A DNA stretch of 33,918 nt from positions 1 to 33,918 of the forward strand of contig NZ_RKIC01000001.1 in the NCBI RefSeq assembly GCF_003755185.1. The letters are read 5' to 3'. Under the pieces are notes generated by a model. That model was given only the letters and a program-made list of their open reading frames with translations, ran no database searches and was not told where the DNA came from. Made by a program: the position numbers and the translations under genes. The DNA is from Frigoribacterium sp. PhB24 (GTDB lineage Bacteria > Actinomycetota > Actinomycetes > Actinomycetales > Microbacteriaceae). Numbering within the stretch: the stretch's first letter is position 1; each line of letters starts with the position of its first letter. Of the stretch, positions 1 to 33,918 are shown piece by piece.

Positions 1-78
1 CTCCTTGTCTTTTGGTCCCGGTGGGGATGTACAGGGTTCGCCACCGTCGCCGAAAAGGATTGGAACGCATCGACTTCG

Positions 79-810
79 TTACCCCGCCGTGACCTCGGCC
101 CTTTCGTCCGGACCGTCGACCGGGCTCGTCGCCCGCCGTGCACGAGCCACCGCGAGCCCGCGCTGCGAGGTCCAGAAGTCGCGGACCGTGTCGCGGAGCT
201 CGGCCGCCCCGACGTCGGCGCCGAAGGCCAGCGATCCGGGCTCGAGGGCGATGCCGTCGGCCAGCGTGGGCAGGGCGACGGCGTCGAAACCCACGGCGTC
301 GACCAGGGCGGCGACGACGTCGAGAGCCTCCTGGTCGTCCGAGGCGAGGGCGATCGCGCTGCGTCCCGGGTCACCCGCGGGCAGCGCCCCTTCGTCGAGG
401 TCGTGGTACCCCATGTGGTTGAAGCCCTTGACGACGCGCGACGCGGGGAGGTGCCGCTGCACGAGCTCGCTCGTCGAGGTGCGCACGTCCGAGAGGTCGT
501 CGCGCAGGCCGTCGGTCTCCCACCAGTAGTTCATGGCGTCGATGACGACCTTGCCGGCCAGGGCGTCCACCGGCACCGAGTCGAGTTTGCCGAGGGGCAG
601 GGCCAGCACGACGATGTCGGCCTCCCGCGCCGCTTCGGCCGACCAGACCGCACGAGCCCCGGGAGCGATGACGTCGACGATCAGACGGATGCGTGCGGGG
701 TCTGCCGACCCGGAGAGCAGGACGGGGTGGCCGGCGGCGTGGACGAGGCGGGCGAGGACGGTGCCGACCTTGCCCGCGCCGAGGATGCCGATGGTGGGTG
801 CGGACGTCAT
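79..810 (-). CDS. NADPH-dependent F420 reductase / NADP oxidoreductase-like protein
   Basis: A 243-residue cytoplasmic protein of the COG2085-type NADP/F420 oxidoreductase family, which transfers hydride between NAD(P)H and a cofactor or small substrate. The N-terminal Rossmann motif [10 protein letters not shown] lies at about residues 7-16. It is followed by alternating beta-alpha segments with conserved stretches [13 protein letters not shown] and [11 protein letters not shown], where the family typically has KaFN. An upstream in-frame TTG would add four residues (MHGH); the ATG at 810 is preferred because the family starts directly before the dinucleotide fold. No strong SD is visible. 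It stands alone: the next gene on the strand is separated by a hairpin at 858-892. The true substrate cannot be told from sequence; F420 use is possible in actinobacteria but not shown. Confidence 0.8.
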
Positions 811-857
811 GTGTCCGTGCAACCGCCGAGAACGCTCGTCGATTCCGGACGCGGCGA

Positions 858-892
858 TGCACCGCAGGCCCCTGAACCAGGTCTGCGGTGCA
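858..892 (-). terminator. Hairpin behind the chaplin-like gene
   Basis: The arms TGCACCGCAG (858-867) and CTGCGGTGCA (883-892) are a perfect 10-bp inverted repeat around a 15-nt loop, 44 nt past the stop of the chaplin-like gene. No T-tract follows, so it may act as a U-less terminator or mRNA 3' stabiliser. The position supports termination. Confidence 0.5.
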
Positions 893-936
893 CCGTCGGT
901 GTGGAGTCGCTCAGGTGCGAGCGACGGGGGTGACCG

Positions 937-2640
937 TCAGGCGCGTGCCGTCCGGCGGCGGGCCGCCGTCAGCAGGCCGAGCCCGGCGAGGAGCGCCAGC
1001 AGGCCACCCGCGAGCGGGGCCGTCGTGTCGCTGCCGGTGAAGGCGAGCGACGAGTCGGCGGCGAGGGCCGAGGAGGCGCGGGCCCCCGAGGCGAGGACGC
1101 TGCGGTCGGTCGAGGCGGCCGTCACGAGCACGGCGTCCGTCGTGACGGTGGTCCCGTCGGTACCCGGTGTGGTGATGACCTCGTCACCCGGTGTGGTGGG
1201 CGTCGTCGGGTCGACCGGGTCGGTCGGGTCGAACGGCTCGGCCGGGTCGACGGGGATCGTCGGGTCGGTCGGGTCGGTCGGGTCGACGGGGACGGTCGGG
1301 TCGGTCGGGTCGACGGGGACGGTCGGGTCGGTCGGCGTGGTGCCGGTCGTCCCGCCCGTGGTGTCGCTGTCGCCGATCACCGAGACGCCGTTGCCCGACA
1401 GGTCGATCGGCAGCGTGATCACGGGGATGATCTGCGTGCCCCCGAGGATGCCGTCGTCACCACTGGTGGTGTTGCCACCGGTCGTGCCGGTGCCTGTGCC
1501 GGTCGAGCCGGTTCCCGTCGTCGTCCCCGTGCTCGCTGAATCACCGACCACCGAGATCGCGTTGCCACCCACGGTCACGGGCAGCCCCACCGACGGCACG
1601 ACCTGCGTGCCCCCGAGGATGCCGTCGTCACCGCTGGTGGTGCTGCCACCGGTCGTGCCGGTGCCTGTGCCTGTGCCGGTCGAGCCGGCCCCGGTCGTGG
1701 TCCCCGTGCTGGCCGAGTCACCGACCACCGAGATCGCGTTGCCACCCACGGAGACCGGGATCGTCACCGTCGGGATCACCTGGGTGCCCCCGGCGACGGA
1801 ATCGTCGCCGCTGGTGGCGGCACCCGCCGTGCCCTGACCGGTGCCGGCTCCCGCGGCCGGGGCCGTCGTCGAACCGGTGCTGCTGCTGTCGCCGACCACG
1901 GAGACGGCGTTGCCACCGACCGTGACCGGAGCGACGACGTCGCCACCGACCTGCGTGCCGCCGAGGATGCCGTCGTCACCACTGGTGGTGCCGGTGGCCG
2001 AGCCGGCGGGAAGGGCGTCAGCCGCGCCTCCGGCGGGGGCACCGGTCGTGGTCCCCGTGCTGGCGGAGTCGCCGACCACCGAGATCGCGTTGCCACCGAC
2101 CGTGATCGGCAGGGTCACGTCGACGAGCGCCTGCGTACCCGAGCCGATCGAGTCGTCACCCGACGTGGCGGCCGGTGCGGTCACCGCGGGTGCCGGTGCG
2201 ACCGGGGCGGCGGGGGCCTCGACGGGAGCGGCCGTGCTGGCGGAGTCGCCCAGAACCGAGACGGCGTTGCCTCCGACGCTGACGGGCACGTCGACCGAGA
2301 CGATGCCCTGGGTGCCCGAGAGCACGCCCGAGTCTCCGCTCGTCGTCGTGACGGGTGCGGCGGGCGCCGCAGGAGCCACCGGCGCGACGACGGGCGCCGC
2401 AGGTGCCGCAGGCGCCGCAGGTGCCGCAGGTGCCGCGGCGGTGCTGCTCGCGTCGCCGAGGACGCTGACGGCGTTGCCGACGGCCGAGACCGGGGCCTCG
2501 ACGACGGTGCCGACCTGGGTGCCCGAGAGCAGCCCGTCGTCACCGGTGGTGGTCGCCGCGGTGGCGGCGGTCGTTCCGAGGGCCCAGATGCCCCCGACGA
2601 AGAGCGCTCCCATGAGCCCTCTCGAGACGTACTTGTTCAT
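937..2640 (-). CDS. Chaplin-like repeat surface protein with LAFTG sorting signal
   Basis: A 567-residue secreted wall protein. Residues 1-29 form a signal peptide (basic MNKYVSRG, hydrophobic core, Ala-rich end). Seven copies of a ~33-residue unit follow between about 33 and 429, each of the pattern SGDDGxxxGTQ...P-V-x-V-x-GNAxSVxGDSxST. The GN-x-[VI]-S-V-[VI]-G core is shared with streptomycete chaplins, which assemble into amphipathic surface fibrils, but there are no cysteines. Linkers are Ala/Pro- or Gly/Thr-rich. A Pro-Asp-Thr stalk (about 435-485) leads to LAFTG (532-536), a hydrophobic segment and an RRRTARA tail: a class E-type sortase signal. GGAG 8 nt before the ATG at 2640 fixes the start; the upstream in-frame TTG would swallow this SD. 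No sortase is encoded here. A role in surface hydrophobicity or adhesion is inferred. Confidence 0.8.
   Translation of the reverse strand: MNKYVSRGLMGALFVGGIWALGTTAATAATTTGDDGLLSGTQVGTVVEAPVSAVGNAVSVLGDASSTAAAPAAPAAPAAPAAPVVAPVAPAAPAAPVTTTSGDSGVLSGTQGIVSVDVPVSVGGNAVSVLGDSASTAAPVEAPAAPVAPAPAVTAPAATSGDDSIGSGTQALVDVTLPITVGGNAISVVGDSASTGTTTGAPAGGAADALPAGSATGTTSGDDGILGGTQVGGDVVAPVTVGGNAVSVVGDSSSTGSTTAPAAGAGTGQGTAGAATSGDDSVAGGTQVIPTVTIPVSVGGNAISVVGDSASTGTTTGAGSTGTGTGTGTTGGSTTSGDDGILGGTQVVPSVGLPVTVGGNAISVVGDSASTGTTTGTGSTGTGTGTTGGNTTSGDDGILGGTQIIPVITLPIDLSGNGVSVIGDSDTTGGTTGTTPTDPTVPVDPTDPTVPVDPTDPTDPTIPVDPAEPFDPTDPVDPTTPTTPGDEVITTPGTDGTTVTTDAVLVTAASTDRSVLASGARASSALAADSSLAFTGSDTTAPLAGGLLALLAGLGLLTAARRRTARA
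1354..2544 (-). repeat. Seven chaplin-like coding repeats
   Basis: Residues 33-67, ~100-136, ~160-195, ~220-255, ~277-312, ~336-371 and ~393-429 of the protein are homologous units. Units 3-6 are near-identical over VGGNAxSVVGDSxST, suggesting recent duplication or homogenisation. Units 1 and 7 are the most diverged (SAVGNAVSVLGDA and DLSGNGVSVIGDS). Confidence 0.85.
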
Positions 2641-2669
2641 GACTTTCTCCAAGAGATGAGGTGTGTGGT

Positions 2670-2727
2670 GCCGCGTGATCGCGGCGGGGTCGCTGATGTC
2701 GCCGGCAGCGAGAACGCTGCAGGGGCG
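2670..2727 (-). promoter_or_regulatory. Two hairpins in the 5' region of the chaplin-like gene
   Basis: The 99-nt gap between the two secreted-protein genes holds two inverted repeats. GCAGCG/CGCTGC (2705-2710, 2715-2720) is extended by CGCC/GGCG with a bulge (2700-2727). GCCGCG/CGCGGC lies at 2670-2685 with a TGAT loop. They may partly terminate the upstream gene or structure the leader of the downstream one. No clear separate promoter was found. Confidence 0.35.
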
Positions 2728-2739
2728 ACGCGACCGGCC

Positions 2740-3777
2740 TCAGTCGGGGGAAGAGTCGGTGTCGTGGGCGGGCGTCGACGGGAGGTCGTCGTCGCCGTCC
2801 GCGGAGCCCGCCGACACGGCGAGTCCGGGAAGCTGGGAGGCGCGGGTCGCGTCGAGCGCGACGGCACCGCCGGCCGCGCCACCGCCCGAGGCCTGACCAT
2901 TTGCGCTGCCGCCGGTGCTCGAGGGCAGAGCGGGCGTGCCGTGGTCGTCGCCGGCGGGACGAGGCGTGGGGCCGGGGGTGGGTGCCAGGGGCACGGTGGT
3001 CGCGTCGGCGGATGACATCGGACCGGAGGCGATGTGCGCCCGCAGGACGGTGACCGCGTCGGTCGCGTCCTCGGTCGAGGGCGCGACGGACACGAGGGTG
3101 TCGGTGACGTCGACGACGGCGGCGGGGCCGTCGACGCCGGCTTCGGAGCCGGTGAGGGCATCGCCCGCGGGCGGGGTGACGCCGGGCAGGGGCGTGACGC
3201 CCTCGGGCACGACCGGCACGGCCGGCACCACGATCGGGGCGGCAGGAGCCGCGGCCGAGTCGCCGACCGCGGCGAGTCCGCCGTCGACGACGCCCGTGAG
3301 CGGGTCGGTCACGGTCGAGACGGGTGCCGGGCCGGTGACCGCGGACACCACGGGGACGGCCGCGACGACGTGGTCCACGGTCTGCGCGACGGGCGCGACG
3401 ACCGACGAGACGGGAGCGGCGGCCGCGACGTGCTGGACGACCTGAGGCACCACGGGGGCGGCGGCCTGCACCACGTGCTGCACCGGGGGCGCGACGGCCG
3501 TGGCCCGGACGGCGACGTCCGTGACCTGCGACACCGCGCCTCCTGCGGTCTGGCCCACGGCGGCCACGGGGGCGTCGAGCGACCCGGCGACCTGGCCGAC
3601 GGCCGAGGTGACACCGCCGAGGAGGGACGAGGGGGCTTCGTCGGCCGAGGCCGACGTGGACGAGAACGCGAGTCCGAGACCGACCATGCCGATCGCGGCG
3701 AGACCGGAGAGGCCGAGGAGGCGCACGAGACGGAGCGGGGCGGATCGCCTCGTCGTCGTCTCGGCCGTCTGATCCAC
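2740..3777 (-). CDS. Secreted Val/Ala/Pro-rich protein of unknown function
   Basis: I do not recognise a family. The 345-residue product starts at a GTG preceded by AGAAGG; a longer reading from the GTG at 3804 is possible but puts that SD inside the gene. Residues 1-45 form a clear signal peptide (TTRRS basic region, LLGLSGLAAIGMVGLGLAF core, SASA before DEA). The mature N-terminal half is an unusual run of Val-Val/Ala-Pro segments (VQHVV, VVPQVVQHV, VDHVV) with near-heptad spacing, suggesting amphipathic helices. The C-terminal half is Gly/Ser/Pro-rich and acidic at its end. There is no sorting motif or membrane anchor. It sits directly upstream of the chaplin-like gene on the same strand, 99 nt apart, so it may be a co-secreted partner. 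Confidence 0.7.
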   Translation of the reverse strand: MDQTAETTTRRSAPLRLVRLLGLSGLAAIGMVGLGLAFSSTSASADEAPSSLLGGVTSAVGQVAGSLDAPVAAVGQTAGGAVSQVTDVAVRATAVAPPVQHVVQAAAPVVPQVVQHVAAAAPVSSVVAPVAQTVDHVVAAVPVVSAVTGPAPVSTVTDPLTGVVDGGLAAVGDSAAAPAAPIVVPAVPVVPEGVTPLPGVTPPAGDALTGSEAGVDGPAAVVDVTDTLVSVAPSTEDATDAVTVLRAHIASGPMSSADATTVPLAPTPGPTPRPAGDDHGTPALPSSTGGSANGQASGGGAAGGAVALDATRASQLPGLAVSAGSADGDDDLPSTPAHDTDSSPD

Positions 3778-3873
3778 GGCGCACCTTCTTCGGTCGCGTC
3801 TCACGTCGAGGTGGTTGGCCTCGGCGTCGGGGTCGTGCCCCTCACCACGCTGGTAAGACGCGATGTGCCGTCT

Positions 3874-3902
3874 TTTCTACGCCGACCGCCGGGGGTTGTC
3901 CA
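3874..3902 (-). promoter_or_regulatory. Sigma-A-type promoter of the secreted-protein genes
   Basis: On the minus strand TGGACA (3897-3902) and TAGAAA (3874-3879) are separated by exactly 17 nt. Predicted transcription starts near 3867, giving a ~90-nt leader before the GTG at 3777. The element lies in the gap below the TetR gene, so the regulator may control it. Confidence 0.55.
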
Positions 3903-3957
3903 TGAGAACGCCTCATATGTACCCCGATCGTCCTGGGTTCCTCCAGGTGGCGGGGTG

Positions 3958-4641
3958 TCAGACCAACTCGAGGTCCCAGGCGGGCGGCACGTACACCGAG
4001 CCCCAGCCGGCCCGCAGCCGCGTGATGGCGCGGTCGAACGACTCGAGCACGTCCATGTCCCGTCGGACCATCGACTGCAGCTGCAGGCCCTCGTACAGGG
4101 CGATCAACTGCTCGGCACCCCGGGCCGGCTGCATCGTCTCGGGTTCGCGCCCCAGCTCGACGTCTCGCATGAGGGAGGTGCGGATCAGGCGGTAGAACTG
4201 CTGCCATTGGTCGTGCAGGAGCGGCGCCAGAGGATGCCCGGGGGTGGCGGCCACGTTCACGGTGGCGCTCAGCAGGCGCATCAACGCGGGTTCGGCGACG
4301 TTCGCCCCGACGATGGCGCGCAGCAGGGCGATCGTGCCGTGGGTCTCGGCCAGGGGCAGCAGCGGACGGGTGCGCCGGCCGACCCAGAGGTCGACGGTCG
4401 CCAGGACCAGGCCGTTCCAGTGCGTGAACTCGTCGCTCACGGTCTTGACCGGCAGGTCGGCGGCTCGGGCCACCAGCTCGAACGACGCCTCGTGGAAGGC
4501 GTGCTCGGTGAAGACGCGCATGGCCGCCTCCACGATGGCGATGCGCCGTTCGACGGCGGCGGAGGGGGCTCCGAACGGGATGGTCGGGGCGGTCGTCGTG
4601 GCCGGGGCGTCCGCCGGCTCGGGCTGGGTCTCGTGGATCAC
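3958..4641 (-). CDS. TetR/AcrR-family transcriptional regulator
   Basis: A 227-residue DNA-binding repressor. After a ~28-residue Pro/Thr/Ala-rich N-terminal extension, the TetR helix-turn-helix runs from about 30 to 80: RRIAIVEAAMRVFTEHAFHEAS, then the recognition region LVARAADLPVKTVSDEFTHW. The remaining ~140 residues form the helical ligand/dimer domain. Translation starts at a GTG. No SD is visible, and TAACGT lies 6 nt upstream at the position of a -10, so the mRNA could be leaderless. It is upstream of, and co-oriented with, the two secreted surface-protein genes, so a role in controlling them is plausible. The ligand is unknown. Confidence 0.85.
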   Translation of the reverse strand: MIHETQPEPADAPATTTAPTIPFGAPSAAVERRIAIVEAAMRVFTEHAFHEASFELVARAADLPVKTVSDEFTHWNGLVLATVDLWVGRRTRPLLPLAETHGTIALLRAIVGANVAEPALMRLLSATVNVAATPGHPLAPLLHDQWQQFYRLIRTSLMRDVELGREPETMQPARGAEQLIALYEGLQLQSMVRRDMDVLESFDRAITRLRAGWGSVYVPPAWDLELV

Positions 4642-4766
4642 GGACCGACGTTACGGATTACTCGGGCACCGGTCGACGCCCAGTCCGGGGCACACCGGCC
4701 ACCTCGACGGTGCCGCGCCCGACCATCCCGCGCCTCCTGCCAGGGGCCGTCCTTCGACGACGATCG

Positions 4767-6182
4767 TCACCGGCCGGCCGAGTACCTCGCGCTCACCTCC
4801 GCCGGGGTCGAGGCCACGTCCAGGACCGTCGTGTCGTCGAGGTCCCCGCGGTAGTACTTGCTCGTCGGCGTCGAGGCCCACGAGACGCTCACCGCGTCGT
4901 AGCCGATCCGCCAGTACCCCCGGGCGTTCTCCGCGGCCGCCTGGTTGGCCGAGCCGACCAGCGTGCCGTCGACGTAGAGGGCCATGCCCGACGAACTCAA
5001 AGTCGCCGTCGCGAGGTGCCACGCACCGTCCGTGTAGGCCGCCGGGCTCTCCACGGTGTAGTACGTGCCGCTGTAGACACCGAAGATCAGCGTGCCCCTG
5101 TCGGTCAGGTAGAGGTGGCGGTCGTATTGACTCGACGCTCCCGACTGGCTGTTACCGAAGCCGATCAGCTTGCCGCCCGTCGTCGTGGTCGTGCGGAACC
5201 AGGTCTCCACGGTGAAGACCTGGGGCCCGTCGATCATCTGCGCCGTGGTGACCTGCCCGGTCGCCCCGTCGAACCGTGCGTAGGGACTCGCGCCGGCGGC
5301 ACACGTGCCGCTGCGGATCGTGGCACCCTGCGTGAGCGTGCCCGCGCGCCCGTTGCCGCTGGCGTCGCGCGCGGTCGTGCCCACGCCGTCGTTGAACTGG
5401 TAGGCGAATCGTGCCTGGGCGGCGACCGGACGGTCGAGGCATGCGAAGCGCGAGGTGGCGAGGGTCGCCCGCGTCGAGGTCGTGGCCGAGAAGGCGGCGT
5501 GACTCGACCCGACGACGACGAAGAGCACGGCCACCCCTGCGACGACCGCGAGGACCGCGCCCGCGGCCCGTGCCACTCGGGTCCGCCCCGTCGGTGGCGT
5601 CCTCGCGCGGTGGCGTGAGAGGGCGAGCGGGTCGACCACGTCGTCGCTCGTCGGCTCGAGGCGGGTCGCGGCGAGCAGGAGCAACACCACGAGTGACACG
5701 ACGAGCACGCCGAGGACACGGTCACCGCCCTGCCACAGCATGGCCGAGCCGATCGCCGGGACGAGCAGGACGCCCACGCCACGGACCGCCTCCGTCGAGA
5801 CGAGGCTCGAGTCGACGTCGGCGTTGGCGTCGCCCCGCAACCGCAACCCCTCGTCGGTGGTGTCGACGAGGCGGTGCAGCCGCAGTGCCCCCGCACGATC
5901 GGGGTCGTCGACGAGCAACACCTGGCCCGCGTCGAGGTCGTCGACGTCGACGGGCATCGCGACGACGACGTCGCCGGCGGCGATCGCGGGCGCCATCGAC
6001 CCCGAGACGACGGTGGTGGGCGACCAGCCCCACAGGGCCGGGACGGCGGCCCAGAGCAGGAGGCACACGGCCGTCGTGAGGACGACCCGCGCGACCGTCG
6101 CCAGGCACAGCGCACCCCAGAACGACAGGTCGGAACGGACCTGCGGGCTGGCGGCGACGGGGGAGGTCGCGACGGTCGTCAT
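4767..6182 (-). CDS. SipW-type (ER/archaeal-like) signal peptidase I fused to a LamG domain
   Basis: A 471-residue membrane protease-lectin fusion. TM1 is about 27-50. The S26B catalytic part follows: SGSMAPAIAAGD with nucleophile Ser62, LRLHRLVD with His103 in place of the bacterial lysine, and RGDANADVD (116-124). TM2 is about 155-172. An Arg-rich presumed cytoplasmic loop (173-205) leads to a third hydrophobic segment (206-224). This ends in SSHAAFSATTS (226-236), the same AFSATTS found right after the signal peptide of the neighbouring TasA-like protein. Residues ~258-470 form a LamG/concanavalin-like domain (VFTVETWFR, MALYVDGTLVG, RGDLDDTTVLD). The gene begins 35 nt behind the TasA-like gene, an evident operon. 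Topology places both the active site and LamG outside. Self-release of LamG is my inference. Confidence 0.85.
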   Translation of the reverse strand: MTTVATSPVAASPQVRSDLSFWGALCLATVARVVLTTAVCLLLWAAVPALWGWSPTTVVSGSMAPAIAAGDVVVAMPVDVDDLDAGQVLLVDDPDRAGALRLHRLVDTTDEGLRLRGDANADVDSSLVSTEAVRGVGVLLVPAIGSAMLWQGGDRVLGVLVVSLVVLLLLAATRLEPTSDDVVDPLALSRHRARTPPTGRTRVARAAGAVLAVVAGVAVLFVVVGSSHAAFSATTSTRATLATSRFACLDRPVAAQARFAYQFNDGVGTTARDASGNGRAGTLTQGATIRSGTCAAGASPYARFDGATGQVTTAQMIDGPQVFTVETWFRTTTTTGGKLIGFGNSQSGASSQYDRHLYLTDRGTLIFGVYSGTYYTVESPAAYTDGAWHLATATLSSSGMALYVDGTLVGSANQAAAENARGYWRIGYDAVSVSWASTPTSKYYRGDLDDTTVLDVASTPAEVSARYSAGR

Positions 6183-6217
6183 GACGGCGGCATCCGGCTC
6201 GGGGGGCGACTCCCGCG

Positions 6218-6826
6218 TCAGCGGGTGGTCTGGGCCTCCCAGGTGAACCCGATCGACGCACGGGAGTCCTGGCCGGTGTTCGGCGTCGACTGGTTGAGCG
6301 TGTACGAGAACTTGAAGGAGCGCGACTCCGCGGCCGTCCCGGTCGGCGACCAGGTGGGGCTGCCGTTCGCGTAACCCGTCCGCTGGCTCGCGAAGTCGGC
6401 GAGCGTGCCCGTCCAGACCTGGGCCCCCTGCGACGCGGGAGTGAACCCGTCACAGGACGCGCTCGACCCACCCGTTCCTTGCTGGATGGTCAGGTCGAGG
6501 TACGACGAGAGCGAGTTGGTCGTCGTCGCCGAGGTGCCGTAGAGCCGGACGGCCGAGGGCACGCTGCCCTTCGAGGTGACCGTGATGCACTTCGTGCCGC
6601 TGTCGCCGGGCACGAGGTTCGAGGCCGAGAACAGGGCGACGTCTGCGTCGTCGTCCGTCAGCTGGACGGTGCCGGTCGACCAGTTGCTGGTCGGGTTCGA
6701 GGTGGTGGCGGAGAACGCGGAGTACGACGCCGTCGAGATGATGGCGCCGGAGGCGATGACGGCGACGGGCACGGCGGCCCAGCGGGCACGACGCGTCCAG
6801 CGGGCGCGACTGATCGATCGGGACAT
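6218..6826 (-). CDS. TasA/CalY-like secreted protein with SipW-type signal peptide
   Basis: A 202-residue exported protein. An Arg-rich start and a hydrophobic stretch (17-36) lead to SYSAFSATTSNPTSNWSTG, the hallmark of SipW-processed TasA/camelysin proteins, with cleavage expected after the Ala before FSATTS. Family features follow: TGTVQLTDDD, then LVPGDSGTKCITVTSKGS, resembling the PGDs...itvkN.Gs strand of TasA, and a beta-rich remainder with two cysteines. In Bacillus such proteins form biofilm amyloid fibres or act as surface proteases; which applies here is unknown. AAGGA about 9 nt before the ATG supports the start. The adjacent signal peptidase-LamG gene supplies the matching protease. 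Confidence 0.8.
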   Translation of the reverse strand: MSRSISRARWTRRARWAAVPVAVIASGAIISTASYSAFSATTSNPTSNWSTGTVQLTDDDADVALFSASNLVPGDSGTKCITVTSKGSVPSAVRLYGTSATTTNSLSSYLDLTIQQGTGGSSASCDGFTPASQGAQVWTGTLADFASQRTGYANGSPTWSPTGTAAESRSFKFSYTLNQSTPNTGQDSRASIGFTWEAQTTR

Positions 6827-6895
6827 GTCGGGGAGTCCTTCGGGTGGGTTGCGTCGCGGCCCCCGTGGTGCAGGTCGGGAGGGGGCGCGGACGTG

Positions 6896-6944
6896 TCGGC
6901 ACGGTGCCGATGATGCGAAAGTACCGACGAAGAGTCATGTCGGT
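6896..6944. promoter_or_regulatory. Dyads upstream of the TasA-like gene
   Basis: In the 184-nt gap before the TasA-like gene, TCGGCAC-G-GTGCCGA (6896-6910) and ACCGAC/GTCGGT (6923-6928, 6939-6944) are inverted repeats suited to an operator or leader hairpin. A weak minus-strand TTACCG-17-TACTTT arrangement overlaps the second dyad. No regulator can be assigned. Confidence 0.3.
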
Positions 6945-7010
6945 AAGGGTCTCGCTGTCCCCAGTGAGGGGGAATCGCGTGTACCCCTTTTCGAGCACGA
7001 GCGTCCGTCG

Positions 7011-8723
7011 TCAGCGCCCGCGACCGGACAGCAGGGCGTGCAGCAGCGGGAGGACCGAGACGCTCATCAACACCGTGCCGACCACGTCGTCGCCGCTGCG
7101 CAGGACGGCACCGGCGACGAGCAGGGCGCCGAAGAGCACGGCCGAGACCACGCGCCGGGCCGTCCGCTCGATGCGCGTGAGCTGGCGCTCGATCCGGGGG
7201 CTGCCCACCTCGAGCGTGCCGTCCTCGAGGCGCGTGACGAGGTGGTCGAGTCGGCCGGGCAGGCGCACGGCCACGGTCGCGGCGTCGACGGCGCGGCGCG
7301 TGACGTCCTGCACCGCGTTGCCCCGCTCGTCACGGATCAGCTGGGCGGCGTAGGGCTCCACCGAGTCCCACAGGTTGAAGGCGGGGTCGAGCGCGCTGGC
7401 GACCCCCGAGGTCAACGTCATCGCGCGCAGGACGAGCAGGAAGTCCTCGGGCAGCTGGAACGGCAACGACCGGATGAGGTCGCCGAACTGTCCGGCGAAC
7501 TCGCGGTACTCGCGAGGGTCGACCTGGCGCAGCTCGGCGAAGCCCATGCCGCCGAACCGGGCGAAGGTGGCGGTCACGGCCCGCTCGAGTCCGACCGTGT
7601 CGGCGCTCGGCAGCAGGACCCCGAGGTCGCGCATGGCGGCCACCATGCCCGAGCCGTCCCGGGAGGCGGCGGCGATCAGCAGCGTGCGCAGCCCCGTGCG
7701 GGTGCCCGTCGGCACCTCGCCCATCATGCCGAAGTCGATGAAGGTGAGCTTCCACGGTCGCCGACCGTCGACCGCGTCGGGCACGGGCGTGACGAAGATG
7801 TTGCCGGGATGCGGGTCGGCGTGGAAGAACCCATGGGTGAAGAGCTGCTCGAACATCACCTCGGCGAAGACGGGGGCGACCTCGGCCGGGTCGATGCCGG
7901 CGGCTGCGAGGGCCTCGACGTCGGTGATCTTGATCGCCGAGACGTCGTCCAGCACGAGGACGCGCCGCGTGGTCCGCTCCCAGACGACGTCGGGCACGCT
8001 CACGCGGTCGTCGCCGGCGAAGTCGGCGGCGAACCGGGCCGAGTTGGCGGCTTCGTTGAGGTAGTCGATCTCCTCGAGGCTGGTGCGGGCGAACTCCTCG
8101 ACGAGGGCCGGGGCGTCGACCCGGTCCGACACCAACCGGACGTGGCTGAGCCAGCCGCCGACACGACGGAGCGCCGCCAGGTCGACGTCGACGACGGCGT
8201 CGATTCCGGGCCGCTGCACCTTGAGCACGACGTCGGTCAGCCCCGTGTCGGCCGCGTCGACGGGCCCGAGCGTCGCGCGGTGCGCCTGCCCGAGCGACGC
8301 GGCGGCGATGGGCGTCTCGGCCACCGACGCGAAGACCTGCCCCAGGGGTCGGCGCAGCTCGGCCTCGGCCAGCGCGCGGATGCCCGCGAAGGGGACGGGC
8401 GTGACCTCGTCCTGCAGCCCCTCGAGTTCTTTCGTGATCTCGGGTGGCAGCACGTCGAGACGCGACGACAGGTACTGGCCGACCTTGATCATCAGGCCGC
8501 CGAGGTCGAGCGCCAGCGTGTGGAAGCCCCGGGCGAAGCGCCGCATCCGGCGGGCTCGGGTGCGCTCCGCCAGCCGTCGCAGGCCGAACCGCGGGAGGAC
8601 GAGCTCGAACCACCAGGTGACGGCGAGGTGCCGCGAGGCGAACCGGAGGATGCGGCGGTAGCGCGCACGACCGGCCCGGTCACGCACCGGAGGACTGGAC
8701 GCGGAGGGTTCGGTCGACGCCAC
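7011..8723 (-). CDS. ABC1/UbiB/AarF-family atypical kinase-like protein
   Basis: A 570-residue member of the UbiB (AarF/ADCK) family, atypical protein-kinase-like ATPases linked to quinone or isoprenoid lipid homeostasis. Diagnostic elements are in order: KVGQ (80-83), the Ala-rich loop AAASLGQAH (140-148) replacing the kinase P-loop, LKVQRPG with Lys168, HADPHPGNIF (301-310), and FIDFGMMG carrying the metal-binding Asp330. Two C-terminal hydrophobic segments (~520-568) would anchor it in the membrane. The start is taken at the GTG 5 nt after the PadR stop; continuing open frame upstream overlaps PadR and lacks family similarity. Co-transcription with PadR is likely. The substrate is unknown. 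Confidence 0.85.
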   Translation of the reverse strand: MASTEPSASSPPVRDRAGRARYRRILRFASRHLAVTWWFELVLPRFGLRRLAERTRARRMRRFARGFHTLALDLGGLMIKVGQYLSSRLDVLPPEITKELEGLQDEVTPVPFAGIRALAEAELRRPLGQVFASVAETPIAAASLGQAHRATLGPVDAADTGLTDVVLKVQRPGIDAVVDVDLAALRRVGGWLSHVRLVSDRVDAPALVEEFARTSLEEIDYLNEAANSARFAADFAGDDRVSVPDVVWERTTRRVLVLDDVSAIKITDVEALAAAGIDPAEVAPVFAEVMFEQLFTHGFFHADPHPGNIFVTPVPDAVDGRRPWKLTFIDFGMMGEVPTGTRTGLRTLLIAAASRDGSGMVAAMRDLGVLLPSADTVGLERAVTATFARFGGMGFAELRQVDPREYREFAGQFGDLIRSLPFQLPEDFLLVLRAMTLTSGVASALDPAFNLWDSVEPYAAQLIRDERGNAVQDVTRRAVDAATVAVRLPGRLDHLVTRLEDGTLEVGSPRIERQLTRIERTARRVVSAVLFGALLVAGAVLRSGDDVVGTVLMSVSVLPLLHALLSGRGR

Positions 8724-8728
8724 CCTCG

Positions 8729-9271
8729 TCAGTCTCTGGCGAGGATCGAGTAGATGCGACGACGCGCCTCGTCGAGCACCGCCACCGCCTCGTCGACCTG
8801 CTCGGGCGAACCCGTGCGGCCGACCTGCGCCGTGGCGCGAGCCAGGTCGACGCCGGCCTTGGGCAGGGCACGGAACCGGTCGCCCGTGGCGGAGCGCTCG
8901 GGCTCCCACGGAGCCGAGGGGTCGACCCCGGCGGCGGCACGACCGGCGTCGGTGAGCGAGTAGACCTTGCGGCCGTCGGTCTCCTCGGCGGCGACGAGCC
9001 CTTCGTCGGCGAGCAACTGCAGGGTCGGGTACACGGACCCGGCGCTGGGTTTCCAGTCGCCGCCGCTGCGATCGTCGATCTCGCGGATGATCTGGTAGCC
9101 GTGCATCGGTCGTTCGGCGAGCAGAGCGAGGATCGCGGCACGCACCTCGCCGCGCGGAGCCCGGGTGCCCTCGCGGCGGTCGAAGGTCGAGCGGAGCTGC
9201 TCCATGGCCTGCCACATGCCGTCGAGGCCGGTGCCGAAGCCGAAGGTGCCGGGTGCTGACGTGCTGCTCAT
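8729..9271 (-). CDS. PadR-family transcriptional regulator
   Basis: A 180-residue winged-helix repressor. After a Gly-rich start (~1-38) the PadR domain runs from about 40 to 112: RAAILALLAERPMHGYQIIREID, SAGSVYPTLQLLADEGLV and GRKVYSLTDAG match the family closely. The C-terminal ~60 residues include a helical part (QVDEAVAVLDEARRRIYSIL) for dimerisation. AAGGAG 6 nt before the ATG decides the start. It lies first in a two-gene operon with the UbiB-like gene. Repeats at 9306-9322 in its upstream region look like an autoregulatory site. Confidence 0.9.
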   Translation of the reverse strand: MSSTSAPGTFGFGTGLDGMWQAMEQLRSTFDRREGTRAPRGEVRAAILALLAERPMHGYQIIREIDDRSGGDWKPSAGSVYPTLQLLADEGLVAAEETDGRKVYSLTDAGRAAAGVDPSAPWEPERSATGDRFRALPKAGVDLARATAQVGRTGSPEQVDEAVAVLDEARRRIYSILARD

Positions 9272-9305
9272 GGTGTTCTCCTTCTCGAGGGTGGAATGGG
9301 GTCGA

Positions 9306-9322
9306 ACGATACCCGGACGATA
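9306..9322. promoter_or_regulatory. Candidate PadR operator
   Basis: Two ACGATA copies start at 9306 and 9317, 11 bp (about one helical turn) apart, the second continuing into TATACC. AT-rich CGATATA-like half-sites are typical of PadR autoregulation, and this is the only AT-rich patch upstream of padR. Binding is inferred. Confidence 0.45.
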
Positions 9323-9482
9323 TACCCCGGCCCGCGGCCGGTCGGGGCTGACGCCCAGGCAGGAGGCGCGGCCGCGGAAATCCCGAACGGTCCTGTTCTG
9401 GGGGTGCCCGCCCACTCGGACGGGGGGTTCGGGCCGCCGGACCAGGGTGGTTGAGTTCCATTCGTGGGCATGAACCCCCACC

Positions 9483-9603
9483 GACGGCTCGCTGCCGTCA
9501 CCTCTCCGGCGTTCCCCGACGTCCGCCGGCGAGCCCTGCTGCCTCGGCGTTCCCCGACGTCCGCCGAGGCGGCAGGACCTCCGTCGTTCCCCGACGTCCG
9601 ACG
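9483..9603. repeat. Hairpin cluster: three identical loops on covarying stems
   Basis: The 386-nt gap 9272-9657 between padR and the metalloprotease holds a tandem hairpin array. TTCCCCGACGTC occurs three times as a loop, each framed by a different perfect stem: CCGGCG/CGCCGG (core 9510-9528), GCCTCGGCG/CGCCGAGGC (9542-9571) and CTCCGTCG/CGACGGAG (core 9585-9603). Units are spaced 38 and 37 nt apart. A fourth hairpin, GACGGC/GCCGTC (9483-9499), has a different loop. Stem changes are compensatory, so folding is conserved rather than sequence. Function unknown. Confidence 0.75.
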
Positions 9604-9657
9604 GAGCCGCACGTCCCTCGGTGACGACCCGCGCCTCCGAGGCCCCTGGAGTCCGCC

Positions 9658-11679
9658 ATGCCCTCGTTCCCGACCCGCCGCCTCGCGGCCACCGCCGCCG
9701 CCACGGCCCTGGTGTTGACCGCCCTCGCGGCCGCGCCGGCCCAGGCCGCCGCCCCCTCGCCCGCCTCGGCCGGCGCCGCCCCGAGCACGGTGGCCGCCGC
9801 CTCGACGGCCACCGGGGGCGTCGCGGCCGACCTGTCCCGCGACATGGTGAAGGTGCCCGCCGCGCCCCTGCTCGAGGCCCGGACCGACGACGCCGTGTCA
9901 CCGGCGACGGGAGTGACGACCCACCCGGTCTACGTCAGCGTCGCCACGGTGACGGCCGCGACCTCGGACGACTCCCCCACGCCGCCCGACGACGCCTCGA
10001 TCCGCGCCGCCGTCACTCAGCTGCACGACTACTGGTGGGAGGAGTCGGGCCACACCGTTGACGTGACGCTCGCCGGCATCGAGACCCGCCCGCTCGACCA
10101 GGCCTCGTGCGTCCCCGCCACGGTGCTCAACACGGTCCACGCCTCGGCCTTCGGGGGCCGGTTCGCCAAGTACGCGTGGGCCGGCACCAACGAGCACCTC
10201 ATCGTCCTGAGCCGCGAGACCTGCGGCACGACGGCGACGGCGTTCGGCACGGTCGGCGGCGACGGCGGCGAGGTGTTCAGCTCGTACGGCACGGGCGCCG
10301 CGCTCGGCGTCCCGGTCCTGCTGCACGAGTTCGGCCACAACCTGGGCTTCGGCCACGCCGGCGCCGGCATGTGTCGCAGCACGACCTCGTTCGACGGGGC
10401 CGCGAGCGACTACCGCTATGCCACGTCCACCGACACCCCTGCCGCCTGCCCCGTGCTCGAGTACGGCGACTTCCTCGACATCATGGGCTACTCGATCTCG
10501 TCGGCCCGTCCCCACCTGTCGTCCGCGCAGCGCGTCCGAGCCGGCTTCCTGACCGACGTCACCACGCTCAGCGGTGCCGGCACCGCCCGCCAGGTCGTCG
10601 TCGCCTCGCTCGACGGCACCGCGAAGGGCCGCGCCCTGAAGGTCGTCGACCCGATCAGCGGGCAGGGCTACTACGTCGAGTACCGCACCGCCACCGGGAC
10701 GGACGCGAGCAGCGCCGAGTTCGGCGGCCGGGCGGCGTCCTGCGCGCTCGTCGCGTCGGGCTTCACCCGCTGCGCGCTCACGAGCGACAGGACGACCGGC
10801 AGCGTGCGGGTGCTCCGACCGCTGACCCTCGCGGGCAGCACGGTGTCGACCGTCGCCCTCGCCGTCGGTCTCGACGCGAAGCGCGACCCCAGCCGTCGCG
10901 ACACGCACCTCGACGCGGGCGAGTCGTTCACGAGCGCGAACGGCGGGTTCACCGTGTCGGTCCGCTCGATGACGCCGTCGGGAGGCGCGGTGCTGGACGT
11001 CACGCTCGCCGGGGGGTCCGCCAAGGTGCCCGCCTCCGCTCCGGCCCCGACCCTGTCGGCCCCGGCGCCCGCGACCGCACCCGCGACGACGACCAGTCGC
11101 CTGAGCGTCGACCGCACCCGCCAGACCCACGGCTCGAGCACCCCGATCACGACGACCACCCAGGTCGTCGCGTCGGACGGCTCGGCCCCGAGCGGGACGG
11201 TGACGCTCCGGGACGGCACGGCCGTCGTCGGCAGCACGAAGGTCGGGTCCGACGGGCGCGCCACGGTGACCCTGCCGGGGACGACCGCGGCGGGCACCCA
11301 CCAGCTGCGCGCCTCCTTCGTCCCTGCCACGTCCGCACAGGCGGCGTCGGACTCGTCGATCGTCGGCGTGACCGTCGACAAGGCCTCCTCGTCCAGCGCG
11401 TTGACCCGCGGGAGGACGGCGATCACCAAGAACAAGGCGGCGACGGTCACGGTCACCGTGTCGGCCCCCGGCGTCCCCCGCCCCACCGGCACCGTGACCG
11501 TGACCTCGGGTGGCAGGACCGTCGGCACCGCCACCGTCTCGGCCGACGGAGCAGGACGCGTCACCGTGCCGGTCGGGACCTTCACCCGCGGGGGCACGTA
11601 CGTCCTGTCCGCGTCGTACGCCGGGTCGGGCAACGTGTCCGCCAGCGTCTCGAAGCGGATGATCGTCGTCCTGCGCTGA
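9658..11679 (+). CDS. Secreted zinc metalloprotease with C-terminal Ig-like domains
   Basis: A 673-residue extracellular protease. Residues 1-31 are a signal peptide (MPSFPTRR start, Ala/Leu core, AQA end). A propeptide-like Ala/Thr region precedes the catalytic domain (~88-340). Zinc ligands are visible in HEFGHNLGFGH (223-233: His223, His227, His233, catalytic Glu224), with a Met-turn DIMGYS at 275-280. This places it with metzincins of gametolysin (M11)-like type. The region ~480-673 holds two bacterial Ig-like repeats (SGTVTLRDGTAVVGS and TGTVTVTSGGRTVGTAT) that may bind the cell surface or a polymer. GGAG 7 nt before the ATG fixes the start. It is a monocistronic gene divergent from padR. 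Confidence 0.85.
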   Translation: MPSFPTRRLAATAAATALVLTALAAAPAQAAAPSPASAGAAPSTVAAASTATGGVAADLSRDMVKVPAAPLLEARTDDAVSPATGVTTHPVYVSVATVTAATSDDSPTPPDDASIRAAVTQLHDYWWEESGHTVDVTLAGIETRPLDQASCVPATVLNTVHASAFGGRFAKYAWAGTNEHLIVLSRETCGTTATAFGTVGGDGGEVFSSYGTGAALGVPVLLHEFGHNLGFGHAGAGMCRSTTSFDGAASDYRYATSTDTPAACPVLEYGDFLDIMGYSISSARPHLSSAQRVRAGFLTDVTTLSGAGTARQVVVASLDGTAKGRALKVVDPISGQGYYVEYRTATGTDASSAEFGGRAASCALVASGFTRCALTSDRTTGSVRVLRPLTLAGSTVSTVALAVGLDAKRDPSRRDTHLDAGESFTSANGGFTVSVRSMTPSGGAVLDVTLAGGSAKVPASAPAPTLSAPAPATAPATTTSRLSVDRTRQTHGSSTPITTTTQVVASDGSAPSGTVTLRDGTAVVGSTKVGSDGRATVTLPGTTAAGTHQLRASFVPATSAQAASDSSIVGVTVDKASSSSALTRGRTAITKNKAATVTVTVSAPGVPRPTGTVTVTSGGRTVGTATVSADGAGRVTVPVGTFTRGGTYVLSASYAGSGNVSASVSKRMIVVLR

Positions 11680-11686
11680 CGTCCGC

Positions 11687-11834
11687 GGCGCCTCCTGCTC
11701 TTGCGCGCCGCGCCGGCCCGGTTGCCCCCCTGCCAGCCTGCAGCGCGACGAAGAACCCGGTTCCGAACGATGCACCCAGAAGGAACGGGGCGCATGGTTC
11801 GGAACCGGGTGCGAGGCGGCAGGATGCGCGGGTC
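11687..11834. repeat. Palindromic intergenic element, copy 1
   Basis: The core is a 19-bp stem with one mismatch (11755-11773 / 11792-11810, arm starting ACCCGGTTCCGAAC) and an 18-nt loop containing CCCAGAAGGAACGGGG. Outside it lie imperfect terminal inverted repeats GCGCCTCCTGC (11688-11698) and GCAGGATGCGC. It sits between the convergent metalloprotease and SDR genes, so the core may terminate either. It shares architecture and loop with copy 2, suggesting a mobile or REP/MITE-like family. Confidence 0.7.
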
Positions 11835-11885
11835 GGCGACCGGCGGAGGCGCCGGCCGTCGACTCACGACGCCCCCGCGCGTCCC

Positions 11886-12671
11886 TCAGTACTTCGCGGA
11901 CTGCCCACCGTCGATCGGCACGACCGCCGCGTTGACGTAGGTGGCGTCGTCCGACAGCAGGAACGCCACGACCGAGGCGATCTCGTCCGCCTTGCCGTAC
12001 CGCTTGGTGGGGTTGATCTGGATGAACTGCTCGGCGGCCTTCTCGGGGTTCTCGGCGTCGATCTGGCGCATCGAGGCCTCGACCATCGGCGTCCAGATGG
12101 CACCGGGCGCGATCGCGTTGACGCGGATGCCGAATTCGCCGTACTCGACGGCCGAGTTGCGGGTGAGGCCGACGACACCGTGCTTGGCCGCGGCGTAGCC
12201 CGACTGGTTGCCGACGCCCCGGATACCGCCCACGCTCGCCGTGTTCACCACGGCACCGCCGTCACCCTGCGAGCGCATGACGCCGAGCACCTTCTCGAGA
12301 CCGAGGAACACCCCGCGCAGGTTGATCGAGACGACCTTGTCGAACTCGTCCGCGCCGAACCGCTCGGTGAGGTTCTGCTTGCCCTCGATGCCGGCGTTGT
12401 TGAAGAACGCGTCGATGCGGCCGAAACGCTCGACCGTCGCCGACACGTAGCGGGCGACGTCGTCCTCGCTCGACACGTCGGCGAGGACGGTCAGCACCTC
12501 GGCACCGGGGACGGCCTCGAGCACGGCGGCCTGCGAGTCGGCGAGCCCCTTCTCGGAGACGTCGACGAGCGCGAGCTTCGCCCCCTCGCTCGCGACACGG
12601 ACGGCGGTCGCGCGGCCGAGGCCGGACCCTCCGCCGGTGATGAGGACGACCTTGTCGGTGAAACGTTCCAT
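11886..12671 (-). CDS. Short-chain dehydrogenase/reductase
   Basis: A 261-residue classical SDR that should oxidise or reduce an alcohol/ketone with NAD(H) or NADP(H) in the cytoplasm. The cofactor motif TGGGSGLG is at 12-19, NNAG at 91-94, catalytic Ser146 in NTASVGG, and YAAAK with Tyr159 and Lys163. Asp37 after the second strand (LVDVS) favours NAD over NADP. GGAG 8 nt before the ATG supports the start. It appears monocistronic and is flanked on both sides by copies of the same palindromic element. The substrate cannot be deduced; the family includes 3-oxoacyl, sugar and alcohol dehydrogenases. Confidence 0.88.
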   Translation of the reverse strand: MERFTDKVVLITGGGSGLGRATAVRVASEGAKLALVDVSEKGLADSQAAVLEAVPGAEVLTVLADVSSEDDVARYVSATVERFGRIDAFFNNAGIEGKQNLTERFGADEFDKVVSINLRGVFLGLEKVLGVMRSQGDGGAVVNTASVGGIRGVGNQSGYAAAKHGVVGLTRNSAVEYGEFGIRVNAIAPGAIWTPMVEASMRQIDAENPEKAAEQFIQINPTKRYGKADEIASVVAFLLSDDATYVNAAVVPIDGGQSAKY

Positions 12672-12801
12672 GGGACGGGCTCCGGTTCTCTCGTTCGGTG
12701 GGGCCCGACGCGGCGCCGGGCCAGTCGTCGCGCGACGTCGCGCGACTCGCTGTAAGGCTACACATGTCGCCTTACTGGGCCCTGACCGCGGTCGCCGCAC
12801 C

Positions 12802-12918
12802 GCGCCTCCTGCCTGCCTGGCCCTGGTCGCCGGACGGAGAACCCGGTGTCGAGCCATGAACCCGAAAGGAACGGGGTGCATGGTTCGAAACCGGGTTCGA
12901 GAACAGGATGCGCGGGTC
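12802..12918. repeat. Palindromic intergenic element, copy 2
   Basis: A second copy lies between the SDR start and the GH3 stop. The core stem 12840-12858 / 12879-12897 (arm starting AACCCGGTGTCGAG) pairs over 19 bp with two mismatches; the loop carries CCCGAAAGGAACGGGG. Terminal repeats GCGCCTCCTGC (12802-12812) and CAGGATGCGCGGGTC (12904-12918) match copy 1. The right end includes the GH3 stop codon, so on the minus strand the stem follows GH3 immediately and could terminate that operon. Confidence 0.7.
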
Positions 12919-15331
12919 AGCCGCCTGCGCGGCTCTCGAGCACGGGCATCTCGATCTCGACGCCGACGAGCCGCTCGTCGGCGATCGTGACCGGGTACGC
13001 CTCACCCGTGATCCGCACGGCGGCCTCGGCCTCGCGTTCGGCGCACGAGCCGCCGACCCAGAGCTCGACGTCGCCGGGCTCGACGACCCGTCGGTGGTGC
13101 CGGTCGGTCAACGCCAGACGGGTGGTGGGGACGCGGAAGACGACCCGCGCCTCCTGACCCGGTTCGAGCGCCACGCGCGCGTAGCCGAGCAGCTGCGCGA
13201 CGGGCCGGGTGACCGATCCGACGACGTCGTGGGCGTAGAGCTGCACGAGATCGGTGCCGGGGCGGTCGCCCGTGTTGGCGACCGTCACCGACGCGACGAA
13301 CGAGCCGCCGGCCGGCACCTCGCCCGCGTCGACGACCAGGTCGGACCGCCGCCACGAGGTGTACGACAGACCGTGCCCGAAGGGCAGGACCGGCGTGCTG
13401 TCGGCGCTCGTCACCTCGGACGGCCCTCCGAGCACCGGGTGCAGGTACGAGAACGGCTGCGCCCCCGCCGACCGCGGCAGCGACACCGGCAGGTGCCCGG
13501 AGGGCTCGACGCTGCCGGTCAGCACGCCGGCGACGGCGGACCCGCCCTCCTCGCCCGGGAAGAACGCCTGGACGACGGCGGCGGGCGCCCCCGCGCCCGA
13601 CACCGCCCAGCCGATGGCGTACGGCCGGCCCGAGAGCACGACCATGACGGTCGGCGTGCCGGTGGCGACGACCGCTTCGACGAGCTCGCGCTGCACCCCG
13701 GGCAGCTCGAGGCTCTCGACGTCGTTGCCCTCGCCGACGGTGCCTCGCCCGAACAGGCCGGCCCGGTCGCCGACGACCACCACGGCGACCTCGGCCCCGC
13801 GGACGGCGGCGACCGCGGCGGCGAGGCGGGACCGGTCGTCACCCTCGACGTCGCAGCCGGCCTCGACCACGACCTCGGCCGCCGGCAGCTCGGCGCGCAG
13901 GCCGTCGGCGACGGTGGGCAGCTCGAGGCCGAGCGGCACGCCGGGGTGGTGCGCCAGCACGTGGTTGACGAACGAGTAGCAGCCCATCAGGGCCTCGGCG
14001 CTGTCGCCGTTCGGGCCGACCACCGCGATCGAGTCCGGGCCGGCACCGAGGGCGCCGGCGGCACCCCGCACCAGCGGCAGCACGCCGTCGTTGGTCAGCA
14101 CGACGACCGACTCGTCGGCGAGCTGACGGGCGACCGCCCGGTGTTCGGCCGAGTCGAGCTCGATCGAGGCCGGAGGCGGCGTCTCGAACGTCTCGTCGAG
14201 CAGCCCGAGCTCCTCTTTCTCGGCCAGCACGCGCAGCACCGCACGATCGACCAGCGCCTCGTCGACCTGCCCGCTGCGGACCCGCTCGGCGAGAGGTTCG
14301 AGGTAGGCGTCGCCGGTGGGCAGCTCGACGTCGATGCCGGCCTCGAGCGCCAGCGCCGCGGCCTCGCCACGGTCGGCCGCCACCGCGTGCATCACCTGAA
14401 GGAACGCCACCGAGAAGTAGTCCGACACGACCACCCCGTCGAATCCCCACCGCCGGCGGAGCACCTCGGTGAGGTACGACGGCGTGCCGGCGACCGGCAC
14501 CCCGTCGATCTCGGCGTACGAGTTCATCACCGACCGCACCCCGCCGTCGAGCACGGCCATCTCGAACGGGGGCAGCAGCACGTCCTCGACGAACCGCGGC
14601 CCGACCTGCGCCGGCGCGTGGTTGCGCCCCGCCGCCGACGTCGAGTACCCCACGAAGTGCTTCAGCGTCGCGTGCACACCGGCCGCCTGCAGTCCCTTCA
14701 CGTAGGCGGTGCCGATGGTGCCGACGACGTACGGGTCCTCGGCGATGCACTCGTCGACGCGCCCCCACCGCGGGTCGCGGATCACGTCGAGCACGGGTGC
14801 GAGCCCCTGGTGCACGCCGAGGTCGCGCATCGACCCGCCGATCAGCCGCGCCATGCGCTCGACCAGCTCGGGGTCGAACGACGCGCCCCAGGCGAGCGGC
14901 GTCGGGAACGTCGCGGCCTGCCAGGCGGCGAGGCCCGTCAGGCACTCCTCGTGCACGAGCGCCGGGATGCCCAGGCGGGTCTCGGACCGCAGGCGGCGCT
15001 GTTCGCGCCACAACCAGGAGGCGCGCTCGACCGGGTCCACCGGCCTGGTCCCGTAGACCCGCGTCAGGTGACCGAGTCCGTGGCGGGTCGCGTCGACGTA
15101 GTCGCCCGACGTCGCCATCTCGCCCTGCATCGGGGCGACGTTCTCGGCTCCCTGGTCGACCCACCAGCCGACCAGCTGGGCGAGCTTCTCGTCGAGGGTC
15201 ATCTCGGCCAGCAGCGACGCCACCCGGTCGGAGGCGCGGGGCTCGCCGATCGTGAGGGCCTGCGGTCGGGGGGTGGTGTCGGTCATGTCGGCTCGCGCCT
15301 CCTGGTCTGTGACGGTGTCGGTGGCGGTCAT
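12917..15331 (-). CDS. Glycoside hydrolase family 3 (beta-glucosidase/xylosidase type)
   Basis: An 804-residue intracellular GH3 enzyme releasing terminal sugars from imported oligosaccharides. The order is: TIM-barrel domain (~40-350) with KHFVGYS (224-230) and the nucleophile Asp304 in GVVVSDYFS; alpha/beta sandwich domain (~400-620, including VVVVGDRAGLFGRGTVGEGNDVESLELPG); and C-terminal fibronectin III-like domain (~650-790). There is no signal peptide. The ATG at 15331 overlaps the permease stop as ATGA, implying translational coupling. An alternative ATG at 15286 follows AGGAGG at 11 nt and removes 15 poorly conserved residues; I cannot decide between them. Last gene of the LacI-regulated transport operon. 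Exact specificity (gluco- versus xylosides) is open. Confidence 0.88.
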   Translation of the reverse strand: MTATDTVTDQEARADMTDTTPRPQALTIGEPRASDRVASLLAEMTLDEKLAQLVGWWVDQGAENVAPMQGEMATSGDYVDATRHGLGHLTRVYGTRPVDPVERASWLWREQRRLRSETRLGIPALVHEECLTGLAAWQAATFPTPLAWGASFDPELVERMARLIGGSMRDLGVHQGLAPVLDVIRDPRWGRVDECIAEDPYVVGTIGTAYVKGLQAAGVHATLKHFVGYSTSAAGRNHAPAQVGPRFVEDVLLPPFEMAVLDGGVRSVMNSYAEIDGVPVAGTPSYLTEVLRRRWGFDGVVVSDYFSVAFLQVMHAVAADRGEAAALALEAGIDVELPTGDAYLEPLAERVRSGQVDEALVDRAVLRVLAEKEELGLLDETFETPPPASIELDSAEHRAVARQLADESVVVLTNDGVLPLVRGAAGALGAGPDSIAVVGPNGDSAEALMGCYSFVNHVLAHHPGVPLGLELPTVADGLRAELPAAEVVVEAGCDVEGDDRSRLAAAVAAVRGAEVAVVVVGDRAGLFGRGTVGEGNDVESLELPGVQRELVEAVVATGTPTVMVVLSGRPYAIGWAVSGAGAPAAVVQAFFPGEEGGSAVAGVLTGSVEPSGHLPVSLPRSAGAQPFSYLHPVLGGPSEVTSADSTPVLPFGHGLSYTSWRRSDLVVDAGEVPAGGSFVASVTVANTGDRPGTDLVQLYAHDVVGSVTRPVAQLLGYARVALEPGQEARVVFRVPTTRLALTDRHHRRVVEPGDVELWVGGSCAEREAEAAVRITGEAYPVTIADERLVGVEIEMPVLESRAGG

Positions 15332-16233
15332 CCCTTGACCGCCCCGGTGAGCCCGCCGACGATGCGGCGTTCGAAGAGGCTGAAGAAGATCAGCGCGGGC
15401 AGCATCGACAGCGCCGTGAAGGCGAGCACCCGGGCCGTGTCGACCGAGTACTGCGACGAGAACGCCTGCACGCCGAGCGGCAGCGTGAAGGTCGACGGGT
15501 CGTTGAGGATGAACAGCGGCAGCAGGTACGAGTTCCAGGCGCCGATGAACGCGAGGATGCCGACGGTGATGACACCGGGCAGCGACAGCCGAACCACCAT
15601 GCGGAAGAAGAAGCCGAGGCGGCTGCAGCCGTCGATGAATGCGGCCTCCTCGATCTCGTCGGGGATCGCGCGGAGGAACGGCACGAGGATGATGATCGTG
15701 GTCGGCAGGGCGAACGCGATCTGAGGCAGGATCACGCCGGCCAGCGAGTTCGTCAGCCCGAGGTCGCGGATCACGAGGTACAGCGGCGTGATCGCGACGG
15801 TCATCGGGAACATCAGGCCTGCCGCGAACAGCGCGTAGAGCACCCCGCGACCGGCGAAGCGGTAGCGGGCCAGCACGTAGCTGGCGGCCAGGCCGAGAGC
15901 GACCGTGCCGATCGTGGTCGCCCCGGCCGAGATCAGCGAGTTGCCGACCTGTCGCCAGAACGTGCCGCCCGTCAGCACGTCGAGGTAATTGCCGACCTGC
16001 CACGGGCTGGGGAACCCGGACGGGTCGGTCGTGATCTGCGCGTTCGTGCGGAAGCCGCCGATCACGATGAACGCGACGGGCGCGAGCATGGCGACGATGA
16101 CGACCGCCGCGACCACGTACGCGACGCCGCGTCCGGGGTCGGCGATGCCGCGCCTCCGTCGCTTCGTCGGCCGAGGGGCCGCCGGGGCGGTGGCGCCGCC
16201 CCGCGGTCGGGCGGGCAGGGTGCTGGCGGTCAT
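15328..16233 (-). CDS. Carbohydrate ABC transporter permease (MalG-type)
   Basis: A 301-residue inner permease of a sugar importer. After a basic N-terminal tail (~1-32) there are six predicted membrane helices, the first at VAYVVAAVVIVAMLAPVAFIVI. The EAA loop that contacts the ATPase reads EEAAFIDGCSRLGFFFRMV. The start ATG overlaps the stop of the partner permease by ATGA, and its own stop overlaps the GH3 start, so all are translationally coupled. No ATPase gene is present in the cluster; such importers in actinobacteria commonly borrow a shared MsiK-type ATPase encoded elsewhere. Confidence 0.92.
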   Translation of the reverse strand: MTASTLPARPRGGATAPAAPRPTKRRRRGIADPGRGVAYVVAAVVIVAMLAPVAFIVIGGFRTNAQITTDPSGFPSPWQVGNYLDVLTGGTFWRQVGNSLISAGATTIGTVALGLAASYVLARYRFAGRGVLYALFAAGLMFPMTVAITPLYLVIRDLGLTNSLAGVILPQIAFALPTTIIILVPFLRAIPDEIEEAAFIDGCSRLGFFFRMVVRLSLPGVITVGILAFIGAWNSYLLPLFILNDPSTFTLPLGVQAFSSQYSVDTARVLAFTALSMLPALIFFSLFERRIVGGLTGAVKG

Positions 16234-17264
16234 CGTTCTTCTCCTGCGGTCGAGGCGGAGGTCGTGACGGCCCCCGCCGTGTCGCGTCGCAGCACGAAGC
16301 GCTGGTAGACGAGGGCGACGACGAGCGAGATGAGGAACAGCACGACCGCGACGGCGTTGCCGTAGCCGTAGCTGCCCGAGGTGCGGCCGTTGGCGACCAT
16401 GTAGGTCGCCATGGTCGAGGTGCCGGCGGTCGCCGCGATGTACTGACCCCAGATGATGTAGACGAGGTCGAACAGCTGCAGCGAGCCGATGATCGACAGG
16501 AACGCCCAGATGCGCAGGGTCGGGCCGAGCAGCGGCAGCGTGATGCGACGTTGGATCTGCCACCAGCTCGCGCCGTCGATGGCCGCGGCCTCGCTCAGCT
16601 CCTCGGGTACGCCCTGCAGCCCGGCGAGGAAGAGGATGACGGCGAAGCCGACGTACTTCCAGGTGATGATCACCAGCAGGGTCCAGATGGCGATGCTGGG
16701 GTCGGCGAGCCAGTCGGTCGCGAGCGAGCCGAGGCCGACCTTGGTCAGCAGGTCGTTGACGGCGCCGCTGCCCTGCAGCATGAGGCTCCAGCCCGTGCCG
16801 ACGACGACCTCGCTGATGACGTAGGGCACGAAGATCAGCACGCGGATCAGCGACTGCCCGCGCAGCTTGCGGTTGAGCAGCAGCGCCAGGCCGATGGCGA
16901 CCGGGCCCTGCAGTACGAGCGAGAGCACCACGATCGTGGCGTTGTGCCGCAGCGCGTCGAGGAAGGTCGGGTCCTGGAAGATCGTGAGGTAGTTGCGGAA
17001 CCCGACGAAGTCGGTCGGCGGACCGAAGCCCTGCCAGCTGAAGAAGCCGTAGTAGGCGGCCATGACGATCGGGAACACCACGAAGGCCAGGAACACCACG
17101 AGGGCGGGGCCGACGAGCAGGGCGATCTCGAGGCCGCGGGCGCCACGCCCCTTCCGGGACACGGCCCGGGAGGCCGCCGGGGGCGACGCGAGTGCGTCGC
17201 CCCCGGCGGTGGCGTGAGCCCGCGAGGGTGCGGCGGGCCGCACGGCGGGTTCGCGGAGGCTCAC
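16230..17264 (-). CDS. Carbohydrate ABC transporter permease (MalF-type)
   Basis: A 344-residue permease, partner of the downstream MalG-type protein. A long Ala/Pro/Arg N-terminal cytoplasmic tail (~1-45) precedes six to seven membrane helices (first at EIALLVGPALVVFLAFVVF). The coupling motif is EAAAIDGASWWQIQRRI. The GTG start lies 9 nt after the binding-protein stop. The SD is weak, so reinitiation from the upstream gene is likely. Confidence 0.92.
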   Translation of the reverse strand: MSLREPAVRPAAPSRAHATAGGDALASPPAASRAVSRKGRGARGLEIALLVGPALVVFLAFVVFPIVMAAYYGFFSWQGFGPPTDFVGFRNYLTIFQDPTFLDALRHNATIVVLSLVLQGPVAIGLALLLNRKLRGQSLIRVLIFVPYVISEVVVGTGWSLMLQGSGAVNDLLTKVGLGSLATDWLADPSIAIWTLLVIITWKYVGFAVILFLAGLQGVPEELSEAAAIDGASWWQIQRRITLPLLGPTLRIWAFLSIIGSLQLFDLVYIIWGQYIAATAGTSTMATYMVANGRTSGSYGYGNAVAVVLFLISLVVALVYQRFVLRRDTAGAVTTSASTAGEER

Positions 17265-17273
17265 GACGGGGCC

Positions 17274-18563
17274 CTACGCCTTCTTGGCGGCGGAGTCGAC
17301 GGCGTCGACGAACTGCTGCGGCGTGCCGTCGCCCGAGAGCAGGTCGACCACGGCGACGTTCATCGCGTTGCCGACGTTCAGGCCGTAGACGGTGTCGAGC
17401 CACTGCGACACGAACGGGGCGTCGTTGTAGGCGCTGAGCACGTCCTGCAGGTAGGGCTCGGTGACGGCCTGCTGGGCGACCGTGTTCACCGGAGGCGCGT
17501 TGAAGGCCTTGTAGTACGCCGTCTGCACGTCGGGGGTCGCCAGGTAGTTCAAGAAGTCCACGCACGAGTCGGGAGCACCGGCCGAGCAGGAGTACCCGTC
17601 GACGCCACCCATGATGGCACCGGCCTCGCCGTCACCACCGTCGACGGCGGGGAAGGGGAACCACCCCAGGTCGGGCAGCGGCTGCGCGTCGGGCGTGAGC
17701 GAGGCGATGACCCCGGGGTTCCAGGCACCCATGAGCTCCATGCCGGCCTGGTGGTTGGCGATCAGGCCCGCCGAGCTGCCGGCGCCCTGCTGGGCCGCCG
17801 TCGTCAGGAACCCGTCGTTGAAGGGCTCGGTGTCGCGGAAGTCGGCGAGGTCCTCGGCGGCCTTCACCCAGCAGTCGTCGCTGAAGTCGCGGTCGGTCGC
17901 GGCCTGCTCGAGCACGTCCGAGCTGCACGAGCGCAGCGCGAAGAAGAAGTACCAGTGGGCGGCGGGCCAGGCATCCTTGCCGCCGAGGGCGACGGGCGAG
18001 ACGCCGGAGCCCTTGAGGGCGGTGACGGCCTGGTCGAGCTCGCCCATGGTCTTCGGGGCCTCGGTGATGCCGGCCGCGTCGAAGAGGTCCTGGCTGTACC
18101 AGAAACCACCGGGCAGCACGGCGACGGGCATCGAATAGACCTTGCCGTCGATCGAGCCGGACCCGAAGGTGCCCTCGCTGATGTCGTTCTTCGCGTCGTC
18201 CGAGATGCCGTCGGTGATGTCCTTGACCTGGCCGGCCGAGACCATCGCCTGCAGCTTGCCGCCGCCGCGCTGCAGGAACACGTCGGGTGCGTCGCCCGAG
18301 TTGAGCGCCGTCTGCAGCTTGCTGTCGAAGTCCTCGTTCTGCACGGTCTGGACGTCGATCGTCACGTCCGGGTTGGCCTTCTCGAAGTCGGCCGCGGTGG
18401 CCGTCCAGAAGTCCTGGCCGGGACCGGTCGTCGAGTTCTGCCAGAGGGTGAGCGTGCCGTCGTCGGACCCGCCCGCCCCGCCTCCGCCGCTGCAGCCGGT
18501 CAGCAGTCCCGCTCCGATCAGCAGGGCCGCCGACCCGGCCAGGAGCCGTCGAGATGTGGTCAT
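17274..18563 (-). CDS. Sugar ABC transporter substrate-binding lipoprotein
   Basis: A 429-residue family 1 extracellular binding protein that delivers an oligosaccharide to the two permeases. The lipoprotein signal ends in LLTGCSGG with Cys24 as lipidation site, followed by a Gly/Ser linker. The mature part begins GTLTLWQNSTTGPGQDFW and shows the two-lobe pattern (DAPDVFLQRGGGKLQ, GKVYSMPVAVLPGGFWYSQDLF, GTPQQFVDAVDSA). The ATG is preceded by AAGGTGG. First gene of the operon, behind a near-consensus promoter with LacI-type half-sites. The GH3 partner suggests beta-linked gluco- or xylo-oligosaccharides as cargo. Confidence 0.9.
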   Translation of the reverse strand: MTTSRRLLAGSAALLIGAGLLTGCSGGGGAGGSDDGTLTLWQNSTTGPGQDFWTATAADFEKANPDVTIDVQTVQNEDFDSKLQTALNSGDAPDVFLQRGGGKLQAMVSAGQVKDITDGISDDAKNDISEGTFGSGSIDGKVYSMPVAVLPGGFWYSQDLFDAAGITEAPKTMGELDQAVTALKGSGVSPVALGGKDAWPAAHWYFFFALRSCSSDVLEQAATDRDFSDDCWVKAAEDLADFRDTEPFNDGFLTTAAQQGAGSSAGLIANHQAGMELMGAWNPGVIASLTPDAQPLPDLGWFPFPAVDGGDGEAGAIMGGVDGYSCSAGAPDSCVDFLNYLATPDVQTAYYKAFNAPPVNTVAQQAVTEPYLQDVLSAYNDAPFVSQWLDTVYGLNVGNAMNVAVVDLLSGDGTPQQFVDAVDSAAKKA

Positions 18564-18638
18564 GGTTCCACCTTTTCCTCTTCGTTGAGCGGCCGTGGTC
18601 GGCCGAGCGTGCCGTGCTCCGATGCGCGGCGTGGCCTC

Positions 18639-18667
18639 AGTGTCGAAAACCCCGGAGGCTGTGTCAA
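18639..18667 (-). promoter_or_regulatory. Promoter of the sugar-uptake operon
   Basis: On the minus strand a perfect -35 TTGACA (18662-18667) is followed after 17 nt by GACACT (18639-18644). Transcription should start near 18632, giving a ~70-nt leader. The spacer carries GTTTTCGA (18643-18650), repeating half of the adjacent operator. Confidence 0.65.
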
Positions 18668-18669
18668 AC

Positions 18670-18681
18670 GTTTTCGAAAAC
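18670..18681. promoter_or_regulatory. LacI-family operator
   Basis: The 12-bp perfect palindrome GTTTTCGAAAAC lies between the divergent binding-protein and lacI genes, preceded by AAAC. A central CG with flanking A/T runs is characteristic of LacI-family operators. It abuts the operon -35 and overlaps the expected -35 region of lacI, so it could govern both directions. Confidence 0.65.
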
Positions 18682-18695
18682 CATTTCCGTCGGGC

Positions 18696-18701
18696 TAGGC
18701 T
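18696..18701 (+). promoter_or_regulatory. Probable -10 of lacI (leaderless)
   Basis: TAGGCT ends 6 nt before the GTG at 18708, so transcription would start at or beside the start codon. No SD precedes the gene. The -35 region falls in the operator. Confidence 0.4.
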
Positions 18702-18707
18702 GCGGAC

Positions 18708-19718
18708 GTGATGACGGCACGGGTGACGATCCACGACGTGGCGCGGGCGGCCGGGGTGTCGGTGGCCACCGTGTCCAAGGCGGTGAACGGGCGCTACGGC
18801 GTCTCGGCCCAGGCGATCGAGCGCGTGATGGCGGCCGTCGACGAGCTGGGCTACGAGTCGAGTCTCGTGGCCAGCAGCATGCGGGCCCGCCGCACCGGGG
18901 TGATCGGCGTGCTGGTCGCCGACTTCGAGCCCTTCAGCTCGGAAGTGCTCAAGGGGGTCGGGGCGGCCGTGCGGTCGCGGGGCGCCGAGTACGACCTGCT
19001 GGCCTACAGCGGCGCGCACCGCGGCGAGAACACCGGGTGGGAACGCCGCTCGCTCAGCCGGTTGAGCGGCACGCTGATCGACGGCGCGATCCTCGTCACA
19101 CCGTCGGTGCTGACGACGGCCGCGAGCATCCCCGTGGTGGCCGTCGACCCGCACACCGGCCGCACCGACCTGCCCTCGGTCGAGGGCGACAGCCGCGGTG
19201 GCGCGCTGCTCGCCGTCGAGCACCTGCTCGGCCTCGGCCATCGTCGGATCGGCTTCCTGGCCGGGCGCCCCGACCTGCGCTCGGCGTCGTTGCGCGAAGC
19301 GGGTTACGTGCAGGCGTTGCGGTCGGCGGGCGTCACGCGCGACCCGGGCCTGACGCGCAACGGCGACTTCGAGCTGACGGCCTCCCGCCAGGCGGCCCGG
19401 TCGCTGCTGACCAGCGCCGACCGGCCGACGGCGGTCTTCGCCGCCAACGACCTCTCGGCCATCGCCCTGCTGCGCACCGCCCTCGACCTCGGCCTGCGCG
19501 TGCCCGACGACCTCAGCATCGTCGGGTTCGACGACATCCCCGAGGCCTCGCGCGAGTCCCCCCCGCTGACGACCGTCCAACAGCCCATGCAACGTCTCGG
19601 CAGCGTGGCGGCGAGCATGCTCTTCACGATGCTCGAGGGCGGCGAGCCCGCCGCGCCCGAGGTCCAGCTGCCGACCCGCCTCGTGGTGCGCGGGACGACG
19701 GGGCCGCCGCGCGGGTGA
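18708..19718 (+). CDS. LacI-family transcriptional regulator
   Basis: A 336-residue sugar-responsive repressor. The N-terminal helix-turn-helix and hinge are RVTIHDVARAAGVSVATVSK (5-24), then LGYESSLVASSMRARRTGVIGVL. The effector domain has family signatures LGHRRIGFLAGRPDLRSASLREAGY, PTAVFAANDLSAI and VPDDLSIVGFDDIPEA. It may start at the GTG (18708) or the following ATG (18711). It is divergent from the binding protein-permease-GH3 operon, with an operator between, so it almost certainly represses that operon and probably itself. Confidence 0.92.
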   Translation: MMTARVTIHDVARAAGVSVATVSKAVNGRYGVSAQAIERVMAAVDELGYESSLVASSMRARRTGVIGVLVADFEPFSSEVLKGVGAAVRSRGAEYDLLAYSGAHRGENTGWERRSLSRLSGTLIDGAILVTPSVLTTAASIPVVAVDPHTGRTDLPSVEGDSRGGALLAVEHLLGLGHRRIGFLAGRPDLRSASLREAGYVQALRSAGVTRDPGLTRNGDFELTASRQAARSLLTSADRPTAVFAANDLSAIALLRTALDLGLRVPDDLSIVGFDDIPEASRESPPLTTVQQPMQRLGSVAASMLFTMLEGGEPAAPEVQLPTRLVVRGTTGPPRG

Positions 19719-19740
19719 GGCCCGCGTCTCCGGTCCCCTG

Positions 19741-19770
19741 TTTACACTTCCATACGCTCCGGCGTACCCT
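19741..19770 (+). promoter_or_regulatory. Promoter of the HTH-nucleotidyltransferase module
   Basis: TTTACA (19741-19746), an 18-nt spacer and TACCCT (19765-19770) place the transcription start 7-8 nt downstream, at the ATG of the next gene (19778). No SD is present, so the mRNA is probably leaderless. This separates the module from lacI, which ends 22 nt before the -35. Confidence 0.55.
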
Positions 19771-19777
19771 TGTGTGC

Positions 19778-20419
19778 ATGCCCGAGCAGAGTGTCGCCGA
19801 CTACGCCGCCAAGAACGGCCTGTCCGTCCGCCGCGTCCAGGCGCAGGCGGCGTGCGGCGCCCTACCCGCACGACGGGTCGCGGGGCGATGGCTGATCGAC
19901 GAATCACTCGAACACCGGGCCGTCGCTCGGCGCCCCCTCGGATTCCGCATGCAGAAGGCCCTGGCCGCCCGACTGGACGGTCTCGACGACGGATTGACGC
20001 CCACCGAGAGAGTGCGCCTCACGAGGCACCTCGACGAATTGATGTCCGACGCCGACCCCGCCGATCTCATCTGGGCATGGTTCCGACCCCGGCGACCCCT
20101 GCGACTCGACGGGCTCCCGAGGGATGTCGCCGACCTCTCTGGCGACGGCCGTGTCGTCCCCTCCGGGTTCAGCGACCCCCGTGCCGGGATCGCGGCCGCC
20201 GGGATGCTCGAGGCCCACATCGGCGCCGACGACCTCGATGCCGTGCTCGACGAGTTCATCCTCGAACCCTCCGAACGAGCCACCGTCCTGTTGCACGTCG
20301 ACGACGTCCGCCCGAGTGATCCGGTGCCGCTGGCGGTCCTGCTCGTGGACCTCGCACAGAGCCCCGGGCCCCGGGAGCGGGCCCAGGTCGGCCGTCTCAT
20401 GGTCCAGCACCTGGCATGA
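19778..20419 (+). CDS. HTH-domain protein, candidate antitoxin of the NTase pair
   Basis: A 213-residue protein without a confidently recognised full-length family. Residues 1-42 (SVADYAAKNGLSVRRVQAQA, then GALPARRVAGRWLID) look like an excisionase/MerR-like winged helix: a helix-turn-helix followed by a beta-hairpin ending in W-L-I. The rest is helical and acidic, with LTPTERVRLTRHLDELMSD and a Leu-rich C-terminus. It overlaps the nucleotidyltransferase start by ATGA. The order regulator-then-NTase recalls AbiE-type systems, where the HTH antitoxin represses its own operon. Codon use is less GC3-biased than in neighbours (CTCGAACAC, GGATTGACG, AGAGTG), hinting at transfer. The antitoxin role is inferred from context. 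Confidence 0.65.
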   Translation: MPEQSVADYAAKNGLSVRRVQAQAACGALPARRVAGRWLIDESLEHRAVARRPLGFRMQKALAARLDGLDDGLTPTERVRLTRHLDELMSDADPADLIWAWFRPRRPLRLDGLPRDVADLSGDGRVVPSGFSDPRAGIAAAGMLEAHIGADDLDAVLDEFILEPSERATVLLHVDDVRPSDPVPLAVLLVDLAQSPGPRERAQVGRLMVQHLA

Positions 20420-21141
20420 CGATCGTCGCCCCCGCCATGACTCCGGCTCAGGCAGCCGCGTGGCATTCCCTGTTCGCCGTCCACCGGCGGCTGCCGACCG
20501 GTTGGTGCCTCGTGGGTGGTCAGATGGTCCATTCGCTGTGCTGGGAACATGGGATCATCACGTCCCGCCCCACCGAGGACGCAGACGCCGCATTGGACAT
20601 CCGGGCACATCCTCAGATGCTCTACGACTTTACGAGCAGCCTCGCAGACCTCGGCTACGGACCGGCCGGCGAGTCATGGAACGGCCACCACCATCGATGG
20701 GTGAACGGCCACGCTCAGGTCGACGTCCTGATCCCGCGCTTCCTCGGCGTACGAGCGGATTCCCGACGAGGTGCCTCGGGTGGGACGACGATCGCTTCCG
20801 CGGGCGCACAAGGCGCATTGAACCGGGCAGAACCGGTGGAAGTCGAGGTCGCCGGTGTCGTCGGAACGGTTCTCAGACCGACGTTGCAAGGCGCCCTGTT
20901 CGCGAAGGCGGCAGCTCTCGTCAACGACGACCCGAATCCCGACCGCCATCTCCTCGACATCGCCTTGCTCGGCACGGCCGTGGGCCGGACCGTCCGCCTC
21001 GGCGAAGGGGCGACAGCCGTCGAGAGGCGCCGCCTGCTCTCCGCGCTGGCACGCCTCGATCACCGTCCGGCCCTGACGGCCGGACTCGAGCGCGGCCCGG
21101 GCGTGACTCGCCGACTTCGGCTCGCACTCGACCGGACCTGA
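20416..21141 (+). CDS. AbiEii-like nucleotidyltransferase, candidate toxin
   Basis: A 241-residue protein with the polymerase-beta NTase pattern. LVGGQMVHSL (32-41) supplies the Gly-Gly helix; RPTEDADAALDI (51-62) carries the paired acidic residues Asp55/Asp57; VDVLIPR (102-108) gives a third Asp (103). A downstream Lys164 in LFAKAAALV and RHLLDIALL (177-185) match the K...R..LD.. helix of AbiEii/AbiGii proteins, which in known type IV systems transfer nucleotides to tRNA or proteins. It starts within the stop of the HTH gene (ATGA). It lacks any C-terminal fusion and is somewhat short for AbiEii. A role in antibiotic nucleotidylation is an alternative. Confidence 0.7.
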   Translation: MTIVAPAMTPAQAAAWHSLFAVHRRLPTGWCLVGGQMVHSLCWEHGIITSRPTEDADAALDIRAHPQMLYDFTSSLADLGYGPAGESWNGHHHRWVNGHAQVDVLIPRFLGVRADSRRGASGGTTIASAGAQGALNRAEPVEVEVAGVVGTVLRPTLQGALFAKAAALVNDDPNPDRHLLDIALLGTAVGRTVRLGEGATAVERRRLLSALARLDHRPALTAGLERGPGVTRRLRLALDRT

Positions 21142-21191
21142 CCACGAGCCCCCGCAGATCCCGGTGTCGCCCTTGACACCAGAATCCGTGC

Positions 21192-21209
21192 CGGGAGTTC
21201 GGGCTCCCG
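21192..21209 (+). terminator. Small hairpin after the nucleotidyltransferase
   Basis: CGGGAG, a TTCGGG loop and CTCCCG form a stable hairpin 50 nt past the stop. A second inverted repeat GGGTGC/GCACCC lies at 21267-21284. Neither has a T-tract. The 268-nt gap 21142-21409 otherwise holds only the larger terminator at 21345-21384. Confidence 0.4.
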
Positions 21210-21344
21210 ACGGTGCCGACGGTTCGGGCCGCCGACGGCATGCCGCGACAGGGTCGGTCGGGCACGGGGTGCCCTGGGGCACCCGGGCATGTCTTCGGAG
21301 CGGCACGCCTCCCCCGTTTGGGTGACACCGCGAGAAAAACGGAA

Positions 21345-21384
21345 ACGCAGGAGGCGCGGGTCACGCGACCCGCGCCTCCTGCGT
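21345..21384. terminator. Bidirectional terminator, 18-bp perfect stem
   Basis: ACGCAGGAGGCGCGGGTC (21345-21362), loop ACGC, and its exact complement (21367-21384). It stands between the convergent nucleotidyltransferase and permease genes. It is identical, including the preceding GGAA, to the element at 27150-27189, and built from the dispersed GGAGGCGCGGGTC motif. Confidence 0.8.
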
Positions 21385-21409
21385 CCTCGAGGCCGTCAGG
21401 CCAGGCCGA

Positions 21410-22762
21410 TCAGGCCCAGAGGAACGGCACGACGAACAGCAGCAGCGTGACGACCGGTCCGATGACCACCATCGACAGGCCCCACCGGGTCAGGTGGCGG
21501 TAGAGGCGCGGTCGGTCCTCCTCGACGCCCGAGGCGACGATGGTCGCGCCCGTCGTGCCGAACGGGGCGCAGTCGACGAGCGAGGCGGAGATCGCCAGGG
21601 CGTAGATGAAGCCGGTCATCTCGAGCCCGCCGCCCGGGACGAGCAGGGGGACGGCGAGCGGGATGAGCGCACCCAGGATGCCGATGGTCGAGGCGAAGGC
21701 CGACACGAGTCCGGCGATCACGCAGATGACGAACGCGGCGAGCAACGGCGATGAGACCGAGCGCGCGACCTCGCCGAGTTGGTCGATGGCACCGAGCCGC
21801 GTCAGGACGCCGACGTAGGTGATGATGCCGCCGAGCAGCAGGATGGTGTTCCAGTCCACGCGCGCCAGCGACGCACGGCCGACGTCGGGCTTGACGAAGG
21901 CGAGGAAGACGGCCAGCGTCAGCGCGACCGCACCGAGGTTGAGGTCGACGTCGAGCAGCGTGATCGTGAAGAAGCCGACGATCAGCACCGGGATGCTCAC
22001 GAGCACGACGAGCTGGTACGCGCCGAGCCGGGTGGCGGTGGCCGGCGCGGTGAGGACGGCGGCACCGCTCGAACCGTGCCCGGCACCGGTACCGTGTGCG
22101 CCGCCGACTCCGCCGGCCGGGGCCGAGGCCGAGGCACGGGCGGCACCAGCCGCGCGGGTCCGTGCGATCAGCTCGCGGCCGCCGAACAGGAAGAACGCGA
22201 CGAGGACGACCACCGTGTTGATGCCGACCGAGAGGCCGAACATCAGGCCCGGGTTGTAGGGGATGCCCGAGGCCCGCGCCACGGTCATGACCGTGATGCC
22301 GTTGATGCTCGTCGGGGCGAGGGCGCCGCCGACGATGGCCGAGCTCATGACGATGCCCATCATCGTCGAGTGGATCTTGTGCTTGTGCGCCAGGCTCATC
22401 GCGATCGGCACGATCGTGAAGGCGGCGTGCGACGTGCCGAGGCAGGCCACCAGCGTCCCGATGACGAACATCGCCCACGGGATGAGCGCGACCCGGTCGC
22501 CGATCAGCCCGACCGAGCGGTCGACCAGCCAGTCGATCACCCCGGTCTCGCGGGCGATGCCGAACAGGTAGGTGATGCCGAGCAGGATCAGCAGGGCGTC
22601 GACCGGGAAGCCGCCGAGGACGTCGTCGAGGCTCTCGCCCACGACGAGCACGCCGACGAGGAGGGCGGCGACGAGCGCCAGGGCACCCATGTGCACGTTG
22701 CGGATCGCCGAGAGGGCGAAGACGGCCACGAGGACGACCAGGGCGACGAGCTCGACGCTCAC
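21410..22762 (-). CDS. SLC13/MatC-like carboxylate permease
   Basis: A 450-residue integral membrane transporter with about 11 hydrophobic segments. The N-terminal half resembles the MatC dicarboxylate-carrier N-terminal domain (ALSAIRNVHMGALALVAALLVG start). SAIVGGALAPTSINGI and VDCAPFGTTGATIVAS are the paired re-entrant-type motifs of the ion-transporter superfamily. A Gly/Ala/His-rich cytoplasmic insert (~205-245) separates the halves. It starts at a GTG that overlaps the stop of a 16-codon ORF, with no strong SD of its own. Downstream of the DRL oxidoreductase on the same strand, it is the likely importer of the acid sugar degraded by the cluster. Confidence 0.8.
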   Translation of the reverse strand: MSVELVALVVLVAVFALSAIRNVHMGALALVAALLVGVLVVGESLDDVLGGFPVDALLILLGITYLFGIARETGVIDWLVDRSVGLIGDRVALIPWAMFVIGTLVACLGTSHAAFTIVPIAMSLAHKHKIHSTMMGIVMSSAIVGGALAPTSINGITVMTVARASGIPYNPGLMFGLSVGINTVVVLVAFFLFGGRELIARTRAAGAARASASAPAGGVGGAHGTGAGHGSSGAAVLTAPATATRLGAYQLVVLVSIPVLIVGFFTITLLDVDLNLGAVALTLAVFLAFVKPDVGRASLARVDWNTILLLGGIITYVGVLTRLGAIDQLGEVARSVSSPLLAAFVICVIAGLVSAFASTIGILGALIPLAVPLLVPGGGLEMTGFIYALAISASLVDCAPFGTTGATIVASGVEEDRPRLYRHLTRWGLSMVVIGPVVTLLLFVVPFLWA

Positions 22763-22809
22763 GAGGTCGCCGCCGGGGTCGGGTCGGTCGGGTCGGGGGT
22801 GAAGGGCAT
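22759..22809 (-). CDS. 16-residue leader ORF coupled to the permease
   Basis: ATG at 22809 opens a 16-codon frame, MPFTPDPTDPTPAATS, ending in TGA that overlaps the permease GTG (GTGA). AGGAG 11 nt upstream of its ATG is the only good SD in the 113-nt gap between the DRL gene and the permease. It most likely serves to load ribosomes for the permease by translational coupling. A peptide function is not indicated. Confidence 0.55.
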   Translation of the reverse strand: MPFTPDPTDPTPAATS

Positions 22810-22875
22810 CGTCGTCGATCTCCTGGTTCGGGGTGTCACGGGGTCAGGGAGGGGGGGAAGTCGAGGAGGCGCGGG

Positions 22876-24237
22876 TCAGCGACCCAGCGCGAGTCCGGCC
22901 CGGTAGGCCGCCAGCGCCGCCTCGGGCACGTCGGCGAGGTCGTCCAGCCGGACGAGGTCACCGGGGGCCACGTCGGCCACGAGCCGCGCGCCGCCGAGCA
23001 GGTAGTAGGGCGCGATGCCCTCGTCGTCGGGATCGACGATCACGGGTGCGACACCGGCGATCTCGTGGTGGTGGCCTTCGACGCGGAACGCGGTGCCGGC
23101 CGACAGCGCGTCACGGGCACGGGCGGCGAGGACCGTGTGCTGCCGGGGCTCGGGCAGGCGCGAGGTCCCGTCGACTGCCGCGACGATGCTGAGCGGGGTC
23201 TCGATTCCCATGTAGTGGTAGGGCCAGTAGATGCAGGCGTGACGACCGTCGCGGCTGACGACGTGCCCCTTGCCGCGGAGCGTCTCCCAGGTCACGGGGT
23301 CGCCTGTGCGGACGATCACGAAGACGCCGCCGGCGAAGCTCGCTTCGCCCGGCAGACGGAGCATCGAGAAGACGTCGACGACGCCGGTGCGGCCGAGCAG
23401 ACCGCCGTCCTCGCGTGCCGTGTAGAGGTCGGCGAGCTCGTCGGGGCGGGCGACGGGGTAGTGCATGGACTCGACGTCGGCGCGAGCGCCGGTGTAGAGC
23501 GAGACGACGTTCATCTCGCACGAGTCGGCGGCCGCCGCGCGTGTGAGACCGGCGACCGCGGCGGCACGCGCCTCGACGGTCGCGAGGGGGTCGTCGCCGA
23601 GGTCGAGCAACGACCCGAGGGTCGGTGCGTCCACGGTCGTGCCGGCCTGGTCGACGACGCCCGTGGCCGGGTCGAAGGCGAGGTCGTACTCGCCCGACTT
23701 GCCCAGGGCCACGACGTCGAAGCCGCACTCGAGCACCCACGCCACGAGACGCAGCAGGTTCGCGGGCTGGTCGCCGTCGCCCGGCAGGTACCGCAGGCCG
23801 GCCGCTCGGGCCTTGGCGCTCAACGCCACGCCGGCCACGGACTCGACCTCCTTGCTGACCATGACGACGTGCACGCCGTGCTCGAGGGCGGTGTCGGCGT
23901 ACCGGTGGCCGGCCTCGATCCGACCGGTGGCCTCGACGAGGACGTCGACACCGTCCCAGTCGACGGCCGAGGCGTCGGCGATCACGGCGATCGAGCCGGC
24001 CGACACCGCACGGGCCGTGGCCGCCGCGCTCGTCGGCGTCGCGACCTCCGACGAGGGCACCCCCAGCTCGTCGAGCATGACCGTCACGCCGGCGACGTCG
24101 GGATCGACGAGTTGCGTGGCCGTCAGGTCGGGAAGCCGGCGCAGCTGGTCGAGCAGGGTGCGGCCGTACCCGCCGTTCGCGCCCGTGAGGAGGACACGGA
24201 CCGGAGTCGTGCGAGACGTCGTCGAGTGGAGGATCAC
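22876..24237 (-). CDS. DRL (DXR-like)/homoserine dehydrogenase-like oxidoreductase with SAF domain
   Basis: A 453-residue NAD(P)-dependent oxidoreductase. The dinucleotide fold starts with VRVLLTGANGGYGRTLLDQL (13-32). Further family-like segments are VDVLVEATGRIEAGHRYADTAL, HVVMVSKEVESVAG, YLPGDGDQPANLLRLVAW and CIYWPYHYMGIETPLSIV; the C-terminal ~100 residues look like the SAF part. This matches the group containing the Brucella DXR-like reductoisomerase DRL, related to homoserine dehydrogenase. The GTG start has a weak SD (GGGAA); an upstream ATG is out of frame. It is divergent from the kinase gene across the DeoR-type operator and precedes the permease. In this context it probably performs the first oxidation or oxido-isomerisation of an acid sugar rather than isoprenoid synthesis (inference). 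Confidence 0.75.
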   Translation of the reverse strand: MILHSTTSRTTPVRVLLTGANGGYGRTLLDQLRRLPDLTATQLVDPDVAGVTVMLDELGVPSSEVATPTSAAATARAVSAGSIAVIADASAVDWDGVDVLVEATGRIEAGHRYADTALEHGVHVVMVSKEVESVAGVALSAKARAAGLRYLPGDGDQPANLLRLVAWVLECGFDVVALGKSGEYDLAFDPATGVVDQAGTTVDAPTLGSLLDLGDDPLATVEARAAAVAGLTRAAAADSCEMNVVSLYTGARADVESMHYPVARPDELADLYTAREDGGLLGRTGVVDVFSMLRLPGEASFAGGVFVIVRTGDPVTWETLRGKGHVVSRDGRHACIYWPYHYMGIETPLSIVAAVDGTSRLPEPRQHTVLAARARDALSAGTAFRVEGHHHEIAGVAPVIVDPDDEGIAPYYLLGGARLVADVAPGDLVRLDDLADVPEAALAAYRAGLALGR

Positions 24238-24287
24238 CGTTGTTCCCGTTCGTTCATGAGGCCAGGGGCGGCCCGGGCGAGCATGGC

Positions 24288-24335
24288 AACTGTAGCGACA
24301 GTTACCAAATTGTCAAACATCGCACCAAATAGTCA
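24288..24335. promoter_or_regulatory. Operator array of the acid-sugar cluster
   Basis: Two kinds of site lie between the divergent DRL and kinase genes: the palindrome AACTGTAGCGACAGTT (24288-24303) and direct repeats ACCAAATTGTCA (24304-24315) and ACCAAATAGTCA (24324-24335), 20 bp apart (two helical turns). This AT-rich block stands out in the high-GC context. The cluster's DeoR protein is the natural ligand. Confidence 0.65.
24289..24316 (-). promoter_or_regulatory. Promoter of the DRL-permease operon
   Basis: On the minus strand TTGACA (24311-24316), 16 nt and TACAGT (24289-24294). The -10 lies inside the palindrome and the -35 overlaps the first direct repeat, a layout for repression. 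In the plus direction TAGACT (24337-24342) is a possible -10 for the kinase gene. Confidence 0.6.
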
Positions 24336-24405
24336 CATAGACTGAGTGGGCTCCCAAGGCCGCCGCTGCGTCCTCGCGAGCCCGCCCGCCACCGAAAGGT
24401 CCCGC

Positions 24406-25668
24406 ATGTTGATAGGTGCCGTCGCCGACGACTTCACCGGAGCCACCGACCTCGCCACGGGGTTCCGCCGTCGCGGCCTCGAGACGGTCGTCGTCGTCAC
24501 CCCTTCGGCGGTCGATCCCGCGACCTACGCGGGCGTCGACGCCGTCGTGGTCGCCCTCAAGACCCGCACGGCCCCGGTCGACGAGGCCGTCGAGCGGTCG
24601 ATCGCGGCCCTGGCCTGGTTGGTCGACGCCGGCGCCGACCGGTTCGCCCTGAAGTACTGCTCGACCTTCGACTCGACCGACGAAGGCAACATCGGGCCCG
24701 TCCTCGACGCCTTCCGCGACCGGCTCGGCACCGACCGCGCCGTCGTCGTCCCCGCGTTCCCCGCGAACGGCCGCACGGTCCGGGAGGGTCGCCTGTACGT
24801 CGGCGACGAGCTGCTCGAGGAGTCGTCGATGCGGCACCACCCGTTGACGCCGATGACACGTTCGCGACTCCGCGACCTCCTCGCACCGCAGACGCCGACC
24901 CCCGTGACCGAGGTGCCCCTGGCGGACGTGCACGCGGGGGTCGGCGCCCTGAGGGCGGCGCTCGACACGGCTCCGGCCGGCTACCTCGTCGTCGACGCCG
25001 TGGACGACGACGACCTCGTGACGATCGGCCGCGCCTCGGCACACCACCGTCTGGTCAGCGGGGGCGCGGGCCTCGCCCTCGGGGTCGGCACCGACGACGC
25101 GCCGCCACCCGCCCTGCCCGCCGAGTTCTCGCACGTGACCGGACGACGCCTCGTCGTCTGCGGTTCGGCCTCTGCCGCCACCCGCGGGCAGATCGCGCAC
25201 GCGGCCGCGACGCACCCCACGCGCAAGGTCGACCTCACGGCCGCCACGGCGGACCCTGCGGCCGAAGCCGCGGCCCTGGCCGACTGGGTGCGCGGCCTCG
25301 ACGCCGACTCCGTGCCCGTCGTCTACTCGGTCGGTGAGCCGTCCGACGTCGTGACGGCGGCACCCGCGAGCACGTCGGCGGCGGCTCCCCCGGCGGCGTC
25401 CGTGGTCGAGTCGGTCCTGTCGGCCCTGGTGCACGACCTCGTCGCGGACGGCACCGTCGGGTCGGTCGTCGTCGCGGGGGGCGAGACCAGCGGCGCCGTC
25501 GTGACGGCGCTCGGCACGGCCGCCCTGGTCGTCGGGCCCGCGCTGGGCCCCGGCGTCTGCTGGACCGCCGCGACCACGAGTGGCGGCCGACCGGTCGCCC
25601 TCGTCCTGAAGAGCGGCAACTTCGGTGCCGTCGACCTCTTCTCGACCGCCTGGGAGGCTCTCTCGTGA
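24406..25668 (+). CDS. DUF1537 four-carbon acid-sugar kinase (OtnK/DtnK-like)
   Basis: A 420-residue ATP-dependent kinase of the DUF1537 family, which phosphorylates 3-oxo-tetronate, D-threonate or similar acid sugars. The N-terminal substrate domain opens with LIGAVADDFTGATDLA and contains PAFPANGRTVREGRLYVGD and HPLTPMTRSRLRDLL. The C-terminal nucleotide domain has VVCGSASAATRGQIAHA and VVVAGGETSGAVVTALG. GAAAGG 6 nt before the ATG at 24406 sets the start; an open frame from 24346 would add 20 unrelated residues. The stop overlaps the aldolase start (GTGA). The product would be a 4-phosphate suited to the next enzyme. The exact sugar acid is unknown. Confidence 0.88.
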   Translation: MLIGAVADDFTGATDLATGFRRRGLETVVVVTPSAVDPATYAGVDAVVVALKTRTAPVDEAVERSIAALAWLVDAGADRFALKYCSTFDSTDEGNIGPVLDAFRDRLGTDRAVVVPAFPANGRTVREGRLYVGDELLEESSMRHHPLTPMTRSRLRDLLAPQTPTPVTEVPLADVHAGVGALRAALDTAPAGYLVVDAVDDDDLVTIGRASAHHRLVSGGAGLALGVGTDDAPPPALPAEFSHVTGRRLVVCGSASAATRGQIAHAAATHPTRKVDLTAATADPAAEAAALADWVRGLDADSVPVVYSVGEPSDVVTAAPASTSAAAPPAASVVESVLSALVHDLVADGTVGSVVVAGGETSGAVVTALGTAALVVGPALGPGVCWTAATTSGGRPVALVLKSGNFGAVDLFSTAWEALS

Positions 25669-26315
25669 CCGCAGCCGAACGACTCGTCGAGGCCGGCCGG
25701 GCCCTCGTCGCCGCCGGGCTCAGCCCCGGCAGCTCGGGCAACGTCAGCGTCCGCGACGGTGATCGCCTGCTCATGACCGGCACCGGCACGATGCTGGGGT
25801 CGCTCACGGTCGACGACCTGTCCGTCCTCGATGCCGACGGCAGGTCGATCGCCGGCCCCAAGCCGTCGAAGGAGGTCGCCCTGCACCGGGCGCTCTACCG
25901 GAAGAACCCCGAGCACCGGGCGGTCGTGCACGTGCACTCCCCCTCCGCCGTCGCCCTGTCGTGCCTCGAGCCCTGGTCGGAGCACTGCGCCGTGCCCCCG
26001 CTGACGCCGTACTCGCTCATGCGGGTCGGGCAGATCCCCCTGCTGCCCTTCGTCGCCCCGGGCGACCCGGCCATGGGGTCGCTCGTGACCGACAGCCCGC
26101 TGCCGTTCCGGGCGGCACTGCTGTCGAACCACGGCAGCGTCGTCAGCGGCGAGGACCTCGACCGCGCCGTGCTCGGCGCCGTCGAGGTCGAGGAGGCCTG
26201 CCGGATCGCCCTGCTCACCCACGGCGCCGCCCGCCGCCTCATCCCCGCCGACCAGGTGGCCGCCATCACCGCGGCCTCGGGCATGCCGTGGACGGGGCCC
26301 ACCGCACTAGGCTGA
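25665..26315 (+). CDS. Class II aldolase/adducin-family decarboxylase (OtnC-like)
   Basis: A 216-residue metal-dependent enzyme of the class II aldolase family. GSSGNVSVRDGD (22-33) binds phosphate; Glu70 in KPSKEVALHR is the acid/base position. Zinc ligands are His89 and His91 in VVHVHSPS and His156 in LSNHGSVVSG. Beside a DUF1537 kinase this is the OtnC/OiaC type, which decarboxylates a 3-oxo-acid-sugar 4-phosphate, in the tetronate pathway to dihydroxyacetone phosphate plus CO2. It is translationally coupled to the kinase by a GTGA overlap. Simple aldol cleavage is the alternative. Confidence 0.87.
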   Translation: MTAAERLVEAGRALVAAGLSPGSSGNVSVRDGDRLLMTGTGTMLGSLTVDDLSVLDADGRSIAGPKPSKEVALHRALYRKNPEHRAVVHVHSPSAVALSCLEPWSEHCAVPPLTPYSLMRVGQIPLLPFVAPGDPAMGSLVTDSPLPFRAALLSNHGSVVSGEDLDRAVLGAVEVEEACRIALLTHGAARRLIPADQVAAITAASGMPWTGPTALG

Positions 26316-26336
26316 CCGACGCGAGAAAGGCCGGAC

Positions 26337-27134
26337 GTGTCCACCACAGCCCCCCTCATCCCCGAGCAGCGGCGCGAGAGCATCGTCGAGCACCTGCAGC
26401 GCGAGCGCGTGTTGAGCTACCGACAGCTCACCGACCTGCTCGGCGTCAGTCAGATGACGGTCCGACGCGACGTCGCGACCCTCGAGGACGAGGGCCGCGT
26501 CACGGCCACGCCCGGCGGGGCGAAACTGACGCCGAGGCTGCTGGTCGAGGCCAGCCGTGACGTCAAGCAGGACGTCGACGTCGACCAGAAGCGGGCCATC
26601 GCCCGCGAGGCGGCAGCCCTCGTCCGCGACCACATGACCGTCTACCTCGACGCCGGCACGACGGTGCAGGCGATGCGCGAACATCTCGACGACGTCACCG
26701 GCCTGACCGTCGTCACCAACGACCTCGCCACCGTCCGGTCGTTCTTCGACCACCCCGACGTCGACCTCATCGTCGTGGGGGGCCGGGTCGACAGCGCGAA
26801 CCAGTCGACGCTCGGACGCCTGACGCGCCTGACGCTCGCCGAGCTGTCGCTCGACCTGGCCTTCATCTCGTCGAGCTCGTGGGACCTCGCGCACGGCGTC
26901 ACCACACCGGTCGAGGCCAAGGTCGAGGTCAAGCGGGCCGCACTCGAGGTGGCCGAACGCTCGGTGCTCGTCGCGGACAGCTCGAAGTACGGGCGGTTCG
27001 GCAAGTACCGGGCCCTCCGTCTCGCCGAGCTGCAGACGATCGTGACCGACGACCGACTGGACGACGACGCGGCGGCGGCCCTCGTCGACGCGGGGCTCGA
27101 CCTCGTGGTCGCCGCCCCGGGCGAGGCCGCCTGA
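26337..27134 (+). CDS. DeoR/GlpR-family transcriptional regulator
   Basis: A 265-residue repressor. The DeoR helix-turn-helix is at about 8-60 (QRRESIVEHLQRERVLSYRQ, then LLGVSQMTVRRDVATLEDEG). The effector domain is a sugar-isomerase-like fold: VYLDAGTTVQAM (GTT phosphosugar loop), LTVVTNDLA, DLIVVGGRV and VLVADSSKYGRFG. AAAGG 6 nt before the GTG supports the start, 21 nt behind the aldolase. DeoR proteins usually sense a phosphorylated intermediate, here perhaps the kinase product, and it should act on the operator array at 24288-24335. Confidence 0.92.
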   Translation: MSTTAPLIPEQRRESIVEHLQRERVLSYRQLTDLLGVSQMTVRRDVATLEDEGRVTATPGGAKLTPRLLVEASRDVKQDVDVDQKRAIAREAAALVRDHMTVYLDAGTTVQAMREHLDDVTGLTVVTNDLATVRSFFDHPDVDLIVVGGRVDSANQSTLGRLTRLTLAELSLDLAFISSSSWDLAHGVTTPVEAKVEVKRAALEVAERSVLVADSSKYGRFGKYRALRLAELQTIVTDDRLDDDAAAALVDAGLDLVVAAPGEAA

Positions 27135-27149
27135 GGCGACGAGCCGGAA

Positions 27150-27189
27150 ACGCAGGAGGCGCGGGTCACGCGACCCGCGCCTCCTGCGT
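27150..27189. terminator. Bidirectional terminator, second identical copy
   Basis: The same 18-bp perfect stem and ACGC loop as at 21345-21384, again preceded by GGAA, between the convergent deoR-type gene and the GH26/OpgC gene. Together the two copies bracket the acid-sugar cluster. Confidence 0.8.
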
Positions 27190-27205
27190 CCCCGGGGCCC
27201 ACCGC

Positions 27206-29794
27206 TCAGCGCGGCACGACCGAGAACAAGAACTTCTTCTTCACCATCACCCAGAGCAGCAGCACCGAGACCGCGTGGACGATCGTGCCGACGACCACGC
27301 TCGAGCGGTCGAGCCCGGGGATCGACGCGACGGCCAGCACGAAGAACACCTGCCAGATGAACACGTAGAGGCTCGCCTGGCCGAGGGGGACGTAGAGCCA
27401 GCCGAAGGCCTTCGAGATCGGCGTCCAGAACACCGTGAGGACCGCGTAGACGCAGACGACCACCAGCGCGACGTCCACGAGTCGGCCCCACTGCATGTCG
27501 ACCCGTTGGTAGCCGGTCGCGTACAGGGTGTCGTAGAGGCCGGACGGGATCGGCCCCGGGGCGAACCCGTAGGCGTGCCCGGCCCAGATCAGCGCGAGGA
27601 ACCCGGCGTAGCCGACGACCGCCGCGCCCACCAGCACCTTGCCGAGCCGGGTGGTCAACGCCGTCACGATCTGCCGGCGGTACCACCCGATGACGAGGCC
27701 GTGGGTGAACAGCACCTGCCAGGCGAAGAGCGGGAACACCGCCTCGAACTGCGACGGCAGGAGGTGGACGTCGGGGAACACCACGCCGACGGCGTAGAGC
27801 GCCCAGCTCACCAGCAGCACGGCCCACCAGGCACGCCGCTTGATCGCCCACATCAGCGCCGGGATCGTCAGGCTGAGCACGACGAACAGGCCCATGATGT
27901 TGAACGGCCACGGCCCCATCTCGAGCAACAGCAGTTGGCGTACCGCGTACCACGGCGGCGGGTAGTCGAGCAGGCGGTCGACGTTCGGGTAGAGGTCGTA
28001 GACGCGCCCCTCGGCCGTGGTGCCGGTCGAGCCCGTGCCGCGGTCGGTGAACGTGGTGACGGCGTCGGTGTTCAGCAGCGGCACGACGCTCAGCGCGAAG
28101 ACGATCAGGATGACCGCGAGCGTCACGACGTACTGCTTGCGCGCCCGGGCGAACGCCCCGATCGCCGCGGCCTTCTCGCCGTACTTCTTGATGCCCAGGG
28201 GGTAGACCATGCCGAGCACGATGCCGCTGAGGAACACGAACATCTCGGCGCCCGTGATCGCTCCGACGGCCTTGAGCGTGACGAACGAGAAGGGTCCGGC
28301 GACCTCGATGTGCGTGATGACCACGGCGAGGATGATGAAGCCGCGGAACAGGTCGATGCGGAGGTCACGGGCCGGCGAACCGTCGTCGGGGTAGCGCCAG
28401 CGGGGCAGCAGACGGCCCACGACACCGCTCACGAGGAAGGCCAGGGCGAGCGCCCCGGCGCAGGCCACGATCCACCCCATCTCGTCCCCGCCGCCGTCGC
28501 GCACCTGCACGGTCGCGGCGTCGCCGTCGGTCGAGGTGACCCGGTCGGTGACCGGCCCCAGGTCGATGCGATCGCTCGCCTCGAGATCGGTGCGGAGCGA
28601 TCCCGCGATGCCCGGCTGGGCCGTGGCCCGCCAGTCGACCGGGCGGTCGCCGGCCTCGGCCTCGTCGCGCTCGACCTCGAGCCAGGTCACGCCGGCGATG
28701 CGGTCGTGGGTGGGCAGGGCGTCGAGCACCTGTCGCCACCAGCCCTGCTTGACGTCGAGCTCGGCCGCGCCGTCGAGCTCGTCGGCGTAGAGGGCGCCCG
28801 TGTCGAGCAGCATCGGCCGGTCGCGCCCCTCGGCGAACCGCTCGTAGAAGGTCGACGGCTGCGCCTCGGCGTAGCCCCAGGTCTCGTCGAAGCGCCCCTC
28901 GACCTCGCCGGCGGCCGGAGCCTGGTTCTCGACCAAGGGCACCGACGTGCCGGCCGCCGTCGACGCGCTGCCCTTGGCGAAGTAGAACATCGACTGGCCG
29001 ACCCAGTCGACCGCGTCGTCACCCGGGTAGTAGGGCCCGTAGGGGTCGTCGGCCTCGGTCACCCGCCCGTCGTCGTTCGTGTCGAGCAGGCCGACGTCAC
29101 CGGCCGGTGTCTCGGGCAGGCGACCGTCGGCGTCCGAGAACGGGTACCCCGCCCCGTACGACGGCGCCCAGACCATCCGCGCCCGGGACCCACCCGCGTG
29201 CACGACGTCGGCCAGCTCACGGAACGCGCCCACGAACGCGGTGGGCTGCTGTCCCCAGCGCTGCCAGTTGCCGTTCATCTCGGGCGCGAAGCGCACCAGC
29301 TGCGACGTACCGTACTGCCGGTCGATCTCGGTCAGCAGGTCGTCGGCCCGACGCGCGTCGGCGGAGTCGAGCTCGGACAGCCGTCCGGTCGGCTCGAGGC
29401 TGACCACGAGCACGGCGCCCTGCGCGGCGGCGGCGCGTGCCGACCGCCGCCATTCGTCGGTCGCCCGACGGTCGAGCGGGTAGTCGATGTTGACGCCGTA
29501 CAGCGACGGCGTCGCGCCGAGCCGCCCGGCGTAGCCGTCGGGGCCGTCCGAACCCCAGTCGAGGTCGGGGCCGAACCACGTGCCCGAGGGTTCCGGAGGC
29601 GCGGTGGCGGCCGACGCGGACGTCGCGTCCCCGAGCACCGCCGGCCCCAGCGCCATCGGCACGAGGGCCGCGACGGCGAGCAGGGCGGCGCCGACCCGAC
29701 GCGCGAACCGCCGACGCGGCGACCTCGCCGACCCCGCGCCGGTCGACGCCCCGACCGTGGACGCCGCCGCCGACGGGTGGTTCAGCGTCGGCAC
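27206..29794 (-). CDS. GH26-like domain fused to OpgC-type membrane acyltransferase
   Basis: An 862-residue fusion. An Arg-rich start (28-33) and hydrophobic segment (34-58, ending ATSASA) export residues ~65-400. That part resembles GH26 glycanases: YGVNIDYPLD, then RFAPEMNGNWQRWG with the expected acid/base Glu172, and DWVGQSMFYF. Position 171 is Pro where GH26 has His, and the expected nucleophile strand reads RPMLLDTGA, with Asp331 for Glu. A calcium-loop-like DTNDDGRVTEAD is at 238-249. From ~440 on there are about ten membrane helices; RIDLFRGFIILAVVITHIE and GAEMFVFLSGIVLGMVYPLG mark an OpgC acyltransferase. The GTG start overlaps the upstream ATPase gene by 13 nt; GTG at 29806 is an alternative. 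Probably it modifies or trims the polymer made by the operon's synthase. Confidence 0.78.
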   Translation of the reverse strand: MPTLNHPSAAASTVGASTGAGSARSPRRRFARRVGAALLAVAALVPMALGPAVLGDATSASAATAPPEPSGTWFGPDLDWGSDGPDGYAGRLGATPSLYGVNIDYPLDRRATDEWRRSARAAAAQGAVLVVSLEPTGRLSELDSADARRADDLLTEIDRQYGTSQLVRFAPEMNGNWQRWGQQPTAFVGAFRELADVVHAGGSRARMVWAPSYGAGYPFSDADGRLPETPAGDVGLLDTNDDGRVTEADDPYGPYYPGDDAVDWVGQSMFYFAKGSASTAAGTSVPLVENQAPAAGEVEGRFDETWGYAEAQPSTFYERFAEGRDRPMLLDTGALYADELDGAAELDVKQGWWRQVLDALPTHDRIAGVTWLEVERDEAEAGDRPVDWRATAQPGIAGSLRTDLEASDRIDLGPVTDRVTSTDGDAATVQVRDGGGDEMGWIVACAGALALAFLVSGVVGRLLPRWRYPDDGSPARDLRIDLFRGFIILAVVITHIEVAGPFSFVTLKAVGAITGAEMFVFLSGIVLGMVYPLGIKKYGEKAAAIGAFARARKQYVVTLAVILIVFALSVVPLLNTDAVTTFTDRGTGSTGTTAEGRVYDLYPNVDRLLDYPPPWYAVRQLLLLEMGPWPFNIMGLFVVLSLTIPALMWAIKRRAWWAVLLVSWALYAVGVVFPDVHLLPSQFEAVFPLFAWQVLFTHGLVIGWYRRQIVTALTTRLGKVLVGAAVVGYAGFLALIWAGHAYGFAPGPIPSGLYDTLYATGYQRVDMQWGRLVDVALVVVCVYAVLTVFWTPISKAFGWLYVPLGQASLYVFIWQVFFVLAVASIPGLDRSSVVVGTIVHAVSVLLLWVMVKKKFLFSVVPR

Positions 29795-30201
29795 ACGAGC
29801 GTCCACACGTTGCGGCCGCCCTCGTGCCGGTAGTCGAGGCTCTCGAGGCTGAGGAGCGCCAGGGCCAGGCCGCGGCCGTCCTCGTCCTCGAGGTCGGCCA
29901 TCGAGACGGCGCTCAGGTCGATGTCGCTGGGCATGCCGTTGTCGTGGAAGACGGCCGTCAGACGGTCGTCGGTGGCCGAGAGCTCGAGGGTGAAGCGACG
30001 ACCGAGGTCGGCCTCGGACCGGCGCGAGTGCTCGACGACGTTCGCGGCGATCTCGACGATGGCCGTCTCGAACGAGAAGCGGGTCTCGAGCGAGTCGTCC
30101 CCGAGCGAGGTCCACCAGGCCTCGAAGGCGTTCTGCACCAGGTCGATGCTCTCGGGTTCGACGGCCACGTCGATGACGACGGGGCCGGGACGCTCAGTCA
30201 T
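29782..30201 (-). CDS. RsbW-like ATP-binding (anti-sigma type) protein
   Basis: A 139-residue GHKL ATPase of the HATPase_c_2/RsbW group, serine kinases that bind either a target or its STAS antagonist. The N-box is AIVEIAANVVEHSRR (Glu50, Asn54), the G1 box FHDNGMP (86-91, Asp87), and the G2 box DEDGRGLAL (107-114). It overlaps the STAS gene by 8 nt and the fusion gene by 13 nt, so all are one operon. No sigma factor lies beside it; its target may be encoded elsewhere or be the synthase itself. Confidence 0.85.
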   Translation of the reverse strand: MTERPGPVVIDVAVEPESIDLVQNAFEAWWTSLGDDSLETRFSFETAIVEIAANVVEHSRRSEADLGRRFTLELSATDDRLTAVFHDNGMPSDIDLSAVSMADLEDEDGRGLALALLSLESLDYRHEGGRNVWTLVCRR

Positions 30202-30526
30202 CGAGGGCGGCCGCGACCGAGGCGCGGGGCTTGAGGATGCGGTCGAGGTTCGTGAGCCGCAGCACCATCGAGACCTGCTCGGTGGGTGCCACGAGCCGGA
30301 GGTCGCCGCCGGCCTGCCGTGCCGACTTCAGGCACGACACGAGGGCGCCGAGGCCCGACGAGTCGACGAAGGTCGTGCCCGAGAGGTCGACGACGATCAG
30401 CCGGTCGCCGGCGGCGAGTCGTGCTGCCACCTCGTCGCGCAGTTGCGGTGTCGAGACGACGGTGAGGCGCCCCTGCGGCGAGAGGACGCAGCCGCCTTCG
30501 ACGGCCTCGACGGTGACGGTCATCAT
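30194..30526 (-). CDS. STAS-domain anti-sigma factor antagonist (RsbV-like)
   Basis: A 110-residue single-domain STAS protein. The phosphorylatable loop is FVDSSGLGAL (53-62), with DLSG and LRLVAP matching the family. When dephosphorylated, such proteins trap the cognate RsbW-like kinase. AAGGA 6 nt upstream supports the first of two adjacent ATGs. It overlaps the synthase stop by 4 nt (TCATGATG). The operon also encodes the kinase and a PP2C phosphatase, giving a complete partner switch. Confidence 0.88.
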   Translation of the reverse strand: MMTVTVEAVEGGCVLSPQGRLTVVSTPQLRDEVAARLAAGDRLIVVDLSGTTFVDSSGLGALVSCLKSARQAGGDLRLVAPTEQVSMVLRLTNLDRILKPRASVAAALDD

Positions 30527-32535
30527 GATGGTTCCTTGTCGTGGGGTGCCGAGGGCCCCGGATAGAGGACGGCACGGACGATGATGCTGAAGATCACCAG
30601 GTCGAAGAGCACCCAGGCGATGTTGACCAGGGGCGCGACGCCCTCGGCCTGTCCGGTGGCGTAGCGCACGCCGACGAGCACGAGCGCGGCGACGAGGCAG
30701 GCGACGGCCCAGATCTGCGGCCGGACGAGGTCCCACCGGGGGCCCGTGGCCGCCTGGCGGGTCTTGGGCGTGACCGAGAAGCCGAGGGCCCGGCCTCGGT
30801 AGACGTTCTGGAACGCCGTCGTGACCGAGGCGATCCAGACCGGGAACAGCGCCAGCGAGTACTGCTGCCCACGCCAGGTCGGCCGGCCCGCGGCCACCAC
30901 CCAGAACAGCAGTTGGTTGAGCACGAGGAACGGGATCAGGCGGGCGAAGAAGTCGGCGCTGTAGGCCTGGACGGGCACGACGCCGAACGACAGGCACAGC
31001 ACGGGGGCGGCGATGTAGACCACGGCGGCGAAACCCGACAAGTAGCTCCACATGGTCGAGAAGTACATCAGGCGCTGCCCCCACGAGAGCCCCTTCTGCA
31101 CGAGCGGGTTCTCGCGGAAGAACACCTGCATCGTGCCCTGGGCCCAGCGCAGGCGCTGGGTCATCATCGTCGCCAGGTCTTCGGGGGCGAGCCCGATCGC
31201 CAGGATCTCGTCGTGGTAGACGGACTTCCAGCCCAGCCCGTGCAGGCGCATCGCCGTCGCCATGTCCTCGGTGACCGAGATCGTCGCGAGCGGCATGATC
31301 GCCTGCGCCTCGGAACCCCGGTCGACGTCGAGCGCTCCGACGAGCAGCGAGATCGACTCGATGGCGGCCAGCGGCGAGGACGACCGCTGCGCGAGCAGGT
31401 CGAGCGCGGCCTCGTCGAGGGCGTCGAACGTGTCGGGGCCGAGCGACATCGCGGCCAGTTCGGCGAGGTCGCCCTTCATGGCCGCGAGGTCGGCGTCGGC
31501 GAAGCGGAAGGCGATGGTGTCGATGCTGCGCTGAAACCGGTAGGTGACGTCGCCGATGGACTCGCCCGCGGCGAACTCGGCCCGGGCCCGTTCGACGACG
31601 GTCTCGGCGTCGTCCAGCGCCTCGAGCACGCGGGGTTGGCCCACCGCCTCCTCCCGTGCCCGGACGAGCAGCTTGCGCGAGGTGCGCACGGCGCGACGCA
31701 CGGCGGCCTCGACCTCGGTGACGTAGCGCGCTACCCCCAGCTGCATGAGCGCCTCCCGCCGGAGGACCGCGTTCGATCCGCAGAAGAACGCACTGTTCCA
31801 GCCGTCCTTGGACTGCTGGATCGGCCCGTAGAACAGGGGGGCCTGACTGCCGAGGGGGTCGGACTCCGGCACGTTCTCGAACCACTGCGGCGTCTGCACC
31901 AGGGCGGTCCGCTCGTCCTTGAAGTAGCCGAGGGTGCGGTCGAGGATCTCGGGCTTCGGCACCTGGTCGGCGTCGAGGATGAGCAGGAAGTCGCCCTCGG
32001 TGGCGAGCAGCGCGTTGTTGAGGTTGCCGGCCTTCGCGTGGCGCGGCCGGTCGGCCCAGTCGTCCGAGCGGGTGATGACGCCGATACCGGCGACCTCGGC
32101 GGCGGCACGGATCTCGGGGCGTCCGCCGTCGTCGAGGATCCAGGTCGTGTGCGGGTAGCGGATGCGTTGCGCCGCCAGGGCGGTGCGCATGACGAGATCG
32201 ACCTCTTCGTTGTACGTCGTGACGAAGACGTCGACCGTGACCCGCGTCTCGAGGGTGTGCGGGTCGGGCGCGGCCGGCGGCTCGCCGCGTTCGCGCAGCC
32301 GCCAGGCGCCGAGGCCGAACAGCAGCGAGTCGATGACGCTGTAGGTCTCGGCGAGGATCAGCGGCACCGCGATCCACCACGACGTCCAGTTCACCGACGC
32401 GGCCCACCGCCACACGATGTAGTTCAGGCCGGCGAGCGACGCCAGCAGCACCACGACCCGGATCGCCACGATGCGACGGCCGCCGGTGGTGCGGTCGAGC
32501 AGCCGCTGGTCGCGGCGACCGAGGGTGTCGGTCAC
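30523..32535 (-). CDS. Processive GT2 glycosyltransferase (BcsA-like polysaccharide synthase)
   Basis: A 670-residue membrane synthase that polymerises sugars from UDP-donors and extrudes the chain. Two N-terminal helices (~23-72) are followed by the GT2 core: VTTYNEE, ILDDGG (Asp135/136), ILDADQVP (Asp188, Asp190), SVTEDMATA (TED 422-424) and QRLRW (460-464). C-terminal helices (~490-660) form the channel. Unusually, ~150 mostly helical residues (267-418) lie between LRREAL and the TED motif, where BcsA has about 15. No PilZ domain follows, so c-di-GMP is unlikely to be the switch. The GTG start overlaps the phosphatase stop by 4 nt. Polymer identity is unknown. Confidence 0.88.
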   Translation of the reverse strand: MTDTLGRRDQRLLDRTTGGRRIVAIRVVVLLASLAGLNYIVWRWAASVNWTSWWIAVPLILAETYSVIDSLLFGLGAWRLRERGEPPAAPDPHTLETRVTVDVFVTTYNEEVDLVMRTALAAQRIRYPHTTWILDDGGRPEIRAAAEVAGIGVITRSDDWADRPRHAKAGNLNNALLATEGDFLLILDADQVPKPEILDRTLGYFKDERTALVQTPQWFENVPESDPLGSQAPLFYGPIQQSKDGWNSAFFCGSNAVLRREALMQLGVARYVTEVEAAVRRAVRTSRKLLVRAREEAVGQPRVLEALDDAETVVERARAEFAAGESIGDVTYRFQRSIDTIAFRFADADLAAMKGDLAELAAMSLGPDTFDALDEAALDLLAQRSSSPLAAIESISLLVGALDVDRGSEAQAIMPLATISVTEDMATAMRLHGLGWKSVYHDEILAIGLAPEDLATMMTQRLRWAQGTMQVFFRENPLVQKGLSWGQRLMYFSTMWSYLSGFAAVVYIAAPVLCLSFGVVPVQAYSADFFARLIPFLVLNQLLFWVVAAGRPTWRGQQYSLALFPVWIASVTTAFQNVYRGRALGFSVTPKTRQAATGPRWDLVRPQIWAVACLVAALVLVGVRYATGQAEGVAPLVNIAWVLFDLVIFSIIVRAVLYPGPSAPHDKEPS

Positions 32536-33704
32536 GCGCGACGGTCCATCAACACGACGGTGACGTCGTCGCGTGACAGACGACGGTGGGTCAGCTCGGC
32601 GATCGAGGCGAGGAAACCGGGCCCGTCGGCGCGGGTGACGAGACGCCCGACCTCGAGCGCCCAGTCGAGGTCGTCGTCGAGCACGTCGAGGACGCCGTCG
32701 CTCATGACGATCAGCCGGTCGCCGACGTCGAGCCGGGTGGTCTCGGTGATGTGTTCCTGCTCGTCGAGGCCGAGGGGCAGGCCGGTGCCGGCGAGGTGCT
32801 GGACGGTGCCGTCGGCCCGGACGATGAGCGACAGCCCCGACCCGGCGTCGACGAACGAGAGCTCGTTCGTGTCGAGGTCGAGCAGGGCGTGGAAGTAGGT
32901 GACGAACGAGCCGGTGCGCTGCAGGTCGTTGTGGACCGCCCGTTCGATGCGACCGACGGCCTCACCGAGGGCACGGGGGTCGGTGACGCCGGGGACCGCC
33001 GCCCGGCACGCGGCGCGGACGGACGAGCCGATGATGGCCGCGCCCACCCCCTTGCCCATCACGTCGCCGACGGCCACGTGCACGTGCCGCCCGACGACGC
33101 CGTGGTCGTAGTAGTCGCCCCCCACGCTGAGGGAGGGCAAGCAGAGACCCTCGACGTGCACGCCGTCGACGTCGAGGGGGTGCTCGGGCAGCAGCGCCTG
33201 CTGGGTGGCACGCGACGCCTCGGCCTCGGCCTCGGCGAGCAGCTCGACCTGGGCCCACGCGGCCAGGTCGCGGAACTCGACCATCTCGTCGGCCGAGAGC
33301 TGACGGGGCTCGGCGTCCATCAGGCAGAACGAGCCCACGACGTTGCCCGATCCGTCGAGCAACGGGTGCCCGACGTAGAAGCCCAGCCCGTTGTCGTTGA
33401 AGGCGCCCAGGTGGGCGAAGCGCGGGTCGACGCGGGCGTCGTCGGTCGTGATGACCTCGCCGGTGTCGGTGACGAGGCTGCAGGGCGTGTCGGTGCGTGC
33501 GGACTCGGGATCGTCGAAGCCCGCGCGGCCGACGTACAGCGCCCGGTCGTGGTCCATGACGGTCACGGACGACAACGGCACCCCGAACACCGCCCGGGCG
33601 ACCCGTGTCACCCGGTCGAGCCGGTCCTCGTGCCCGGACTCGACGATCCCGAGGCTCTCGACCGCCCGCTGACGACGTTCTTCACGTGACTCGTCCCTGA
33701 TCAA
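32532..33704 (-). CDS. GAF-PP2C (RsbU/SpoIIE-type) serine phosphatase
   Basis: A 390-residue cytoplasmic phosphatase. A GAF sensor occupies about 25-160 (VTVMDHDRALYVGRAGF, TPCSLVTDTGEVITTDDARVDPRF, VVGSFCLMD), then a short helical linker and the PP2C domain ~170-388. Metal ligands sit in VGGDYYD (194-200), GDVMGKG (213-219) and MSDGVLD (334-340), with the final Asp in DDVTVVLMD. It should dephosphorylate the STAS protein in response to a GAF signal. AGGGGAG 5 nt before the TTG at 33704 favours that start; an upstream GTG at 33770 would add 22 residues. First gene of the polysaccharide operon; no promoter can be read in the damaged sequence upstream. Confidence 0.85.
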   Translation of the reverse strand: MIRDESREERRQRAVESLGIVESGHEDRLDRVTRVARAVFGVPLSSVTVMDHDRALYVGRAGFDDPESARTDTPCSLVTDTGEVITTDDARVDPRFAHLGAFNDNGLGFYVGHPLLDGSGNVVGSFCLMDAEPRQLSADEMVEFRDLAAWAQVELLAEAEAEASRATQQALLPEHPLDVDGVHVEGLCLPSLSVGGDYYDHGVVGRHVHVAVGDVMGKGVGAAIIGSSVRAACRAAVPGVTDPRALGEAVGRIERAVHNDLQRTGSFVTYFHALLDLDTNELSFVDAGSGLSLIVRADGTVQHLAGTGLPLGLDEQEHITETTRLDVGDRLIVMSDGVLDVLDDDLDWALEVGRLVTRADGPGFLASIAELTHRRLSRDDVTVVLMDRRA

Positions 33705-33812
33705 GACCGCTCCCCTCGCTGGGCGCGCCTGGTGGGAACGAGCCTTTTTCGAACGGTCCAACGATGCCACAGACCCCCACCATCGGTCATGACCACCGAA
33801 AGGGGGACACCG

Positions 33813-33895
33813 AGGAGGCGCGGGGGCGGGGGGCCCGCCCCCCCCCCCCCCCCCGGGGGGGGCCCCAGCGGGCCAATGCCCCCGAGGGGGGGACC
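33813..33895. other. Homopolymer-rich, probably erroneous end
   Basis: After GAGGAGGCGCGGG the sequence becomes runs of G and C, including 17 C (33838-33854) directly followed by 8 G. This looks like a mis-sequenced strong hairpin, probably another copy of the GGAGGCGCGGGTC terminator, at a contig edge. No gene is called here. Confidence 0.6.
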
Positions 33896-33918
33896 AAATG
33901 GTAGGTGTCGAGACGGGT

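What the first reader, a model, noticed from the sequence alone, without database searches (positions are those of the whole stretch)
4767..6826. Signal peptidase that appears to carry its own SipW-type substrate
Seen: the protein has Ser62/His103 of an ER/archaeal-type signal peptidase, two membrane segments, a basic loop, then a third hydrophobic segment ending in AAFSATTS before a LamG domain. The same AFSATTS follows the signal peptide of the TasA-like protein encoded just upstream. Known: SipW-type peptidases process TasA/CalY proteins at such sites. Inference: the peptidase releases its own LamG domain in cis or trans and matures the TasA-like partner, coupling a fibre protein to a sugar-binding module. 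Topology (active site and LamG both outside) fits.
Basis: partly seen in the sequence, partly recalled or inferred. Interest (0 to 1): 0.76.

Follow-up and report, generated by a model that had tools for sequence, protein, structure and literature searches.

The report
Signal peptidase carrying its own substrate
In these soil and leaf bacteria, the enzyme thought to trim a surface-fibre protein has a binding-type domain attached through the same kind of cutting signal as the fibre protein, so it may cut itself and supply a special end piece for the fibre.

Summary
P0001 (471 aa, window 4767-6182, minus strand, Frigoribacterium) is a Ser/His-type signal peptidase with two membrane helices, a basic loop, a third signal-like helix, AAFSATTS and a LamG domain. 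It lies 35 nt after P0002, a TasA-like protein sharing the 7-mer AFSATTS. The layout is a family: 61 fused loci in Actinomycetota, each with a TasA-like gene upstream. The literal 7-mer is rare (6 of 59 junctions), but its type is kept: an aromatic residue (F in 50 of 59) with small residues two and four before it. A profile of TasA-like N-termini has its best match at the junction in 35 of 41 fused proteins, and in 8 of 8 from loci that supplied no training sequence. The cargo behind the junction varies (LamG, Ig repeats, unknown). A second, unfused system encodes LamG separately, with an N-terminus resembling its own upstream partner. I infer a self-processing SipW-like peptidase whose released domain carries a TasA-type donor strand and does a TapA-like job (starting, capping or anchoring the fibre). 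Cleavage and fibre joining are not shown. My searches found no paper on the fusion.

The parts
4767..6182 (-). P0001: S26B-type signal peptidase - third helix - TasA-type junction - LamG fusion, 471 aa
6033..6122 (-). first membrane helix (residues 21-50)
   Evidence: AF2 secondary structure
5766..6023 (-). peptidase beta domain (54-139) with Ser62 (5997-5999) and His103 (5874-5876)
   Evidence: Ser62, His103, Asp118 and Asp124 invariant in 19 fused proteins; profile of 16 fused peptidases matches SEC11C, E 7.5e-9
5664..5720 (-). second membrane helix (155-173), followed by a basic loop
   Evidence: sequence
5496..5585 (-). third helix and signal-peptide-like region (200-229), predicted cut after Ala229
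   Evidence: helix 200-225; small residues at -1 and -3 in 58 of 59 junctions in this register
5475..5495 (-). AFSATTS (230-236), predicted start of the released LamG protein
   Evidence: identical to P0002 residues 37-43
4770..5414 (-). LamG domain (257-471; Pfam 305-464); near-invariant Cys248 and Cys294 lie at its start
6218..6826 (-). P0002: TasA-like protein, 202 aa
   Evidence: AF2 model's two best PDB matches are the TasA fibre 8aur (E 1.3e-4) and Pyrobaculum bundling pili 7ueg (E 4.8e-4)
6719..6826 (-). P0002 signal peptide (1-36), predicted cut SYS36|A37-F38
6656..6718 (-). P0002 mature N-terminal strand AFSATTSNPTSNWSTGTV.. (37-57), counterpart of the TasA donor strand

Best explanation
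P0001 is an ER/archaeal-type (SipW-like) signal peptidase fused to one of its own substrates. Its active site faces outward; helix 2 brings the chain back in; a basic loop and helix 3 act as an internal signal peptide. The enzyme cuts after Ala229 (SHA|AFSATTS), in cis or between copies, releasing a LamG protein. It also cuts the TasA-like P0002 at the equivalent place (SYS|AFSATTS). The released LamG carries a TasA-type N-terminal strand, which can fill the open groove of a TasA-like subunit. It would thus serve as the low-copy starter, cap or anchor of the fibre, as TapA does in B. subtilis, with LamG as a binding head. Shown: architecture, conservation, gene partnership and junction similarity. 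Inferred: cleavage, its cis or trans mode, strand insertion and ligand binding.
For: Ser62 and His103 invariant in 19 fused proteins. A TasA-like gene ends 9-505 nt before the peptidase domain, same strand, in 61 of 61 fused loci (the profile used was built from 19 such proteins). Junction register: small residues at F-2 and F-4 in 58 of 59, against 18 of 59 one residue later; 26 of 26 against 1 of 26 in the TasA-like proteins (a small F-2 was a filter in the script, F-4 was not, though both enter the profile). Aromatic P2' and the P2 Trp hinder LepB cleavage of the TasA site (passages of PMC10269814). Profile of 26 TasA-like N-termini: best window at the junction in 35 of 41 fused proteins, 7.4 expected by length; 8 of 8 from loci outside the training set; in another family 14 of 16 exactly, one off by one (L132), one miss (L129), 4 of the 16 being genes already. 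Unfused system, 20 loci: LamG N-termini 9.2 of 21 identical to the partners of that system versus 4.7 to those of the fused system. TasA F29 is a donor-strand residue and TapA works through a similar N-terminus (passages).
Against: No cleavage data. In P0001 the likeness stops after AFSATTS: strand-only scoring peaks elsewhere (shuffle p 0.61), and over 41 proteins strand-only scoring puts 22 peaks in the linker. Of the 8 untrained proteins, two (L109, L114) have profile peaks that shuffles often reach (p 0.17, 0.28). Within fused systems, own-partner matching is only slightly better than mismatched (6.48 versus 6.08, p 0.067, phylogeny not controlled). A plain HMM of the TasA-like N-terminus found 12 of 41, each at the junction, several with E above 1; a strand-only HMM found 0 of 41. 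The AF2 junction 226-250 is below pLDDT 50; I did not see it placed at the active site, and coordinates were not measured. The internal site scores 12.1 bits with TIGR04088, cut-off 19. The sequences are related, so the counts are not independent events.
Confidence: 0.6

Rival explanations
1. Helix 3 is never cut. LamG stays on the membrane with the peptidase, presenting the strand as a fixed anchor or nucleation point for the TasA-like fibre.
For: The AF2 model shows a 26-residue helix 3, long enough to be a stable anchor. Strand presentation without cleavage would still explain the aromatic residue and the strand likeness.
Against: The -1 and -3 small residues are kept in 58 of 59 junctions, which an anchor does not need. 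The unfused LamG proteins have N-terminal signals with the same kind of site.
Confidence: 0.2
2. The junction is shared only because the same peptidase cuts both. LamG is released as a free secreted lectin-like protein that does not join the fibre.
For: The strand beyond AFSATTS is not TasA-like in P0001, and the within-fused partner test is weak.
Against: In relatives the likeness runs past the cut: strand-only peak at the junction in 6 of 8 untrained proteins. Between the two systems LamG N-termini follow their own system over +1 to +16 (6.5 versus 2.9, and 3.8 versus 2.9 identities, relatedness not controlled).
Confidence: 0.25
3. A different signal peptidase of the cell cuts the junction, and the fusion is only co-expression.
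For: The genome has other S26-type matches (C1:777 kb and C1:789 kb).
Against: Aromatic P2' residues disfavour E. coli LepB (passages). The fused enzyme is the one next to the TasA-like gene in 61 of 61 fused loci.
Confidence: 0.1

Closest known systems
tapA-sipW-tasA operon of Bacillus subtilis
   Same: Dedicated ER-type peptidase, a TasA fibre protein with Phe at P2', and an accessory protein (TapA) with a TasA-like N-terminal strand; tapA and sipW overlap by stop and start codons (passages read).
   Different: Here the accessory part is fused to the peptidase, and its head is LamG, Ig repeats or unknown rather than TapA's V-set Ig fold.
sipW-tasA/calY genes of Bacillus cereus with CapP
   Same: SipW-processed fibre proteins plus a SipW-processed assembly helper (passages read).
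   Different: CapP is a separate protein whose N-domain is predicted as a three-helix bundle; the passages describe no fusion.
Sec11 / archaeal signal peptidases (S26B)
   Same: Ser/His-type catalytic core; profile of 16 fused peptidases matches SEC11C, E 7.5e-9.
   Different: A third helix, a cleavage motif and a secreted domain are added.
Pyrobaculum bundling pili (7ueg)
   Same: Second-best structural match of P0002.
   Different: I know of no peptidase fusion there (recalled, not searched).

Membership tests
ER/archaeal-type signal peptidase (S26B, TIGR02228) | Ser and His catalytic residues in the conserved boxes | tested here: met
   Ser62 and His103 invariant in 19 of 19 fused proteins
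ER/archaeal-type signal peptidase (S26B, TIGR02228) | score above the curated cut-off 51.85 | tested here: not met
   P0001 42.5 bits; 6 of 6 fused relatives scanned do pass (52.3-74.1 bits)
ER/archaeal-type signal peptidase (S26B, TIGR02228) | peptidase activity | not testable with these tools
   none
Bacillus SipW (NF046067) | score above the curated cut-off 190 | tested here: not met
   34.8 bits; so SipW-like, not SipW
TasA / camelysin | curated models PF12389 (22.5) and NF046066 (450) | tested here: not met
   P0002 17.6 and 14.4 bits
TasA / camelysin | TasA fibre fold | tested here: met
   best PDB match 8aur, E 1.3e-4, probability 1.00, but TM 0.48/0.42 and rmsd 6.3 on a model of mean pLDDT 71
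TasA / camelysin | donor-strand Phe (F29) and partner Pro (P62) | tested here: met
   F38 and P73 invariant in 19; the profile's conserved Pro aligns with the NLKPG proline of 8aur (E 0.022, weak); that this is P62 is my counting
SipW-cognate signal (TIGR04088) | score above 19 bits | tested here: not met
   junction 12.1 bits, E 1.1, fifth of nine matches in the genome
LamG (PF13385) | score above the gathering cut-off | tested here: met
   70.6 versus 27.6 bits
TapA | TasA-like mature N-terminal strand on a non-fibre head | tested here: inconclusive
   met at profile level in relatives; in P0001 only AFSATTS
TapA | V-set Ig domain | tested here: not met
   LamG instead

The most novel reading that the evidence does not exclude
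The fused peptidase is a fibre-starting machine. It holds the first donor strand at the membrane; self-cleavage frees that strand, with its adhesive head, only where TasA-like subunits are being matured. Processing, fibre initiation and tip loading would then be one coupled step in a single polypeptide, with the head domain swapped between lineages.
Probability: 0.33. Interest if true: 0.86.

Novelty: new variant of a known kind. Interest (0 to 1): 0.72.

Why it matters
It would be a signal peptidase that carries its own substrate, and a two-gene fibre system (fibre protein plus peptidase-adhesin) spread over Actinomycetota, where my searches showed no report of TasA-type fibres (listings only). 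It gives a direct test of how TasA-type fibres are started and what sits at their end. It also offers a natural modular display system, because heads are exchanged behind a constant peptidase-helix-strand unit.

Tried and rejected
Considered and rejected. A plain LamG lectin with an ordinary signal: rejected because an aromatic P2' and the TasA-type profile peak are at the junction. A one-off fusion or assembly artefact: rejected because all 16 genus genomes searched have a fused locus and the same layout recurs in distant families. The clostridial neurotoxin entries that fill most of the structure-search list of P0001 reflect a shared jelly-roll lectin fold at 10-17% identity; I draw nothing from them.

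Led nowhere or weak. Plain HMM of the TasA-like N-terminus (12 of 41, several with E above 1) and a strand-only HMM (0 of 41). Own-partner test within fused systems, p 0.067. AF2 left the junction below pLDDT 50. Promoter and terminator scan found none.

Rows dropped. One search looked at 22 unfused loci; L051 (no SipW-type LamG start found) and L097 (no peptidase match) were left out, leaving 20. One search used 18 distinct unfused pairs of 20 and 23 fused pairs of 58 (fused loci without a stored distinct TasA-like window were left out; L048 was left out for its register). One search's 61 loci are distinct by their last 200 residues; the 74 fetched entries are 59 by 90 residues of the peptidase domain, and at least one gene (L111/L138, cut at different ends) counts twice in the 61. 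In one search, L136 was labelled Ig from its first residues only, and LamG cargo in most of L128-L143 was judged from the sequence, Pfam being run on L142 and L137 only. The first pattern missed most unfused partners and was corrected.

Full report
What is there. Two minus-strand genes 35 nt apart: P0002 (6218-6826), then P0001 (4767-6182). P0001 has an S26B signal peptidase core (TIGR02228 42.5 bits, sub-cut-off), with Ser62 and His103, and a LamG domain. AF2 gives helices 21-50, 155-173 and 200-225 and a mostly well-predicted LamG, with an unsure junction 226-250. The loop before helix 3 is basic: across 58 junctions the mean net charge is +5.4 before the helix and +0.2 after the junction, before greater than after in 51 of 58. 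So the active site and LamG are both predicted outside, and helix 3 has the orientation of a signal peptide.

P0002 is TasA-like. It falls below the curated cut-offs for TasA and camelysin, but its model's two best PDB matches are the TasA fibre and Pyrobaculum bundling pili. It keeps the donor-strand Phe and the partner proline.

The fusion is a family. Each of the 16 genus genomes searched (the own one included) has a fused locus. Titles place the genus as Frigoribacterium and show fused relatives in Pseudarthrobacter, Arthrobacter, Microlunatus, Blastococcus, Modestobacter, Jatrophihabitans and Nakamurella. In 197 genomes drawn from the class, 18 match the peptidase half; of 20 places, 10 are fused with junction and cargo, 1 is cut by a contig end and 9 are not fused. 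In 149 genomes of another family, 15 match at 16 places, all 16 with helix, junction and at least the start of a cargo, L136 being cut there. Over 61 fused loci a TasA-like gene ends 9-505 nt before the peptidase domain, same strand, in 61; the profile used for this was built from 19 such proteins, P0002 among them. The 74 fetched entries are 59 distinct by their peptidase core. In a tree of 92 peptidase domains, 60 fused proteins and one unfused (L113) form one side of a branch with support 100/99, the other 31 the other side; the program warns of long branches.

The junction. In 19 fused proteins F231 is the only invariant residue in 155-318. In 59 distinct junctions the position is F50, Y4, W2, L2, M1; the literal AFSATTS is in 6. 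Counting the cut two residues before it, -1 and -3 are small in 58 of 59; counting it one later, 18 of 59; in the TasA-like proteins 26 of 26 against 1 of 26. My script filtered for a small F-2 residue, so only the F-4 part is close to independent; the one miss (L048) is a wrong register. Passages of PMC10269814 give TasA as TWA-AFND with Phe at P2', and report that aromatic P2' residues and the P2 Trp hinder E. coli LepB. SHA|AFSA fits that pattern.

More than a cutting site. A profile of 26 TasA-like N-termini (-4 to +20) has its best match in the linker, in each case at the junction as printed, in 35 of 41 fused proteins (7.4 expected by length); for P0001 the shuffle p is 0.010. In 8 fused proteins from loci that supplied no training sequence it peaks exactly at the junction in 8 of 8, though for L109 and L114 shuffles often do as well (p 0.17, 0.28); with the signal and Phe removed, 6 of 8. 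In the second family it peaks there in 14 of 16, one residue off in L132, and elsewhere in L129; 4 of the 16 are genes already. For P0001, however, strand-only scoring peaks elsewhere, and over the 41 it falls in the linker in 22. Passages of PMC9674648 and PMC10151520 say that TasA residues 28-38 are the donor strand, that F29 sits in the conserved proline box, and that TapA works through a similar N-terminus.

Cargo exchange and the unfused form. L111 and L137 carry Ig repeats (Big_7) instead of LamG; the heads of L109 and L061 have no Pfam match; L045 has two LamG domains. In Curtobacterium, Clavibacter, Frondihabitans and others, 20 of 22 loci examined show a secreted partner gene, an S26 gene and a separate LamG gene in that order, LamG having its own signal. 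These partners match no Pfam or NCBIfam family in the one case scanned (L066); the TasA-like profile finds 12 of 21 of them weakly (best E 1.3e-5 for 5000 sequences, none of the reversed sequences), so TasA-like is a fair but soft label for them. LamG N-termini there match the partners of their own system at 9.2 of 21 positions and those of the fused system at 4.7; fused ones 6.1 against 4.0. Relatedness is not controlled. Within fused systems the own-partner excess is small (p 0.067).

Interpretation. The simplest account is a SipW-like enzyme fused to a former separate substrate, keeping that substrate's signal and TasA-type start. Self-cleavage and fibre joining are inference. PMC10151520 says that TapA is as scarce as SipW and that tapA and sipW overlap, so fusing such a helper to the peptidase is plausible.

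Print. Ten full-text searches of the held library. No paper held both SipW and LamG, and none held four of five terms on a signal peptidase-LamG fusion. In the others I saw only the listed part of the hits (for example 8 of 113, 12 of 101), with no such title. Subscription papers and preprints are not held. I read passages only of the four papers opened: PMC9674648, PMC10151520, PMC13082335 and PMC10269814.

Noticed in passing
G000:C8:117066-118496 (L002, L126): A second complete cassette in the same genome: TasA-like gene plus peptidase-LamG fusion (47% identical), whose junction AAFAASAANPTSKFTAGT keeps most of the TasA-type strand.
   Followed up: yes
L100, G000:C1:791858-793316: Three SipW-type signal matches (TIGR04088, one above cut-off) with ALWN starts, about 2 kb from an S26-type match at C1:789547: possibly a further, different SipW-like set in this genome.
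   Followed up: partly
window 937-2652, minus strand: 571-aa protein with repeated chaplin-like units (ChpA-C, E 6e-14) and a C-terminal sorting-like tail (my reading), beside a 354-aa protein without a Pfam match.
   Followed up: partly
L066:5073-7568 and 19 other loci: Unfused operon of partner / S26 / LamG in Microbacteriaceae and one Arthrobacter; the L066 partner matches no Pfam or NCBIfam family, and 12 of 21 such partners match the TasA-like profile weakly.
   Followed up: partly
L061:7620-9341 and L075:7891-9549, minus strand: These Curtobacterium genomes carry both the unfused operon and, next to it, a fused peptidase with an unknown head after AAFAATTTT.
   Followed up: partly
L003/L004, G000:C4:259902-261206: 1574-aa open frame with two LamG domains related to that of P0001 (44-45% identity) and no peptidase match; its signal was not examined.
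   Followed up: no
L142:472-2379, L143:1354-2973: Fusions in which the usually aromatic P2' residue is Leu, although their TasA-like partners keep Phe.
   Followed up: no
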